A DNA stretch of 64,000 nt from Pyxidicoccus sp. MSG2 (lineage in GTDB: Bacteria; Myxococcota; Myxococcia; Myxococcales; Myxococcaceae): NCBI RefSeq assembly GCF_026626705.1, contig NZ_JAPNKC010000001.1, positions 12,587,001 to 12,651,000 on the forward strand, in the 5' to 3' direction. Of this stretch, positions 1 through 64,000 are shown one piece after another; the first letter of the stretch is position 1; the number at the start of each line of letters is the position of its first letter. Under the pieces are notes generated by a model, which worked only from the letters and a program-made list of their open reading frames with translations, was not told the origin of the DNA and did not search any database. The position numbers and the translations under genes were made by a program.

Positions 1-1
1 G

Positions 2-307
2 GTGATGCGCAGCGAGCTGCCCGGGTTGACGAAGTCGGCGGGGACGACGCTGGACGGACTGGCGGCGGTGACGGGAGCCCTGGGCCCCGAGGACGGTCAG
101 CGCGTGAAGTTGGCCCTGGAGCGCTTCACGAACGCGGCGGGACAACTGGAAGGCATTGCCGCGCGGGCGGACCGGGTGCTGGCGAAGATTGAGGGCGGAG
201 AGGGCACGGCCGGTGCCGTGCTCCAGGACCCGACGCTGTACAACGAGCTGCGCACGCTGGTGACGGACCTGCGCAAGCATCCGTGGAAGATTCTCTGGAA
301 GGATTGA
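2..307 (+). CDS. MCE/MlaD-family lipid transport protein, C-terminal part
   Basis: Only the last ~101 codons lie in the window; the start is upstream. The segment is a helical tail with heptad-like spacing of A, L and R, then the G-E-G-T-A-G-x-x-L-x-D-P-x-L-Y motif and a DLRKHPWKILWK-type ending. Both are typical of the C-terminal helix of MlaD-like substrate-binding proteins of the Mla/Ttg2 phospholipid ABC transporter. The protein would sit in the periplasm, anchored in the inner membrane, and carry phospholipid between membranes. The MCE domain itself is not visible, so the call rests on the tail. The next gene starts 17 bp downstream in the same direction. Confidence 0.7.
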   Translation: MMRSELPGLTKSAGTTLDGLAAVTGALGPEDGQRVKLALERFTNAAGQLEGIAARADRVLAKIEGGEGTAGAVLQDPTLYNELRTLVTDLRKHPWKILWKD

Positions 308-324
308 AGACTCACCGCTCCGCC

Positions 325-3075
325 ATGTTCCGACGCCTGCTCATCCTCTTCGATGCCAGCGCGAATCCGGAACAGGTGCTGATCGCCGCACGGCGTCTTG
401 CACCCGCGCCGGAGAGCGTGCACCTGTACGGCCTGTCGCCCGAGCGCAGGGACCTCGAAGCGCCCCGGCCTCCCAGCCTCACCTCGCTCGACCGGCTCTG
501 GGAAGGCGTGCGGGAGTGGCACGTCGAGACTGGCGTCGGCCATCAGCTCGAAGACCACCTGTCGACGGATGCCGTCACCCGCACGGCCCGGCAGCACGGC
601 TCCGAGCTCATCGTCGTCGGTCCACTGCTCGCCACGTCACCACGGGCCCGCGTGAGCGCCATCCTGGCGCTCGCCATCCGTGAGCGGCTGCACGTGCTCT
701 CCGTCGGCGCTCATTGTCCCGCAACGCCCTCCCCCACTTCGCGCCTGGCCATCGCGGCGGCGCCAGATGGCAGAGGGCTCGCCTCGGTGGCGGCCTTCCT
801 CGCGAAGCATGCCCCACCCTCCGAACTCATCGCCCTCACCACCCCCGAGGAACCCGAGAAGGCCGGTGAGCTCCAGACCCTCTCCCGGGCGCTCGGCGTC
901 GCGGAGACGCTGCGCATCGAGTCCCTCACGCGTGGCCCCATGGACCGGGCCGAGGCCTTCGAGGAGGCCTCGCGGCGGTGGGGCGCGGACCTGCTCCTCG
1001 TCGCCACGGATGCGGTCGATGACATGTACGCGCGCCTGCTTGGCGTCTTTGGAGCCAGGGCGCTGCAGGACGCGCACGTCCCCACGCTGCTGCTGCCGCG
1101 CACGCTCCCCGCCGCCCCACTGTTCGAGGAACGCTACGCCGTCTCCGACTCGCTGGTCTTGTCAGGACAGGCGCCCCGTTTCGCGGTCGAACAGGTCGGG
1201 CTCCTGTCGAATGTCACGGTGCCTCCACCCGGCGTCCTGACCGCCTTCGAGGGCGGCGCCCCCCTCGGAGGCGCCCAGCACCAGGGCGGCGCGGTCGCCC
1301 TGCCCGCCTCCTGGTTCTCGCACATCCAGGCAGGGCACAGCCGGGCCCTCGCCTTCGCCTTCGACTCGGCCGCGAGGCAGCTCGCACCGTGTCACGTGCT
1401 CGCGCCCGAGCGTCCGCTGTTGCTCATCGACAGCCACGTCACCTCGTCCGCGCTCCAGGAGACCCTGACGAGCCTCGCGGACACGTGCCATCCCGTCTTC
1501 ATCCGATTGCGCGACAGCGAGCCGCTCGACGCGCATCGGGAGCGACTCCACAAGCTCATGCCCGGCCTCGGAGCACCGATCCTCATCGATGCCAGTGCCT
1601 GGCTCGAAGACGCGCGCGCCGACGATGTCCCGCGCCAGGTGGATGCCCAGCGGCTGCTTCGCGTGGCCATACGCCTCGCCATGGCGGGTGTCTCCATCTC
1701 CGCGGTCGTCACCCGTGACGAGCACAAGCCCGTCCACCCCTTCCTTCGCACCCTGACTCCAAGCGAGCTGATGCTCCTCCCGGATGGGCTCGCACCAACT
1801 CCCCTGCCGATACCGGACGAGCCAGACACCTTCTCCCGTGAGCTGACGCTCGCCGGAGGCGGCCGCTGCGTCGGAGGCCACACTGTCGACTTCGAGCTCG
1901 ACAACGCGAGTGCGCGGGAGACGGTGATTGCCGCCATCGAAGGCGCCCGGAGCACCGTCCACTGGCAGTGCTACATCGTCGAGGACGACGCCGTGACGGC
2001 CCGCTTCGCGGAGGCACTGAAGCGCGCGGCGGCGCGGGGCGTGCGCGTGCGACTGCTCGCCGATGCGCTCTACAGCGGGCATGACTCCTTCGGCACGATG
2101 AACCCCGCGCTCGTCCACCTGTCCGAAACACCCAACGTCGAGGTCCGCGCCATCGCACCGCTGTCGGGGCTGCCGAACCTCCAGGCGCTGAAGCAGCGCA
2201 ACCATCGGAAGCTCATTCTCATCGACACGGAGCAGGCCTTCATCACGGGGCGCAACATGGGCGCGCCCTATTACACGAGCTTTGACGAGGTCACCCTCCG
2301 GAGGACTTCGGACTACCGCGAGGTTCCGTGGCTGGACTGCGGTGCGCGGCTCTCGGGCCCGCTGGTCTCCGATCTGGAACGCGCGTTCCTCGCGGAGTGG
2401 ACACGCGCGGGCGGAGCTTCCTATCCGGTGCGCGACACGCCCTCCACGGGCACCCTGTCGGCGCGGCTCGTCCTACATGAGGGGCTCAAGGACACGCACA
2501 CGCTGGACACCCAGCTCGCACTCATCCGGCATGCGCGGTCGAGCCTGGTCCTCGTGAACACGTTCCCGCTGCTCCTCGAGTTGCAGAACGCGCTCGTCGC
2601 CGCGCTTCATCGCGGCGTGCGCGTCGAGGTCCTCTTCGGCAGCGTCCGCCCCCACTACGGCCAGCAGGAACACTTCCCGGGCGGCACCTTGCGAGAGGTC
2701 GCGGACCGCTATGTCCGCAGTCGCCTGGATGCGGTCATCGACGCGGGCGGAATCGCCTACGAGTTCGCGATGCCCCCGGCCCCGGGGTGGGAGCCCGCGC
2801 TGGAGCGGGTCTTCCCCCACGTCCACGCCAAGCTCCTGGTCTGCGACACGACGGCCGTCGCCGTGGGCAGCGCCAACCTGGACGTCACCGCGGCCTACTG
2901 GGAGAGCGAGGCCCTGCTCGTCGTGCATGACGCCCCCTTCGCGGACCGCATGCTCACGGCGCTGGCACCGTTGCTCGCCCGCTCACGGAGGATCCACCGC
3001 GAGGACGCCCAGTGGCGCACCGAGGCCGAGCAACGCGCATGGGTCGGCCGCAACTGGCCCTCGCTTGTCGGCTGA
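325..3075 (+). CDS. Universal-stress-domain / phospholipase D (cardiolipin synthase-like) fusion
   Basis: A 916-residue protein. The first ~280 residues look like two universal stress protein (Usp) units, each with an alternating beta/alpha pattern and an 'LLLP'-type end. A linker of ~230 residues follows, then a two-lobed phospholipase D module. The catalytic motifs are visible: H-R-K-L-I-L-I-D from His627, followed by G-R-N-M-G, and H-A-K-L-L-V-C-D from His834, followed by G-S-A-N-L-D. Two HxKx4D motifs are the hallmark of cardiolipin synthase/PLD enzymes, which transfer phosphatidyl groups. I chose the ATG at 325 because the longer frame overlaps the previous gene and the Usp fold begins M-F-R-R-L-L. 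No N-terminal membrane helices are seen, unlike bacterial Cls. The Usp-PLD combination is unusual; substrate unknown. Confidence 0.8.
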   Translation: MFRRLLILFDASANPEQVLIAARRLAPAPESVHLYGLSPERRDLEAPRPPSLTSLDRLWEGVREWHVETGVGHQLEDHLSTDAVTRTARQHGSELIVVGPLLATSPRARVSAILALAIRERLHVLSVGAHCPATPSPTSRLAIAAAPDGRGLASVAAFLAKHAPPSELIALTTPEEPEKAGELQTLSRALGVAETLRIESLTRGPMDRAEAFEEASRRWGADLLLVATDAVDDMYARLLGVFGARALQDAHVPTLLLPRTLPAAPLFEERYAVSDSLVLSGQAPRFAVEQVGLLSNVTVPPPGVLTAFEGGAPLGGAQHQGGAVALPASWFSHIQAGHSRALAFAFDSAARQLAPCHVLAPERPLLLIDSHVTSSALQETLTSLADTCHPVFIRLRDSEPLDAHRERLHKLMPGLGAPILIDASAWLEDARADDVPRQVDAQRLLRVAIRLAMAGVSISAVVTRDEHKPVHPFLRTLTPSELMLLPDGLAPTPLPIPDEPDTFSRELTLAGGGRCVGGHTVDFELDNASARETVIAAIEGARSTVHWQCYIVEDDAVTARFAEALKRAAARGVRVRLLADALYSGHDSFGTMNPALVHLSETPNVEVRAIAPLSGLPNLQALKQRNHRKLILIDTEQAFITGRNMGAPYYTSFDEVTLRRTSDYREVPWLDCGARLSGPLVSDLERAFLAEWTRAGGASYPVRDTPSTGTLSARLVLHEGLKDTHTLDTQLALIRHARSSLVLVNTFPLLLELQNALVAALHRGVRVEVLFGSVRPHYGQQEHFPGGTLREVADRYVRSRLDAVIDAGGIAYEFAMPPAPGWEPALERVFPHVHAKLLVCDTTAVAVGSANLDVTAAYWESEALLVVHDAPFADRMLTALAPLLARSRRIHREDAQWRTEAEQRAWVGRNWPSLVG

Positions 3076-3162
3076 GGCGCCCGTCCCATCTCTGCCCTGA
3101 GAGCACCCACCGGTCAGCCCCGCCTCCACAGCCCCGTCCCTGCGCGGAAAACAGGAACCGCC

Positions 3163-3996
3163 ATGCCCGCTGACATCAACGAGGTCTTCTTCGCCGCCGT
3201 GGGGGACGTCCACGGGCACATGAACCGCATGGTGAACGACCTCCGGCACGCGACGGAGGTCTTCCACCGGCAGTTCGACTTCGTCCTCCAGGTCGGCGAC
3301 TTCGAGCCGCACCGCGACGAGGCGGACCTCGCCACCATGGCCGCGCCCGCGAAGTACCGGCACCTCGGCGACTTCGGCGCCTACCACAAGGTCCGGCGAG
3401 GCTTCCCCTGGCCCCTCTACTTCATCGGCGGCAACCACGAGCCCTACGGCTACCTCGACACCCACCCCGAGGGCTTCGAGCTGACCCGCCACTGTCACTA
3501 CCTCGGCCGTGTCGGCGTCATGGACCTGCACGGCCTGCGCGTCGTGGGCCTGTCCGGCATCCACAGCGAGGAAGCCTTCCGCGACTCGCGCCCGCCCCTC
3601 TCCGCACTGGGCTCCGCCTCCAACAAGGACTTCACGTACTTCAACGAGCGGGACGTCGAGCAGGTCCTGGAGCTCGGCCACGCGGACGTGCTCCTGCTCC
3701 ATGACTGGCCCTCCGGCATCGTCGACCCGAAGGACGCCGCCGACTTCCAGGGACAGCGCCGCAGCTTCAGCCACGACACCGTGGGCAACGAGTACGCGCG
3801 GCTGCTCGTGGACGCGCTGCAGCCGAAGCTGGTGCTCTGCGGGCACCTGCACCGGAGCTACGCCACCGAAATCCAGCACCCCTCCGGGAAGAAGACCTCC
3901 GTCCGCTGCCTGGCCAGCGTGGAGCAGGGACGGGATGCCTACGGCTACTTCGGCATCAGCGGCGGCTCGCTCCTGACCTGGGGCATCACGGACTGA
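3163..3996 (+). CDS. Metallophosphoesterase resembling RNA lariat debranching enzyme (Dbr1-like)
   Basis: A 277-residue calcineurin-fold phosphoesterase. Metal-binding motifs are complete: G-D-V-H-G (Asp15, His17), G-D-F (Asp46), G-G-N-H-E (Asn91, His92), H-D-W-P (His180) and G-H-L-H (His228, His230). The surroundings are specifically Dbr1-like: after G-D-F comes R-x-E-A-D-L-x-x-M-x-x-P-x-K-Y-R-H; 'FIGGNHE' is followed by a Y-L-G-x-x-G-V block; and H-D-W-P and a 'LxPxxxxxxHLH' end follow at the right distances. One difference from eukaryotic Dbr1: the first metal ligand is the usual Asp15, where Dbr1 has Cys. A real 2'-5' phosphodiesterase role is inference; it may be a general phosphodiesterase. 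The start has a weak AGGA site. It stands alone between the PLD fusion and the helicase. Confidence 0.85.
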   Translation: MPADINEVFFAAVGDVHGHMNRMVNDLRHATEVFHRQFDFVLQVGDFEPHRDEADLATMAAPAKYRHLGDFGAYHKVRRGFPWPLYFIGGNHEPYGYLDTHPEGFELTRHCHYLGRVGVMDLHGLRVVGLSGIHSEEAFRDSRPPLSALGSASNKDFTYFNERDVEQVLELGHADVLLLHDWPSGIVDPKDAADFQGQRRSFSHDTVGNEYARLLVDALQPKLVLCGHLHRSYATEIQHPSGKKTSVRCLASVEQGRDAYGYFGISGGSLLTWGITD

Positions 3997-4002
3997 GCCC
4001 CC

Positions 4003-4029
4003 GGCGGGCCTCAGCCCCGCCAGACTTTC
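4003..4029 (+). terminator. Possible terminator after the Dbr1-like gene
   Basis: Short hairpin GGCGGG / CCCGCC (4003-4008 with 4016-4021, 7-base loop) starting 7 bases after the stop codon, followed by the pyrimidine-rich stretch 'agactttc'. The stem is only 6 bp and the U-tract is poor, so this is tentative. Confidence 0.3.
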
Positions 4030-4132
4030 AAGCCATGCACTCCATGACATCCCCGCCCTGGCCCATGGCCCCACGGCACGGGCTGTTTTCAGGTGTGGGA
4101 CAGAGCCGACAATCTTCGCGGCCATTCGGCGA

Positions 4133-5884
4133 GTGCAGGTGGTACAAGCCCCGGCCGTGAAAGCCTCGCCTCCTCCCCCCGAAGCCCCCGTCAACCCCAC
4201 CTTCGACTCCCTGGGCCTCAAGCCCGCGTTGGTCGAGGCGCTCAGCGCGCTCGGCTACGAGGAGCCCACGCCCATCCAGGCCGCCGCCCTCCCGCCGCTG
4301 CTCGCCGGCAAGGACCTGCTCGGCATCGCCGCCACGGGCACCGGCAAGACGGCCGCCTTTGCCCTGCCCCTCCTCCAGCACCTGACAGCGGGCAAGAGCC
4401 GCCCCAACACCACCGCCGCGCTGGTGCTCGTCCCCACGCGCGAGCTGGCCATGCAGGTGTCCGAGGCCATCCACCGCTACGGGCAGAAGCTCGGCGTTAC
4501 CGTGCTCCCCCTCTACGGCGGGCAGGTCATCGGCCAGCAGCTGCGCGTGCTCAAGAGGGGCGTGGACGTCGTCGTCGCCACCCCGGGCCGCGCGCTGGAC
4601 CACCTGCGCCGCGGAACGCTCCAACTCGACGACGTGCGCACCGTCGTGCTGGATGAGGCCGACGAGATGCTCGACATGGGCTTCGCCGATGACCTGGAGG
4701 CCATCCTCTCCGGGACGCCCGAGGACCGGCAGACCGCCCTGTTCTCCGCCACCCTCCCCCCGCGCATCGCCGCCATCGCCGAGCGTCACCTGCACGAGCC
4801 CGTGCGCGTGAAGATTGCCCGCGAGAAGGTGGAGCAGGGCGAGATGCCCCGCGTCCGTCAGACGGCCTATGTCGTCCCGCGCGCCTTCAAGATCGCCACG
4901 CTGGGCCGGCTGCTCGACGTGGAGTCGCCCACCGCGGCCATCATCTTCTGCCGCACCCGCACCGAGGTGGACGACCTCACCGTGTCCCTCAATGGCCGCG
5001 GCTGGCGCGCCCACGCCCTGCATGGCGGCATGACGCAGGAGCAGCGGGACAGGGTCATCAAGCAGCTCAAGTCGCAGGGCACGGACCTGCTGGTGGCCAC
5101 GGACGTCGCGGCGCGCGGCCTGGACATCCCCCGGCTGTCGCACGTGGTGAACTTCGACGTGCCCAACGCCCCGGAGGCCTACGTGCACCGCATCGGCCGC
5201 ACGGGCCGCGCCGGCCGCGAGGGCGTGGCGATTACCCTCGTGGAGCCCCGCGAGCACCGGCTGCTGCGCAACATCGAGCGCGTCACCGGCCAGCGCATCG
5301 AGGTGTCCACCGTCCCCACCGTGGCGGACCTGCGCGAGAAGCGGAAGGAGATGCTCCGCTCGTCCCTGCGCGAGACGCTGGTGGCCGGAGAGCTGGACCC
5401 GCTGCGCAGCGTGGTGGAGGACCTGGCCTCCGAGTTCGACGCCATGGACATCGCCGCCGCGGCACTGAAGCTCCTCCAGGACTCGCAGGACGAAGGCCGC
5501 GAGGCCAAGGAGGAGGAAATCCCCACCGTCGCCCCGCCGAAGGACCGGCCCGAGCGCGGCAAGTTCGGCCCTCCCGGCGCGCCGGGTGGCCGGCCCGGCG
5601 GACGTCCGGACCGGGGCCCCAAGTCCCGAGGCGGCCCGCCGTCGTGGGACATCACCCGGCTGTGGATTGGCGCGGGGCGGCGCGCGGGCATGCGGCCGGC
5701 GGACCTGGTGGGCGCCATCGCCGGTGAGGCGGGGCTCGACTCGTCGCGCATCGGCGCCATCCAGATTGGCGACAGCTTCTCCCTGGTGGAGGTGCCGGAG
5801 CCGGACGCCAACCGCATCATCGCCGCGCTGAAGGAGACCACGCTCCGCGGCAAGAAGGTCATCGTCCGCAAGGACAAGGGCTGA
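4133..5884 (+). CDS. DEAD-box ATP-dependent RNA helicase with DbpA-type RNA-binding domain
   Basis: 583 residues from a GTG start; a second in-frame GTG at 4157 is an equally possible start. All helicase motifs are present in order: Q motif E-P-T-P-I-Q (~44-49), Walker A A-T-G-T-G-K-T (67-73), P-T-R-E-L-A, T-P-G-R, D-E-A-D (from Asp174), S-A-T, A-R-G-L-D-I-P and H-R-I-G-R-T-G-R-A-G. A glycine/proline-rich linker at ~475-505 leads to a C-terminal domain (~505-583) matching the DbpA/CsdA RNA-binding fold, with an 'IGAGRRAGM' opening and a basic end. Expected role: ATP-driven RNA or ribosome-assembly remodelling in the cytoplasm, often cold-induced in this family. It converges with the iron block, 21 bp stop to stop. 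Confidence 0.95.
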   Translation: MQVVQAPAVKASPPPPEAPVNPTFDSLGLKPALVEALSALGYEEPTPIQAAALPPLLAGKDLLGIAATGTGKTAAFALPLLQHLTAGKSRPNTTAALVLVPTRELAMQVSEAIHRYGQKLGVTVLPLYGGQVIGQQLRVLKRGVDVVVATPGRALDHLRRGTLQLDDVRTVVLDEADEMLDMGFADDLEAILSGTPEDRQTALFSATLPPRIAAIAERHLHEPVRVKIAREKVEQGEMPRVRQTAYVVPRAFKIATLGRLLDVESPTAAIIFCRTRTEVDDLTVSLNGRGWRAHALHGGMTQEQRDRVIKQLKSQGTDLLVATDVAARGLDIPRLSHVVNFDVPNAPEAYVHRIGRTGRAGREGVAITLVEPREHRLLRNIERVTGQRIEVSTVPTVADLREKRKEMLRSSLRETLVAGELDPLRSVVEDLASEFDAMDIAAAALKLLQDSQDEGREAKEEEIPTVAPPKDRPERGKFGPPGAPGGRPGGRPDRGPKSRGGPPSWDITRLWIGAGRRAGMRPADLVGAIAGEAGLDSSRIGAIQIGDSFSLVEVPEPDANRIIAALKETTLRGKKVIVRKDKG

Positions 5885-5905
5885 GCGACGAACGGCGGGC
5901 GGTGC

Positions 5906-6586
5906 CTACGGCTCCGCCCACTGCCTCAGCAGGTTGTGGTACGCGCCCGTCAGCATCACCATGGCGGGGCTCTTGGGCACCTCCTGGTTGAGCTGCGTAA
6001 TCGCGGTGTCCATGTCGAAGAGCAGCGCGCGCTTCGACACGTCCCGCACCAGGCTCTGCACCCAGAAGAACGACGCCAGCCGCACGCCGCGCGTCACCGG
6101 CGTCACGTGGTGCAGGCTCGTCGCCGGGTAGATGATGAGGTCCCCCGCCGGCAGCTTCACCGCGTGGTTGCCGTAGGTGTCCTCCACCACCAGGTCCCCG
6201 CCGTCGTAGCTGTCCGGCTCGGAGAGGAACAGGGTGGCGGACACATCCGTGCGGATGCGTCCCCCCATGCCCGGCAGCCCGCGGATGGCGTTGTCCACGT
6301 GCGAGCCGAAGGTCATCCCCGGCTCGTAGCGGTTGAACAGCGGGGGGAACACGCGCTGCGGCAGCACCGCCGAGACGAACAGCGCGCTGCGCTCCAGCCC
6401 CGCCAGCACCAACGCTCCCAGCTCGCGAGCCTCCGGCCCGCCCTCGGGGAGCTGCAGGTTCTTCTTCACCTGTCCGGACTGGTGCCCGGCGGTGACGCGG
6501 CCATCCGTCCAGGCAGCCCTCTCCATGACGGCGCGGCAGTGAGCCACCTGCTCGGCGCCGAGGACATTGGGGATGTGGACCATCAT
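5906..6586 (-). CDS. PiuC-type Fe(II)/2-oxoglutarate dioxygenase (PKHD-type hydroxylase)
   Basis: 226 residues, the usual length of the PiuC/YbiX family. The facial-triad motif is clear: H96-V-D98 inside 'FGSHVDNAI', and H159 in '[11 protein letters not shown]' with the 2-oxoglutarate-binding Arg169. Start: the ORF is open further upstream, but homology begins at M-M-V-H-I-P and a GGAG site lies ~9 bases before this ATG. It begins 26 bp after the stop of the siderophore receptor, so the two are co-transcribed; PiuC genes are classically linked to TonB-dependent siderophore receptors. The substrate is unknown but is thought to relate to siderophore-iron handling. Iron regulation is expected. 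Confidence 0.92.
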
Positions 6587-6612
6587 GGAGAGGACTCCGG
6601 AGGACGGGGCCG

Positions 6613-8958
6613 CTAGAAGCGGTAGCGGGCGGTCAGCAGCGCGGAGACGCCCTCCGCGGGAACGGCCTGACCAGCGTAGTACTGGTCGTAGTAGAGCGCG
6701 TCCGTGAGGTTGTACAGGTTGAGCTGCAGCTGCGCCTTGCCCCACTGGTAGTTGGCGAACGCGTCGAAGCGCCAGAAGTTCGGCACCTTGTTCGTCACCG
6801 CCGTGGCCGCGGTCGGGTTGTTGACGCTCGTCACGTCCTGGTAGACGGCGCCGCCGCCCACGGACAGGTTCTCCAGCACCTGGTACGTGGACCACAGCGA
6901 GATGCTGTGGCGCGGCGTGTTCGGCAGCCGCTGGCCGACGAGGAACGCGTTGGTGTGCTCGGTGATGGCGGAGTCCATCAGCGTGTAGTTCGCCAGCAGC
7001 TTCAGGCCGCTCGTAATCGTACCCGCCACGCCCATGTTGAAGCCCTGCACGCGCTGCTCACCGGCGAGGATCTGCGGCGGCCCGTCCGGGTCCGTGTTGG
7101 GCACGCGCGCGTCCGTCTTCGTGATGCGGAACACCGCGCCGCTCAGGCCCAGCCGGTCGCCGAGGAACGAGCCCTTGGCGCCCGCCTCGACGATGATGTT
7201 CTTCTCCGGGTCCAGGCTCACCGTGTCCACCGACAGCGTGCCCACCTCGGCGGAGGGGTTGGCGGACGTGCCGTACATGCCGTACACGCTCGTCTTCTCG
7301 GTGGGCTTCAGGACGACGCCCGCGCGCCAGTTGAGCAGGTGGTCGCTGTTCTGGAACCGCGTCTTCACGCCCGTGGCCGCCGTGGTGACGTAGTCCGTGT
7401 TGAACACGTCGTAGCGGAGCGAGCCGAGCACCTCCACGTACTTGCCGACCTCCACCTGGTCCGCGACGTAGAGGCCCATCGTCCGCTGCACGCTGGTGTT
7501 GGCGGTGGAGAAGACGCGCTCCACGGAGGACAGGTCCGGCTGCGGATCCGGGTCGAACAGGTCCGCGGGGAGGTTGGTGCCGGTGGGCAGGCCCACCGCG
7601 TTCAGGTTGAAGCGGCCCTGGCCGCGCTTCTCCCACGTCAGCTCGAGGCCGGCGTTGGTGGTGTGCTTCAGGAAGCCCGTCTCGAAGTTGCCGCGCACGT
7701 CCGCGAGGTTGGCGAGGTAGCTGTTGTCCGTCTCCGTCTCGAAGCGCTGACGGCCGATGGTGGTGGGGTCCGTGACGGGCGTCAGGCCACGCGGCGCCGT
7801 GGGCCGCGAGAAGCGGTCCACCCGGCCGTAGCGCAGCGTGTTGGTGAAGAGCACGGCCTCGCCGAAGCGCTGGAGCAGCCGGCCGCTGGCGACGTGCGCG
7901 TCCACGCGCGTCTTGTCCGAGCCCTCCACGCCGTAGAACGACTCACGCGGCACGTCGAGCGTCGTGGAGACGGGGTAGCTGTTGAAGTACGGCTGGCCGT
8001 AGTCGGGGACGCCGGACTCGCGCTGGAAGAGGTAGTCGGCCTCGAAGGCGGTGTCGTCGCTCAACTGGTAGCGCAGCGAGGGCGCGACACCGGCGCGGTT
8101 GTCGGTGACGACGTTGCGGGCCGCGGCGCTGCCCAGCTCGCCCATGGCGTTGAGGCGGATCTGGAACTTCTCGTTGACGGCCTCGTTGAGGTCCACCTCG
8201 AGGCGGCCGGAAGGCGCCGTGCCGCCGCTCAGCGCGACGTCCTGGAAGGAGACCTTCTTCGGCTTCTTGGTGACGAGGTTGACGGCGCCACCGGTGGAGC
8301 CGCGGCCGAAGAGGACGGCGGACGGGCCGAAGTAGGCCTCCACGCCCTCCAGGTTGAACGTGTCGCGCGAGTACCAGCCGAGGTCGCGGGCCCCGTCGCG
8401 GGAGATGTCGTTCTGCGCGGAGAAGCCGCGAACGATGAAGGCGTCACCCTGGCGGCCGCCCTCGCCCGCGCTCATGGTGATGCCGGACACGTTGCGCAGC
8501 GCCTCGCGCACCGTCGTCACCTGCTGCTCCTCGAGCACCGCCTCGGGGACGACGGTGACGGACTGCGGCGTGGTGACCAGCGGCTTCGGCAGGCGCGTGA
8601 GGCTGCTGGCGGGGGCCACGTAGCCCTTCTCCGCCTCGCCCTCCACCTTCACCGTGGGCAGCACGAAGGTGTTCTCCGTGCCCTGCTCCGACGGCTGCGC
8701 GGCCGTGTCCGTGCCGGACTGGGGCGCGGCCGGAGTGGCCTCGGTGGCGCCGCTCTTCTCCGTCCCCTCCACCACCGCAGGCGGGCTGGCCGGCGTCACG
8801 GGCGCGGCAGCGGGCTCCTGGGCCATGGCGCCGCTGGCGGCGAGCGCCGACGCGAGGCCGACCGCGGCCTGCCCCCAGGGACGCAGCGCGGCGCGCACGC
8901 CTCCGGAGTGACCGACTGCCGAACGAATGCCTGGGGTGCGGGGGTTCTTGGGGGACAT
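6613..8958 (-). CDS. TonB-dependent siderophore receptor
   Basis: 781-residue outer-membrane receptor. The N-terminus has a basic region then a hydrophobic signal segment ending A-M-A-Q (~residues 30-47). A Pro/Ala/Thr-rich stretch follows, then the plug domain with P-Q-S-V-T-V-V-P (~132), '[11 protein letters not shown]' and a '[11 protein letters not shown]' end. The beta-barrel closes with the terminal aromatic signature A-R-Y-R-F. The plug wording (TPQSVTVVP..., [10 protein letters not shown]) is that of catecholate/hydroxamate siderophore receptors of the FhuE/Fiu class. Substrate cannot be read from sequence. It lies 143 bp after the PepSY gene and 26 bp before the PiuC-like gene, all on the same strand. 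No convincing Fur box was found directly upstream, so expression may come from the tonB promoter. Confidence 0.93.
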
Positions 8959-9101
8959 GGCTGCTCTCGTGCTCCTGGCCGGGGAGGCCTGTTCAACGTT
9001 TTCGTCTGATACCGATTTTGATACGCAAACTCAACTTGAGGACACAAGGGAGGCCGGAGCGGATGCTCGCGCCCGGCAGGCCCTCGTGATGGATGCTGGG
9101 G

Positions 9102-10508
9102 TTACGCGGTGGTCTCCGGCTCCGCCTGTACGGAGGCGGCTTCGGAGGCAGAGACGGTGCGGGTGCTGCGGCGCGGGAAGAAGCGGCGCCACGCGAGGGC
9201 GAAGCCCGTGTACACGAGGACCGAGCCCCCGAGCGAGGCGATGGCGGCGACGAGCTGCCCCAGCCACCCGAGCGCCTCGCCCGTGTGGAGGAAGCGCAGC
9301 CACGTGCGCAGCTTGCGGCCGCTGTTGTAGTCCGCGTAGCCCTCCTGTTTCGCCACCTGGCCGGTGAACGGATCCAACGACACCTGCGTCGACGCAAAGA
9401 GCGGCCACGCCCCCTGCTCGCGCACGGTGAAGGTGAGGGCCTCCACGCCGCCGCCACGCGACTCACCACCGCCACGCGACTCACCACCGCCACGCGACTC
9501 ACCGCCGCCACGCGACTCACCGCCACGACCGCCACCCGCCGGCGGCTGACCACGGGGGCCGTCCTGCCCCGGAGCTCGCTCAGCGGCCTGCGCCTGCGGA
9601 CCCTGGCCACCCTCGGCGGTGCGGGCCTGCGCGCCCTGCGGACCCGCGGGGCGCGGCGCGCCACCCAGTCGCAGCGAGACGGACTTCCACTCGGGAGTGC
9701 CCTTGCGCGCCTCGGCGAAGAGCGCGTCCAGCTTGAGCTTCTCCGCACCCGGGGGCGGCGTGGGCAGCTTCACCCCTGCCTGTGCTCCCGGCGGGCCCTG
9801 GTTCGCGGGCGGCGGATTGCCCGTCATCTTGAACACCAGGTCCGACGCCCACCGGTACGAGATGACCATGCCAGACGTGGTGAGGACGATGATGACCGGC
9901 AGCGACCAGAAGCCGATGACGTTGTGCCAGTTCCAGTCGCGCGCCTTGCCCTTGAGCCCGCGCCGGAACCACAGCGACGGCCGCATGGCGCGCAGCGTCC
10001 ACTTTCGCGGCCACCACAGATACAGGCCGGACACGGCGAGGAAGAGGAACACGATGTTGCTCGCGCCCGTGAGGGCCTTGCCCACCGCGCGGTTGTCACC
10101 CGACGCCGCGAGCCACCGGTGCAGCTCCTCATTCACGTGGAAGAAGTTGCGCCACCCTTCCGCGCCGCCGTCCTTCACCTCGCCCGTGTACGGATTCACG
10201 TAGACGAGGCTCTCGCGGCCCAGGTTCACCAGCACCGCCGCGTCGGGCTCCGGGTACACCGTCACGCCCGAGGGCTGCGCGTCCGGACGGGCGGCGCGCA
10301 CGCACGTCAGCAGCTCGTCCACGGAGAGCCGGGCCGCGTCCGGCGCGGGCACCTGCACCTGGCGCGCATCGCGCTCGGCCCACTCCAGGATCTGCGACTC
10401 GAAGGCAATCGCCGCCCCGGTCAGCGACATGGTCGCGATGACGAGTCCGGCGACGATGCCCACCACCAGGTGAATCCAGAAGAGGATGTTGCGAAAGATG
10501 CTGTTCAT
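9102..10508 (-). CDS. PepSY-associated membrane protein of the iron-uptake block
   Basis: 468 residues from the ATG at 10508 (M-N-S-I-F-R). A GTG at 10547 overlaps the tonB stop by four bases (GTGA) and is a possible alternative start. The N-terminal helix 'IHLVVGIVAGLVIATMSLTG' matches the first membrane segment of the PepSY-TM family; further helices occur at ~145-165, ~190-220 and near the C-terminus, with the long loops outside. A Gly/Arg/Ser low-complexity loop (ESRGGG repeated four times) sits in the second large loop. Family members accompany TonB receptors and are thought to act as membrane-bound reductases or siderophore-processing partners. Co-directional with tonB and the receptor. 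Confidence 0.88.
   Translation of the reverse strand: MNSIFRNILFWIHLVVGIVAGLVIATMSLTGAAIAFESQILEWAERDARQVQVPAPDAARLSVDELLTCVRAARPDAQPSGVTVYPEPDAAVLVNLGRESLVYVNPYTGEVKDGGAEGWRNFFHVNEELHRWLAASGDNRAVGKALTGASNIVFLFLAVSGLYLWWPRKWTLRAMRPSLWFRRGLKGKARDWNWHNVIGFWSLPVIIVLTTSGMVISYRWASDLVFKMTGNPPPANQGPPGAQAGVKLPTPPPGAEKLKLDALFAEARKGTPEWKSVSLRLGGAPRPAGPQGAQARTAEGGQGPQAQAAERAPGQDGPRGQPPAGGGRGGESRGGGESRGGGESRGGGESRGGGVEALTFTVREQGAWPLFASTQVSLDPFTGQVAKQEGYADYNSGRKLRTWLRFLHTGEALGWLGQLVAAIASLGGSVLVYTGFALAWRRFFPRRSTRTVSASEAASVQAEPETTA
9453..9524. repeat. 18-bp tandem repeat (4 copies) inside the PepSY gene
   Basis: Four near-identical 18-bp units beginning at 9453, 9471, 9489 and 9507 (core gccacgcgactcacc on the plus strand). 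In the minus-strand gene they encode the hexapeptide E-S-R-G-G-G. The length is a multiple of three, so copy-number change keeps the frame. Confidence 0.9.
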
Positions 10509-10543
10509 GGGCGGGGACGGGCCCGGGCGCGAGGCCCGTGGCT

Positions 10544-11353
10544 TCACTTCAGGGAGAACTCGACGGGAATCTCGATGATGACGCGCACCGGCCGGCCCTC
10601 GCGCCCGAGCGCCGGGGAGAAGCGCCAGCGGCTGACCGCGTCGATGGCCGCCTGGTCCAGCGCGGGCACGGAGCGGATCACCCGGGTGTTCTCGGGCTCC
10701 ACCTTCCCGTCCGTCCCGATGATGATGCGCACCACCACCAGCCCTTGGATGCCATCCGAGCGCGCGCGGCGCGGGTAGTCCGGAGCCACTTGCTTGAGCA
10801 CGGCCGGGGGACGCGACACCTGCTTCAGCCCGAGGGCCTCGCCCGTCCCGCCCGAAGCGCCCACCACCCCGCCTTGCTGTCCACCAATGACACCCCCCAC
10901 CACGCCACCCACCACCTCACCCACGTTGGCCGCCGGAGCCTCTTCCGTGGGCTCGGACGGCGCGACGTCGACGGGAGGCTCGGGCTCCACGGGCTCGGGG
11001 ATGGGCTTCGGCACGGGCGCGACGAACTGGCGCTCCACGGGGCGCGGGGTGCGCGCCTTCGTCGGGCGCGGCGCCTTCTCCACCTTGGCGGCTCCCGCGC
11101 TGGCGGGCGCGGGCGGCGGCGGCGCGAAGGTGAGGAACACCAGCTCTGGCTCCGGCTTCGTGGGGGCCTTCTCCGGCCGCGCGGACGCGAACATCACCCC
11201 GGCTGCGAGCGCCGCGACGTGCACGGCCACGGCGACCACCACGGCCTGGCCCCAGCGCTTCGACGGAGCCTCGCCCGGGGCCGCTTCGCCCATGCGGAAC
11301 AGCCCCACCGCGGGCCGCGCGCGCTCCACCGGCGCGGTCCGCGCGTCCTCCAT
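10544..11353 (-). CDS. tonB: TonB energy transducer
   Basis: 269 residues from the ATG at 11353 (M-E-D-A-R-T). A single N-terminal membrane helix (~35-55) is followed by a long Pro/Glu/Lys-rich periplasm-spanning region and a C-terminal TonB domain with 'APDYPRRAR', 'GLVVVRIIIGTDGKV' and 'AIDAVSRWRFSP'. The role is to pass proton-motive-force energy from ExbBD to outer-membrane receptors. No exbBD lie in this block; those at 40.4-41.6 kb could serve it. Start choice: an upstream in-frame ATG at 11386 lies inside the Fur box and has a marginal GGTG site; I preferred 11353 because the operator would then precede the gene, but this is not certain. Confidence 0.87.
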   Translation of the reverse strand: MEDARTAPVERARPAVGLFRMGEAAPGEAPSKRWGQAVVVAVAVHVAALAAGVMFASARPEKAPTKPEPELVFLTFAPPPPAPASAGAAKVEKAPRPTKARTPRPVERQFVAPVPKPIPEPVEPEPPVDVAPSEPTEEAPAANVGEVVGGVVGGVIGGQQGGVVGASGGTGEALGLKQVSRPPAVLKQVAPDYPRRARSDGIQGLVVVRIIIGTDGKVEPENTRVIRSVPALDQAAIDAVSRWRFSPALGREGRPVRVIIEIPVEFSLK

Positions 11354-11370
11354 TGCCGGGTAGTCGAAAC

Positions 11371-11385
11371 TGAGAATCGTTCTCA
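11371..11385. promoter_or_regulatory. Fur box upstream of the tonB operon
   Basis: A perfect 6-3-6 palindrome, TGAGAA-tcg-TTCTCA, flanked by A/T-richer bases. This is the core of the classical proteobacterial Fur operator. It lies 17 bp upstream of the chosen tonB start and overlaps the alternative start at 11386. It predicts iron repression of tonB, the PepSY gene and probably the receptor and PiuC-like genes. Confidence 0.85.
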
Positions 11386-11525
11386 TTTTCACCGTGGCAG
11401 CTGGATACTCCCTGGGCAGGCCAGCCGTCAACGGGTGAGTTCAGTGAGGCCGTACTGTGCGTGTGGGGCTGTAGTGCGCAGCTGGTGTTGCTGTCGCTTG
11501 GGAGACCCCGACTCGCGGGCGGTGC

Positions 11526-12014
11526 TTATAGCCGCGTGAAGGACCAGCTCACCGCGCGGCCGCCCTCGTACGGCATGACGCCATGGAAGGGCCGCGAGTC
11601 CCCGTCGAACACGAGCGGCAGGAAGTGCCTGTCTCCGTCCCACAGGTTCAGCTTCGGCAGGTCCACCACGGGGACCCAGGACAGCGAGCCCTCCGGGTTG
11701 CGCTCCAGGGGCGTGCCCTCGAAGCGGTCGATGCGGAAGACGAAGCCGAGCCAGTCCTCCCCCTTCTTCCCGAAGCCGGGCCAGGAGAGGGTGCCGCGCA
11801 GCACCATCTCCACGCACTCGATGCCGGCCTCCTCGCGAATCTCGCGGCGCATGCACGCGGCCACGTCCTCGTCGCGATCCATCTTCCCGCCCAGGCCGTT
11901 GTACTTGCCGTAGTGCGCATCATCCGGCCGCGCGTTGCGGTGGATGAGCAGCACCCGCTGCCGGTCCGGCGACATCACGTAGCCGAGCGTTCCGATGATG
12001 GGCGTGTAGGGCAT
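11526..12014 (-). CDS. Nudix hydrolase, MutT/MutX-like (probable 8-oxo-dGTP diphosphatase)
   Basis: 162 residues. The Nudix box G-x5-E-x7-R-E-x-x-E-E-x-G is intact at residues 42-64 (Gly43, Glu49, Arg57, Glu58, Glu61, Glu62). The remainder (an 'LIHRNxxPDD' strand, 'WVPVxDLPKLNLWDGD', a Phe-rich end) resembles the 155-160-residue MutX/MTH1-type sanitising enzymes that hydrolyse oxidised purine nucleoside triphosphates. Start at 12014 is set by a GGAG site ~7 bases upstream and by family length; an ORF extension upstream has no family similarity. Divergent from gltB. Exact substrate is inference. Confidence 0.88.
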   Translation of the reverse strand: MPYTPIIGTLGYVMSPDRQRVLLIHRNARPDDAHYGKYNGLGGKMDRDEDVAACMRREIREEAGIECVEMVLRGTLSWPGFGKKGEDWLGFVFRIDRFEGTPLERNPEGSLSWVPVVDLPKLNLWDGDRHFLPLVFDGDSRPFHGVMPYEGGRAVSWSFTRL

Positions 12015-12411
12015 GACGGGCTCCGGCGGCGAGGGGTGGGGACTGGCGCGCCTGCGTAGAGCAAAGAAGCGCATCGCACCAGCGCCGTCCCCGTGAAGCA
12101 GGGCGCGCGCGTCCAGCGACATGGCGGCTGCCAGCGCGCCTGCCTGAAACAAAGGGCCGCGCCCCACCCGTTCCATTCCCCATGCGGCGCGTCACGCCCA
12201 GAGTCCCGGGCGCCGCCTCGCGTCACGGAAAAGCCCGCCCCCGGCGGCCCTGCGTCCGCCGGAAAGGCGACGCCTCCCTGCCCCGCGGTGTCGGCCAGCC
12301 CCTCTGGCGTCCCCTTCAGGGCTCGCGGAGGACTGCCATTTGCCGACGCGACGCGTTAGCATGCTGCGTTACCCACATAACCTCCCGCGTCAGCGGGGAA
12401 GGGGGAAGTTG
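12015..12411. other. Divergent intergenic region (Nudix hydrolase / gltB)
   Basis: 397 bp between two divergent genes. It must hold promoters for both directions, but I could not identify convincing -35/-10 pairs or an operator. An 88-codon open frame (12093-12359) shows no family resemblance and no good ribosome site. A GGGGAAG ribosome-binding site for gltB sits at ~12396-12406. Confidence 0.5.
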
Positions 12412-16983
<4,572 letters not shown>

Positions 16984-16985
16984 CC

Positions 16986-18446
<1,461 letters not shown>

Positions 18447-18490
18447 ATGCCTTTGAACACTCCCTTCATGGCAGTCCTTGGTTCACGGCT

Positions 18491-18517
18491 TTCTGTTTTT
18501 TCCTGAACGTCTATAAT
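18491..18517 (+). promoter_or_regulatory. Candidate sigma-70-type promoter of the small exported peptide
   Basis: A perfect TATAAT at 18512-18517 in an unusually A/T-rich stretch. The upstream hexamer TTCTGT at 18491-18496 is a weak -35 with 15-bp spacing. The small peptide gene starts 37 bases downstream of the -10 box. Confidence 0.5.
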
Positions 18518-18553
18518 TCTCCCTGGTAGTCGATGTCTATCCAGGGAGTCACC

Positions 18554-18835
18554 GTGAATCAGATAAAACTGAAGGTGTCGTTGTCCGGACTTGCACTGCT
18601 GATGGGGCTCTTCACGGGCATGACCCTGGCAATCGCCCCCGACTCCGCACCGGGGTTTTCTCCCTCGACGGCCGTCGCGACTGGGAAAGCGGATCCCGTG
18701 TCCTTGTCGGAGGACGGCGACAACTACTCCACTCCGCGGCCCATGATCTGCTCTCTTTCCTGCAGGAGCTGCAACGCCACCCTCTCATGTCCCCCGGGTG
18801 AGGGCACCTGCACCGCAGACCCCTGCGTATTCTGA
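18554..18835 (+). CDS. Small exported Cys-rich peptide, function unknown
   Basis: 93 residues from a GTG start preceded by AGGGAG five bases upstream; an ATG at 18533 in the same frame has no such site. Residues 1-26 form a signal sequence (Lys-containing start, then a Leu/Gly/Met-rich core ending L-A). The mature part is short: a Ser/Thr-rich segment and a C-terminal knot-like region with six cysteines (C-x3-C-x2-C-x5-C-x6-C-x4-C). A small disulphide-bonded secreted peptide is likely. I do not recognise the family. It has its own promoter candidate and a hairpin after the stop, so it appears to be a single-gene unit. Confidence 0.7.
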   Translation: MNQIKLKVSLSGLALLMGLFTGMTLAIAPDSAPGFSPSTAVATGKADPVSLSEDGDNYSTPRPMICSLSCRSCNATLSCPPGEGTCTADPCVF

Positions 18836-18839
18836 GGCC

Positions 18840-18857
18840 TGGGAAGCACTCTTCCCA
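18840..18857 (+). terminator. Hairpin after the small peptide gene
   Basis: Perfect inverted repeat TGGGAAG-cact-CTTCCCA four bases after the stop codon. No U-run follows, so it may act as a weak terminator or stabilise the mRNA end. Confidence 0.45.
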
Positions 18858-19126
18858 ATGCCAGACGCAAACGCACCTGACCCATCATCCTGCGAACCCG
18901 CACCATCGGCCGGTCGGAGGCCTCTGCGCCGTGGAGGCCAGGGTTCCCGTCAGAACCGCTGACGGTTGCTGGATGGCACGCGCTGCGCCAGCACCCGGGC
19001 AGCGCGGCATCTGTCCGCGTCAGAGCATCTTCGCTACCCTCGGGGGAGACTGTCCGTCCAGCGCGATGACCCCAGCTTTGGCGCCCCACCCGCGTGCGTT
19101 CCCCGACGCGAAGGACGGTGCCCCCA

Positions 19127-21976
19127 ATGGCTTCGCAGCCTGTCCGGCCGACTCTCCTCCTGCTGTGTCTGGCGGGAGCCATTGCCTGTGATGGTTCCCT
19201 CCCCGCGCCCCTCTCGGACAGTGATGACCTGGCGCACAGTGTCTCCGCCCTCCTCTCGGGATCTCCGTCCGCCGTGGACGACATCGCCGGAGGCCGCCTC
19301 AGCGGCGCGCCCTACGCGCTGACGGACGTCGCCGGCACGCTCCTCTTCGGCGCCACGGACCTGTCTCGGGGGACGGAGCTCTGGAAGAGCAATGGCACGG
19401 ACTCCGGCACCTTCCTGGTCAAGGACATCCGCCCCGGTCCCCTGGGCTCGGACCCTCACGACCTGACCGCCGTCGGCGGCACCCTCTTCTTCATCGCCAA
19501 TGACGGCGAGCACGGCGACGAGCTGTGGCGCAGCAATGGCAAGCCAACCGGGACGTCGCTCGTCACCGACCTGCGCCCGGGCTCCGCCAGCGCCGGCCTG
19601 CGGGACCTCACCGTCCTGGGACACTTCCTCTACTTCGTCGCCAATGACGGCGTCTCAGGCGTCGAGCTGTGGCGCACCGACGGCACTTCCGCGGGCACCC
19701 GGCTCGTGAAGGACCTCTCGCCCGGGGGCTCGGGTTCCTACCCGTCCCAGCTCACTGTTTCGGCTGGGCGAATCTACTTCTTCGTCGACCGCACCCTCTG
19801 GAAGAGCGACGGCACTCCGGAGGGCACCCTCCCCGTCCGCCAGTTGGAGGCCGCTCCCGGTGTCATCGTCCGCACTCAGGGACTCACGAGTGTTGCGGGA
19901 CAGCTCTTCTTCTTCGTCCAGCTCGACGGCAATGACGACGATGGTACCCCGCTCACCGCGCCGCCCCTGTCGCTGTGGAAGAGCAACGGAACCGCGAGCG
20001 GAACCGTCCGGCTCGCGGACATCGGGAGCCCCAGGCTCGACGGCGATCCGCGCCCCACCTCCGCCCGGGGGCTCCTCTTCTTCGTCACCAGCACTCCGGA
20101 GGACGGTGACGAGCTGTGGCGCAGTGACGGCACCCCCGGCGGCACCTACCGCGTCTCCGACCTTGCCCCCGGCCCGGCCAGCTCCAACCCGAGAGAGCTG
20201 ACCGCGCTGGGAAACCTCCTCTACTTCTCCGCCTGGTCTCCCCAGTACGGCGACGAGCTGTGGCGCAGCGACGGCACCCCCGGCGGCACCGTGCTCGTGA
20301 AGGACATCACCCCCGGGCCGGAGGGCTCCGCGCTCGCATCCCTCCGCGCCCAGCAGGGCCGGCTCTACTTCTCCGCCCGCGAGCCCGGGAAGGGGCACGA
20401 GCCGTGGACGAGCCTCGGCAACCTTGCCAGCACCTCGCGCATCCGGGACATCGCGGGCGGGGCCCTCTCCTCGTCGGCGCGCGACTTCACGGCCAGTGGC
20501 TCGCGGCTGTTCTTCACGGCGAACCACCGCGACTCCGGCGCCGAGCTGTGGGCCATCGGCCTCTCGGATGACATCAGCCAGCTCCCCACGGACCTGCGCT
20601 TCGTCGGCGGCTCCGGCACGGACCGCGAGAGTGACGACACGTCGGCGGCACCGCAGTGGGACCCGGACGCTGCCCGCATGGTGCAGGACCTCCGCCCGGG
20701 CTCCCTACCGCCGTCCACCTCGTCGTGGACCTCCATGGGCGGAACCCTCTTCTTCGACTCGGACGACGGAAGCCTCGGCGCCGAGCCGTGGCGCACCGAC
20801 GGCACCCCGGAAGGAACGTTCCTTCTCATGGACCTCCGCCCGGGTCCCGAGGGCTCGGCACCCTCGCAGTTCTTCGTGCTCGGCGCGCAGTCCTTCTTCT
20901 TCGCCGACGACGGCGTCGTGGGCCGCGAGCTGTGGCGCACCGATGGGACTCGCGCGGGCACCGTCCTCGTGAAGGACATCCACCCGGGCCCGGCGGGCAG
21001 CGCGGCCTTCGGCCTTCCCGTGGTGCTGGGTGGCCTCGCGTACTTCACCGCCACCGACGGCCTCCACGGCGAGGAGCTCTGGCGCACCGACGGTACCGCC
21101 GGGGGCACGGTCCTCGTGAAGGACCTCCGCCCGGGCCCGGCGAATGGCTCGAGCGGCAACCTGCTGGCCGTGGGAGACCGCCTGTTCTTCACCGGCTGCT
21201 TCGAGGACGAAGGCTGGGAGCCAGGCGTCAGCGACGGCACCGCCGAGGGCACCCGGCTCGTGAAGGACCTGGTACCGGGGCCAGACGGATCCTTCCCCCG
21301 GAGCCTCACCGCCCTGGGGACGCGCGTCGTCTTCGCGGCCGGGGACCTGGAGCACGGCAACGAGCCCTGGGTCAGCGATGGCACCGAGGCCGGCACCGTG
21401 CTGCTGCGCGACATCCACGCCGGCCAGGGCAGCTCCGTCCCGGACGGCTTCACCGTCGTGGGCAGCCGCGTCTTCTTCGCGGCCTCGGACCCGGTGAGTG
21501 GCCGCGAGCCGTGGCTCAGTGACGGTACCTGCGACGGCACGGTGCTCGTGGCGGACGTCTGGCCCGGGCCAGAAGGCTCGTACCCCGGCTGGTTCGGAGC
21601 CCTGGGGAACACCGTCCTCTTCAGCGCTGACGACGGGGTGCATGGCCAGGAGCCGTGGCGCTCGGATGGGACGGAGGACGGCACGGCCCTGGTGCGGGAC
21701 ATCTACCCGGGCCCGGGACACTCGGAGCCCCGGTGGATGACGGACTCCGGTGGCTCGGCCCTGCTGCACGCAGACGACGGTGAGCACGGCGCGGAGCTGT
21801 GGCGGACCGACGGCACGTGGGCCGGGACGCAATTGCGGCAGGAGCTGGCACCGGGACGGCTCGGCTCGCTGCCCTACTTCTTCACGCGCGCCGGCCCCCA
21901 CGTCTTCTTCCTCGCTGATGACGGCGCGCACGGCATCGAGTGGTGGGTCCTCGACGAGCCCGAAGGCGGCGGATGA
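19127..21976 (+). CDS. ELWRTDGT-repeat lipoprotein
   Basis: 949 residues. The N-terminus has a Leu-rich signal peptide ending in a lipobox-like A-I-A-C, so an outer-membrane or surface lipoprotein is likely. The rest is a chain of about 18 repeats of ~47-50 residues. Each has an F-F-x-A-x-D-G-x-x-G-x-E-L-W-R-T/S-D-G-T core followed by G-T-x-L-V-K-D-I-x-P-G-P-x-G-S, a beta-propeller-like or superhelical repeat known as the ELWxxDGT repeat in myxobacteria. One divergent spacer at ~485-520 splits the repeats into two arrays. ATG 19127 is preferred because it places the signal peptide at the very start; AAGGA lies 11 bases upstream. Function unknown; surface adhesion or recognition is a guess. 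Confidence 0.88.
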   Translation: MASQPVRPTLLLLCLAGAIACDGSLPAPLSDSDDLAHSVSALLSGSPSAVDDIAGGRLSGAPYALTDVAGTLLFGATDLSRGTELWKSNGTDSGTFLVKDIRPGPLGSDPHDLTAVGGTLFFIANDGEHGDELWRSNGKPTGTSLVTDLRPGSASAGLRDLTVLGHFLYFVANDGVSGVELWRTDGTSAGTRLVKDLSPGGSGSYPSQLTVSAGRIYFFVDRTLWKSDGTPEGTLPVRQLEAAPGVIVRTQGLTSVAGQLFFFVQLDGNDDDGTPLTAPPLSLWKSNGTASGTVRLADIGSPRLDGDPRPTSARGLLFFVTSTPEDGDELWRSDGTPGGTYRVSDLAPGPASSNPRELTALGNLLYFSAWSPQYGDELWRSDGTPGGTVLVKDITPGPEGSALASLRAQQGRLYFSAREPGKGHEPWTSLGNLASTSRIRDIAGGALSSSARDFTASGSRLFFTANHRDSGAELWAIGLSDDISQLPTDLRFVGGSGTDRESDDTSAAPQWDPDAARMVQDLRPGSLPPSTSSWTSMGGTLFFDSDDGSLGAEPWRTDGTPEGTFLLMDLRPGPEGSAPSQFFVLGAQSFFFADDGVVGRELWRTDGTRAGTVLVKDIHPGPAGSAAFGLPVVLGGLAYFTATDGLHGEELWRTDGTAGGTVLVKDLRPGPANGSSGNLLAVGDRLFFTGCFEDEGWEPGVSDGTAEGTRLVKDLVPGPDGSFPRSLTALGTRVVFAAGDLEHGNEPWVSDGTEAGTVLLRDIHAGQGSSVPDGFTVVGSRVFFAASDPVSGREPWLSDGTCDGTVLVADVWPGPEGSYPGWFGALGNTVLFSADDGVHGQEPWRSDGTEDGTALVRDIYPGPGHSEPRWMTDSGGSALLHADDGEHGAELWRTDGTWAGTQLRQELAPGRLGSLPYFFTRAGPHVFFLADDGAHGIEWWVLDEPEGGG

Positions 21977-22057
21977 CGATGAATCCTCGGGAATAGACCC
22001 GAGCCCCAACCGTTATGCGGGGTTCAACCCCAGTTTCAGCCAACGGAGCCTGGAGCC

Positions 22058-22474
22058 ATGAACCCCGAGCAGTCCCTCATCGTGACCGAGACCGACCTGG
22101 AGCGCCTGCGCCACATCATCGACCACCATGGAGGCGGCCGGACGGCCGAGCTCGCGGAGCTGCTCGACCTGGAGCTGTCCCGGGCCCGCGTGGTGGCCTC
22201 GGAGGCAGTGCCGGCCGACGTGGTGACGATGAACAGCACCGTCGTCTTCGAGGACGAGCAGACGGGCGAGCGACGGCAGGTGACGCTCGTCTACCCGCGC
22301 GACGCGCGCAGTGACGACGGCCGCATCTCCGTCCTCGCGCCCGTCGGCAGCGCGCTCATCGGCCTCTCGGTGGGTCAGTCCATCTCGTGGCCCATGCCGG
22401 GCGGCCGCACGAAGCGCCTGCGCGTCGTCGCGGTGCCCTACCAGCCCGAGGCCGCGGGGCACTACCACCTCTGA
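22058..22474 (+). CDS. rnk: Rnk-type nucleoside diphosphate kinase regulator (GreA/GreB C-domain family)
   Basis: 138 residues, matching Rnk (~136). The N-terminal helical part ends in 'AVPADVVTMNSTVVFEDE', the junction signature of Rnk. The C-terminal FKBP-like GreA/GreB domain has 'LVYPRDA', 'ISVLAPVGSALIGLSVGQ' and a basic strand. Rnk proteins bind RNA polymerase near the secondary channel without the full Gre coiled coil; in enterics Rnk influences nucleotide pools. GGAG sites precede the ATG. Confidence 0.9.
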   Translation: MNPEQSLIVTETDLERLRHIIDHHGGGRTAELAELLDLELSRARVVASEAVPADVVTMNSTVVFEDEQTGERRQVTLVYPRDARSDDGRISVLAPVGSALIGLSVGQSISWPMPGGRTKRLRVVAVPYQPEAAGHYHL

Positions 22475-22487
22475 CGGGCCGCGGAGC

Positions 22488-22628
22488 ATGGCCCTCTCCC
22501 CCACGGACCAGAAGCTGTTCGAGGAGCAGCGGAGCATCCGCAGGCGCAATCGCGTCCGGACGCGCACGCTCGTCTCCCTCGTCGACGCCGCGGGCGTCCT
22601 GACGCGAGTCGAGCCCAACACGAGTTGA
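22488..22628 (+). CDS. Small basic protein downstream of rnk, unknown function
   Basis: 46 codons starting 13 bp after rnk, with GGAG four bases before the ATG. The sequence is Arg-rich in the middle (I-R-R-R-N-R-V-R-T-R-T) with a short hydrophobic strand after it. I recognise no family. Close spacing and a ribosome site favour a real co-transcribed small gene; its shortness keeps confidence low. Confidence 0.45.
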   Translation: MALSPTDQKLFEEQRSIRRRNRVRTRTLVSLVDAAGVLTRVEPNTS

Positions 22629-22640
22629 GCTCGAGCCCGG

Positions 22641-24284
22641 TCAGGGCTCGTCGAAGATGAGCAGTCCGCGCGACGTGTCCACGACGTACACGTACCCGTC
22701 CCCGGGCACGCGGATGCCGATGGCGCCCTCGGCCCCGCTGTCCGTGCGCTCGGGGTCCGTCTCGCGGTAGGTGTTGAAGTGCGCCACCTCGCGCGGCTTC
22801 GTGGGGTTGGACACGTCCAGCACGCGCACGCCCTCGTGATACCAGGCGACGTACAGCCGCGTGCCCACCAGCAGCATGTTGTGGATGGAGGTGACGTCCC
22901 GCAGCTTGTACTGGCCAATCTTCACGATGTGGGCGGGGTCGGTGACGTCCAGCACGCGAAGAGAGGCGCCGGAGCCCTCTCCGCCCTCGAAGGCGATGGT
23001 GCGGCCCGCGAAGGTGCCCACGGCATTGTGATGGCTGTAGCTGTTGGCATACGGGTAGGTCCCCAGCAGCTTCACGTCCTCGAGGTTGCTGACGTCGACG
23101 ACGTGGTAGCCGGCCGCGGTGTGGTTGACGTAGAGCCGGCCTCCGTACGCGAAGGCATCATGCGGCCCGTCGTACGAGTCGATGAGCGGGAGCTGGATGC
23201 GCTGCCGCAGCACGGGCGCGAGCGGCTGGGAGACGTCGAAGACGAACGTGGAGCTCTCGGGCGGGGGCGCCATGCCATAGAGCCGGTCTCCGTCCACGAG
23301 CACGGTGTGGATGTCGAGCGGCGCGGCGCCAGCAGGCACCGTCCGCACGAAGGCGGGATTGGCCGGGTCGGTGATGTCGAACACGACCACTCCGGTGGCA
23401 TTGCTGGCCACATAGAGCGCGTCTCCCTTCGCCCAGACGCCGTTCCAGTAATTCTCCTCCGGCAGGCTGATGACCTTCTTCAGCACCGGGTGCCTCCGGT
23501 CCTTCACGTCGAAGACGGTGAGGCCGCCCGCCTTGCCGGAACGCGCGGAGGTGCTGACGGAGACGACGTAGGCATGCTCCTTCGTGACGTAGACGTCCAC
23601 GGGCATGCCCTGCGCCACGGAGGACTCGGAGACGCGCTGGAGCCCACCCGAGGACTCGGCCTCTCCTTCCCGCCACGACATCCGGACCGCCTCGAACGTG
23701 GCGCTCGAGCGGACGACACCGTTGACGCAGCGGGCCTGGCAGCCGGTGAACCGCCCCGGCGTCCGGGCCTCGCACCCTGCGAAGAGCACGCGAGTCGAGC
23801 CACCATCGGCTCGCAGGGTGTGCTGTGCCAGGAAGAGGCTCTGCCCATCCTTCTGCTTCGACGTGAGGGGCGTGCCCAGCCCGGTATCGGGACCGCCGTC
23901 CGAGCGGAACTGGAAGGAGAAGCTGGTGACGGGCCCCTCCTCGTAGCGCATCCTCACCTGGTAGATGCCATCCTCTGGCACAGTGCCCAGGGTTGCGCGG
24001 TCGCACGCGGACAGGTCGAACTGGGAGGGCTCGGGGCATGCCGGGGAGGTACTACCGGGCTCGGGCAGGAAGGCGCACGGGGCCAGCGCGCCCGGGTCCT
24101 CCATGGAGTCGCCCCACTCCTCCAGCACGGTGTAGCCGCCATCCCACGGTGTGCCCGCATCCTCGCCAGGTAGGGTCCCGGCATCGGGAGCGGGACGCGG
24201 TGGGTCATCGCACCCGGAGAGCACTGCCAGCACGTGCAGTGCGCTGAGGAACACGGCCAGGGGAAAGCGCGGCAAGGGTGACAT
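22641..24284 (-). CDS. LVIVD-repeat lipoprotein
   Basis: 547 residues. The signal peptide ends in the lipobox L-S-G-C (~25). An N-terminal beta-rich region with six or more Cys (~70-200) is followed by a beta-propeller of LVIVD-type repeats, each containing a 'VFDVxDxxxPVL' or 'VLDVTDPAHIV' strand (~270-547). Such proteins are secreted or surface lipoproteins of unknown role, common in myxobacteria. ATG 24284 was chosen because it begins the signal peptide; open frame continues upstream without similarity. It converges with the small gene after rnk (12 bp) and is divergent from the aldo/keto-reductase-like gene. Confidence 0.85.
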   Translation of the reverse strand: MSPLPRFPLAVFLSALHVLAVLSGCDDPPRPAPDAGTLPGEDAGTPWDGGYTVLEEWGDSMEDPGALAPCAFLPEPGSTSPACPEPSQFDLSACDRATLGTVPEDGIYQVRMRYEEGPVTSFSFQFRSDGGPDTGLGTPLTSKQKDGQSLFLAQHTLRADGGSTRVLFAGCEARTPGRFTGCQARCVNGVVRSSATFEAVRMSWREGEAESSGGLQRVSESSVAQGMPVDVYVTKEHAYVVSVSTSARSGKAGGLTVFDVKDRRHPVLKKVISLPEENYWNGVWAKGDALYVASNATGVVVFDITDPANPAFVRTVPAGAAPLDIHTVLVDGDRLYGMAPPPESSTFVFDVSQPLAPVLRQRIQLPLIDSYDGPHDAFAYGGRLYVNHTAAGYHVVDVSNLEDVKLLGTYPYANSYSHHNAVGTFAGRTIAFEGGEGSGASLRVLDVTDPAHIVKIGQYKLRDVTSIHNMLLVGTRLYVAWYHEGVRVLDVSNPTKPREVAHFNTYRETDPERTDSGAEGAIGIRVPGDGYVYVVDTSRGLLIFDEP

Positions 24285-24505
24285 CGGGGGGCCCCTCGAA
24301 CACGTCATCACGTGCGACTGCGGGATGCGCTGCATCATGAGAGTGCGCGCGCTCACCCCTCCGGAATGGTTGCGAAATGAAGGTGACCTCTCGCTGTGCA
24401 GGCGAAAACCGCGGGCGGCCGCCCCCTCCTGGTACTGCCATTGCTTGTCCGCGCCCACACACCGGAACGAATGCGACGTACGATGGCCCTCGCCCGGGGG
24501 GCCTC

Positions 24506-25312
24506 ATGACGACCGCTGTCGCAGTCACCTCGCAGGACTTCACGCACCGCCACGTCCCCGTCTTCGGCAAGCCCGTGCATCGGCTGGGTCTGGCCGCCAA
24601 CTACGGCATCGACGAGGCCGGGATGCGCGCCGCCTTCGAGCGCGGCCTCAACTACGTCTACTGGACGCCCACCGCGCGCAAGATGACGCGTGTGCTCCGC
24701 GAGTCCCTCAAGCCGCACCGCGAGCGCTTCGTCGTCGCCGCCTGCACCACCCTCGGCTGGTTCCCGGGCCAGGTGCGTCGGAGCTGCGAGCGCGCCCTCA
24801 AGGTGCTCGGCACGGACTACCTGGACCTCTTCCAGCTCTCCTGGCTCGGCACCACCAGCGCGTGGACTCCGGGCACGGTGGATGTGCTGATGAAGCTCAA
24901 GGAGGAAGGCAAGGTCCGCGCCCTCGGCGTCTCCATCCATGACCGGGAGCGCGCCGGACGGCTCGCGGAGGACTCGCCGCTCGACTTGCTGATGATTCGC
25001 TACAACGCCGCCCACCCCGGCGCCGAGCGCGACATCTTCCCGCACCTGGCCCGCCGCAAGCCCGCCGTCATCGCGTACACCGCCACGAGCTGGCGCCGCC
25101 TCCTCAAGCGCCCGCGCGGCTGGGACGGCCCCGTCCCCACCGCCGGAGACTGCTACCGCTTCTGCCTCTCCAACGCGCACGTGGACGTGGTCCTCACCGG
25201 CCCCGCCAACACCGCCCAGCTCGACGACAACCTCGCCGCCCTGGAGCGCGGCCCCATGTCCGCGCAGGAGCTCCAGTGGATGCGCGACTTCGGCCGCGTC
25301 GTCCACGGCTGA
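24506..25312 (+). CDS. Aldo/keto reductase-like protein lacking the catalytic tetrad
   Basis: 268 residues with the barrel pattern of aldo/keto reductases: 'PVHRLGLAANYGIDEAGMRAAF', 'CERALKVLGTDYLDLFQLSW', 'LKEEGKVRALGVSIHD' and a 'NTAQLDDNLAAL' end. Positions that normally carry Asp and Tyr (the F-D-T-A...Y-G segment) read V-Y-W-T-P-T-A-R-K, the usual catalytic Lys strand reads V-V-A-A-C-T-T-L-G, and the His of 'QLH' is Ser. All four members of the Asp-Tyr-Lys-His tetrad therefore seem absent, and the protein may not be a classical reductase. ATG 24506 follows a G-rich site; the upstream part of the frame is unlike the family. Confidence 0.75.
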   Translation: MTTAVAVTSQDFTHRHVPVFGKPVHRLGLAANYGIDEAGMRAAFERGLNYVYWTPTARKMTRVLRESLKPHRERFVVAACTTLGWFPGQVRRSCERALKVLGTDYLDLFQLSWLGTTSAWTPGTVDVLMKLKEEGKVRALGVSIHDRERAGRLAEDSPLDLLMIRYNAAHPGAERDIFPHLARRKPAVIAYTATSWRRLLKRPRGWDGPVPTAGDCYRFCLSNAHVDVVLTGPANTAQLDDNLAALERGPMSAQELQWMRDFGRVVHG

Positions 25313-25419
25313 TACGCAACCCGGACGACACGTCCCGCCGGACTCAACTTTCGTGGCCTCCCGGGCGACAATGTCCGGGAGTCCAGGCCACTGCAGCAGT
25401 GCACAGGGGGAGTCGCCAC

Positions 25420-26304
25420 ATGTCTTCGAAGATCTCCAGGAACCCATCGCCCCAGTCGATTTCCACTCCGAGCGAGCCGAAGCCCTCGGCCGCCCCGGAG
25501 AAGAACACCGCGACGGTGGCCGCCAGCACGCCGAAGCCCCTCCGCGCCACCGACGGGTTCGACGCTCCGAAGTCCGCCTCGCGGCAGACGGTGTCGCTGG
25601 ACACGCCCACGCGGCAGCAGTTGGGGGGCACCGGTGGGACGCCTGGCGTCGCCACGGTGACCGGCCCGGGTGAGGACGGGAAGATGACCGTGCGCGTGGA
25701 GACGAACATGCACACCGTCTACCCCCTGGGGCTGCCGGCGCGCGGCTACATCGAGATTCGCGTGACGCCGCTGAACCTCAACATCGCGCCGGAGAACCTG
25801 CAGGCGGAGATGGACCGCGCCATGGCCGAGAAGCAGGCCGACGACGCGAGTACCTACGGCGCGGAGCTCGCGGCCCATGGCTATTCGTCGCTCGAGGAGT
25901 GGTCCCGCGACACGGGCTACTACGGCTCCCCTTCACACATCGCGTGGGCCGAGGCCGCCAGCGCCCGCTCCGGCGGCCAGATTCCCGCCGAGTACTGGAT
26001 GCGCTTCGACCCGTTCGGCGGCACCGCCGGCAACGGCCCGAACATCCTTCCGACGGGCGAGTACCCCGGCGCCCTGAGCCGCATCGCCATGGCGCACGAC
26101 ACCGACTGGGACCTGGGCCGCTACTTCGGCGCGGGCCCGCTGGCGTCGCTGCGAGGCCAGCCCCACCCGGAGAACCTGGGCACCGTCGGCCTGATACCGG
26201 GCCAGGGCGTCGACAACTACTCGACCGGCCATGCGGACTGGCAGGTGACGTATGGCAGCGAGGTCATCCTCCCCGGCAGCCCGCCTCCACCGCAGATTGC
26301 CTGA
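25420..26304 (+). CDS. Unknown protein with disordered N-terminus; possible PLA2-like or effector domain
   Basis: 294 residues. GGGGGAG lies 8 bases before the ATG. Residues 1-80 are Ser/Pro/Thr/Ala-rich and probably disordered, with no signal peptide, and contain a D-G-F-D motif. Residues ~85-150 are beta-rich, followed by a helical section. The C-terminal third has 'NGPNILPTGEYPGALSRIA' then M-A-H-D-T-D-W-D-L-G-R-Y-F-G. An H-D dyad after a G-P-N turn is faintly like phospholipase A2 folds, but I am not sure. The next gene starts 24 bp downstream and is small and beta-rich, so the pair could be effector and immunity genes. Function not established. Confidence 0.6.
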   Translation: MSSKISRNPSPQSISTPSEPKPSAAPEKNTATVAASTPKPLRATDGFDAPKSASRQTVSLDTPTRQQLGGTGGTPGVATVTGPGEDGKMTVRVETNMHTVYPLGLPARGYIEIRVTPLNLNIAPENLQAEMDRAMAEKQADDASTYGAELAAHGYSSLEEWSRDTGYYGSPSHIAWAEAASARSGGQIPAEYWMRFDPFGGTAGNGPNILPTGEYPGALSRIAMAHDTDWDLGRYFGAGPLASLRGQPHPENLGTVGLIPGQGVDNYSTGHADWQVTYGSEVILPGSPPPPQIA

Positions 26305-26328
26305 GCGGCGCGTAGTAGAAGCGCGGCC

Positions 26329-27120
26329 ATGCACCCGCGCCGACGTGACATCGACGAAGCCCTCCTCGACCTGCGCACCCGCGTCCCCGGTGGGAAGATT
26401 GTAGACCACTGGGGAGGCGAGCCGAACTGGCCCACGCCCGAGCAGAAGCGCCTGCGCGAGAAGTGGTTCGACAGCATGGCCGAAGCGCTGGACGCGGCCC
26501 TCCAGCGCACCACCTTCGAGCCCATCACGATTCCCGGCGCCCGAAGCCCTCCGGACTGGGAGTTCATCGTTGCCCATGCCCTGAAGCGGCTGGGCGGCCC
26601 CGTCGCCTCCTTCCCGGGCTTCTCAGAGACGAAGCAGCGAGGCGGGGAGACGTTCATCACGCTCGGCACGACGTCGGATGAGCTCGTCGTCTACCAGGGG
26701 CCGCTGGAGCTGCACGGCCACGTCCACCTGTCCGGGACGGTGGTGGTCCTGGGAGACCTCATCGTCCATGGCGCGCTGATGGATGGCGACCCGGCCGACT
26801 CGGGAATCGTGGTCATCGGCAACGAGCGGGTGCGCGCGCTCTACAGGGGAGCGGACCACCTCGTCGTCGGAGACCTCGAAGCGGACCTGATGATGCAGAC
26901 GGGCTCGGATGGCTCATGGGACGTGGGCGGAGAGGTTCGCGCGCGGTTGCGGCTCGAAGACTCCGACCTGCTGTCGCAGGAAGACGCATTGCGGCGGTCG
27001 CTCGAGCCCGCACCGACTAAGGAGCTGCTCTCCCATGGATGGAAGCTGTGCCTCGACGTCGGCCGGGGCCGGACGAAGGTCCGTGCGCAGCCGCTGACGG
27101 AGTCCCCCTCCGGGGACTGA
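26329..27120 (+). CDS. Unknown protein with beta-helix-like repeats; partner of the upstream gene
   Basis: 263 residues, cytoplasmic by appearance (no signal or membrane helix). The N-terminal ~110 residues are charged and helical. The C-terminal half has successive short beta strands of the type 'LELHGHVHLSG', 'VVVLGDLIVHGALM', 'HLVVGDLEADLMM' and 'GGEVRARLRL', reminiscent of bactofilin-like or right-handed beta-helix folds and of some immunity proteins. It lies 24 bp after the previous gene on the same strand, so co-transcription is very likely. No enzyme motif seen. Confidence 0.55.
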   Translation: MHPRRRDIDEALLDLRTRVPGGKIVDHWGGEPNWPTPEQKRLREKWFDSMAEALDAALQRTTFEPITIPGARSPPDWEFIVAHALKRLGGPVASFPGFSETKQRGGETFITLGTTSDELVVYQGPLELHGHVHLSGTVVVLGDLIVHGALMDGDPADSGIVVIGNERVRALYRGADHLVVGDLEADLMMQTGSDGSWDVGGEVRARLRLEDSDLLSQEDALRRSLEPAPTKELLSHGWKLCLDVGRGRTKVRAQPLTESPSGD

Positions 27121-27222
27121 AGCACACCGCGAGACCGCGCCCCGGGCCCCATTGCCCTGACACGTGCCAACGCAGGGAGTAGGCTGGCGGAGATCTCACC
27201 CTCCCTCCTCGCGGGGCATTCC

Positions 27223-28665
27223 ATGGAGCCTGGCTACCTCAATCCGGCATGCCTGCCCCCGGGCACGAGGGTGGGACCGTGGCGTGTGATGGAGCGGCGT
27301 GGCTGGGGAGCCTACGGTGCTGTCTACCGCGCCTTCCGGGTGGAGGGCGTCCCCGGGCCCGTGGCGCTCAAGCTGGCCCTGCACCCCGGAGATGAGCGCT
27401 TCGCGCGAGAGGGAGAGTTGCTCTCGCGAATCCGGCACCCGAGCGTCCCGCGCCTCGTGGCCCGGGGGAGCTGGCGGCAGCCGGGGGACATCCTCTCCAC
27501 CCCCTACATCGCGATGGAGTGGATTGAGGGCGTGTCCCTGTACGAATGGGCGCGCGTGCAATGCCCCAGCTCCCGACAGGTGCTCCACGCCCTCGCCAGC
27601 CTCGCTCGGGCCCTGGAGGCCACGCATGCCGCAGGCGGCGTCCACAGAGATGTGAAGGGTGACAACGTGCTCGTGAGCGCCGCGGACGGCCAGGTCTTCC
27701 TGACCGACTTCGGCTCCGGGCACTACCTGGGTGCCGCCACGCTGACGTCACCGCCGTTCCCGCCCGGGACACCGCACTATCGTTCGCCGGAGGCCTGGCG
27801 CTCCGTGCGGCTCCCCTTCCAGGCGTCGGCCCCGCCCTACGCGCCCGGACCGGCGGATGATGTCTTCGCACTGGGGATGACGGCCTACCGGTTGGTGACC
27901 GACGACTACCCTCCCACGCCCGCCCCGATGGACGAGGAATCCCATATCTGGAGACCGGAGGGCCCTGGCCCGCGACCTCTACACGCCGTCAACGTCCGCT
28001 GCTGTGAGGAATTGAGCGGGCTCGTGTGCCGGATGATCTCCGTACACCCCGAAGCGCGTGGCAGCGCCCGCGAGCTGGCCGAGGCGCTGGAGCAGGCCGC
28101 GCGGAGAGCGGGGCCCAAGGCAGACGTGCCGCTCTTCGCGCGGGAGGAACCCCAGCCCGTGGATGCAAGGGGCGCCCCCCGACACGTCGTGCCTCGGGCG
28201 GCGGGGCACACCGCGCGGTCCTGGCTCACGGCAGCCAGCCTGGGAGGAGCCGTGGTGCTTGGAGCCGCATGGCTGCTGAGCGCGCATCCTGGAGAGGAGG
28301 CAGCGCAAGGACACGCGTCAGCGCCTGAGGACGAGAAGGATGGCGGCACCGTGGCCGTCGGAGATACCGCGCTGACGGCCCCGGTGTCTCCTCGGGCACC
28401 GTCCGCGTGGTCGGCCATCAGTGTGGATGTTCCCCCCAGGCCCCTTCCGGGACAGCAACGGGTGGATACCTCCGGCCGATGTCCCAGCAGGACGCAGGTT
28501 CCCATCAACGGTGGGTGCTGGACGAAGCTGGCCGTGAGCATGAAGGACTGTGACGCGAGCTTTAACTATTACGAGTACAAAGGCGCGTGTTACGGGCCCG
28601 CCCTCCCGCCGGCTCGGCCTTCCACCTCAGGGCCCGCGGAGCACTCCGAGTACGACACCCCATAG
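27223..28665 (+). CDS. Eukaryote-like Ser/Thr protein kinase with membrane segment
   Basis: 480 residues. Kinase domain at ~20-290: glycine loop G27-W-G-A-Y-G32, ATP-binding Lys50 (V-A-L-K), catalytic loop H141-R-D-V-K-G-D-N, D162-F-G, and an S-P-E in place of A-P-E. All key residues for activity are present. A transmembrane helix lies at ~325-345 ('AASLGGAVVLGAAWLLS'), followed by a Ser/Pro-rich outer segment and a C-terminal Cys-containing motif ('INGGCW', 'YKGACYGP') shared by many myxobacterial kinases. The last ~15 residues are encoded by one copy of a 31-bp repeat found again at 52.5 kb. Likely a cytoplasmic kinase with a short outer sensor. Signal and targets unknown. Confidence 0.92.
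   Translation: MEPGYLNPACLPPGTRVGPWRVMERRGWGAYGAVYRAFRVEGVPGPVALKLALHPGDERFAREGELLSRIRHPSVPRLVARGSWRQPGDILSTPYIAMEWIEGVSLYEWARVQCPSSRQVLHALASLARALEATHAAGGVHRDVKGDNVLVSAADGQVFLTDFGSGHYLGAATLTSPPFPPGTPHYRSPEAWRSVRLPFQASAPPYAPGPADDVFALGMTAYRLVTDDYPPTPAPMDEESHIWRPEGPGPRPLHAVNVRCCEELSGLVCRMISVHPEARGSARELAEALEQAARRAGPKADVPLFAREEPQPVDARGAPRHVVPRAAGHTARSWLTAASLGGAVVLGAAWLLSAHPGEEAAQGHASAPEDEKDGGTVAVGDTALTAPVSPRAPSAWSAISVDVPPRPLPGQQRVDTSGRCPSRTQVPINGGCWTKLAVSMKDCDASFNYYEYKGACYGPALPPARPSTSGPAEHSEYDTP
28618..28648 (+). repeat. 31-bp dispersed repeat, copy 1 (in the kinase C-terminus)
   Basis: Identical over 31 bases to 52477-52507; the preceding ~20 bases are also similar. Here it encodes the P-S-T-S-G-P-A-E-H-S segment at the kinase end. 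The flanking hairpin seen at copy 2 is degenerate here (four mismatches). Confidence 0.8.
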
Positions 28666-28709
28666 GCCCGTGTCTCAACAATCCGGTGCGGTACAGAGGC
28701 AACAACACC

Positions 28710-30020
28710 ATGACTGGAAGATCCTTCTCCCTCCCGCAACGACTTGGGCTCGTCGCAGCGCTCTGTGCCTCTGCCCTCGTGGCCTGTTCAGACAAGCCCT
28801 CCACCGAGAGCGATGCCGGCACTTCCGATGCTGGGACTTCTCTCAAGAACAGCTGCCTGGGGCCTTCGAGCGCCAACGTGGCCAATGCGAGGTTGCCAGC
28901 GGGGTACTGTGCATGGACCTGGGCGACCGCTGCTGATCCGCGAGGGTTGATCGTCGCTCCGAACGGAGACGTTCTGGTGGTCGAGCGCACCGCGGGTCGA
29001 ATCGCCGCGCTCTACGATTCGAACGGTGACGGCGTTTCGGATTCGTCCGAACGGGCGACGCTGGTCGAGGTCAGCGGGCTCAACCATGGCATCACACTGC
29101 ACGACGGATATCTCTATGCCTCTTCCGCGACGCGCGTCCTGCGTTGGCCGTTCGCAACCGGCACGAGAGCAGCGCTTAGCGGCCAGGAAGCAGTGGTGAC
29201 CGGCATCCCTTCGGGCGGCCATGCCACCCGGACGATCATCTTCGACGCCGAAGGCCGCCTCTACGTGAGCGTCGGTTCAGCCGCGAACGTGGACAACGAT
29301 TCGACGCGCGCTCGCATTCGTCGCTTCACCGCGGCCCAGGTTCAGGCGGGCAACGTGGCTTTCACGGACGGCGAGGTGTTTGCCGATGGCCTTCGAAACG
29401 AAGTGGGCCTGCGTTTCGACGGCCAGGGCCGGCTGTGGGGTGTGGAAAACGGGCGAGACAATCTCAACCGTGCCGACCTCGGGGGCGACATCCACACCGA
29501 CAATCCCGCTGAAGAGCTGAACCTCTTCGCCGAAGCCGGGCGGTTCTATGGCTACCCCTATTGCTTCAGTGAGTTTCTGCTTCCGTCGGGTGTGGGAATG
29601 GGCCCGAAGACGCAGTGGGCGGATCCGGGCTTCATGAATGATGGCACCCACTCCGATGCGTGGTGCCGCGACGTCAACAATGTGGTGCCTCCGATGCTGG
29701 CGATGCCCGCTCACGTTGCGCCGCTCGACATCGTCTTCTACGACGGCGCGTCCTTCCCGCCCGAGGTGGTCGACGACGCCTTCGTCAGCTTCCACGGTTC
29801 CTGGAATCGACAGCCCGCCCAGGGCTACGAGGTGGTGCGGGTGGTGTTCGAGAACGGGTCGCCGGTTCGCTACGAGCCGTTCTTCGAGTTCAACAGCGCC
29901 AGCGACACCGCAGCCAGCTGGCCGCATCGGCCGGTGGGGTTGGGTGTGGGCCCCAATGGCGAGTTGTTTGTGAGCAGCGACGCGTCAGGCCGAATCATCG
30001 CAATCGGCTACCAGCGATAA
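28710..30020 (+). CDS. Sorbosone/soluble glucose dehydrogenase-like beta-propeller lipoprotein
   Basis: 436 residues. Signal peptide with lipobox A-L-V-A-C (~22-26), then a short Ser/Asp/Ala-rich linker. The propeller domain has family landmarks: 'DPRGLIVAPNGDVLVVER', 'NHGITLHDGYLYASSA', 'GHATRTIIF', 'ADGLRNEVGLRFD', 'NRADLGGDIHTDNPAEELN', 'HVAPLDIVFYDG' and 'SFHGSWNR'. These match the GDH/sorbosone dehydrogenase family, whose enzymes use PQQ to oxidise sugars; whether this one binds PQQ cannot be decided by eye. AGAGG precedes the ATG. Third-position GC looks lower than in the neighbours, hinting at later acquisition. Confidence 0.82.
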   Translation: MTGRSFSLPQRLGLVAALCASALVACSDKPSTESDAGTSDAGTSLKNSCLGPSSANVANARLPAGYCAWTWATAADPRGLIVAPNGDVLVVERTAGRIAALYDSNGDGVSDSSERATLVEVSGLNHGITLHDGYLYASSATRVLRWPFATGTRAALSGQEAVVTGIPSGGHATRTIIFDAEGRLYVSVGSAANVDNDSTRARIRRFTAAQVQAGNVAFTDGEVFADGLRNEVGLRFDGQGRLWGVENGRDNLNRADLGGDIHTDNPAEELNLFAEAGRFYGYPYCFSEFLLPSGVGMGPKTQWADPGFMNDGTHSDAWCRDVNNVVPPMLAMPAHVAPLDIVFYDGASFPPEVVDDAFVSFHGSWNRQPAQGYEVVRVVFENGSPVRYEPFFEFNSASDTAASWPHRPVGLGVGPNGELFVSSDASGRIIAIGYQR

Positions 30021-30037
30021 CCGGACGGAGACTCGTT

Positions 30038-30319
30038 TCAGTCCAACACTCCATCGCTATAGTGGTAGTGCTCTTGACTGGCCGAAGAGAATCCCTGCAC
30101 GAAAGTGGCAGAGGAGTGTTCTGCTCGCTTGGGCTCGAAAAAGCCTCCGCGCACGGCCCAGTCGTACACGCCCTCGTCAAGAGGGTATTTCGTCAAGGTA
30201 CCTGACAGGCGATAACGGCCAATCCAATCCTCCGCGGAGCTACGAGCACGAAAGACCCCCGAAGGGAAACGTGCTCCAGCACCACAGAATACCCATACGT
30301 CAGCGAGTTCATGGAGCAT
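30038..30319 (-). CDS. Small conserved-looking protein (FSSASQEHYHY family), possibly immunity-like
   Basis: 93 residues, no signal peptide. The sequence has a 'VWVFCGAGARFPSGVF' beta start, 'AEDWIxRYRLSGTLTKYP' in the middle, 'YDWAVRGGFF' and the terminal 'FSSASQEHYHY'. I associate this pattern with a small uncharacterised bacterial family that often appears as scattered single genes, in a style resembling immunity proteins. Base composition is lower in GC than the surroundings. It converges with the dehydrogenase-like gene (17 bp). The ribosome site is weak. Confidence 0.6.
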   Translation of the reverse strand: MLHELADVWVFCGAGARFPSGVFRARSSAEDWIGRYRLSGTLTKYPLDEGVYDWAVRGGFFEPKRAEHSSATFVQGFSSASQEHYHYSDGVLD

Positions 30320-30505
30320 TCAGGTCTCAATCCAGTTTGGGTGTTTTCAGGTTCATGCTTGAGAGACTGGCCATTCTGCGCTGCACGGCCCCGGACGTGA
30401 AGTCCCGGGCCCCGCCCCGGAGGCAACACGGCGCCGAGGCGGGGCGGGCCTCCAGGTCCTTCGCCCGCCCAGGGCCAGCCAGAAGGACCTGGGACCGCAA
30501 CAGGC

Positions 30506-30527
30506 GAGCCGGCCCGCACGCCGGCTC
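30506..30527. other. Perfect hairpin in the intergenic region upstream of the hydrolase-merR operon
   Basis: Inverted repeat GAGCCGGC-ccgcac-GCCGGCTC (8-bp stem, 6-base loop), 17 bases before the MerR-type promoter. It may be a terminator for read-through or a second operator. No U-tract. Confidence 0.45.
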
Positions 30528-30544
30528 ATCGACGCGCGAGCGCC

Positions 30545-30576
30545 TTGACTCTCCCCCAGGGGGAGACCGCCACCAT
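30545..30576 (+). promoter_or_regulatory. MerR-type promoter/operator of the hydrolase-merR operon
   Basis: The -35 TTGACT (30545-30550) and a -10 CACCAT (30571-30576) are separated by a long 20-bp spacer. A perfect 17-bp palindrome TCTCCCCCAGGGGGAGA (30550-30566) fills the spacer. Overlong spacing with a dyad between the boxes is the signature of promoters activated by MerR-family DNA distortion. The likely regulator is the MerR protein encoded second in this operon. Confidence 0.85.
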
Positions 30577-30615
30577 CCGCGCATGTCATCCAGACAGCGG
30601 TCGCGGAGGAACATC

Positions 30616-31683
30616 ATGGTGTTGGCATTCGGAGCACTCGTCCTGCTGGTGGGTGCGGCGGCGGGCGCGTGGTGGTGGATGGGACGCGGGCTCTTCCAGC
30701 CGGGCACGGTGGAAGAGACGCTGGCCGCTCGGGGCGAGACGCTGGAGGTGCCCCCCGGACAGCGGACCGACGCCTCCCGCTGGGAGGTGGCGCCAGGCGT
30801 GCAACTGCACCACGTGGCCGTGGGCCAGGGGCGGGACGTCGTCGTCGTGCACGGAGGCCCGGGACTTCCCCCAGCAGCACCGTGGCGCGCAGCCGGCCTC
30901 ACCGGCGAGGCACTGCGCTGGCACTTCTACGACCAGCGCGGCTGCGGTGCGTCCTCCCGTCCCATCACCCGCGCTCCGCCGGACGGGACATGGAAGGCCA
31001 TGCAGGAGGTGGAGGCGCGGTTGGGGCTCGCCGCGCAACTGGCGGACCTGGAGCGCATCCGGCGCCTGCTCGGGCAGGAGCGTCTCACACTGGTGGGGCA
31101 CTCCTTCGGTGCGCTGGTGGCCACGCTCTACGCGGCGGAGTGGCCGGAGCGGGTGGAGGCGCTGGTGCTGGTGGCGCCCGCACCGCTGGTGACGATGCCC
31201 GCGGGCGACGGGAACCTCTTCACCCAGGTCGGCGCCCGGTTGGACACGGAGCAACGGCAGGTGCTGGAGGCGTGGATGGCGCACACCTTCGACTTCCCCG
31301 CGCGCCTGAAGGAGGACGACGCCACGCTGGCGGAGCACTTCGCTCGCTTCGGTCCCCTCTACGCCCAGGCCGTGCGGAAGGAGCGCCCCGGAGCACAACT
31401 GCCCGACTCCGGCACTCCGGGAGGGCTGCTGTCCCTGGGGCTCTACCTCAGCCTGGGGCGCCACCACGATTGGAAGACCTGGCTCGGCCGGGTGCGTGCG
31501 CCCACGCTCGTCATCCACGGCGCCGAGGACCTGCAGCCGCGTGCCGCCACCGCCCGCGTGGTAGAAGCCCTGCCCCACGCGCGGCTGGTGGAGCTCGCGG
31601 GCAGCGGGCACTTTCCCTTCGAGGAGCAACCCGAGGCCTTCGCGGCCACCCTGCGCGCGTTTTTCGCGGAGGCAAAGCGGTGA
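30616..31683 (+). CDS. Alpha/beta hydrolase, proline-iminopeptidase-like, membrane-anchored
   Basis: 355 residues from the ATG at 30616, which has a GGAGGA site five bases upstream; an ATG at 30583 sits where transcription should begin. An N-terminal membrane segment (~2-20) is followed by a hydrolase fold: oxyanion motif H-G-G-P-G (~79-83), 'FYDQRGCGAS', nucleophile G-H-S163-F-G, an acid in 'GAEDLQP' and the catalytic His in G-S-G-H-F-P-F. HGGPG plus DQRGxGxS are typical of prolyl iminopeptidase/epoxide-hydrolase-like enzymes. Substrate unknown. The merR gene overlaps its stop by four bases. Confidence 0.88.
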   Translation: MVLAFGALVLLVGAAAGAWWWMGRGLFQPGTVEETLAARGETLEVPPGQRTDASRWEVAPGVQLHHVAVGQGRDVVVVHGGPGLPPAAPWRAAGLTGEALRWHFYDQRGCGASSRPITRAPPDGTWKAMQEVEARLGLAAQLADLERIRRLLGQERLTLVGHSFGALVATLYAAEWPERVEALVLVAPAPLVTMPAGDGNLFTQVGARLDTEQRQVLEAWMAHTFDFPARLKEDDATLAEHFARFGPLYAQAVRKERPGAQLPDSGTPGGLLSLGLYLSLGRHHDWKTWLGRVRAPTLVIHGAEDLQPRAATARVVEALPHARLVELAGSGHFPFEEQPEAFAATLRAFFAEAKR

Positions 31684-32507
31684 GTGGACTGCTGTATGCC
31701 ATCGGTGAGGTGTCGCGAATCACCGGCCTGAGCGTGAAGGCGCTGCGCCTCTACCAGGAGAAGGGACTGCTGCTGCCCTCGCGCGTGGACCCCTCCTCCG
31801 GCTACCGCTACTACTCCGAGCGCGACATCGCCCAGGCCCACACCTTGCGAGCGCTGCGCGACCTGCGACTGTCGCTGGAGGAGATTCGCGGGGTACTCGA
31901 TGAGCTGGACCAGGGCGCGTCCCTGTCCGAGCACCTCACGAGGGTGCGCGCCCGGCTTGCCGACGAAGCGGCCAGCGCCCAGCGGTCGGTGCTGGCCCTG
32001 GACACGCTGCTTCGGCACCAGGAGCAGGCGGAGGCGTACCTGCGCGCGCCTCCTCCCCTGCTGGAGCGATGGCTGCCCGGAATGCGTGTCGCCGTGCACC
32101 GCGCTCGGGGGCGCTATTCGGACGCGTCGCAGGTCTTCCCGCGTCTGATTGCCGCGTGCGGTCCGGATGTCGGAGGTGCTCCCTTCTGCCTCTACCACGA
32201 GGCGGAGTACCGCGAGGACGATGCGGACATCTCCTGGTGCGTGCCCCTGGCCCCCGGTGCCCGGCCCGAGGGTGTGCACGTGGAGGAACTGCCCGAGGTG
32301 CAGGCGGCCACGCTCGTTCACACCGGGCCTCCCGACTCGGTGGGCCCGTCCTGGGCGCGGCTCTTCGCCCACCTCCATGCGCACGAGCGCATCCCGGCCG
32401 TCCCCCTACGCGAAACGTTCCTGCGCGTGGGCGCGAACGAAGCAGTGCCCTCCTCCTCCTGGCTCACCGAGCTCGCGCTGTCCTGGGAGGCGAAGCACGG
32501 GGTGTGA
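31680..32507 (+). CDS. MerR-family transcriptional regulator with GyrI-like ligand domain
   Basis: 275 residues from a GTG overlapping the hydrolase stop (GTGA), with GGAGG seven bases upstream. N-terminal winged helix: 'YAIGEVSRITGLSVKALRLY', then Y-Q-E-K-G-L-L-P and 'GYRYYSERDI'. A dimerisation coiled coil at ~75-115 is followed by a C-terminal effector-binding domain (~125-275) of the BmrR/GyrI type, so a small organic ligand is expected rather than a metal. It most likely activates its own operon through the dyad at 30550-30566, possibly in response to a compound handled by the hydrolase. Confidence 0.9.
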   Translation: MSGLLYAIGEVSRITGLSVKALRLYQEKGLLLPSRVDPSSGYRYYSERDIAQAHTLRALRDLRLSLEEIRGVLDELDQGASLSEHLTRVRARLADEAASAQRSVLALDTLLRHQEQAEAYLRAPPPLLERWLPGMRVAVHRARGRYSDASQVFPRLIAACGPDVGGAPFCLYHEAEYREDDADISWCVPLAPGARPEGVHVEELPEVQAATLVHTGPPDSVGPSWARLFAHLHAHERIPAVPLRETFLRVGANEAVPSSSWLTELALSWEAKHGV

Positions 32508-32526
32508 GCGCCAGGCCCCAGCGGCT

Positions 32527-32548
32527 ATTTGCATACGCCATTGCAAAT
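32527..32548. terminator. Hairpin after merR
   Basis: Inverted repeat ATTTGCA-tacgccat-TGCAAAT (7-bp A/T-rich stem) 20 bases after the merR stop, followed by 'gttt'. Possible weak terminator or a regulator half-site pair; it lies in the most A/T-rich part of this intergenic stretch. Confidence 0.35.
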
Positions 32549-32670
32549 GTTTCCAGCACCACCAATATTCAGGCAATTCAAGCTTAACCTGTCATAGGCT
32601 GCCTCCGGGCCTCGGCATGGGTGTACGTCCGTCTCGACAGCAGAGGGCCCTTCCTCGAGAGGAGTGCTCC

Positions 32671-33990
32671 ATGAGGCGGTCACTGTTCCTTCTGTTGTCA
32701 TCCCTGGTGGTTGTCATTTCCTGTGGCGAGCCCACGCGCGAGGGGGACCCGGGTCCCGAGCTCGGGGAGAGCACCGCGCCGCTATCGGCCGTCTTCTCGG
32801 GGACGGTCCTGAGCTCGACGGGCACTCCCGTGGTGGGCGCCCGGGTCACCATCAACGGCGCCGTGCGGACGACGAGCAGCACGGGGACCTATACCCTGTC
32901 GGTGGCGGACTCGCCGTCAGGCTATCGCATCGACGTTCGCCATCCTCAATTCGGAATCATCAACGAATTCCGCACGGCCGGTGCCCTCGGTCAGGTGTAC
33001 CGGATGAACCGTACGTCCCTCAGTACGGCTGTCTTCAATCCGGCGGGAGGCCCTCAAACCCAATTCGTCACGGACCCCTCCACGGGGATCAGGGTGTACC
33101 TTCCCTTCTTCGGGGGACTGCGCACGATGAGTGGGGCGACGGCGCAGAGTCCCATCCGCGTCTTCATCACGCCGCTCGACGCCACCAACATGCCGGGTGA
33201 CTTCACGGCCCGGAGTCTGACGGGAGAGCGGGTCCGACTGGAGACGCTCGGAGCCGTGACGGTGATGGCAATGGATTCGGCCAACCAACCGCTCTTCGTT
33301 GCGCCGGGCCTGTCCTTCCATCTGGAGATTCCGATTCCCTCTTCGCTGGGGGACAGAACCCTGCCCTGTGCAAGGACGCCCCCCTCCACGTGCCCGATCA
33401 CCGCGTGGAAGTTCAACCGGACGACGGGCGAGTGGATCGAACGTCAGGCCCAGGTAGGTCTCAGTGGCAACACGACAGTCATCAGCGTGACGGTGCCCCT
33501 GGGTGATACGCCGGACCCGATGGAAGGCATCGGCACGTGGAACGCGGACGTGGAGATTCGCGGCCCCGCGGCCTGCACCATCATCGAATACTCGAGTGAC
33601 ACCCCGCCGAGCTGCTTCCCCATCCAGACGAAGTTCTCGCAGGTCACCAGCCTGGGCACGACCCAGTCGGCCACCAAGGCCATTGGCGCCACGGATCCAT
33701 TCGTCATCCTCTACAACCTGCGCCCGAACGCGGACGTGGACCTGTCCTTCTCCCTCAAGACGGGGAGCTGCGCCGACAACCTGGAGATCACCTCGGTCCC
33801 CGCCCCCGCGACGGGCTATCCGCAATACACAGCCACCGGTGGAACGACACGGGTCACCTCAGGGGCCGGGGCACTCGTTCCAGGCTATCCATTGGACCCG
33901 GACGGAAATCCCGTCGACCTCCTGGACATCGTGAACGGCGACCACCCCTGTGGCGCGGTCGTCACCGTCCGAAGCCCCCCCACCCCATGA
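32671..33990 (+). CDS. Lipoprotein with carboxypeptidase-regulatory-like domain, unknown function
   Basis: 439 residues. GAGAGGAG precedes the ATG. Signal peptide ends in the lipobox V-I-S-C (~18). Residues ~40-95 form a CarboxypepD_reg-like/transthyretin-type fold ('FSGTVLSSTGTPVVGARVTINGAV', 'SSTGTYTLSV'). The rest is beta-rich with repeated Thr/Pro-rich strands and paired cysteines (C-x-I-I-E-Y, S-C-F-P, G-S-C-A-D-N). No catalytic motif. Likely a surface lipoprotein. The following kelch lipoprotein runs the same way after 157 bp. Confidence 0.75.
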   Translation: MRRSLFLLLSSLVVVISCGEPTREGDPGPELGESTAPLSAVFSGTVLSSTGTPVVGARVTINGAVRTTSSTGTYTLSVADSPSGYRIDVRHPQFGIINEFRTAGALGQVYRMNRTSLSTAVFNPAGGPQTQFVTDPSTGIRVYLPFFGGLRTMSGATAQSPIRVFITPLDATNMPGDFTARSLTGERVRLETLGAVTVMAMDSANQPLFVAPGLSFHLEIPIPSSLGDRTLPCARTPPSTCPITAWKFNRTTGEWIERQAQVGLSGNTTVISVTVPLGDTPDPMEGIGTWNADVEIRGPAACTIIEYSSDTPPSCFPIQTKFSQVTSLGTTQSATKAIGATDPFVILYNLRPNADVDLSFSLKTGSCADNLEITSVPAPATGYPQYTATGGTTRVTSGAGALVPGYPLDPDGNPVDLLDIVNGDHPCGAVVTVRSPPTP

Positions 33991-34147
33991 GCTTCGAGCA
34001 GGGCTGAAGCAACCCCTCCATGGGACGGCTCGGTGCCGCCGCCATGGAGGGAAGTCACAGCGCGCGTCCCGACGAAGGAACCGGGCGGTTGACATGGGCA
34101 GCAGTTCTGGAAAGCTTCATCCGGGCCGGAAGCAGCAGGGGGATTCC

Positions 34148-36475
34148 ATGCGCGGGATTGGAAGAGCGGCCTGTGTCTCGGTGCTTCTCGTGCTCGTCGC
34201 GGCCGGTTGCCAGTCGGAGCCTGCCGCCACCGCGGGCTCGGTCCAGGTGGCCATGTCGCTGGACCAGGCGCTGAGCTCCACTCAGTTCGTCAACCTGGTC
34301 ACCCTCACGTACTCCGCCCCGGACGTGCCCCCCGTCACGGTGACCCTTCCCAAGACGAACGGCACCTGGGGAGGTGTCATCGACGGCATCCCCTCGGGCT
34401 CGGGCCGCACCTTCGTCGGACGGGCCTACGACGCAAGAAGCATGCTGCTCTACGAGGGGCAGGTGTCCGACGTCACCGTCACCGCCGGGCAGACGACGCT
34501 GGTCGCGATGACGCTGCATGGGGCCCACCCGCCGCCACCGTTCTCCAACCAGGCGCCCCTCATCGACGCCGTGGTGGCCTCGCCCACCACCGTGCGGACA
34601 GGAGGCACCGTCACCCTCCGGGCCGACGCGCATGACGTGGACCCGGGCGACACGATTTCCCACGCATGGACGGCCACCGGAGGCACCTTCCTGGGCAGTG
34701 CGAGCAGCGACTCCATCACCTGGCAGGCACCGACAACCCCCGGCATCGTCACCTTCACCTACTCCGTGAGTGACTCGCGGGGCGCGACGACGACCTTCTC
34801 ATTCCTCCTCGACGTGGTCGCGGCGGAGACCCCGCCGGGGAATGGCAGCGCGACCGTGACGGTGCGCTTCAACAGCCATCCCGCGGTGTCTCGCATCACC
34901 AACGCCGCGGCGCAGGTCGTCGTGGGGCAGACCGCCACCGCCACGGCGGAGGCCACGGACCTCGATGGGGACACGCTCACCTACCAATGGACGGCGAGCT
35001 GCGCCGGCGTCTGGCTGGAGGCAGCGTCCAGCACCGCCCGCTTCATGCCCACCTCACTGCCCGAGGGGGCCTGCAACAACTGCCGACTCACCGTCACCGT
35101 CTCGGACCCGCATGGGGCCCAGGGGATGGGAAGCCTCGCGCTTTGCGTGGTCGCCTCCGGCACCGCGCGATTCCCGCCGACCGTCCTCCGCGCCAACCAG
35201 TCCGCGCTGACCGCCAGCGCCGGCGAGCAGGTTGTCTTCGAAGTGGAGGCAGGCGACCCGCAGGGCAGCGCACTGAGCTTCGTCTGGAGCACCACCGCCG
35301 GCACGCTGGCCGCCGCGCAGGATACGGCCACCACCAGCCGGGTTGTCTGGACGGCGCCCGCCTGTTTCCGCCCGGGCGAGAACACCGCCGCCACCGCCAT
35401 CCTCACCAACACCCATGGCCTGTCCACCACGAAGCGCTTTTCCGTGACGGGGCTGCCGGTCTGCTCGTCGTTCGGCTGGTCCGTGACGGGCAGCATGCTC
35501 TCGGCCCACAACTCACACACGGCGACGTTGCTCTCCTCCGGCCAGGTGCTCGTCGCGGGGGGCAACCGCGGCCCCTTCGCTGGAACGGAGCTGTACGACC
35601 CGGCCACGGGCACCTGGGCCGCCTCCAGCCCCATGCTCATGGCGCGCAGCGGCCACACGGCGACGCTGCTGCCGTCCGGCCAGGTGCTCGCCGTGGGGGG
35701 CCAGTTCGGGATGCCGGAGCACGTCATCACGGCAGAGCTGTATGACCCGGCCACGGGCCACTGGACCTCGACTGGCGCCATGGCTTCGCATCGCATGAGC
35801 CACACGGCGACGCTGCTGCCCTCCGGCAAGGTGCTCGTTGCAGGGGGCGTCACGTCCGAGGGCGTCGCCGCCGTGCCGGAGCTCTACGACCCGACCACGG
35901 GCACCTGGGCCCCCACCGGCGCGATGCTCACACCTCGATGGATCCACACGGCGACGCTGCTGCCTTCCGGGAAGGTCCTCATCACCGGGGGGAAGAACGC
36001 GTTGGCCCGCGTCCTCGAGACGGCGGAGCTTTATGACCCGGCCACGGGCACGTGGACCTCCACCGGCGCCATGGCCTCACCTCGCATCAGCCACACGGCG
36101 ACGCTGCTGCCCTCCGGCAAGGTGCTCGTCGCGGGGGGCCACCTCGACATCGAGGGTCTCCCCATGATGGCGGAGCTGTATGACCCGGCCACGGGCACCT
36201 GGACCCATGCCGGCTCCATGGACCTGCCTCGCTCCAACCACAGGGCGACGCTGCTGCCTTCCGGCAAGGTGCTCGTCGCGGGGGGCCACAGCGGCGGCCC
36301 CACCGCCGCGACGGAGCTGTATGACCCGGCCACGAGAACCTGGAGCTCCGCCGGCTTCATGGCCGGGGCTCGTTATGACCACGCGGCGACGCTGCTGCCC
36401 TCCGGTCAGGTGCTCATCACGGGGGGATACAATGGCTCCGGCTTCACCTCGGTGGCGGAGCTGTACACCCCCTGA
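34148..36475 (+). CDS. Kelch-repeat lipoprotein with Ig-like/PKD-like domains
   Basis: 775 residues. Signal peptide and lipobox A-A-G-C (~20). After a beta-rich domain come three Ig/PKD-like modules (~135-440; 'DVDPGDTISHAWTATGG', 'DLDGDTLTYQWTASC', 'DPQGSALSFVWSTTAG'). The C-terminal ~330 residues are seven kelch-type blades, each with 'HTATLLPSGxVLVAGG' and 'ELYDPATGTWxxTGxM', repeating every ~47-49 residues. Typical of secreted or surface proteins. The ATG at 34148 begins the signal peptide and follows a GGGG site. Confidence 0.86.
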   Translation: MRGIGRAACVSVLLVLVAAGCQSEPAATAGSVQVAMSLDQALSSTQFVNLVTLTYSAPDVPPVTVTLPKTNGTWGGVIDGIPSGSGRTFVGRAYDARSMLLYEGQVSDVTVTAGQTTLVAMTLHGAHPPPPFSNQAPLIDAVVASPTTVRTGGTVTLRADAHDVDPGDTISHAWTATGGTFLGSASSDSITWQAPTTPGIVTFTYSVSDSRGATTTFSFLLDVVAAETPPGNGSATVTVRFNSHPAVSRITNAAAQVVVGQTATATAEATDLDGDTLTYQWTASCAGVWLEAASSTARFMPTSLPEGACNNCRLTVTVSDPHGAQGMGSLALCVVASGTARFPPTVLRANQSALTASAGEQVVFEVEAGDPQGSALSFVWSTTAGTLAAAQDTATTSRVVWTAPACFRPGENTAATAILTNTHGLSTTKRFSVTGLPVCSSFGWSVTGSMLSAHNSHTATLLSSGQVLVAGGNRGPFAGTELYDPATGTWAASSPMLMARSGHTATLLPSGQVLAVGGQFGMPEHVITAELYDPATGHWTSTGAMASHRMSHTATLLPSGKVLVAGGVTSEGVAAVPELYDPTTGTWAPTGAMLTPRWIHTATLLPSGKVLITGGKNALARVLETAELYDPATGTWTSTGAMASPRISHTATLLPSGKVLVAGGHLDIEGLPMMAELYDPATGTWTHAGSMDLPRSNHRATLLPSGKVLVAGGHSGGPTAATELYDPATRTWSSAGFMAGARYDHAATLLPSGQVLITGGYNGSGFTSVAELYTP

Positions 36476-36501
36476 TGAGGGCCCTGTTGCGGCCGGGCCC
36501 C

Positions 36502-37533
36502 TTACCCGCGCGTCCAGAGGAAGGGCCCGTTGTCGGCTCCCAGGTCCGGGTCCAGCGTGTCGGGCACCCAGTCCGCGTCCACGTTCCCCGGGCCCGCGTG
36601 GATCTCCGGATCGACGCAGTCCTGGATGCCGTCTTCATCGACGTCATGCCAGCCATTGAGCACCAGGGAGAGCAGCGCGAAGTCCTCCCTTTCCAGCACC
36701 CGGCCGGTCCTCGGGTTGAAGACCTGCGTCCGGTCGTACACGATGCCACCCACCTCCTCGAAGGTCTCGGGCCCCTTGGTGTACTCGGCGAGCAGCACCG
36801 GGACGTTGCGCCGGAAGAGCTCGTTGTAGAAGAGGCCCGGGCTCACATGGAGTGGATCGATTCGCAGGGCGGCCGGCCCATCTGTCCTGAAGATGGGATG
36901 ATTCATCGGCCATCGTCCGACGCCGTAGCCCGCGAATTGTCCGGGGAGGTCCTCGAGGAACACGACGGCGTCGTAGGCCGCGAAGCCAGCCGTCTGCTCG
37001 CTGCTCAGCGCGTCCGGGTGCTCCGCGGGAAACACCTTCACGTCGAAGGTGAAGGAGACCTGGGGCCGGACAGCAAGGCCGCTGAAGACGGTCGCCGGGA
37101 CATACGCCACGAACAGCGAGGTCAAAGCCGCGTGGACATCCGCATCCAGCAGCATCCTGGGCACCTCGGACACCTCGGGGTTCATGCGCAGGGCGTCCCG
37201 GTTGGCCGCGGTGTCGAAGAACACGACCAGGACGCGGAAGGCACCACAGGTCTTCTCGAGCCGGGGCACCGCCTGGCCCGTGGAGGCCAGGAAGTAACCC
37301 TCGTACTTGTAGAAGTACGGAGGGAAGCAGACCGGCTCATAGTGGGTCAGCGGCTCCTCGCTGTTCTCGGTCTCGAACAAGACCCCCATGTCGTCGCAGG
37401 CGGGCGCCACCACATGCGTCACGATGGCCCGGCTCGACGGGCCCGGGCTCCCGCCCCCGCAACCGGGCGCGAACAGACAGACGGCGGAGAGGAGTGCCGC
37501 TCGCGGGAAGGATCCGGGGCGCTGTCCTGTCAT
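36502..37533 (-). CDS. Predicted lipoprotein with calcium-binding-like Asp repeats, unknown function
   Basis: 343 residues from the ATG at 37533; a signal peptide ends in the lipobox A-P-G-C (~25). The central region is alpha/beta without a recognised motif. The C-terminus has two Asp-rich loops, D-V-D-E-D-G-I-Q-D-C-V-D and a second D-x-D-W-V-P-D-T-L-D-P-D-L-G, resembling thrombospondin type-3 calcium-binding repeats found in secreted proteins. It converges with the kelch gene (26 bp) and is divergent from the Fur-family gene. An upstream extension of the frame is antisense to that gene and was rejected. Confidence 0.72.
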   Translation of the reverse strand: MTGQRPGSFPRAALLSAVCLFAPGCGGGSPGPSSRAIVTHVVAPACDDMGVLFETENSEEPLTHYEPVCFPPYFYKYEGYFLASTGQAVPRLEKTCGAFRVLVVFFDTAANRDALRMNPEVSEVPRMLLDADVHAALTSLFVAYVPATVFSGLAVRPQVSFTFDVKVFPAEHPDALSSEQTAGFAAYDAVVFLEDLPGQFAGYGVGRWPMNHPIFRTDGPAALRIDPLHVSPGLFYNELFRRNVPVLLAEYTKGPETFEEVGGIVYDRTQVFNPRTGRVLEREDFALLSLVLNGWHDVDEDGIQDCVDPEIHAGPGNVDADWVPDTLDPDLGADNGPFLWTRG

Positions 37534-37689
37534 GGGCCCCAGGGATATCACGCGACGTAGGAGTCCGCCTCGCTCCGGGAGCTCCCCTCCTGCTCCGTGA
37601 AGCCAACCCTCGACGACATTTTTGCAGCACATGGAAGGGGTGGGCCCGCCCCGGTTGCCAGTGCATGGCGACGTTGGCACAGTGGGAAG

Positions 37690-38187
37690 ATGCGAGCAGC
37701 TCGCAAAGAACCGGTGGGGGAAGACGTCATCACCCGGGCGGTGGAAGCGTTCCGGGTCACCCTGCGGGCCAGGTCCCAGAACATGAGCTCGGTGCGGGAG
37801 GCCATCGTCCGGGCGGCCCTCACCTACGACGGGCACTTCTCGGTGGAAGACCTCGTGCAGGTGCTCCACGGCCGGGGCGTGGCCGGCGCGCACATGGCCA
37901 CCGTCTACCGGGCCGTGCCCCTCCTGCTCGAAGCGAAAATCATCCAGCCCGCGCTCGTCTCCAGGGGAGACCGCCAGCTCTACGAGGCGGCGTTCGAGCA
38001 GGAGCACCACGACCACCTCGTGTGCTCCATGTGCGGCAAGGTTGTCGAGTTCCAGTCCGAGGCACTCGAAGCGCTCCAGCGGGAAATCGCGGAGCGCTAC
38101 GGCTTCGAGCTCGATGAGCACGTCATGGAGCTGTCGGGACGGTGCTCATCGTGCAGCGCGAAGCGCCGGAAGCACGGCGCTCACTGA
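37690..38187 (+). CDS. Fur-family metal-responsive regulator
   Basis: 165 residues from the ATG at 37690; a GTG at 37597 would add 31 residues without family similarity. Winged-helix domain with 'TATVYRAVP'-like 'HMATVYRAVPLLLEAKII'; regulatory metal region 'HHDHLVC'; structural zinc Cys pairs C-S-M-C-G and C-S-S-C-S near the end. It could be Fur, PerR or a relative; the sequence alone does not settle which metal it senses. Its stop overlaps the stop of the convergent PepSY gene by seven bases, so the regulator abuts a six-gene iron-uptake operon, and the Fur box at 11.4 kb is a plausible target. Confidence 0.88.
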   Translation: MRAARKEPVGEDVITRAVEAFRVTLRARSQNMSSVREAIVRAALTYDGHFSVEDLVQVLHGRGVAGAHMATVYRAVPLLLEAKIIQPALVSRGDRQLYEAAFEQEHHDHLVCSMCGKVVEFQSEALEALQREIAERYGFELDEHVMELSGRCSSCSAKRRKHGAH

Positions 38188-39533
38188 GCGGACTCCTGGG
38201 CGCCTGCCCCCGCCTCGAGGGCGCGCGCCACCGAGGCACTGGCGGGCAGGCCTTCCGCCCGCGCGGGGCTCCGAGCGGCGGAGGCGGACCGTACGCGTCC
38301 CGTGCGCTTCTTCCACCAGATGATGACACCCGTGACGCTGAGCATGGCCACCACCAGGCCCATCAGCGAGATGAGGATGCGCCCGGGCAGTCCCAGGATG
38401 CGACCGGAGTGCAGCGGGAACTGCGCCTGGACGAAGACGTCCGCCGCCGTGCCCTTCCAGGGCTGGCGGTCGCCGAGGAGGCTCGCATCCTGCGTGTCGA
38501 GGTAGAGCTGGCGATGGCCCACGCCACCCGCGCCGTGGTCGTCCTCGGGATGGAAGAAGGCAATGGCGTAGATGCCCTGGTACTCTGAGTGGAACAGGTA
38601 CCCGACCGGCTCCGTCCAGCCGCGGCGCCGGGCCTCGCGCTCGGCAATCGCAATCGCATCCGCGTAACCGGTGCGAGGCTCCACCGGCAGCGCCGACAGC
38701 GCACGCGTGTCGAACGGCGAGGGCGTCAGCTTCGAGACGACCGACATCACCGGGATGAAGACCTCGCGGTAGAGGTTCATCGAGAACGCGGTGAACGCCA
38801 GGATGAAGAGCAGCACCCACGTCCAGAGCCCGAAGGCCCGGTGCAGGTCGAAGTTCAGCCGGTAGCGTCCGGCGTTCCAGTTCACCTTCCACGCGGGCTT
38901 CCAGAGCTGCCAGAAGGTACGCCCCGAGGCCCGCGGCCCGTCCCCCTCCAAGACAGGCTCGGCGGCAATCTCTCGCTTTCGCTTGCGAAGCGGCAACGTG
39001 AGGTAGAAGCCGACGAAGCAGTCCAGGGTCCAGATGAGCGCGATGACCCCGAGCAGCCACGGCCCCCAGCGGTCCGTGCCGAACATCACCGGCAGGTGCA
39101 GGGTGTAGTGCATCTTGTAGAGGAAGGAGACCGCCGTCTCCCGGGTGACGGGCCACACCGCGCCCCACTCGCGACGACCAAGCTCCTCACCCGAGACAGG
39201 GTCGACGAACACCTGATTGAAGCCTGGCTCGAAGAGCGTCCCGGTCGCCGGGTTGACGCGGGGAGAGACGCTGAACGCGAGCGCCTTTCCCGCTTCCGCG
39301 GCCAGCGGCATGTACGTGACGCGCACCTCGGGATGGCGAGCCTCGACCTGACGGGCCAGCTCCAGCGCGGGGATGGGCGTCCCCTGCGCATGCGCCCGGG
39401 TCAGGTGGGGGTTGAGCCACTCATCCAGCTCGTGGTCCCAGGAGATGACCACGCCGGTGAGGCCCGTGATGAACAGGAAGGCGGCGGTGATGAGCCCCAT
39501 CCAGCGGTGAGCCACGGTCCAGAATGCACGCAT
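38181..39533 (-). CDS. PepSY-domain membrane protein, last gene of the second iron block
   Basis: 450 residues from the ATG at 39533, which has GGAGG five bases upstream. Four membrane segments: ~10-35 ('WMGLITAAFLFITGLTGVVI'), ~165-190, ~225-255 and ~395-420, with two outward loops bearing PepSY-like sequence. 'HLPVMFGTDRWGPWLLG' and 'WKVNWNAGRYRLNFDLHRAFGLW' are family signatures; His in the helices could bind heme or metal. Such proteins accompany TonB receptors and are proposed to reduce or release iron from siderophores in the periplasm. 43 bp after tonB. Confidence 0.9.
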   Translation of the reverse strand: MRAFWTVAHRWMGLITAAFLFITGLTGVVISWDHELDEWLNPHLTRAHAQGTPIPALELARQVEARHPEVRVTYMPLAAEAGKALAFSVSPRVNPATGTLFEPGFNQVFVDPVSGEELGRREWGAVWPVTRETAVSFLYKMHYTLHLPVMFGTDRWGPWLLGVIALIWTLDCFVGFYLTLPLRKRKREIAAEPVLEGDGPRASGRTFWQLWKPAWKVNWNAGRYRLNFDLHRAFGLWTWVLLFILAFTAFSMNLYREVFIPVMSVVSKLTPSPFDTRALSALPVEPRTGYADAIAIAEREARRRGWTEPVGYLFHSEYQGIYAIAFFHPEDDHGAGGVGHRQLYLDTQDASLLGDRQPWKGTAADVFVQAQFPLHSGRILGLPGRILISLMGLVVAMLSVTGVIIWWKKRTGRVRSASAARSPARAEGLPASASVARALEAGAGAQESAQ

Positions 39534-39576
39534 CACGGCCTCCTCGAAGCACGCTCCGCGGCCAGGGCAGGAGCAA

Positions 39577-40416
39577 TCATCGATCGAATCTCACGTTCAC
39601 GAGCGCGACCGCGCGCGTGGGCTGACCGGCCCGGTCGAGCCCGGGGGCCCACCGCTTGGACAGCGCGCAGCGCCGCGCCTCACGCCCGAAGCCATGCCCC
39701 GGGTCCGCCGTCACGGCGGCCGAGAGCACGCTGCCCGCGGAATCCACCTCGACGCGCAGGGTGACGACGCCATGGTCGATGCCCGCGTCATCCGCCTCGT
39801 CTGGGAATGGACAGTCCCAGCGTGCACCACCCGCGAGCGCCGGCCTCCGGGAGCGGTCCCCGGCGAGGTCCGTCCCGGTGCCACCTTCGACGCCTCCCGC
39901 GCGTGCGTTGGAGTCCCGCACGGCGTGCGTCGCGGTGCCGCCGGACTCAGTGGTTCCCCCGGCGTAGGACGTGCCCTTCCCCACGACGAACGTGTCACCG
40001 AAGTCGACGACCTCGGGAGCCGCTGTCGCGACCTGCGCGGCTTGCGCGGCGGCCGGAGGCGGCGCATTCGCGGTGCGCGGAGCGGGCGCCCGCGCTGCTG
40101 GCGCGGCCTTCACGCGAGCAGGCTCCGCCCGTGGCGCCTCGGCGGGTGGCGGCGGGGCCACCGGCTGGACGGGCCGAGGCGGGAGCTCGACCTCCACCCA
40201 CTGGGACACGGGCGCGCTCTTCACGACACCGCCCTCCTCCGGCAACGGCCCCATGAGGGTTGCCCCCAGGGCGAGCGCGCCATGGAGGAGCGCCGCGCCG
40301 ACGCCCGCCAGGATGAGCGGCCTGGGCGAGCCGCGCGGTGAGCCGTCCAGCATCGACGCACGCGTGTCCACGCGGGCTCGAGGTGCCCTCGTGGGCGACG
40401 CGCCCTGCCCGCTCAA
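39577..40416 (-). CDS. tonB: TonB energy transducer of the second iron block
   Basis: 279 residues from a TTG start that overlaps the exbD stop (TTGA) and has a strong GGAGGT six bases upstream; the next ATG, at 40353, lacks such a site. One N-terminal membrane helix (~33-55), a Pro/Ala-rich span, a Gly/Thr-rich stretch (~145-195) and a C-terminal TonB-like domain ('GVVTLRVEVDSAGSVLSAAV', 'CALSKRWAPGLD'). Works with the adjacent ExbB and ExbD to energise outer-membrane receptors. Confidence 0.83.
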   Translation of the reverse strand: MSGQGASPTRAPRARVDTRASMLDGSPRGSPRPLILAGVGAALLHGALALGATLMGPLPEEGGVVKSAPVSQWVEVELPPRPVQPVAPPPPAEAPRAEPARVKAAPAARAPAPRTANAPPPAAAQAAQVATAAPEVVDFGDTFVVGKGTSYAGGTTESGGTATHAVRDSNARAGGVEGGTGTDLAGDRSRRPALAGGARWDCPFPDEADDAGIDHGVVTLRVEVDSAGSVLSAAVTADPGHGFGREARRCALSKRWAPGLDRAGQPTRAVALVNVRFDR

Positions 40417-40841
40417 GGCCCGACCTCCACCGGCGGCCCCGGCTCCACCGCGAAGGCGATGCGGGACAGGCCCGCCTGCCGGAGGACGTCGAGCGCATGC
40501 ATGACGCGGCTGTGTGGGACGGCTCCCTCCGCCTGCACGACGGCGCGCAGGTCCGGGTGGGTCGCAAGCGCGGTGCGCGCGAGCTGCAGCACCTGCTCGT
40601 CACGGGGAACCGCCTGGCCGTCCACGTACGTGGTGCCATCCGCGCGCAACGAGACGCTGAAGACCTGCTGCACCTCGCCGCCCGTCGCGGCCCTGGGCAG
40701 GTCCATGGGCATCGCCCGCGACACGACGAGCTTCGCCGTCACCATGAAGATGATGAGGAGCACGAGCGTGATGTCGACGAGCGGCGTCACGTTGATGCCC
40801 GTGATGGGCGCGTTCGGCTTGTTCGAAGAGAAGCCGGCCAT
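40413..40841 (-). CDS. exbD: ExbD/TolR biopolymer transport protein
   Basis: 142 residues. One N-terminal membrane helix with the proton-path Asp in 'INVTPLVDITLVLLIIFMV' (~17-36), followed by a periplasmic domain with the usual 'LRADGTTYVDGQ' and 'HALDVLRQAG'. Starts 3 bp after exbB. With ExbB it forms the proton channel that powers TonB. Confidence 0.94.
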   Translation of the reverse strand: MAGFSSNKPNAPITGINVTPLVDITLVLLIIFMVTAKLVVSRAMPMDLPRAATGGEVQQVFSVSLRADGTTYVDGQAVPRDEQVLQLARTALATHPDLRAVVQAEGAVPHSRVMHALDVLRQAGLSRIAFAVEPGPPVEVGP

Positions 40842-40844
40842 GCG

Positions 40845-41588
40845 TCACTCCACGGCCGTCGCCAGGGAGGCCGACCCGTTGCCCTGGTGGCTCGCGGCCT
40901 CGCGCTGGATTCCCTGTCGCGAAACGCCTCGGGGCGCATGCTCCTCGCGAAGGTGGGCCAGCAGCACGTGCCCGAGCGTCTCGGCATCCGCGAGCGCCGC
41001 CGTGACGCGGCCCTGGAAGTAGTTGAACGCCGCCACGGCCGGAATCGCCACGACGAGCCCGACCGCCGTCGCGACCAGCGCCTCGGAGATGGCGCCCATG
41101 ATGCGCTCGGGCGCCAGGGCGCTCGCCGCGGCCATCGCGCCATTCACCGGCTGGGTGTGTCCGAGCGCCTCGAACGCGCCGACCACGCCAATGACAGTGC
41201 CGAGCAGCCCGACGAAGGGGGCGTTGTTGCCGACGGTGCCGAGAAACAGCAGCCGCTGTTCGAGCCGCTTGCGCTCGAGCCCCATGGCCGCCGCCATGGC
41301 CTCCTCGGCGGACGCGGCGCCCTGCTCCAGCTCGGCGAGCCCCGCGGCCACGACGCGCGACTCGACGCTGTTCGCGCCCTCGAGGAGCTTCCGCGCGCGC
41401 TCGTACTCCTCGCCGCGCAGGAGCTTGCGAAGCTCGGGAACGAGCGGGTCCATCCTGCCGTTCATCCGGCGGAAGACCCACGCGCGCTCGAGCGCAACCG
41501 CGACCGAGGCGAGGCTCAGCGCGATGAGCAGCCAGAGCACCCAACCGGCGCCCGACCCGACCATCAAGTAGGTGAGTTTCTCAATCAT
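40845..41588 (-). CDS. exbB: ExbB/TolQ/MotA proton channel protein
   Basis: 247 residues with three membrane segments: ~10-32, ~125-150 and ~165-195. Contains the conserved 'LGLLGTVIGVVGAFEAL'-type block ('FVGLLGTVIGVVGAFEAL') and 'ISEALVATAVGLVVAIPAVAAFNYF'. GGGGA precedes the ATG. It follows the MxcI-like gene by 30 bp. Confidence 0.94.
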   Translation of the reverse strand: MIEKLTYLMVGSGAGWVLWLLIALSLASVAVALERAWVFRRMNGRMDPLVPELRKLLRGEEYERARKLLEGANSVESRVVAAGLAELEQGAASAEEAMAAAMGLERKRLEQRLLFLGTVGNNAPFVGLLGTVIGVVGAFEALGHTQPVNGAMAAASALAPERIMGAISEALVATAVGLVVAIPAVAAFNYFQGRVTAALADAETLGHVLLAHLREEHAPRGVSRQGIQREAASHQGNGSASLATAVE

Positions 41589-41618
41589 GTGTCGTTCCCC
41601 GTCACCGGGATGGGTGTC

Positions 41619-42833
41619 TCACTCGATGGGCATGAGCCCGGAGAAGTAGCCATCCATCGTGAACTTCTGGACGGCGGTGTTGGTGGCCGGGTCGAGCTCG
41701 AAGACCGTCGACTTCGAGCCGTCGTCGCTCTCGCTGGTGTAGAACCTGCCGTCCACGCCACTGCCGCTGAAGCCGACGACCGAGTAGTGCGCGCCCTGGA
41801 CCTCTTCCGCCTTCGGCGTGTCACCGAGCGTGAGGCGCCACATCTTGTAGGCGGGCACGGTCCAGTGCTCGAAGTTCACCCGGTTGAGGTTGGTGGGAAT
41901 CCGGTCCTCGTACTTCATCATCGTGAAGCCGACCCCACCATTGACGGACGGGGCCTCCAGCTCCGTCATCGAGTCGAGCCCACCCGTGAGCGACGGGATT
42001 TCGAAGAACCAGTCGTCCTGGAAGTCGGTGGCGCCCGGGGCGATGCGCAGCAGGCAGTTGGGCACCGAGGGCTTGCCGCTCGCCGCGGCGAACACCTGCA
42101 TCGACTGGTTCCGGCCGTCGCCCATCACATAGGCATAGCCCCGCGAGTCGAACGTCACGCGCCCGCCGGCGCCGCAGCGATTGTCCTCGGCGAAGCTCAC
42201 GACGGCCATCGCCTTGGGGTCGAGCGTAATCATGCTCACCGTCTGCTGGATTTGCGCCGTGGTCCAGTTCACCCACTTGCCGGGGATGTAGACGAGCCCG
42301 TTGTGCGTCACCGTCGTGAAGGCCTCGAGCGAGTAGCCATCCCTCTTCAGGAACGACAGGTCGACGTCCCCCTTGATGGTCATCGTCTTCGGATTCCAGA
42401 CGACGGCGACGTAGGCCTCGGTGAGCACGGAGACCGCGGTCTCGTCGTCCACGATGACGTTCGAGAAGTCCATGTAGGTGATGCCGTAGTTCAGGAAGCT
42501 GAGCCGACCCGTCTCCTTGAACCCGTTCTCGGTGGAGTAGCGCACCCACACCGGAGACTCCGCGAGGCCGTAGAAGAAGTCGCTTCCGTGCGCGAGGAAG
42601 ACGGCGTTGCCGTTCACCTCGATGCCATTCGCATTGGTGAAGTGGCCCTCCAGCTTGCTGACAATCTGGGCGTAGCTGACGCGGTTGCCGTCCGCGTCGA
42701 TGCTCACCGACCCGAGCACGTAGCGCGGGCCCTCCGGCGCGGGCGTGTCGTTGCCGTCCTCATCGGACTTGTCACTGCACCCCGCGAGCGCGAGCGCCAG
42801 CGCGCCCACGGCCCACATCTTCCTGCTCGGCAT
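41619..42833 (-). CDS. MxcI-like (DUF4374-type) lipoprotein of siderophore uptake
   Basis: 404 residues from the ATG at 42833, eight bases after an AGGAGGA site. Signal peptide with lipobox L-A-G-C (~19) and an Asp/Glu-rich linker. The rest is a beta-propeller-like chain ('YVLGSVSIDADGNRVSYAQIV', 'GHFTNANGIEVNGNAVFLA', 'FEIPSLTGGLDSMTE'). The sequence and its place next to a TonB receptor match the MxcI protein of myxochelin clusters as I remember it; a database search would settle this. It may help capture or release ferric siderophore in the periplasm. Confidence 0.75.
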   Translation of the reverse strand: MPSRKMWAVGALALALAGCSDKSDEDGNDTPAPEGPRYVLGSVSIDADGNRVSYAQIVSKLEGHFTNANGIEVNGNAVFLAHGSDFFYGLAESPVWVRYSTENGFKETGRLSFLNYGITYMDFSNVIVDDETAVSVLTEAYVAVVWNPKTMTIKGDVDLSFLKRDGYSLEAFTTVTHNGLVYIPGKWVNWTTAQIQQTVSMITLDPKAMAVVSFAEDNRCGAGGRVTFDSRGYAYVMGDGRNQSMQVFAAASGKPSVPNCLLRIAPGATDFQDDWFFEIPSLTGGLDSMTELEAPSVNGGVGFTMMKYEDRIPTNLNRVNFEHWTVPAYKMWRLTLGDTPKAEEVQGAHYSVVGFSGSGVDGRFYTSESDDGSKSTVFELDPATNTAVQKFTMDGYFSGLMPIE

Positions 42834-42880
42834 CACGGTATTCCTCCTGCGCCGTACGAGAGGCGCTCACTGGCTGTTCC

Positions 42881-45523
42881 TCAGAGCTCTCCCGTCACCT
42901 TCAGGAAGAGGGACCGGCCGGGCCGCTGCACCCCGAAGAAGTCGTAGACCGCCGCGTCGGTGACGTTCTGCATCTCCAGGGTGCTCGTCACCCGCGCGTC
43001 GTGGTTCATGCTCCACGAGAGGCCCAGGTTGTGCGTGAGCTGCGCGTCCACGACCTGCTTGAACTCGCGCAGGCCCTGGCTCTCCCAGCCCCGGTAGAAC
43101 GAGTGGACGTAGCGGCCCGCGTAGAAGGGCTCCAGCGTGTCGTCACCACCGGGCAGGCCCGGAAGGCGGACGCGCGCGCCCCAGCTCGCGAAGAGCCAGG
43201 GGCGGTTCGGGATGCGGTCTCCCTCGAAGTCGCCGAAGGTGCCTTCGCTCGACGCGTTGCGGACGTCCTGGAAGGTCACCATTCCATCGAGGCTCAGCAG
43301 GCGTCCCGGGGAGCTCCACGAGACGGCGTTCTCGACGCCCACCGAGCGGGCGCGGTAGACGTTCTGGTAGGTGAAGTAGCGGTCGTTGCCGAGCAACACG
43401 ATGAGGCGACTGCTGTCGCGCCAGAAGGCGTTGACGTCGACGGTGAAGTCACCCAGCGAGGCGCGGCGCAGCTCCAGCCGTGGACCGAGGTTGGCGTTGT
43501 GACTCACCTCGGGCTCGAGCTCCAGGCTCGGCGAGACGAGCACTCCGTTGCCGAAGACCTCGTCGGGCCGCGGCAGGCGCGTGGCGTACTCGTACGACGC
43601 CTTGGCGTAGAGCCACTCGGTGAGCCGGACGCGGATGCCATCGCCGACGCCGAAGGAGTGGGAGTCCTGCGAGAGCGGACGGAAGAGGCCGCCCGGGAGC
43701 GCCTCCTCGCTGGACGCGCGGTAGACGTAGGCCTTCACGAAGAGGCTGTTCTGGAGACGGTAGTCGGTGCCACGCCGCCGCCCCTCCAGCACGTCGGAGG
43801 CCCCGGAGACCGGGAGCGCGTTGAGCTCGTACTCGAGCCCGCCCACGAACGTGGAGAGCTTGCGCCGCGCGGTGAGCGGGTCGCGAGCGGAGGGGTCGGC
43901 CTGGAGGTGGTCGGCACCGGTCCGGGACACGTGCGTCGGCGACAGCGCGAGCCGCAGCACGTGCTCGGCGTGGGGTGCCCACTCGAGCGACACGCGGCCC
44001 AGCGCGCTGTCCTCCCAGAGCGTCTGGTCGGCCGGTCTGCCCTGGGTCTCCCCGTCCACGGCCCGCTCACGGATGCGGTTGCCGAACCAGTCGTACACCC
44101 ACTCGCCACGGTCCACGAAGTCGATGGTGCGCCGCGCGACGTTGCCGAGCACCGCCAGCTCGAGGTTGGGAGCCAGGGGCTGCTCGTACCGCGCCGTGGC
44201 TCCGATGACGCCCTCCCCGTAGGTGGCCTCGCCGTACGGGACGGTCATCACGATGTTGTGCTGGATGTCCTTGTCGAAGGTCGACGCGAAGGCGCGGAGC
44301 AGGAGCTTGCGCGCCCAGGGCCGCTCGACGAGCCCCAGTTCCACCGCGCCGCCGAACGCACCGTACCCATCATGGAAGCGAGGGATGGTGACGGACCGGG
44401 GTTGCCCCTGCTCGTCCGGTGCCTCGACGCCGATGCGGTAGTCGTTGCGGGCGGAGTCGAAGAAGGCCTCGCCGCCGGCCACGAAGCCGGTGGGCTCATG
44501 GCGGTAGTGCCCGTTGAGCGACACCCGATGCGTGCCGAACGAGCCGAACTGGTAGCTCGCGCCCAGCCGCGTCTGGTGGCTCTGGTCCGTGACGAGGTTG
44601 ACGGCCCCGCCGAGCGCATCCGCGCCGAAGCGGATGGGCACGACGCCGCGGAAGATTTCCACGCGGTCGACGAGGTTCACCGGCACGTTGGAGAAGCCGA
44701 ACGTGTACCCCGCCATCTCCAGCGGCACGCCATCGAGGAAGAAGCGGATCTGGTCGTCGTAGAGGCCGTTGAGCGAGAACCGCGCTCCGCTGCCGAGACC
44801 GCCCGAGCGACGCACGGACACGCCCTGTGAGCGCGCGACGACCTCACCCAGGTCGGCGCTCTGCTCGCGCGCCCGTCGCAGGTCGACCACATTCACGGCC
44901 TCGGCGGATTCCTGCCGCTGGCGTGCTTCGGAAGGCGTGCCGCGCACCGTCACCTCGACGGGCGTGGGGGCGGCGGGCACGGGCTCGGCGGGAAGTCGAA
45001 GCTCGACGCGGGCCTCGCTCCCCGCGTCCACGTCGCCCTGCACCGGGGTCGGCTCGGGCGGAAGGCGGAACGCCATGCGGTAGAGGATGCGGGCGGCGAT
45101 GGGCTGCCCGTCCCGGCGCGCCGGGTTGAAACGCAGCCGGAGGGCGGCTTCGCGCGCCGCTTCGTCCAGTGAATTTCCGAGCGCCTCGGTGACTTCCGCC
45201 GTGGTGACGCGCCCCTCCGCGTCGAGGTTCAGCCGCAGCACGACCTCGCCTTCCAGGCGCTGCGCGCGGGCATCCTCCGGGTAGTCGGGCTCGACCGGCT
45301 CGACGAGCGTGGGCGGCTCGAGCCCCGTGCCGGGTGCGGCCCCCGTGGACTGCTGCGCGTGGGCGCCGAAGCCCAGGCCCACCACGGCGACGAGGACCTG
45401 GAACATGCGAGGGACTCGCCACTTCGAAAGCCGACCCGCGCGGACCACGCCCGCGCCGGTCCGCTGGCGGTCGCGCGCACTGGAGGGCACCGAGAAATCT
45501 GGAGCGCGCGACGGGGGTGACAT
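42881..45523 (-). CDS. TonB-dependent receptor with fused N-terminal TonB C-domain
   Basis: 880 residues. The start at 45523 was chosen because the hydrophobic signal core ('MFQVLVAVVGLGFGAHAQ', ~40-57) needs the basic residues before it. Residues ~70-160 are a TonB C-terminal-type domain ('VEPDYPEDARAQRLEGEVVL', 'AAREAALRLRFNPARRDGQPI'). After a Pro/Glu linker come the plug (~200-320; 'GVSVRRSGGLGSGARFSLNGL', '[18 protein letters not shown]') and barrel, ending L-F-L-K-V-T-G-E-L. The fused TonB-like domain is periplasmic and could compete with or mimic TonB, or signal. First gene of a six-gene uptake operon. Confidence 0.9.
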   Translation of the reverse strand: MSPPSRAPDFSVPSSARDRQRTGAGVVRAGRLSKWRVPRMFQVLVAVVGLGFGAHAQQSTGAAPGTGLEPPTLVEPVEPDYPEDARAQRLEGEVVLRLNLDAEGRVTTAEVTEALGNSLDEAAREAALRLRFNPARRDGQPIAARILYRMAFRLPPEPTPVQGDVDAGSEARVELRLPAEPVPAAPTPVEVTVRGTPSEARQRQESAEAVNVVDLRRAREQSADLGEVVARSQGVSVRRSGGLGSGARFSLNGLYDDQIRFFLDGVPLEMAGYTFGFSNVPVNLVDRVEIFRGVVPIRFGADALGGAVNLVTDQSHQTRLGASYQFGSFGTHRVSLNGHYRHEPTGFVAGGEAFFDSARNDYRIGVEAPDEQGQPRSVTIPRFHDGYGAFGGAVELGLVERPWARKLLLRAFASTFDKDIQHNIVMTVPYGEATYGEGVIGATARYEQPLAPNLELAVLGNVARRTIDFVDRGEWVYDWFGNRIRERAVDGETQGRPADQTLWEDSALGRVSLEWAPHAEHVLRLALSPTHVSRTGADHLQADPSARDPLTARRKLSTFVGGLEYELNALPVSGASDVLEGRRRGTDYRLQNSLFVKAYVYRASSEEALPGGLFRPLSQDSHSFGVGDGIRVRLTEWLYAKASYEYATRLPRPDEVFGNGVLVSPSLELEPEVSHNANLGPRLELRRASLGDFTVDVNAFWRDSSRLIVLLGNDRYFTYQNVYRARSVGVENAVSWSSPGRLLSLDGMVTFQDVRNASSEGTFGDFEGDRIPNRPWLFASWGARVRLPGLPGGDDTLEPFYAGRYVHSFYRGWESQGLREFKQVVDAQLTHNLGLSWSMNHDARVTSTLEMQNVTDAAVYDFFGVQRPGRSLFLKVTGEL

Positions 45524-45718
45524 GGCTCCCTGCATTGGGTTGAAAGCGCGAGTAGTTCGCATTCTCGTCGCACGCGAAGTTCTCACTGTCAAGAGAGGAA
45601 CGTCCACACAGTTGCGCTGTAACGCGCCGTAACGGAGCCGATGGCGGCAGCTCTCGTTCGCAGAGCGAAATCGCGACGAGGTGGCAAAACGGAAAGAGGC
45701 TGGGGCTATCCTCCCGGC

Positions 45719-46984
45719 ATGTCCCACGTCGACTACGTGATCATTCGTGGCTGCGAGGCCCCGGAAGAGGTGCGGCCCACGCTCCAGAGGCACGGCATCA
45801 CCGCGGGCCCGGAGCTGCACGAGAAGGAGAAGGTGGAGCAGGTGCTGCTAGACGCCCTGGAAGCCTTTCCGGAGGCGCCCATCTGCGTGGTGTTCCAGGA
45901 CACGTTCTGGGAATTCAAGCACGGCGTGTTCCTGGCCTCCGACAGCGGGCTCGACGAGGCGCAGGTCTCCTGGTCCTTGAAGGAGGATGAGCTGGCCGGG
46001 TTCGAGGTGCCGGAAGCGGAGGAGGCCCGGGTCCCGCTCTCCGTCGACGCGGACAGCCTGCTCGACCTCTTCGACGGCACGGCGGAGGATGCTTCCGCCG
46101 AGGAGCACCTGCTGAGCCTGCCCGAGCGCTTCTTCGAGCTCCCGAAGGCACGGCAGGTGTTGGCGCAGGTCGCCGCGGTGCTCGAGCCCAAGCAGTTCCA
46201 GGTCCTCGTGGACATCGCCGGGCACTACTTCGTGGCCACGCTGGAGCGGAAGAAGGGGGTCGCCCTGGCGCCCCTCTACCCCTGGGTGGAGGACGGCGAG
46301 GTGCGGAAGCTCATGCGCTCGGCGGTGGGCACTCCGACGCCGGGGACCTTCGAGCCCTGTCCGAAGAAGGAGCGGGCCCGGGGCGGCTCGAAGCGGGACA
46401 CCCAGCGGCCCTTCACCACGGGCTCGCTGAAGGCGCGCATGGACAGCGTCCGGGACGCCACCGTCATGAACCGCGCCGAGTATGGCCACAGGACCTTCGT
46501 GGGTACTCCCGAGGCCTTCGAGCAGCTCGAGGCCGCGCTGCGGGCCCCGGAGAACGCGGGGCCCGGGTTCGCCCCGGTGCGGAGCGCGCTGTACCAGGTG
46601 CTGTTCAAGTGCTGGCCGGAGAAGACCCGGCCCCTGCTCTTCTCAGGGCTGGAAGCGGAGCAGGACGACGCGGTGCGAGGGCAGCTCTACGCCTGCCTGT
46701 CGAAGGTGGAGGACCCGGCCGCGTACCACGCCCTGGCGCGGGGCATGAAGGTGGAGCCGCCCGGTGTCATCGAGCGCCTGTCCCAGGTCATCTGGCGGCA
46801 GAAGGCCACGGTGGAGCTGCTGGTCCGCGAGTACCTCGTTCCCTCATGGCCGGAGGACCGCGCGCTGGCGGATCGCGTCGTGAAGGTGCTGCGCGACGAA
46901 TATGTGGAGATCCCGCCCGCCTGGGTTTCCGAGGCGCCCGAGGAGCTGCGGAAGGTGCTCGGCCCCGTCCTCGAGAAGGCCTAG
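45719..46984 (+). CDS. Conserved-looking cytoplasmic protein, unknown function
   Basis: 421 residues, Glu/Leu/Ala-rich, without signal or membrane segments. N-terminal ~200 residues are alpha/beta; a basic linker with 'KKERARGGSKRD' follows at ~215-235. The C-terminal part is helical with HEAT-like pairs ('RSALYQVLFKCWPEKTRPLLFSGLEAEQDDAVRGQLYACL', given here as a region description over ~290-330). No catalytic motif recognised. Divergent from the iron operon across 195 bp. Confidence 0.65.
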   Translation: MSHVDYVIIRGCEAPEEVRPTLQRHGITAGPELHEKEKVEQVLLDALEAFPEAPICVVFQDTFWEFKHGVFLASDSGLDEAQVSWSLKEDELAGFEVPEAEEARVPLSVDADSLLDLFDGTAEDASAEEHLLSLPERFFELPKARQVLAQVAAVLEPKQFQVLVDIAGHYFVATLERKKGVALAPLYPWVEDGEVRKLMRSAVGTPTPGTFEPCPKKERARGGSKRDTQRPFTTGSLKARMDSVRDATVMNRAEYGHRTFVGTPEAFEQLEAALRAPENAGPGFAPVRSALYQVLFKCWPEKTRPLLFSGLEAEQDDAVRGQLYACLSKVEDPAAYHALARGMKVEPPGVIERLSQVIWRQKATVELLVREYLVPSWPEDRALADRVVKVLRDEYVEIPPAWVSEAPEELRKVLGPVLEKA

Positions 46985-47008
46985 CTTCGAACCCAGGACA
47001 GACCGCAA

Positions 47009-47662
47009 TCAGCCGGTCGATGGCTTGCCGGTGTTGGCCGCCAGTTGAGCGTCGAAGGCTCGCTTGTAGGCGGGCCGCGCTTCGCCGCGGGCGACATAAG
47101 CGGCCAGGTTTGGGTATTCGTCCAGAATGCCCGATGACTTCAACCTGAGCAGCACCGACACCATCAAAAGGTCGCCCGCGCTAAACGCACCATCGAGCCA
47201 GTCGGCATCACCCAGGCGAACGGAAAGTGGGTTCAGCCTGCCGCGAACGCGATCTTCCACCAGAGGAAGGCGCTCCGAATACCAGGGCTTGTCGCCCTCG
47301 AACAGCCTCGCGGTTGCAAATTCAAGGATGGGCGGTTCCACCGTGTTGAGCGCGGCAAACATCCAGGTGATCGCGCGAGCCCGGGCATTGGCATCGTCCG
47401 GCAGCAAGCCTGCATGTCGCTCGGCGATGTGAAACACGATCGCCCCTGTCTCGAACAGCGCGAGATCGCCTTCCTCAAAGGTCGGAATCTGGCCGAAAGG
47501 ATGAAGCGCCAGATGCGCGGGTTCCTTCATCGCACGAAACGAAACATAGCGAACCTGGTAGGGTTGGCCCACTTCCTCGAGCGCCCAGCGAATGCGCGTA
47601 TCACGCGCCAGTCCCTTGCCGCCATCGGGTGAGCGTTCAAAGGCGGTAATGGTGATGGTCAT
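47009..47662 (-). CDS. Glutathione S-transferase family protein
   Basis: 217 residues. N-terminal thioredoxin-like domain with 'RIRWALEEVGQPYQVRYV', the cis-Pro segment 'HPFGQIPTFEEGD' and 'LFETGAIVFHIAE'; C-terminal all-helical domain with 'DWLDGAFSAGDLLMVSVLL', the usual N-capping box of GSTs. Predicted to conjugate or reduce electrophiles with glutathione. Third-position GC is lower than in neighbouring genes, which may mark recent acquisition. Convergent with the previous gene (24 bp). Confidence 0.9.
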   Translation of the reverse strand: MTITITAFERSPDGGKGLARDTRIRWALEEVGQPYQVRYVSFRAMKEPAHLALHPFGQIPTFEEGDLALFETGAIVFHIAERHAGLLPDDANARARAITWMFAALNTVEPPILEFATARLFEGDKPWYSERLPLVEDRVRGRLNPLSVRLGDADWLDGAFSAGDLLMVSVLLRLKSSGILDEYPNLAAYVARGEARPAYKRAFDAQLAANTGKPSTG

Positions 47663-47797
47663 CGAGAGGCCCCTCCTTGGCGAACATCATCGGCTGCGGA
47701 GACAGACCTTTGCAACCATGCACATGCCTTGGAATGGATATATCAAAACCGTGAAGGGCCTGGACTCAGCCTCACGTGGGTTCAGGTACAATGAGAC

Positions 47798-48364
47798 ATG
47801 CCGATGAAGCGAAAGCAGCCCGGTCGCAAGGCGCCCTCCGCGCATCTGGAGGGGCTCGGGTCCTCGTTGATGCATACCGTTCGTGTCTGGCAGGTCGCCC
47901 CGGTCCGCACCGAATGGACCGCTGTGCTGCCCGTCCGGGCTGGACGCGAGGAGTCGGCGCGGCGGCTGGTGACCGAAGCGCTGGCCCGGAATCCGGACAT
48001 GGGAGGGGGACCGCCGCGCAACGCGGTCGGGCTGCTCGAGCCGGGGGCCGGACGTCGTGGGATGCGCTTCAACCCGAGCGAGCGCGCCTTGTGGCCGCCC
48101 GCGGCGCTCTACCTCGAGTTCATGCCGGCCGGCTCCGACATGGTCTACGCGCAGTATGAGCTGGCGCATCACATCCTCGAGCGTGCCGCGCCGCTGCTCG
48201 TGGATGCGAGCTGGTACACCATCCTGACGCAGTGCGAGGACATCCTCGACCGTTGGGAGATTGCGGCGGGCCGGCTGCACTACGAGCGGCACCTGACCGA
48301 GGAAGAGCAGGCCCGAGCGATGCTGCAACAGCTCGAGCCGTCGCTCCGGGGGCATCTGGGCTGA
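47798..48364 (+). CDS. Hypothetical protein
   Basis: 188 residues, basic N-terminus (M-P-M-K-R-K-Q-P-G-R-K) and otherwise mixed alpha/beta without a signal peptide. Contains 'TEWTAVLPVRAGREESARRLV' and 'AQYELAHHILERAAPLLVDASWYT'. I do not recognise a family. Divergent from the GST gene and convergent with the SDR gene (34 bp). Confidence 0.5.
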   Translation: MPMKRKQPGRKAPSAHLEGLGSSLMHTVRVWQVAPVRTEWTAVLPVRAGREESARRLVTEALARNPDMGGGPPRNAVGLLEPGAGRRGMRFNPSERALWPPAALYLEFMPAGSDMVYAQYELAHHILERAAPLLVDASWYTILTQCEDILDRWEIAAGRLHYERHLTEEEQARAMLQQLEPSLRGHLG

Positions 48365-48398
48365 GCCAGACCGGCCGCGCCCGCTTACGAACTCGAGC

Positions 48399-49157
48399 TC
48401 AACGGGTCCTGGCCAACTCCACGGCGTCCGCGCCGGCGGGCTGGCGGATCGGGCTCGACGGCTCGTTCACCGCGCGCCAAATCACCTCTGCCACGTCAAG
48501 CGACCGGGTGGATGGCCCCGAGTTCTGCCCCATGGTTCTCTCGAAGACGCTCCGCGCGAAGTCGGAGTACGCCTCGGGGACGGCGACGCCCTGCTTCCGC
48601 ATCTCAGCCTGTGCGTTTTGAGCAAAGGACGTCTCCCGGGCCTGCCCCGGAAGCACGAGGCCTACCCGTACATTGAAGGGCTGGAGCTCCAGCGCGAGCG
48701 ACTCGGTGAACGCGTTGAGCGCCGCTTTGCTCGCGGTGTATACGGCAAGCATCGGAAGCGGCTTCAGCGTCGTGCTCGACGAGACGTTCACGATGACCCC
48801 CGCCTTCCGTTGCCTGAACTGAGGCAGGAACGCCTGGGTCACTGCCATCGCACCGAACGTGTTCGTTTCGAAGGTGGAGCGGACCGTTTCCATCGAGGTG
48901 CCCTCGAAGACACTCAGCAGGCCGACACCCGCGTTGTTGACCAGCACGTCTATCGGTCCGGCGGCCTCCACCGTCTTGCGAATGCTCCGCGGGTCGGTGA
49001 CGTCGAGCGCGAGCACCTGCAGATGCTCGGACCGGGGCAACACGTCCTCGCGCGGCGCGCGCATCGTGGCAATGACCTTCCAGCCGCGCTCGAGGAAGTA
49101 GCTGGCGGTTTCGAGGCCGAATCCAGACGAGCATCCGGTGATCAAGATCGTTTTCAT
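48399..49157 (-). CDS. Short-chain dehydrogenase/reductase (classical SDR)
   Basis: 252 residues. Cofactor motif T-G-C-S-S-G-F-G-L (T-G-x3-G-x-G), 'NNAGVG', the catalytic Ser in 'VNVSSSTTL' and Y-T-A-S-K. Start at 49157 has GGAG five bases upstream. Alcohol or ketone substrate unknown. Divergent from an AraC regulator across 101 bp, a common arrangement in which the regulator controls the oxidoreductase. Confidence 0.92.
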   Translation of the reverse strand: MKTILITGCSSGFGLETASYFLERGWKVIATMRAPREDVLPRSEHLQVLALDVTDPRSIRKTVEAAGPIDVLVNNAGVGLLSVFEGTSMETVRSTFETNTFGAMAVTQAFLPQFRQRKAGVIVNVSSSTTLKPLPMLAVYTASKAALNAFTESLALELQPFNVRVGLVLPGQARETSFAQNAQAEMRKQGVAVPEAYSDFARSVFERTMGQNSGPSTRSLDVAEVIWRAVNEPSSPIRQPAGADAVELARTR

Positions 49158-49258
49158 GGCATCTCCTGTCGGTAGTGGTTTCAGTCCCAAGACGATAGGG
49201 AGCGAGGACCGGACGTGCTACAACAGGAAGTCCGCATCTCATTGGCAAGAGTCCGGTC

Positions 49259-50206
49259 ATGATCGATCCGCTCGCAGAAGTGGTCACCCTGCTCCAACCA
49301 GGCGCTCCGTTCTCGAAGCGGGTGAGCGGTGCAGGCCGGTGGAGCGTTCGGCGCGCGGAAGCCGGGAGGCCTTTCTATTGCGCCGTCCTCGAGGGTTTGA
49401 GCCGCCTTGCCGTCGATGGACGAGCGCCGATGATCCTCGAGAAGGGGGACTTCGTTTTGATCCCGTCGGCGTTCGACTTCACGGCGTCGAGCCTCGAACC
49501 GCCGCCGGGTCGACGCGACACCCCGCACGTCGTGTTGCCAGATGGCGAAATCAGACATGGCGATCCACGTGCCCCGCCGGATGTTCGAATGCTGGTGGGT
49601 TACTGCGTCTTCGCTTCCCCGGACGCGAGCCTGCTCGTCCCGCTCCTCCCGCAGCTCGTGCACATTCGCGGTGAGCGGAGGCTCGCGACCCTCGTGGAGC
49701 TCGTGAGCGAGGAGTCCCGCGAACGGCGGCCCGCGCGCGAGGTCATCCTCGCCCGCCTCCTCGAGGTTCTTCTCATCGAAGCCCTCCGCTCCACGGCGGG
49801 CACCTCGGCGTCGCCGGGTCTCCTGCGCGGGCTCGCCGACGAGCGCCTTGCCGTCGCGATACGACGGATGCACGAGAGCCCGACCCAGGCGTGGACTGTC
49901 GCGCAGTTGGCGAAAGAGGCCGCGCTGTCCCGCTCGACGTTCTTCGAGCGATTCAGCCGCGCAGTGGGCGTTGCCCCGATGGAGTACCTGCTCGGCTGGC
50001 GCATGGCCCTGGCGAAGAACCTGTTACGGCGCAAGGAAGTCACCGTCGCCGAGGTCGCGGAGCAGGTCGGCTACAGCTCCGCGAGCACCTTCAGCGTCGC
50101 CTTCACCCGCCACGTCGGACTTCCGCCAACGCACTACGCGCGGGAGCAGGCGAAACCGGCTTCATCAGGGCGGCCTCGTGGCTTGAGACGCTCTACACCC
50201 GCCTGA
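49259..50206 (+). CDS. AraC-family transcriptional regulator
   Basis: 315 residues. N-terminal cupin-like sensing domain (AraC_binding type, ~15-185), then two helix-turn-helix units at ~205-300: '[21 protein letters not shown]' and '[22 protein letters not shown]', ending with the conserved P-x-x-Y/H segment. Likely controls the divergent SDR gene. Confidence 0.92.
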
Positions 50207-50510
50207 AGCCTGGGCGGGCCTCGCTCACGGCGGGGGACCCCGGCATCATCCATTCGAGGGGGCACGGGCAGGTAACAACGGGGCCTCGGTGTCGGGTGTG
50301 GACGCACAGCTCGGCGGCACCTGTCAGCGGCCCTCCTCTGCCCCTCCCGCTCCAGCCCTCACCCTCAACGGGCTTTCCATTTGCCCCATGCCTCTTTATC
50401 AGGGCTGGGGGCGCGTGCCCCGGTCACCGAGCCGAGGTATACCCACCCACCCGCGGGGACCGGGCCCACCCGGGCTCCGCGGAGACGACCCATTACAGAG
50501 GAAGACGCTC
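50207..50510. other. Intergenic region without recognised gene
   Basis: 304 bp between the AraC gene and the DUF808 gene. GC-rich, with C-rich runs but no convincing promoter, RNA gene or repeat. An open frame here belongs to the upstream extension of the DUF808 frame and lacks a start signal. AGAGGAAG at ~50496-50503 is the ribosome site for the next gene. Confidence 0.5.
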
Positions 50511-51470
50511 GTGGCCGGAAGTAGCCTCTTTGCCCTGATTGATGACATCGCCAGCCTGCTGGATGACGTCGCGGCCATGACCAAGGTCGCGACCCAGAAG
50601 ACCGCTGGCGTCCTGGGTGACGACCTCGCGCTGAACGCGCAGCAGGTGACCGGCGTCACGGCTGACCGCGAGCTGCCCGTGGTCTGGGCGGTCGCCAAGG
50701 GCTCCCTGGTCAACAAGGCCATCCTGGTCCCCGCCGCACTGGCCATCAGCGCGCTGATTCCCTGGGCCATCGTCCCCATGCTGATGCTGGGCGGCGCCTT
50801 CCTCTGTTACGAGGGCGTCGAGAAGCTGGCCCACAAGCTCCTGCACAGCAAGGGCGAGGACGAGGCCCACCATGGTGAGCTCGTCAAGGCTGTCGCCGAC
50901 CCCGCGGTGGACATCGTCTCCTTCGAGAAGGAGAAGATCAAAGGCGCGGTCCGGACCGACTTCGTGCTGTCCGCGGAGATCATCGTCATCTCGCTGGGCA
51001 CCGTCGCCGCCGCGACCTTCGGGCAGCGGGTCGCCGTCCTGGTCGGCATCTCCATCATCATGACGGTCGGCGTCTACGGCCTGGTCGGCGGCATCGTCAA
51101 ACTCGACGACGCGGGGCTCCACCTCAGCGCGAAGACGGGCACGGGGGGTTTTCGCGGCTTCCAGCGCGCGCTGGGCCGGGGGCTCCTGACCGGCGCTCCG
51201 TATCTGATGAAGACGCTCTCGGTGGCCGGCACGGTCGCCATGTTCATGGTCGGCGGCGGCATCCTCACCCACGGCATCCCCCCCGTGCACCACTTCAGCG
51301 AGGACCTCGCGCACGGCGCGGGCACCGTGTCGGGCATCGGCGGCGTGCTGGCGGCGCTCGTCCCCACGCTGATCAACACGGTGTTCGGCATCCTCGCCGG
51401 CATCGTCGTCCTGCTGGTCGTGACAGGCGTGACGCGCGCCGTCCGCGCGGCGCGCCCGAAGCCCCGGTAG
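50511..51470 (+). CDS. DUF808 (YedI-type) inner-membrane protein
   Basis: 319 residues from a GTG with AGAGGAAG six bases upstream. Begins [14 protein letters not shown], the fixed start of the family. About six membrane segments (~70-100, ~155-180, ~190-215, ~240-265, ~285-310). '[17 protein letters not shown]' and '[13 protein letters not shown]' are family signatures. Function unknown. Confidence 0.93.
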
Positions 51471-51555
51471 GCCCTCCGCGACGGCTCGGGCCCTCGTCAC
51501 CGCGAGGGAGCCGATGGCTCGAGCCGGCGGAGTCCCGGGTGCCGCCGTGCGGGCC

Positions 51556-52452
51556 TCACACCTCCGTCTCGCCCAGGCCGAGCTTTTTTCGCAGAGGGCC
51601 CATCCGCTCGCCCAGAGCGGCCTGGACCTCGGGCGTCAATACCGCGCGGCCGTCGCCCACCACGCCCTTGCGGATGAAGCCTGGCCTGGAGGCGCTCCGG
51701 TCGAAGAGCGGCAGCCGCACGTCAAAACGCTCATCGTGCTGCTTCATGAAAGCGAAGCCGCACTTCTCCAGGATGGCACCCATGCGGTCCTCTTCGAGGG
51801 TGACGTCCAGAAAGCGCGCCACCTTCCGGATGGCGCCCTCCAGGTCCGCGACCAGCTCCTCGTAGCGCAGGTGGAGGACGTTCGGGTCCGCGCGGTGCGG
51901 CCACCAGGACTCCAGGTGCCAGAACCACCGCTTCAGCAGGAAGTCCCGGCGGAGGAAGGGGACGTCGAGCTTGGGCCGGTAGCCCGTCTCCAGACAGACG
52001 TGGTTGTGGACCGAGACCAGCGAGTCCGCCGCGTTGCGGGTGACGTAGATGACGCGGCTGTCCATGGGCGGAGCCACCAGCCAGTAGGGCATGTGCGTCT
52101 TCAGGATGCGGGGGGACGGGAGCGCATCCAGCACTGCCTCCGTGAAGTCCCGAAGCATCAGTTGCTCCAGGTAGGGGGACACCTGGGACATGTGCTCGAA
52201 CTCGCCCCGGCCTCCCGTGAGGACCTGGTAGACGATCTGCTGCATCCACGTCGTGCCCGATTTCGGCGCAGTGGCCACGTAGATGTCTCCGGGCCGCGGC
52301 TTGAGCATCGCGTAGCGCAACCGGAACCACCGCAGCGCAACGGTTGCCAGGATCGTGGGGATGCTGAGGAGATTCACGAGGCCGAGCAGGATGCTCAGCG
52401 CCCCGTGGAGGGTACGCGGCCGACGGGACGCGTCAGTCCCCATGTCGTGCAT
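51556..52452 (-). CDS. PAPS-dependent sulfotransferase, cytosolic/eukaryotic type
   Basis: 298 residues. N-terminal hydrophobic stretch (~17-42) that may anchor it to the membrane. PAPS 5'-phosphosulfate loop T-A-P-K64-S-G-T-T-W; 3'-phosphate-binding 'VIYVTRNAADSLVS'; closing loop G-F-I-R-K-G-V-V-G-D. These three are hallmarks of the Sulfotransfer_1 family (eukaryotic SULT-like), which sulfates alcohols or amines. The acceptor is unknown. Divergent from the small Cys-rich peptide gene; convergent with DUF808 (85 bp, with a bulged hairpin around 51482-51513). Confidence 0.9.
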   Translation of the reverse strand: MHDMGTDASRRPRTLHGALSILLGLVNLLSIPTILATVALRWFRLRYAMLKPRPGDIYVATAPKSGTTWMQQIVYQVLTGGRGEFEHMSQVSPYLEQLMLRDFTEAVLDALPSPRILKTHMPYWLVAPPMDSRVIYVTRNAADSLVSVHNHVCLETGYRPKLDVPFLRRDFLLKRWFWHLESWWPHRADPNVLHLRYEELVADLEGAIRKVARFLDVTLEEDRMGAILEKCGFAFMKQHDERFDVRLPLFDRSASRPGFIRKGVVGDGRAVLTPEVQAALGERMGPLRKKLGLGETEV

Positions 52453-52476
52453 GGTACGGCCTTCCCACCGGCGGGC

Positions 52477-52507
52477 CCTTCCACCTCAGGGCCCGCGGAG
52501 CACTCCG
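52477..52507 (+). repeat. 31-bp dispersed repeat, copy 2, with hairpin
   Basis: Identical over 31 bases to 28618-28648 in the kinase 3' end. Here it overlaps a hairpin GCGGGCCCT-tccacctc-AGGGCCCGC (52471-52496). On the plus strand it can be read as P-S-T-S-G-P-A-E-H-S-G-D then a stop, like the kinase end, so it might be a fossil of a kinase 3' end rather than a mobile repeat. Confidence 0.75.
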
Positions 52508-52592
52508 GAGACTGAGCCCGGGTTGACAGTCATTCCGACGAATCACTAGCGTCAATTCGCTTCACCCGAATTCAACGTCAGTGAGGATGACC

Positions 52593-52871
52593 ATGCAACT
52601 GCGGATCATGCTGGGCGGGCTGCTTGCAGCGGGACTGTTGTCGACGGGCTGTGGCGGAACCATGCCGGAGGAGATGGCGCCGGAGCAGAACCTCAGTGAA
52701 GCGGAGCAGGCGGTCTTCACCTGCCCCACCGGCTACACGCACGGCTCCTACTGGGACTGTGCCCAGGTCTGCGGTCTGGGGTGGGGCAACTTCCAGGTGC
52801 ACTACTGCTACAACGCGACGGACTACTACGAGATTGGCAATGGCCCGACGCGCTGTGGAGCGTGTTACTGA
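52593..52871 (+). CDS. Small Cys-rich lipoprotein, unknown function
   Basis: 92 residues from the ATG at 52593, with GAGG six bases upstream; ATG 52587 and GTG 52581 are alternatives too close to that site. Signal peptide with lipobox L-S-T-G-C (~18-22). Mature region has a Glu-rich start and a C-terminal block with Cys residues and many aromatics ('CPTGYTHGSYWDCAQVCG', 'HYCYNATDYY', 'RCGACY'). A short surface lipoprotein or secreted peptide. It precedes the M4 peptidase by 264 bp. Confidence 0.68.
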   Translation: MQLRIMLGGLLAAGLLSTGCGGTMPEEMAPEQNLSEAEQAVFTCPTGYTHGSYWDCAQVCGLGWGNFQVHYCYNATDYYEIGNGPTRCGACY

Positions 52872-53067
52872 AGTCACCCGCTCTTGATTGAGCGGAGCTG
52901 TTGACCAGGGCAGCTCTCCGTCCATGGAGAGCTGCCCCGCGTCCGGCTCCCCGGCAGCGGATGGAGGACCGAGGGATACCTCAGGAGGACGCGGGCTTCG
53001 TGTTCTCTCCATTCCGGTGGAGGCGGTCAGGACCCACTTAGACCGTAATCAGGTAATTCGCGACATA

Positions 53068-53096
53068 TTGAGATTAGTCTGTATAGCGCGTATAAG
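53068..53096 (+). promoter_or_regulatory. Sigma-70-type promoter of the M4 peptidase gene
   Basis: TTGAGA (53068-53073) and TATAAG (53091-53096) with exactly 17 bp between them, in an A/T-rich island 40 bp upstream of the start codon. A good match to the vegetative consensus. Confidence 0.75.
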
Positions 53097-53135
53097 GGCC
53101 GCGTTTCTCCCCCCGCCGTCTTGGAGTGCCGCCCT

Positions 53136-54680
53136 ATGAAGCGAATCCTGCCGACCGCCGTCGCAACGCTTGCGCTGTGGGGATGTGGTGATGCGAACGA
53201 CACGCCCGTGAATACGTCGCGTGAGCTGACGGATTCCGCCGAGCAGTCGGCCGTCGTCTCGCGCGCGATGGGCCTGGTGGCCAGGCAGGACGCCTCCGAG
53301 AAGCTGACGGCGCGCACGGTCATCGTGGACGACAACGGCTCCGAGCACGTGCGCTTCGACCGCTCGTTCGCGGGCCTGCGCGTGCTGGGCGGTGACCTGG
53401 TGGTGCACAACCCCGTGGGCCGCGCCTCCGAGGTGGAGTTCGCGACGCCGTCCACGCTGCGCGGGCTCTCCACGCTGCCCTTCTTCGACGCCGCGGCGGC
53501 GACGGTGCTGGCCGAGGCGGCCTTCGTCGGCCAGCGCAGCGGCCCGTCCAGCGCGGAGCTCATCGTCGACGCGCGGCCGGAGCGCGCTCCGGGGCTCGCG
53601 TACGAGGTGGTGCTCGAGGGCATCAAGCCGGACCAGACGCCCAGCGAGCTGCACGTGCTGGTGGACGCGCGCACCGGTGCGCTGCGCGGCTCGTGGGATG
53701 GCGTGCACACCGCCGCGGCCACCGGCTCCGGCCGGAGCCTCTACCTGGGGACGGTGAGCATTGGCACCAACTCCATCAGCAGCGGCTATGAGATGCGCGA
53801 TGTGACGCGGGGCACCGGCTTCTATACGGTCGATGCGGGCCGCAGCAACGCCATCTTCACCGACGCCGACAACGTCTGGGGCAACGGCACCAACAGCGAC
53901 CGCGCGAGCGCCGCGGTGGATGCGCACTTCGGCCAGAAGACGACGTACGACTACTACAAGAACGTGCACGGCCGGAACGGCATCGACGGCGCGGGCCGCA
54001 CCGGCTACAGCAAGGTGCACTACGGCACGGCCTACAACAACGCGTTCTGGACCGACTCCTGCTTCTGCATGACGTACGGCGACGGTGACGGCTCCACCTT
54101 CACCCCGCTCGTGGCGCTGGACGTGGCAGGCCATGAGATGACCCACGGCGTGACGAGCCGCACCGCGGGCCTCGTCTACTCGGGCGAGTCCGGCGGCCTC
54201 AACGAGGCCACCAGCGACATCTTCGGCTCGCTGGTGGAGTACTACGCCGCCAGCGCGGGCGACCCGGGCGACTTCCTCATCGGCGAGCGCATCTACACGC
54301 CCGGCACGGCTGGGGACGCGCTGCGCTACATGTACAAGCCCTCGCTCGATGGCAAGTCGAAGGACTGCTGGTACAGCGGCATCGGCTCCATCGACGTGCA
54401 CTACTCCAGCGGCGTGGCCAACCACTTCTTCTACCTGCTGGCGCAGGGTTCCGCCGCCAGCCCGGCGAGCCCCACCTGCAACGGCACGGCCGTCACCGGC
54501 ATCGGCCGCGACGCGGCGGGGAAGATCTGGTACCGCGCCCTCACCGTGTACTTCACGTCCTCCACCAACTACGCGGCGGCCCGCACGGGCACGCTGAAGG
54601 CGGCGACGGACCTCTACGGCGCCACCAGCACCCAGTACAAGGCCGTGGCCGCCGCCTGGTCCGCGGTCAGCGTGAACTGA
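53136..54680 (+). CDS. M4 (thermolysin-like) metallopeptidase, secreted or lipid-anchored
   Basis: 514 residues. Signal peptide with L-W-G-C (~17-20) so probably a lipoprotein or secreted enzyme. Residues ~25-200 form the FTP/PepSY-type propeptide ('RFDRSFAGLRVLGGDLVVH'). The catalytic domain has zinc ligands H333-E-M-T-H337 and Glu357 in 'GGLNEATSDIFG', and the C-terminal 'GIGSIDVHYSSGVANHFFY' carries the catalytic His of the M4 family. All active-site residues are present. Start has GGAG 11 bases upstream. A hairpin terminator follows. Confidence 0.95.
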   Translation: MKRILPTAVATLALWGCGDANDTPVNTSRELTDSAEQSAVVSRAMGLVARQDASEKLTARTVIVDDNGSEHVRFDRSFAGLRVLGGDLVVHNPVGRASEVEFATPSTLRGLSTLPFFDAAAATVLAEAAFVGQRSGPSSAELIVDARPERAPGLAYEVVLEGIKPDQTPSELHVLVDARTGALRGSWDGVHTAAATGSGRSLYLGTVSIGTNSISSGYEMRDVTRGTGFYTVDAGRSNAIFTDADNVWGNGTNSDRASAAVDAHFGQKTTYDYYKNVHGRNGIDGAGRTGYSKVHYGTAYNNAFWTDSCFCMTYGDGDGSTFTPLVALDVAGHEMTHGVTSRTAGLVYSGESGGLNEATSDIFGSLVEYYAASAGDPGDFLIGERIYTPGTAGDALRYMYKPSLDGKSKDCWYSGIGSIDVHYSSGVANHFFYLLAQGSAASPASPTCNGTAVTGIGRDAAGKIWYRALTVYFTSSTNYAAARTGTLKAATDLYGATSTQYKAVAAAWSAVSVN

Positions 54681-54714
54681 GCGCCGCGACGTAGCGCGAA
54701 TGGGATGTATTCCA

Positions 54715-54748
54715 GGCCGGTCCGTCCCGAGGTGGGCGGGCCGGCCTT
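54715..54748 (+). terminator. Terminator-like hairpin after the M4 peptidase gene
   Basis: AGGCCGGTCC pairs with GGGCCGGCCT (10-bp stem with one G-T pair, 14-base loop), followed by 'tcgcgtttc'. Located 35 bases after the stop codon. Confidence 0.6.
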
Positions 54749-54796
54749 CGCGTTTCGAGGCGGAGCCCGCTCAGCCGCCGCGTGCTTCGAGCGTGG

Positions 54797-55399
54797 TCAT
54801 GCCAGCACCAGCCACCCGCCCATCAGCAACATCCAGCCGAACACCGCCGCCTCGATGGCGCGTTGGACGAGTCCGCGCACGGGCGACTCGAACGACAGCA
54901 CGAAGATGCCGAGGAGGACCCCCTTCCCCAGCGCGGCCGTGACGGCGGAAAGACCGGACAGCGACGACATGTCCTCGAAGGCGCGCCCGAGCTCAATCAA
55001 GCCGGCGCCCGCGCCGAAGTAGCCGATGGCGGCGACGAGGTTGTGAAGATGGTTGCGCCAGGTCCCCCAGAACGGCGCTCCGGCGTCACACGGAAACACC
55101 GCGGCGCCGACGTAGCTCACGCCGAACAGGGAGAGCAGCACGAGGCCCGTCCCGGTGTCGGCCGGAAGCCGCGCGCCGAGCAACGCCACGAACATCCAGA
55201 CCGAGAGGCCAAGAGGCGCGAAGGCGAGCCAGGCCACCCGGCTCGCATCGGGAGCACCCGTCTCCCCCAACTCGCTGATGGTGTGCCGCAGGTGGCTGTA
55301 GCCGGGGCGGCGGCGCGCGAACCACCACGGTGGCACGGCGGCCAGCAGTGCGGCGAGGATCGCCGCGAGCAGGACCCAGAGGCTCATCCTCCAGCGCAT
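54797..55399 (-). CDS. DUF998 family membrane protein
   Basis: 200 residues with about six membrane helices. 'YSHLRHTISELGETGAP' near the N-terminus and 'VFPCDAG...HNLVAAIGYFGAG' in the middle are family signatures of DUF998. Starts at M-R-W-R-M; a second ATG 12 bases later is possible. Function unknown. Converges with the peptidase gene. Confidence 0.88.
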   Translation of the reverse strand: MRWRMSLWVLLAAILAALLAAVPPWWFARRRPGYSHLRHTISELGETGAPDASRVAWLAFAPLGLSVWMFVALLGARLPADTGTGLVLLSLFGVSYVGAAVFPCDAGAPFWGTWRNHLHNLVAAIGYFGAGAGLIELGRAFEDMSSLSGLSAVTAALGKGVLLGIFVLSFESPVRGLVQRAIEAAVFGWMLLMGGWLVLA

Positions 55400-55473
55400 A
55401 AGCGCGTGGCCCCCACGGCGAAAGCCGGCCCCCGCGCGGCTCGGGGGCCGTCAGGCGTCGTCATGGATGATGC

Positions 55474-55506
55474 GGCCCAGCGTGGCTTCTTCGGCCACGC
55501 TGGGCC
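55474..55506 (-). terminator. Strong hairpin between the HExxH gene and the DUF998 gene
   Basis: Perfect 13-bp stem GGCCCAGCGTGGC / GCCACGCTGGGCC with a 7-base loop, lying 28 bases after the stop of the minus-strand HExxH gene. No U-tract, but the stem is the most stable one noticed in the window. Confidence 0.65.
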
Positions 55507-55534
55507 ATCACTTCGCGGACCTGCCTGAAGGGGA

Positions 55535-56797
55535 TTAGTTCGTGTCCTGCGTCCCCATGCAGTTGTGGCCCAGGAGCGTCTGGCGGGTCTCGTCGAGGTT
55601 CGCCCACCAGGACTGGCTGTTGATGTGGTAGTCCCACAGGTTCACGCCATCCGGGTCGCTTTCCCCGTCCTGGCGGTTGGCCGTGCCGTCCGGGAAGACG
55701 GCCCACCGCAGCGCGATGTCGAGGGTGGTCGAGTTCTTCTGGTCGTCCTGTCCCGCGGGCGCCTCAGCCAGCTCGTTGTCCGAGTCGTCCAGGTCCCAGA
55801 AGGCCTTCACCACCTGGGCCTCGAGGCCCTTGTTGTCGGTGCACACCGGAGCGATGGGCTCCGCCTCCACGAAGTCGCTTCCGAAGCGGCTGGGAGCGGA
55901 GCCAGGGTTCTCCGGGTCCCAGAGCGAGGCGATGGCCACGTACCCCGCCCAGCCCTCGGCGGTTGCACACGACTCGTGCTCCGTGAGCTCCAGGGAATGG
56001 CCGGAGCCATTGAAGGAGCAGTCGCTCGCCAGGTCATCCTCGTCGAACTGCTGCATCTGCAGCACGTGCCCGAGCTCATGCGCCGCCGACTGGGCCTGGT
56101 CGCCGCGCGTCCCCGACACCTGGTACTTGTTCTGGTTGAAGGCCGCGCTGCCCGACTCCGGCCAGACCATGTCGATGTCCTCGGCCTCGAGGATGCTGGA
56201 GTAGACCTGGAGCATGTGCTGGGAGCTGTCGAGCGACATCGCCCGCCCGCCCCGCTCCGTGGTGCTGTCCGTCGTCACCAGGAGATACCCCGGCTGGTTG
56301 CACGCCGCGCCACTCTGGCAGTTGGCGACTGCGTTCGGACGCCAGGTCACTCCGCCGTAGCGGTTGTTCGCCAGGTCCCGCGCCACGACGTGGGGACCGC
56401 CGGCCGTGCCACGGACCTCCGACTTCCAGACGACGTACGGGTCCGGATGCGTTTCTCCCTTGAAGTAGCTCGCGCCCTCCCACTCGAAGGTGGCGCAGCC
56501 GCCCGTCGGGTTCACGAGAATCCACGTGCCGATGTACTCGTCGTCGCTCGTGTCGTCCTTGTCCCAGATTTCCACCAGCGCGCCCACGGGATGGGTGTAG
56601 TCGCCGTCCGGCTGCGTCGTGAAGTTGTGGAACTCCTGGTGGCAGGCGCGCTTCGCGCCCGGGTCGGACGGCGTCGGGCAATCGATACGCTCGTCCTTGA
56701 GAAGCAGCTCGAAGCAATAGGTCCGCGTCGCGGCGGATGCGGCAGGGGCCAGCAGGCTCACTGCCAGTGCAGCGGTCAGGCACAGGGGTGTCTTCAT
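55535..56797 (-). CDS. Secreted HExxH (putative zinc protease) protein
   Basis: 420 residues. Signal peptide ends A-S-A-A (~21). The zinc motif H240-E-L-G-H244 is preceded by A-A and followed by V-L-Q-M. Glu281 in T-A-E-G-W-A-G-Y could be the third ligand, as in gluzincins. Many Cys (about 10) suggest disulphides in a secreted enzyme. Not a metzincin (no HExxHxxGxxH). Family not recognised. GGAG nine bases before the ATG. The upstream gene ends 18 bp before, so they form an operon. Confidence 0.75.
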   Translation of the reverse strand: MKTPLCLTAALAVSLLAPAASAATRTYCFELLLKDERIDCPTPSDPGAKRACHQEFHNFTTQPDGDYTHPVGALVEIWDKDDTSDDEYIGTWILVNPTGGCATFEWEGASYFKGETHPDPYVVWKSEVRGTAGGPHVVARDLANNRYGGVTWRPNAVANCQSGAACNQPGYLLVTTDSTTERGGRAMSLDSSQHMLQVYSSILEAEDIDMVWPESGSAAFNQNKYQVSGTRGDQAQSAAHELGHVLQMQQFDEDDLASDCSFNGSGHSLELTEHESCATAEGWAGYVAIASLWDPENPGSAPSRFGSDFVEAEPIAPVCTDNKGLEAQVVKAFWDLDDSDNELAEAPAGQDDQKNSTTLDIALRWAVFPDGTANRQDGESDPDGVNLWDYHINSQSWWANLDETRQTLLGHNCMGTQDTN

Positions 56798-56815
56798 GAT
56801 GGGATTCTCCGGGGC

Positions 56816-57463
56816 CTACTGGCCCTGCTCGCTGTTGTCGGGGGTGCTGTAGGCCGTGCCGCTCTCGATGAGGGGCAGCAGATTCGTCTGGAGGGCGGAC
56901 TGCCTCGCCGCGAGGACGCCGGGATGGGCAGGCTCGAGACTCCCCTGCTTGTTCTTCCGTTGCGACGCGGGGTCGACCTGCGCGGAATACGCAGCGAGAG
57001 TGAGGCGCTGGGCCACGCCATTGACGACGCGGAAGTAGAGGGTGCGCCGCTCGCGGAACGGCGCCCGGCTTCGCGCCCCGGGCCCCGGGACATGACTCAC
57101 TTCGAGCCAGCGGCTGTACACCCCGTCCGGCAACGGCGGCTGCCCTTCCGGACGCGGAGGAGCGTCGACCCAGACGTTTCCCTGCGCGTCCGTCTGGACC
57201 GCGAGCTGCGCCACCACCGGGACGCCCTGCACCGTCGAAGCGCCGGCATCGACGAGGGCTCCCGCGATGCGGTTGTAGACCGTGGTGACTGTCACGGTGT
57301 TCGGTGCCACGCGGAGCGCGAGCCCGAAGCGAAAGGTGCTCCCGTCGTCGATGATTTCAGCGAGCGAGGTGGGGTCCGTGGCAAGCGCCAGCTTCGGAAC
57401 GAGGAACGCGAGTGTGACAGCCCACAGCAACGCGCCGGGCATGCGCTTTCGATTCAATGACAT
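56816..57463 (-). CDS. Exported hypothetical protein, operon partner of the HExxH protein
   Basis: 215 residues from the ATG at 57463, with GGAG seven bases upstream. Signal peptide (basic M-S-L-N-R-K-R, hydrophobic core, L-A-L-A). The mature part is beta-rich ('FGLALRVAPNTVTVTTVYNRIAGALVDAG', region ~45-75) with a Gln/Asn-rich end. No motif recognised. Divergent from the sigma-factor operon; it may be regulated by the same locus. Confidence 0.7.
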   Translation of the reverse strand: MSLNRKRMPGALLWAVTLAFLVPKLALATDPTSLAEIIDDGSTFRFGLALRVAPNTVTVTTVYNRIAGALVDAGASTVQGVPVVAQLAVQTDAQGNVWVDAPPRPEGQPPLPDGVYSRWLEVSHVPGPGARSRAPFRERRTLYFRVVNGVAQRLTLAAYSAQVDPASQRKNKQGSLEPAHPGVLAARQSALQTNLLPLIESGTAYSTPDNSEQGQ

Positions 57464-57637
57464 GTGAAGGCTCCGTGGTCGCCTCACCGGGACGGTGAGC
57501 GCGAACACATCGCTATTCGCGACGTCGGAATTGAATCTGACAGCGCGGTGCAAGCCATTGCGAGAAACGGAATTCTTCCGCCCCCGGCACGGCGGGTGGA
57601 CACCCGCGCGGCGCCACCTCTAGAGTCCTCCGACTTC

Positions 57638-58300
57638 ATGACTCGCGGCATAACGGAGGGGACCTCGGAGCTGGTGGAGCGAGCGCTCGCCCGGGATGGC
57701 GAGGCGCTGCGCGCATTGGTGGATGCGCTCACCCCGGTCATCCAGGCCCGCGTGGCGCGAGCCCTGCTGCGCCGGGCCGCGTCCGCGAGCGGCCGGAACA
57801 TCCGTCAGGAGGTGGCGGACCTGACGCAGGACGTGTTCGCCGCCCTCTTCGCCGAGCAGGGCAAGGCGCTGCGGGCGTGGAAGCCCGAGCGAGGCCTGTC
57901 GCTGGCCAACTTCGTCGGCTTCGTCGCCGAGCGGCAGGTGGCCTCCATCCTCCGGACGACGCGCCGCAGTCCCTGGACGGAGGATCCCACGCTGATGGAG
58001 GAGCTCGACGCCCCCGAGGACTCCCCGAGCGTGGAGCTGCGGCTGGAGTCCCAGCAGATGCTGGAGGCCCTCCTGGACCGCCTGCGCGAGGAGCTCAGCC
58101 CGCTGGGCCTATCCCTCTTCGAGCTCATCTTCATCCAGCAGCGCACGGTGCCCGAGGTCTGCGAGCAGACGGGGATGAGCCGGGAGGCCGTCTACGCCTG
58201 GCAGAGCCGGCTGGGACGGCTGAGCCGCAAGCTCGGCGCGGAGCTCTTGTCAGATCCGCAAGCCCCGCCGCGAATACGCAAAGTGAGTGACACTCCATGA
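57638..58300 (+). CDS. RNA polymerase sigma factor (sigma-70 family, ECF-like)
   Basis: 220 residues. Region 2 at ~15-100 contains 'DLTQDVFAALFAEQGKALRAWKPERGLSLANFVGFVAERQV' (described over ~62-105) as in ECF factors; region 4 at ~145-205 has 'LGLSLFELIFIQQRTVPEVCEQTGMSREAVYAW', a helix-turn-helix (region ~150-185). The start at 57638 is the first ATG; an upstream in-frame extension is unsupported. Its stop overlaps the next start (ATGA). The promoters it recognises are unknown. Confidence 0.85.
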   Translation: MTRGITEGTSELVERALARDGEALRALVDALTPVIQARVARALLRRAASASGRNIRQEVADLTQDVFAALFAEQGKALRAWKPERGLSLANFVGFVAERQVASILRTTRRSPWTEDPTLMEELDAPEDSPSVELRLESQQMLEALLDRLREELSPLGLSLFELIFIQQRTVPEVCEQTGMSREAVYAWQSRLGRLSRKLGAELLSDPQAPPRIRKVSDTP

Positions 58301-59133
58301 GCGACAAACTTCTCCTCGAGCTGGGCCGCGTGGCGCGGGAGCGCCAGCGCGCCGAGTCGCGCGACGAGCGCTGGGAGTCACTCACGGAAGGGACGCTCTC
58401 GGAGGACGAGCGGCGGGAACTGGAGCGACTTGCCGCGGAGGACCCCTCCGCCGCGGAGGCCTACGAGGCCTTCCGTCCGCTGGATGCGGCCGCGCGGGAG
58501 CACATCGCCGCGCGCCTGGAGCGGGAGCTCGCGGAGGTGCCCGCCCTGGAAGCATTGCCTCCTGCCCCGGAAGCGCCGCCTTCCGTCCGGGAAGCACCTC
58601 CCACCCGCCTCGCCCCACCCGCCCGCGGACACCGCTGGCGGAGACTCGCGCCGGTGCTGGGCGCCGTGGCCGCCGCCGCCGCGGTCCTGCTGCTCGCCCT
58701 CCCCAGGGAGGCGCCACCGCTGCCGGGCTACACCCTGTCCGTCTCCAGCGAGCAGGCGGTGCGCGCGGGAGCGCCGGAGCCGGAGGTGCCACGCCTGGGT
58801 CCCGGCTCGCGGCTCGACGTACTCCTGCGCCCGGAGCAGGCGGTGGACGGGCCCGTGGAGGTGCGCGCCTTCCTCCTGCGGCCGGGCGAGGCGCGGGCCT
58901 GGACACCGCCCCTGGAGCGCTCTCCGGACGGCGCGGTGCGCATCCAGGGTCCGGTGGACGCGCTGCTCTCCCTCGCGCCGGGCGAGTGGACCCTGGCCAT
59001 CGCCGTGGGGCGCCCCGGGACGCTCCCGGAAGCACCGGACGAAGTGCTCGCCCGGGTCGAGGAGGGTCGCGCACCGGAGGCGGGCACCTGGAGGCTGCTC
59101 ACCCGGAAGTTCCTGCTCGTGGACCGCCCGTGA
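58297..59133 (+). CDS. Anti-sigma-like single-pass membrane protein
   Basis: 278 residues. Start overlaps the sigma-factor stop by four bases. N-terminal ~100 residues are Glu/Arg/Leu-rich and helical, as expected for a cytoplasmic sigma-binding segment, but without the zinc HxxxCxxC motif. A Pro-rich linker then a transmembrane helix at ~113-135 ('APVLGAVAAAAAVLLLAL'), and a periplasmic beta-rich domain of ~140 residues. The gene order and coupling to a sigma gene are the main argument for an anti-sigma role. Confidence 0.7.
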   Translation: MSDKLLLELGRVARERQRAESRDERWESLTEGTLSEDERRELERLAAEDPSAAEAYEAFRPLDAAAREHIAARLERELAEVPALEALPPAPEAPPSVREAPPTRLAPPARGHRWRRLAPVLGAVAAAAAVLLLALPREAPPLPGYTLSVSSEQAVRAGAPEPEVPRLGPGSRLDVLLRPEQAVDGPVEVRAFLLRPGEARAWTPPLERSPDGAVRIQGPVDALLSLAPGEWTLAIAVGRPGTLPEAPDEVLARVEEGRAPEAGTWRLLTRKFLLVDRP

Positions 59134-61877
59134 GACGTGCCGCGCTGCTGCTGGCCCTGGCGCTCGTGCTCACCAGCGGGGCCTGCCAGTGCCAGCGCCA
59201 GGCGCCCGCCGTGACTCCCCCACCCTCGCCGTCCCTGCGCGTCGGGTTCGCCGGCTGCGCCGCCGTCCTGGGCGGACCGGTGTGTGAGCTTCCCGGAGAC
59301 CGCCGCCTGCGACTCTGGGTGGAGCTTCCCGCGCGGATGCCGCTGACTGTCTCGGCGGGTGGTGCCCGACTTCCCGTGGAGGAGCAGGAGGCAGCAGGCG
59401 GGCGCGCCTGCACCTTCGTGGTGCCAACCGGAGCCACGGAGGTGGTGCTGGAGGTGACGCTGCCCGGCGGCCCGGCGGTGTGGCGACTGCCGGTGCGGGA
59501 GACGGAGCCGGTGCCCCTGCTCCAGCGCGCGACGGCGCTGCGCGCGGAGGGGAAGCCCGATGAGGCGGCGCGCCTGCTGCGCGAGGAGGCCCCGGCGCTC
59601 CCGGACGCCGCTCGCGTGCGGGCGAAGAGCCTCCTGGCTCGCGTCGAGCTGTCACTGGGCCATTCCGATGAGGCGGTCGCGCTGCTGAGGGAGACGCTGA
59701 CGCTCCACCGCCACGCGCAGCGACGCTCGGACGAGGCCAGCGACGCGATGGTCCTCGTCTATACGCTCATCCACCACGGGCGCCGCTTCACCGAGGCGCG
59801 CGAGGTGCTCGGAGCGCTGGGCCCCCTGGAGGAAAGCCATCCCGAGGGGAGCGCCCAGTTTGCCTATCACGAGGGGCTGCTGGCCCTCGAGTCGGGGGAC
59901 CCCGGCACCGCGCTCCGGCATTTCACCGAGGCTGCGCTGCTCGCGGAGCGGCTGGGCATCGGGCGCCTGCAACGGGCGGTGCGGCAGGTGATGGCGACGA
60001 CGCTCCAGTCCCTGGGCCGCGACGCCGAGTCCCTCGCACTGCTGGACGTGCTGCGTGCGGAGACAGGGGCCTCCGACTGTGAAAGGGCGGATCTGCTCAC
60101 CAACATCGGCTGGGGGCTGCTGCTCGCACGGGAGGCCGGTGGCGCACCCCGGGGGGAGCCGGTGCCTCCGCTGGAGGAGGCGCTCGCGCTCTACCGCGGG
60201 GTGTGTGCCAGTCCCGATGACGAGGCCAATGTCCTGGTGAACCTGGCGCTGGCGGAGCTGCATGCGGGGCGCGCCGGGGCCGCGGCGGCCCGGCTGCGGG
60301 AGGCCCGTCGCGCACGCCCCGAGCCGGGAGCACGCCTCGCCCTGTGGTGGCTGGACCTCGAGGGGCGCATCCTCCTGGAGGCGGGGCACGCGCGCCAGGC
60401 GCGGCACCACTTCGCGCGACTGGCCGAGCTGGCCGAGGCGTCGGCCTCCCCCGAGGCCCGCTGGCGCGCGGCGTTCGGCCGGGCCCGGGCCGCGGAGCAG
60501 CTCGGCGACGTGCGTGCGGCGCTTGCGACGTATGCCCAGGCCGAGGACCTGCTGGACGGCGAGGCCCTGCGAGTGCCGCTCATGGAGGGCCGGCATGTCT
60601 TCCTGCGCGAGCGCGAGCGCGGCAGCCGCGCGTACGTGGCGCTCGCGGTGAAGGCGGGACAGACGGCGGAGGCCCTGGAGGTGGCCCGGCGCGCGCGGGC
60701 ACGGGTGCTCGAGGCCGTGCGGCTGGCAGACCGGGTGACGCACCTGCCGGCGACAGCGCGCGCCCGATGGGACAATGCCCTCTCGGCCTACCGTCAGGAG
60801 CGCGAGGCGCTGGATGAAGAGGCCGCGCGGGACTGGCGGCTGGCCGCGGCCCGGCTCGCGGAGGTGCGCCAGGCCCGGCGGCTGCGCGAGGAGCGACTGC
60901 GAGCCCTTCTGGAGGAAGCGTTCTCCCTCCTGGCGCCGGCCTCCGCGGGGAGCCCCGCCCGGGGCGTACGCGCCCGCCCCGGCCCCGGTGAGCTCTGGCT
61001 CGTCTACTACCCGGCACCGCGAGGCTGGGTCGGCTTCGCGGCCGATGAACACCACGTGACGGCCCGCTTCCTCGAGCCCCTCGCTCCCGGCGCTCCACCC
61101 GCGACGCTGGCCGCCACCCTGCTGGAGCCCTTTCACGAGGCGCTTGCCGCGGCCAGGCGCGTCACCCTGGTTCCCTACGGAGTGCTTCGCGCCGTGGACT
61201 TCCACGCCCTGCCCTTCGAGGGGGACGCACTGGTCGCGGGGCGTCCGGTGGCCTATGCGCTGGACCTGGCGAGCCCGGAGCCAGCGCCGGACGGAGCCGA
61301 AGCTCCAGAGCGCACCGCGCTCATCGTCGCGGACCCCGAGGGCAACCTCCCCCAGGCGCGGGAGGAGGCGCGGCGCGTCCACGAGGCGCTGCGCGAGGAC
61401 TGGCGGGTCCAGGTGCTGTCGGGCCCCGCTGCGACGGGCTCCGGAGTTCGCGCCGCACTCGAGGGCGCGGAGCTCTTCCACTACGCGGGGCATGGGCGCT
61501 TCGCGGGGCTCGGCGGGTGGGAGAGCACGCTGCCCCTCCACGAGGGGCGACTGATGGTGGGGGACGTGCTGGCCCTGCGCCGCGTGCCCGCGTGGGTGGT
61601 GCTCTCCGGCTGTGAGACGGTTCGCGCGGCCCAGGACTCCCCGGTGGAAGGCCTGGGGCTGGCGCAGGCCTTCCTCGCCGCTGGCGCTCGGGGGGCCGTG
61701 GCCGCATGGCGCGAGGTGGACGACACGCACGCCATGGAGCTGATGCGGGCGCTCTACCGCCATGGCGGCCCCCGCACCTCCACCGAGCTGCCGGACGCGC
61801 TCCGCCGCGCCCAGCTCGAGCTTCGCGCCAGCCGGCCGGAGGCGGACTGGGCCGCCTTCCGTGCACTCGTTCCGTAG
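59130..61877 (+). CDS. TPR-CHAT (caspase-fold) protease with signal peptide
   Basis: 915 residues from a GTG overlapping the anti-sigma stop (GTGA). Residues 1-22 are a signal sequence ('MRRAALLLALALVLTSGAC'), with Cys20 a plausible lipidation site, so an exported protein. Then a Pro/Glu-containing beta domain (~25-115) and helical TPR-like repeats to ~570 ('RAEGKPDEAARLLREEAPALPD', 'AYHEGLLALESGDPGTALRHFTEAALLAERLG', noted as regions). The CHAT protease domain covers ~640-915; the catalytic dyad is His788 in Y-A-G-H-G and Cys828 in L-S-G-C-E-T. CHAT proteases are caspase relatives, usually cytoplasmic; a signal peptide is unusual. Confidence 0.9.
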   Translation: MRRAALLLALALVLTSGACQCQRQAPAVTPPPSPSLRVGFAGCAAVLGGPVCELPGDRRLRLWVELPARMPLTVSAGGARLPVEEQEAAGGRACTFVVPTGATEVVLEVTLPGGPAVWRLPVRETEPVPLLQRATALRAEGKPDEAARLLREEAPALPDAARVRAKSLLARVELSLGHSDEAVALLRETLTLHRHAQRRSDEASDAMVLVYTLIHHGRRFTEAREVLGALGPLEESHPEGSAQFAYHEGLLALESGDPGTALRHFTEAALLAERLGIGRLQRAVRQVMATTLQSLGRDAESLALLDVLRAETGASDCERADLLTNIGWGLLLAREAGGAPRGEPVPPLEEALALYRGVCASPDDEANVLVNLALAELHAGRAGAAAARLREARRARPEPGARLALWWLDLEGRILLEAGHARQARHHFARLAELAEASASPEARWRAAFGRARAAEQLGDVRAALATYAQAEDLLDGEALRVPLMEGRHVFLRERERGSRAYVALAVKAGQTAEALEVARRARARVLEAVRLADRVTHLPATARARWDNALSAYRQEREALDEEAARDWRLAAARLAEVRQARRLREERLRALLEEAFSLLAPASAGSPARGVRARPGPGELWLVYYPAPRGWVGFAADEHHVTARFLEPLAPGAPPATLAATLLEPFHEALAAARRVTLVPYGVLRAVDFHALPFEGDALVAGRPVAYALDLASPEPAPDGAEAPERTALIVADPEGNLPQAREEARRVHEALREDWRVQVLSGPAATGSGVRAALEGAELFHYAGHGRFAGLGGWESTLPLHEGRLMVGDVLALRRVPAWVVLSGCETVRAAQDSPVEGLGLAQAFLAAGARGAVAAWREVDDTHAMELMRALYRHGGPRTSTELPDALRRAQLELRASRPEADWAAFRALVP

Positions 61878-61902
61878 ACACACCCCACCGGGAGACCCTC
61901 AC

Positions 61903-64000
61903 ATGAAGCCCGTCCGCTTTCTGATTGCCAGCACCCTGGCCTGCGGAGTCATGGCCTGTACGCCCTCGGGAGCAGGTCCCGAAGAAGGAGGGAGCCCGCC
62001 CCTGGCGCGGCGGGAGCTCGGTCTGGATGCCGGCGCGCCGCCCTGCCCCACGAATGGGGGCACCTGCGTCCCCGTGTCGCCTCCCATCACCGAGGAGGCA
62101 GCCTGCCCGGGCAACCGATGGATTGCCGTCCTGGCGGAGGGCGTCGACAACTGTCCGCAGGGCTCTTCCGGCCTGGAAGGCCAGTGGGTCGGGGCGCGGC
62201 TGTTCGAGGCCTCGCGAGGCACGTGGTCCCTGCCCCCCGGGCTCGCGCCCTTCTGTTCGTACGACTGGGTGACGCCAGGGGGTGGCCTCCCCTCGCAGCA
62301 GGCGGTGGCGCAGCTGAAGTCGGGCCTGGGCGCGCGGGTCCTCCGGGTCGACCGCGACTGTCAGGTGGTGGCCCCCCTGGGCACGAGTGCCACCGCCAAG
62401 GCCGCGTGGCAGACGCTGCACAAGGACTTCCATGCGCAGACGGGACAGGTCGCGAGCCTCCCCCCGGGCGGGGTGCTTCCGCCCGCGGAGGTGCGCGTCG
62501 CGGTGGTGGACTCCGCGCCTCACGGCTACAGCGACGGCGAGGCGGTGGAGGACCGGCTCGGCCATGGTCATGCGATGGGCCGCGTGGTGCGTGAGCTGGG
62601 TTGTCCGGATGGAAGCCCGGTCTGCATTGCCCAGGTGGCCAACCACCTGGCGCTCCCACAGGTGACGCCGAACGTGAGGGACCTGGCGCATGGGGGCTAC
62701 TTCGGTGAGCAGACGCAGCTGGCGCGGTCCATCCACGCCGCGGTGACGGAGTGGCGCGGCCACAACGCGGGGCAGGTCCCCCCGGGAGAGACGGCGACGC
62801 CCCAGCCGCGCCTGGTCGTCAACCTCAGCCTCGCGTGGGACGGGCGCTACGGGGGCGCGTACAACGGCAACCTGGTGGAGCAACTGCCGGCGCCGGTGCG
62901 CGCGGTCCATGCCGCCATCACCCATGCCGTCTGCCGCGGGGCCCTGGTCATCGCCGCGGCGGGGAATGACCCTGGCGGACCGGATGCCGTCCAAGGCGCC
63001 ATGTTCCCCGCGTACTGGGAACAGAAGCCGGCACCCGCGCTCGCGCAATGCGAGCTCCTCGAGGACCCGGGCTATTCGGGGGCGGGCGCGTACCCTCCCC
63101 TTCCGCCCGCCGGGGCGACTGTCTATCGGCCCCTGGTCTACGCGGTGGGCGGAGTGCGGGGGGACGACGCGCCGCTGGCGAGCACCCGCCCCGGGGGGCG
63201 CCCTCGCCTGGCGGCACCCGGCGCGCACGCGCTGGCGACCGACGTCGACGCGTCCGGCAAGCTCGTGCCGACGGACATCCTCACGGGAACGTCCGTGTCC
63301 ACGGCGGTGGTGTCCGGACTCGTCGCCACCGTCTGGGGCTACCGGCCCGAGCTGTCCGGGCCCGAGCTGATGGAGCGGGTACGCCAGGCCTCGGTCGACC
63401 TGGGCACTCCCGCGGACTTCTGCCTGGGCGGAGCCCCCTGCCCATGGGCCGCCACGGACGTGCGCCGTGGCATCCGCCGCGTCTCGCTCTGCCAGGCACT
63501 GGTGCAGGCCTGTGCGGGAGGGCTGGGGCGCTGTCCGCCTTCCTCGAAGCTCCCCGCGTGCACCTCGCGTCCGGCATATGGCTCGCCGCTGCCGTCGCTG
63601 GACACGGTCGCCTGGAGCTCCATCGAGTCGAAGCTCACCCGCACCATTGACGGCTCGACGCTGAACGTCGCGCTGCCGCCGCTGCCCGTATGCCGTCAGA
63701 GCGCGCTGCGCTCCAGCCGCTGGAGCTACGACGAAACTGTCTGTCCATTCCGCCAGTACTACGGAATCCCGCTCCGGCCCTGGACGAACCCGCAGCCGAG
63801 CAAGAATCCCTGCACCTGCTGCCTGATGGAGGTCGACCCCGAGGAGGCCATCACCCCCACCGCGACGCTCTACATCAGCATCGATAGCGAGTATTCACCC
63901 CGCAGCCTGGACTCGCCCACCCTGCTGGTGAACGGCAGGTATGAGATAGACCTCTCCGGCCTGCTGGAGCTCGAGGGGGAGACCCAGCTCACCGCGGGTG
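61903..64000 (+). CDS. Subtilase (S8-type serine peptidase) lipoprotein, 3' end beyond window
   Basis: At least 699 residues; the frame stays open to the window end. GGGAGA lies eight bases before the ATG, 25 bp after the CHAT gene. Signal peptide with lipobox-like V-M-A-C (~16-19). The catalytic triad is readable: Asp203 in V-V-D-S-A, His221 in G-H-G-H-A-M-G, and Ser464 in G-T-S-V-S-T-A-V-V-S-G; the oxyanion Asn355 is in A-A-A-G-N-D. About 20 cysteines and a C-terminal beta-rich region complete the visible part. A secreted or surface serine protease in the sigma/CHAT operon. Confidence 0.85.
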   Translation, partial: MKPVRFLIASTLACGVMACTPSGAGPEEGGSPPLARRELGLDAGAPPCPTNGGTCVPVSPPITEEAACPGNRWIAVLAEGVDNCPQGSSGLEGQWVGARLFEASRGTWSLPPGLAPFCSYDWVTPGGGLPSQQAVAQLKSGLGARVLRVDRDCQVVAPLGTSATAKAAWQTLHKDFHAQTGQVASLPPGGVLPPAEVRVAVVDSAPHGYSDGEAVEDRLGHGHAMGRVVRELGCPDGSPVCIAQVANHLALPQVTPNVRDLAHGGYFGEQTQLARSIHAAVTEWRGHNAGQVPPGETATPQPRLVVNLSLAWDGRYGGAYNGNLVEQLPAPVRAVHAAITHAVCRGALVIAAAGNDPGGPDAVQGAMFPAYWEQKPAPALAQCELLEDPGYSGAGAYPPLPPAGATVYRPLVYAVGGVRGDDAPLASTRPGGRPRLAAPGAHALATDVDASGKLVPTDILTGTSVSTAVVSGLVATVWGYRPELSGPELMERVRQASVDLGTPADFCLGGAPCPWAATDVRRGIRRVSLCQALVQACAGGLGRCPPSSKLPACTSRPAYGSPLPSLDTVAWSSIESKLTRTIDGSTLNVALPPLPVCRQSALRSSRWSYDETVCPFRQYYGIPLRPWTNPQPSKNPCTCCLMEVDPEEAITPTATLYISIDSEYSPRSLDSPTLLVNGRYEIDLSGLLELEGETQLTAG

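Follow-up and report, generated by a model that had tools for sequence, protein, structure and literature searches.

A split variant of the one-piece DdvA kind in Pyxidicoccus, with genes for a sigma factor, a probable anti-sigma factor, a CHAT protein and a subtilase

Four genes of Pyxidicoccus sp. MSG2, which code for an ECF-type sigma factor, a probable membrane anti-sigma factor, a TPR-CHAT protein and an S8 subtilase, constitute a new, split variant of the known one-piece DdvA kind. We base this assignment on the finding that DdvA carries a TPR-CHAT part in the same chain and that a sigma gene adjoins the gene for such one-piece proteins (zf-HC2, membrane helix, TPR-CHAT) in all 30 loci examined. 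With a probability of roughly 0.5, the four genes represent one signalling module in which the sigma factor would be released by proteolysis. The observed basis for this reading is the gene set, its conservation, the predicted export signals, the predicted domain architecture and the intact active-site residues.

The gene set and its distribution

The operon is located at the end of the window, the 64,000-nucleotide stretch of the genome that was analysed, with the genes in the order sigma factor, membrane protein, TPR-CHAT and S8, all on the plus strand (Table 1). The layout given in the first-pass annotation, four genes on one strand with two overlaps (ATGA, GTGA) and one gap of 25 bp, is exact to the base. 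That annotation had also proposed a comparison of the gene order across myxobacteria, which shows that conservation of the set extends well beyond this strain, into distant families as well, and that the order is shuffled.

Table 1. Features of the operon and its surroundings. Gene coordinates were read from the sequence; the last 128 bases of the S8 gene are outside the window and were taken from the surrounding genome.
Feature	Position	Strand	Remarks
M4 (thermolysin-family) metalloprotease gene	53121-54680		close to the operon
ECF-type sigma factor gene	57638..58300	+	220 aa
Single-pass membrane protein gene, probable anti-sigma factor	58297..59133	+	278 aa; ATGA overlap with the sigma gene
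Predicted membrane helix of the anti-sigma factor, residues 118-134	58648..58698	+	helix in the model; hydrophobic stretch in the sequence
Invariant Arg156 codon, anti-sigma outer domain	58762..58764	+	candidate cleavage site (hypothesis)
TPR-CHAT gene	59130..61877	+	915 aa, GTG start; GTGA overlap with the membrane protein gene
CHAT-S8 gap	61878..61902		25 bp
S8 (subtilase) lipoprotein gene	61903..64128	+	741 aa; within the window 61903..64000

All four genes, with identical boundaries, are present in five of the 96 family genomes, which are those with close matches. Genes for the sigma factor, the membrane protein and CHAT are located on one contig at 25 distinct loci, mostly in Myxococcota, with identities down to 24-31%. 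S8 is also present at 19 of these, with only a short stretch matching in L070, and was not found at the other six (L059, L071, L073, L074, L081 and L148), some of which are on short contigs. Both the order and the orientation of the genes are shuffled among the 25 loci. CHAT is encoded on the strand opposite to the sigma gene at seven of them (L062, L068, L069, L071, L073, L074 and L078), which means that the two are not co-transcribed there, and the S8 strand is opposite in L061, L083 and L084. No other gene family recurs in more than three of 22 loci.

A search with the sigma factor as the sole query identified 23 loci, 21 of which have the membrane protein adjoining, 16 have CHAT in the flank and 13 have S8. 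Seven of these loci have no CHAT in reach; a full-length CHAT of the family is encoded elsewhere in five of the six genomes searched, and the seventh locus, L067, is located on the same contig as L055 (genome G112), where CHAT is present at L059. In addition, no CHAT follows the anti-sigma gene of L058 within 3.3 kb, and L065 contains the sigma and anti-sigma genes with neither CHAT nor S8 within its 20 kb.

In the Pyxidicoccus genome itself, six of the 18 CHAT loci have a same-strand sigma gene within 4.5 kb upstream. The maximum in 20,000 random placements was four CHAT loci with a sigma gene, reached once, and the binomial P is about 4e-8, a value that overstates the case since four of the six loci are paralogues.

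Predicted architecture of the four proteins

The first-pass annotation had described the products as an ECF-like sigma factor, a single-pass membrane protein with a periplasmic domain, a TPR-CHAT protein, likened to that of type III-E, with His788/Cys828 and a signal peptide, and an S8 protease lipoprotein. These descriptions hold, and the export signal of CHAT could be refined to a lipobox. The sigma factor, for which the family alignment (A5) has 11 members, passes the TIGR02937 model narrowly, with 43.5 bits against a cut-off of 42.9, and its Pfam matches to regions 2 and 4 are both below threshold. A conserved motif 5' of the sigma gene, which is weak and not common to G041, matches the genome only once, at the operon itself, and was discarded as a means of predicting the regulon.

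The model of the membrane protein (mean pLDDT 81.4) consists of a helical head (residues 2-80), the membrane helix and an Ig-like outer domain (residues 145-278), and no Pfam family was detected above threshold. A helical cytoplasmic head, one membrane helix, an outer domain and an adjoining sigma gene (21 of 23 loci) correspond to the layout of class I membrane anti-sigma factors. The modelled architecture and the adjacency thus suggest that the protein is a probable anti-sigma factor, for which sigma binding is predicted only. No solved anti-sigma factor was matched by sequence, and the fold searches with the model were filled with matches to Ig-like domains, so that these cover only the outer domain. 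Profile comparison by hhalign gave no significant similarity of the head to known anti-sigma heads, with probabilities of 0.5% against the zf-HC2 heads of DdvA-type proteins and 6% against the second operon type. A zinc-finger origin of the head was set aside on the comparison with the DdvA-type heads, and the sole hint of it comes from one distant member, L059, which contains HxxxCxxC and scores 19.5 bits against zf-HC2, below the threshold of 22.2.

The CHAT protein matches PF12770 (E 1.3e-29, residues 659-910) in the Pfam scan, with TPRs preceding the domain. The model (pLDDT 86.5, pTM 0.82) places a beta domain at residues 38-124 after the lipobox Cys19, followed by a TPR solenoid (about 129-600) and the CHAT domain (about 620-915), which contains His788/Cys828. 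These two residues are invariant in five close orthologues, and 26 of 27 CHATs, at identities down to 24%, retain the catalytic His and Cys, the remaining aligned row ending early. The protein has the caspase-like fold and the catalytic His/Cys of clan CD and is a putative protease. Its best structural matches (Foldseek/VIA) are Csx29 (8eey_B, E 5.7e-15, Z 29.6), separase and DdvA (8rw5, E 8.9e-15).

The S8 protein matches PF00082 (E 3.1e-9) and contains the Asp/His/Ser residues of an S8 subtilase. Asp203, His221, Asn355 and Ser464 are invariant in five close orthologues, and these four residue types are kept in all 15 aligned S8s. CHAT carries a lipobox (Cys19) at its start, as do four orthologues, and is therefore likely to be a lipoprotein and not simply secreted. 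The S8 protein and four of its orthologues likewise contain a lipobox, but not all distant members do: in the widest alignments it is found in 12 of 17 CHAT rows and in 6 of 9 S8 rows. Given these export signals, both proteins should share a compartment with the outer domain of the anti-sigma factor.

Clan CD proteases such as gingipain R and separase cut after arginine. In the alignment that includes the close orthologues, an Ala, Gly or Ser comes directly after Arg156 of the anti-sigma outer domain in 29 of 30 rows, which are all rows with a residue at this position. Members of the L037 type have an unrelated outer domain and contain R145-G146 in 31 of 31 rows (30 distinct loci, the query being counted twice). 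The control consisted of 30 zf-HC2 loci from the same genome, about ten of which resemble membrane anti-sigma factors without CHAT. In six of these, an arginine no more than 30 residues past the helix precedes G, S or A, counted as presence rather than as conservation, and one of the six, L171, has R-G-G. The control weakens the case for the invariant arginine as a CHAT-specific cut site, and Arg156 is kept as a hypothetical site only, since pairs of arginine and a small residue are also common past the helix in anti-sigma factors without CHAT.

Comparison with known systems

The DdvS/DdvA pair of Myxococcus xanthus, an ECF sigma factor and a transmembrane anti-sigma factor (PDB 8rot, 8rw5, 8rlz), also combines a TPR-CHAT fold with an ECF sigma factor, and the aligned DdvA sequence contains the CHAT His and Cys, as does the window CHAT. 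However, DdvA consists of a zinc-finger-type head, a membrane helix and TPR-CHAT in one chain, while separate genes are found in the window and its orthologues, and the distant split loci have the anti-sigma factor and CHAT as separate matches. The window system also differs in its Ig-like anti-sigma outer domain and its CHAT lipoprotein, and it includes an S8 gene. DdvA matches the profile of the one-piece proteins at E 4.6e-240, and the CHAT catalytic motifs are present in 30 of 30 DdvA-type proteins. For the L045 fusion, the Pfam scans give zf-HC2 and TPR with no CHAT; the genome search scores CHAT at 50.6 bits, and the His and Cys align with those of the other three. DdvS is reported to control an antiphage island that comprises two cyclic-oligonucleotide systems and a type III-B CRISPR-Cas system (PMC12288465).

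In the type III-E CASP/Craspase system (Csx29, Csx30 and CASP-sigma), a TPR-CHAT protease occurs together with an inhibitor to which an ECF-like sigma factor binds, an arrangement also suggested by the window gene set. Csx29 is described as activated by target RNA through Cas7-11, whereas the window CHAT has an export signal, a predicted membrane-spanning inhibitor and an S8 partner. To our knowledge, Csx29 has no export signal, and the signal peptide-like stretch and lipobox at the start of the window CHAT and four orthologues set these proteins apart from CASP. No CRISPR-Cas families are present among the eight or nine genes neighbouring the operon. For CASP, cleavage was shown and is proposed to lift the inhibition of the sigma factor (PMC10028731).

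The first-pass annotation had suggested a CRISPR-independent link between a caspase-like protease and a sigma factor. Such a link is not new in itself outside type III-E CRISPR, as seen from DdvA and from ECF54 (e.g. in Geodermatophilus), for which conserved CHAT and subtilase neighbours are described and proteolytic control has already been proposed (PMC8999054). While the sigma gene has CHAT and subtilase neighbours both in ECF54 and in the window operon, ECF54 is characterized in that description by the lack of an anti-sigma factor and by a carboxypeptidase neighbour, whereas the window contains an apparent anti-sigma factor. In the RseA/DegS and RsiW-type systems, a protease cuts the anti-sigma factor, as proposed here, and thereby induces a stress response, but the proteases named for RseA in that account are DegS and RseP and not a CHAT protein (PMC10028731). 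Literature on CHAT with anti-sigma, ECF, zf-HC2, Myxococcus or Planctomycetes yielded only the CASP paper and the ECF review, and an earlier description of the split layout is possible. A reading of the operon as a defence system was dismissed, as the PADLOC matches of the four proteins were all weak and those of their neighbours were to widespread domains only.

Proposed mechanism and alternatives

In the proposed module, the anti-sigma factor would hold the sigma factor through its cytoplasmic head, and the lipid-anchored separase/Csx29-like TPR-CHAT protease and the subtilase would be placed on the outer side, alongside the Ig-like domain. The TPR part or a partner would sense an envelope signal, upon which one or both proteases would cut the outer domain, perhaps on the C-terminal side of Arg156, which is invariant and close to the membrane, and further processing of the remaining stub would free the sigma factor. 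This would resemble DdvA with the TPR-CHAT part shifted to a separate chain. Sigma/anti-sigma binding, protease activity, the cut, its site and the signal are the predicted elements of the scheme, and cleavage of the anti-sigma factor by CHAT or S8 is plausible. The interpretation in the first-pass annotation, in which CHAT by itself or together with the subtilase would cut the outer domain and free the sigma factor, is supported in part.

CHAT and S8 could instead be outputs, that is, exported proteases under the control of the sigma factor, serving for instance predation or development, while the anti-sigma factor would be inactivated in another way. Both genes are downstream of the sigma gene on the same strand, and their overlap or close spacing makes co-transcription likely in the window; moreover, many ECF sigma factors are reported to regulate their own expression (PMC10028731), and the M4 gene is located nearby. 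We nevertheless consider this unlikely, as the set stays together at the seven loci with CHAT and the three with S8 on the opposite strand, and the motif 5' of the sigma gene, weak and absent from G041 as it is, has no second match in the genome. Furthermore, the CHAT part is fused to the anti-sigma factor in the DdvA type and encoded close behind it in the second operon type, which would be needless for an output. It is similarly doubtful that CHAT is a non-cutting sensor, with a TPR/CHAT fold that binds a ligand and the outer domain and with S8 or a general site-1 protease as the cutter. The presence of TPR-CHAT and the anti-sigma head in one chain of DdvA is consistent with such a role, as is the statement that the signal inactivating DdvA was unknown in 2015 (PMC4374960), and S8, with its catalytic residues kept, is an obvious cutter. 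However, the retention of the catalytic residues in distant CHATs and DdvA-type proteins is unlike a decayed pseudo-enzyme, and six of the 25 loci keep CHAT where S8 was not found. Finally, the restriction of the close version to five family genomes would agree with neighbours by descent or chance that share no function, but the recurrence of the set in distant families in shuffled order, the lack of any other widely recurring gene family and the random-placement control make this highly improbable.

Returning to the module with proteolytic release, we tentatively suggest a more specific form that we regard as possible rather than likely. The system would be an outer-face counterpart of Craspase without CRISPR, in which the TPR arch of the exported separase/Csx29-like protease senses a signal from the envelope or from a phage. 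This protease, with the subtilase as a partner or for a second step, would cut the Ig-like domain after the invariant arginine and free the sigma factor, with DdvA as the one-chain form. The separate CHAT chain makes a protease role of an outer-face CHAT in sigma control directly testable outside type III-E CRISPR, since in this natural split version the protease-like part can be removed or mutated with the anti-sigma factor untouched. If the reading is true, the device would occur in three layouts, namely as one piece, as three genes with an additional small exported protein, and in the split form with a subtilase. Caspase-like regulation of sigma factors would then be widespread among myxobacteria.

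The four-gene operon and its surroundings

The four genes are located on one strand, and the arrangement described in the first-pass annotation, with two short overlaps followed by a gap of 25 bp between the TPR-CHAT and S8 genes, was confirmed. In the window and in four close orthologues, both the CHAT and the S8 proteins contain a lipobox with Cys19, which for the window CHAT was taken from its alignment row. By these export signals, CHAT and S8 are predicted to be placed on the same side of the membrane as the outer domain of the membrane protein.

Features of the window and of a second operon in the same genome
Feature	Position	Strand	Remarks
Sulfotransferase-domain protein	51556-52452	-	PF00685, E 2.6e-44
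Small lipoprotein-like cysteine-rich ORF, 96 aa	52581-52871	+	identified by eye
Exported thermolysin-family (M4) metalloprotease	53121-54680	+	propeptide motif; PF02868, E 1.2e-54
Sigma factor gene	57638-58300	+	passes TIGR02937 narrowly
Membrane protein gene	58297-59133	+	no family assigned; ATGA overlap with sigma gene
TPR-CHAT gene	59130-61877	+	clear family match; GTGA overlap with membrane protein gene
S8 gene	61903-64128	+	clear family match; final 128 bases outside the window
Second operon: sigma, anti-sigma, small exported protein, exported CHAT	L037:5752-10486

The catalytic pair proposed for CHAT, His788 and Cys828, is invariant in 10/10 rows of one alignment and present in 16/17 rows of a wider alignment, in which the L081 row ends short of the site. 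Both motifs were also found in four CHAT proteins added later, and the pair is kept in 26 of the 27 distinct proteins in total. The Asp, His, Asn and Ser residues of S8 are invariant in all rows of two alignments (8/8 and 9/9, representing 15 distinct proteins); six further S8 frames, partial or merged, are not part of these alignments.

By family scans, the neighboring genes encode the thermolysin-family M4 protease, located some 3 kb upstream, and the sulfotransferase listed above, together with a histidine kinase, a metallo-hydrolase, a sigma-54 activator and a YhgA-like transposase. Nothing from a CRISPR-Cas family was found among the nine neighbors scanned in Pfam or the eight scanned in PADLOC.

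Conservation of the gene set

The membrane protein (E <= 1e-5) and CHAT (E <= 1e-30) have close orthologues in the same five of the 96 genomes of the family. At these loci the four genes are consecutive and their start codons yield the same boundaries as in the window, while the genes flanking the module vary among several of them. A profile search with the membrane protein matched 10 of 195 genomes in the phylum, five of them outside the family, and eight loci from three of the distant-family genomes were scanned with the four module profiles. All four families are present in L056, L057, L060, L061 and L062, and L059 contains sigma, membrane protein and CHAT. The contig of L055 ends after sigma and membrane protein, and L058 contains the membrane protein alone of the four, followed by an unrelated gene. 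S8 is encoded on the opposite strand in L061, as are both CHAT and S8 relative to the sigma/anti-sigma pair in L062.

An unbiased scan of named genomes, with only the sigma alignment as query, identified 23 loci, including Pyxidicoccus caerfyrddinensis, Sandaracinus, Enhygromyxa salina, many other Myxococcota, unclassified MAGs and one genome labelled Acidobacteria. The membrane protein adjoins sigma in 21 of these, and the flanks contain CHAT in 16 and S8 in 13, including a weak match in L070 (E 0.0013). No CHAT was found within reach of sigma at L065, L067, L075, L076, L077, L079 and L085, of which L067, L075, L076 and L077 are on short contigs or near a contig end. Whole-genome searches for six of the seven located a full-length CHAT of the family in five of them (all at E 3.1e-109 or below), and the L085 genome (Chloracidobacterium; sigma match E 2e-4) gave general CHAT matches only. 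Around four of the CHAT genes recovered in this way, L147 of Enhygromyxa has the full module set on another contig, L148 has three of the module genes, L149 has three on a contig that stops before sigma, and L146, in the MAG of L065, has none of the others within 18 kb.

A recount with a single threshold throughout, in which same-contig duplicates recognized by shared DNA were dropped (L063=L027, L064=L030, L067=L055, L080=L060, L082=L062), left 25 loci, several of which share one MAG, where a single contig carries sigma, membrane protein and CHAT; S8 is also present in 19 of them. Module genes are truncated at contig ends in L062 and L081. Clustering of the genes at 22 loci recovered the four module families as the four large families and three further clusters of three loci each, one of them kinases; these counts are lower bounds, since the gene caller missed some members. 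The comparison across myxobacterial genomes that the first-pass annotation had proposed thus finds the set kept far outside this strain, with varying order and strand.

In Enhygromyxa salina, two additional genes separate anti-sigma from CHAT (L147:6697-8491). Several MAGs among L055-L149 hold more than one copy of the module CHAT or sigma, and the MAG of L075 has seven CHAT matches, fragments among them; the module may have been amplified in some lineages.

Other CHAT-sigma layouts in the genome

At six of the 18 CHAT loci in the genome, a sigma gene on the same strand precedes CHAT by less than 4.5 kb, and these six represent three layouts: the window, the L037 operon and four fusions. The L037-type anti-sigma was matched in 39/96 family genomes, and all four genes, including the small exported protein, for which no Pfam family was found, are present in 30/30 loci examined (CHAT where the flank reaches). 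The fusions combine zf-HC2, a membrane helix and TPR-CHAT, and the sigma gene overlaps or abuts them. Their profile matched 66/96 genomes, and also catches relatives without the head. The 30 listed loci, one per genome and largely from one genus, all have a sigma gene immediately upstream, and each of the 30 carries the zinc motif as well as the His and Cys motifs of CHAT. Because DdvA, the one-chain anti-sigma factor of Myxococcus xanthus, matches this profile end to end (E 4.6e-240), the third layout is the already known DdvA family.

At L041:3619-9895, sigma and a 487-aa zf-HC2-TPR protein that lacks CHAT are found near a separate membrane-anchored CHAT gene, which looks like a split DdvA-type pair. 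Nine other zf-HC2 loci in this genome (L163, L164, L166, L167, L172, L174, L176, L178, L179) continue in frame into Ser/Thr-kinase-like sequence, by eye a zinc-finger head on kinases in several copies.

Predicted structures and proposed mechanism

The model of the membrane protein (mean pLDDT 81.4, pTM 0.52) begins with five helices (residues 2-80), continues with one membrane helix (118-134) and ends in an Ig-like sandwich (145-278). In VIA it scores best against NPC2 (Z 9.4) and antibody domains, which represent a common fold. Sequence comparison gave no significant match for the head; class I anti-sigma domains are described as four helices with zinc present or absent (PMC7406223). In the CHAT model (mean pLDDT 86.5, pTM 0.82), a TPR solenoid lies between a beta domain and the CHAT domain. 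Foldseek places Csx29 of type III-E CRISPR first (8eey_B, E 5.7e-15), followed by the transmembrane anti-sigma DdvA (8rw5, E 8.9e-15) and then by separase (9hma, E 3.4e-12). The VIA Z-scores are 29.6 (8eey_B), 27.6 (separase 7nj1_A) and 24.7 (DdvA 8rot_A), in long alignments with large rmsd.

The cited papers offer several comparisons. Csx29 cuts Csx30, an inhibitor of CASP-sigma (PMC10028731), and DdvS becomes active once its partner DdvA is inactivated, with the signal reported as unknown (PMC4374960). Under the control of DdvS is a defence island, in which cyclic-oligonucleotide systems occur together with type III-B CRISPR-Cas (PMC12288465). ECF54 sigma factors are reported to have CHAT, subtilase and carboxypeptidase neighbors, and control by proteolysis without an anti-sigma factor has been proposed for them (PMC8999054).

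The first-pass annotation suggested that the exported CHAT protease, alone or together with the subtilase, cuts the anti-sigma outer domain. On the evidence, the four proteins very likely act jointly, and the membrane protein is likely the anti-sigma factor; the export signals of CHAT and S8 point to the side of its outer domain. The fusion that occurs naturally in DdvA indicates that a TPR-CHAT part belongs with an anti-sigma factor. Regulated cleavage of the outer domain by one or both exported proteases is the simplest reading, and the interpretation in the first-pass annotation is partly supported. The lack of a significant sequence match for the anti-sigma head and the location of CHAT on the strand opposite sigma in seven loci count against its certainty, and CHAT could instead be the sensor or the output of the system. 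The invariant Arg156 is followed by a small residue in 29/30 rows, the remaining row being a gap. This pair is a candidate cut site in the alignment, weakened by the control, in which such pairs are also common after the membrane helix in anti-sigma factors not linked to CHAT. The window system represents a new, split form of DdvA-like sigma/anti-sigma system in which a subtilase is the partner.
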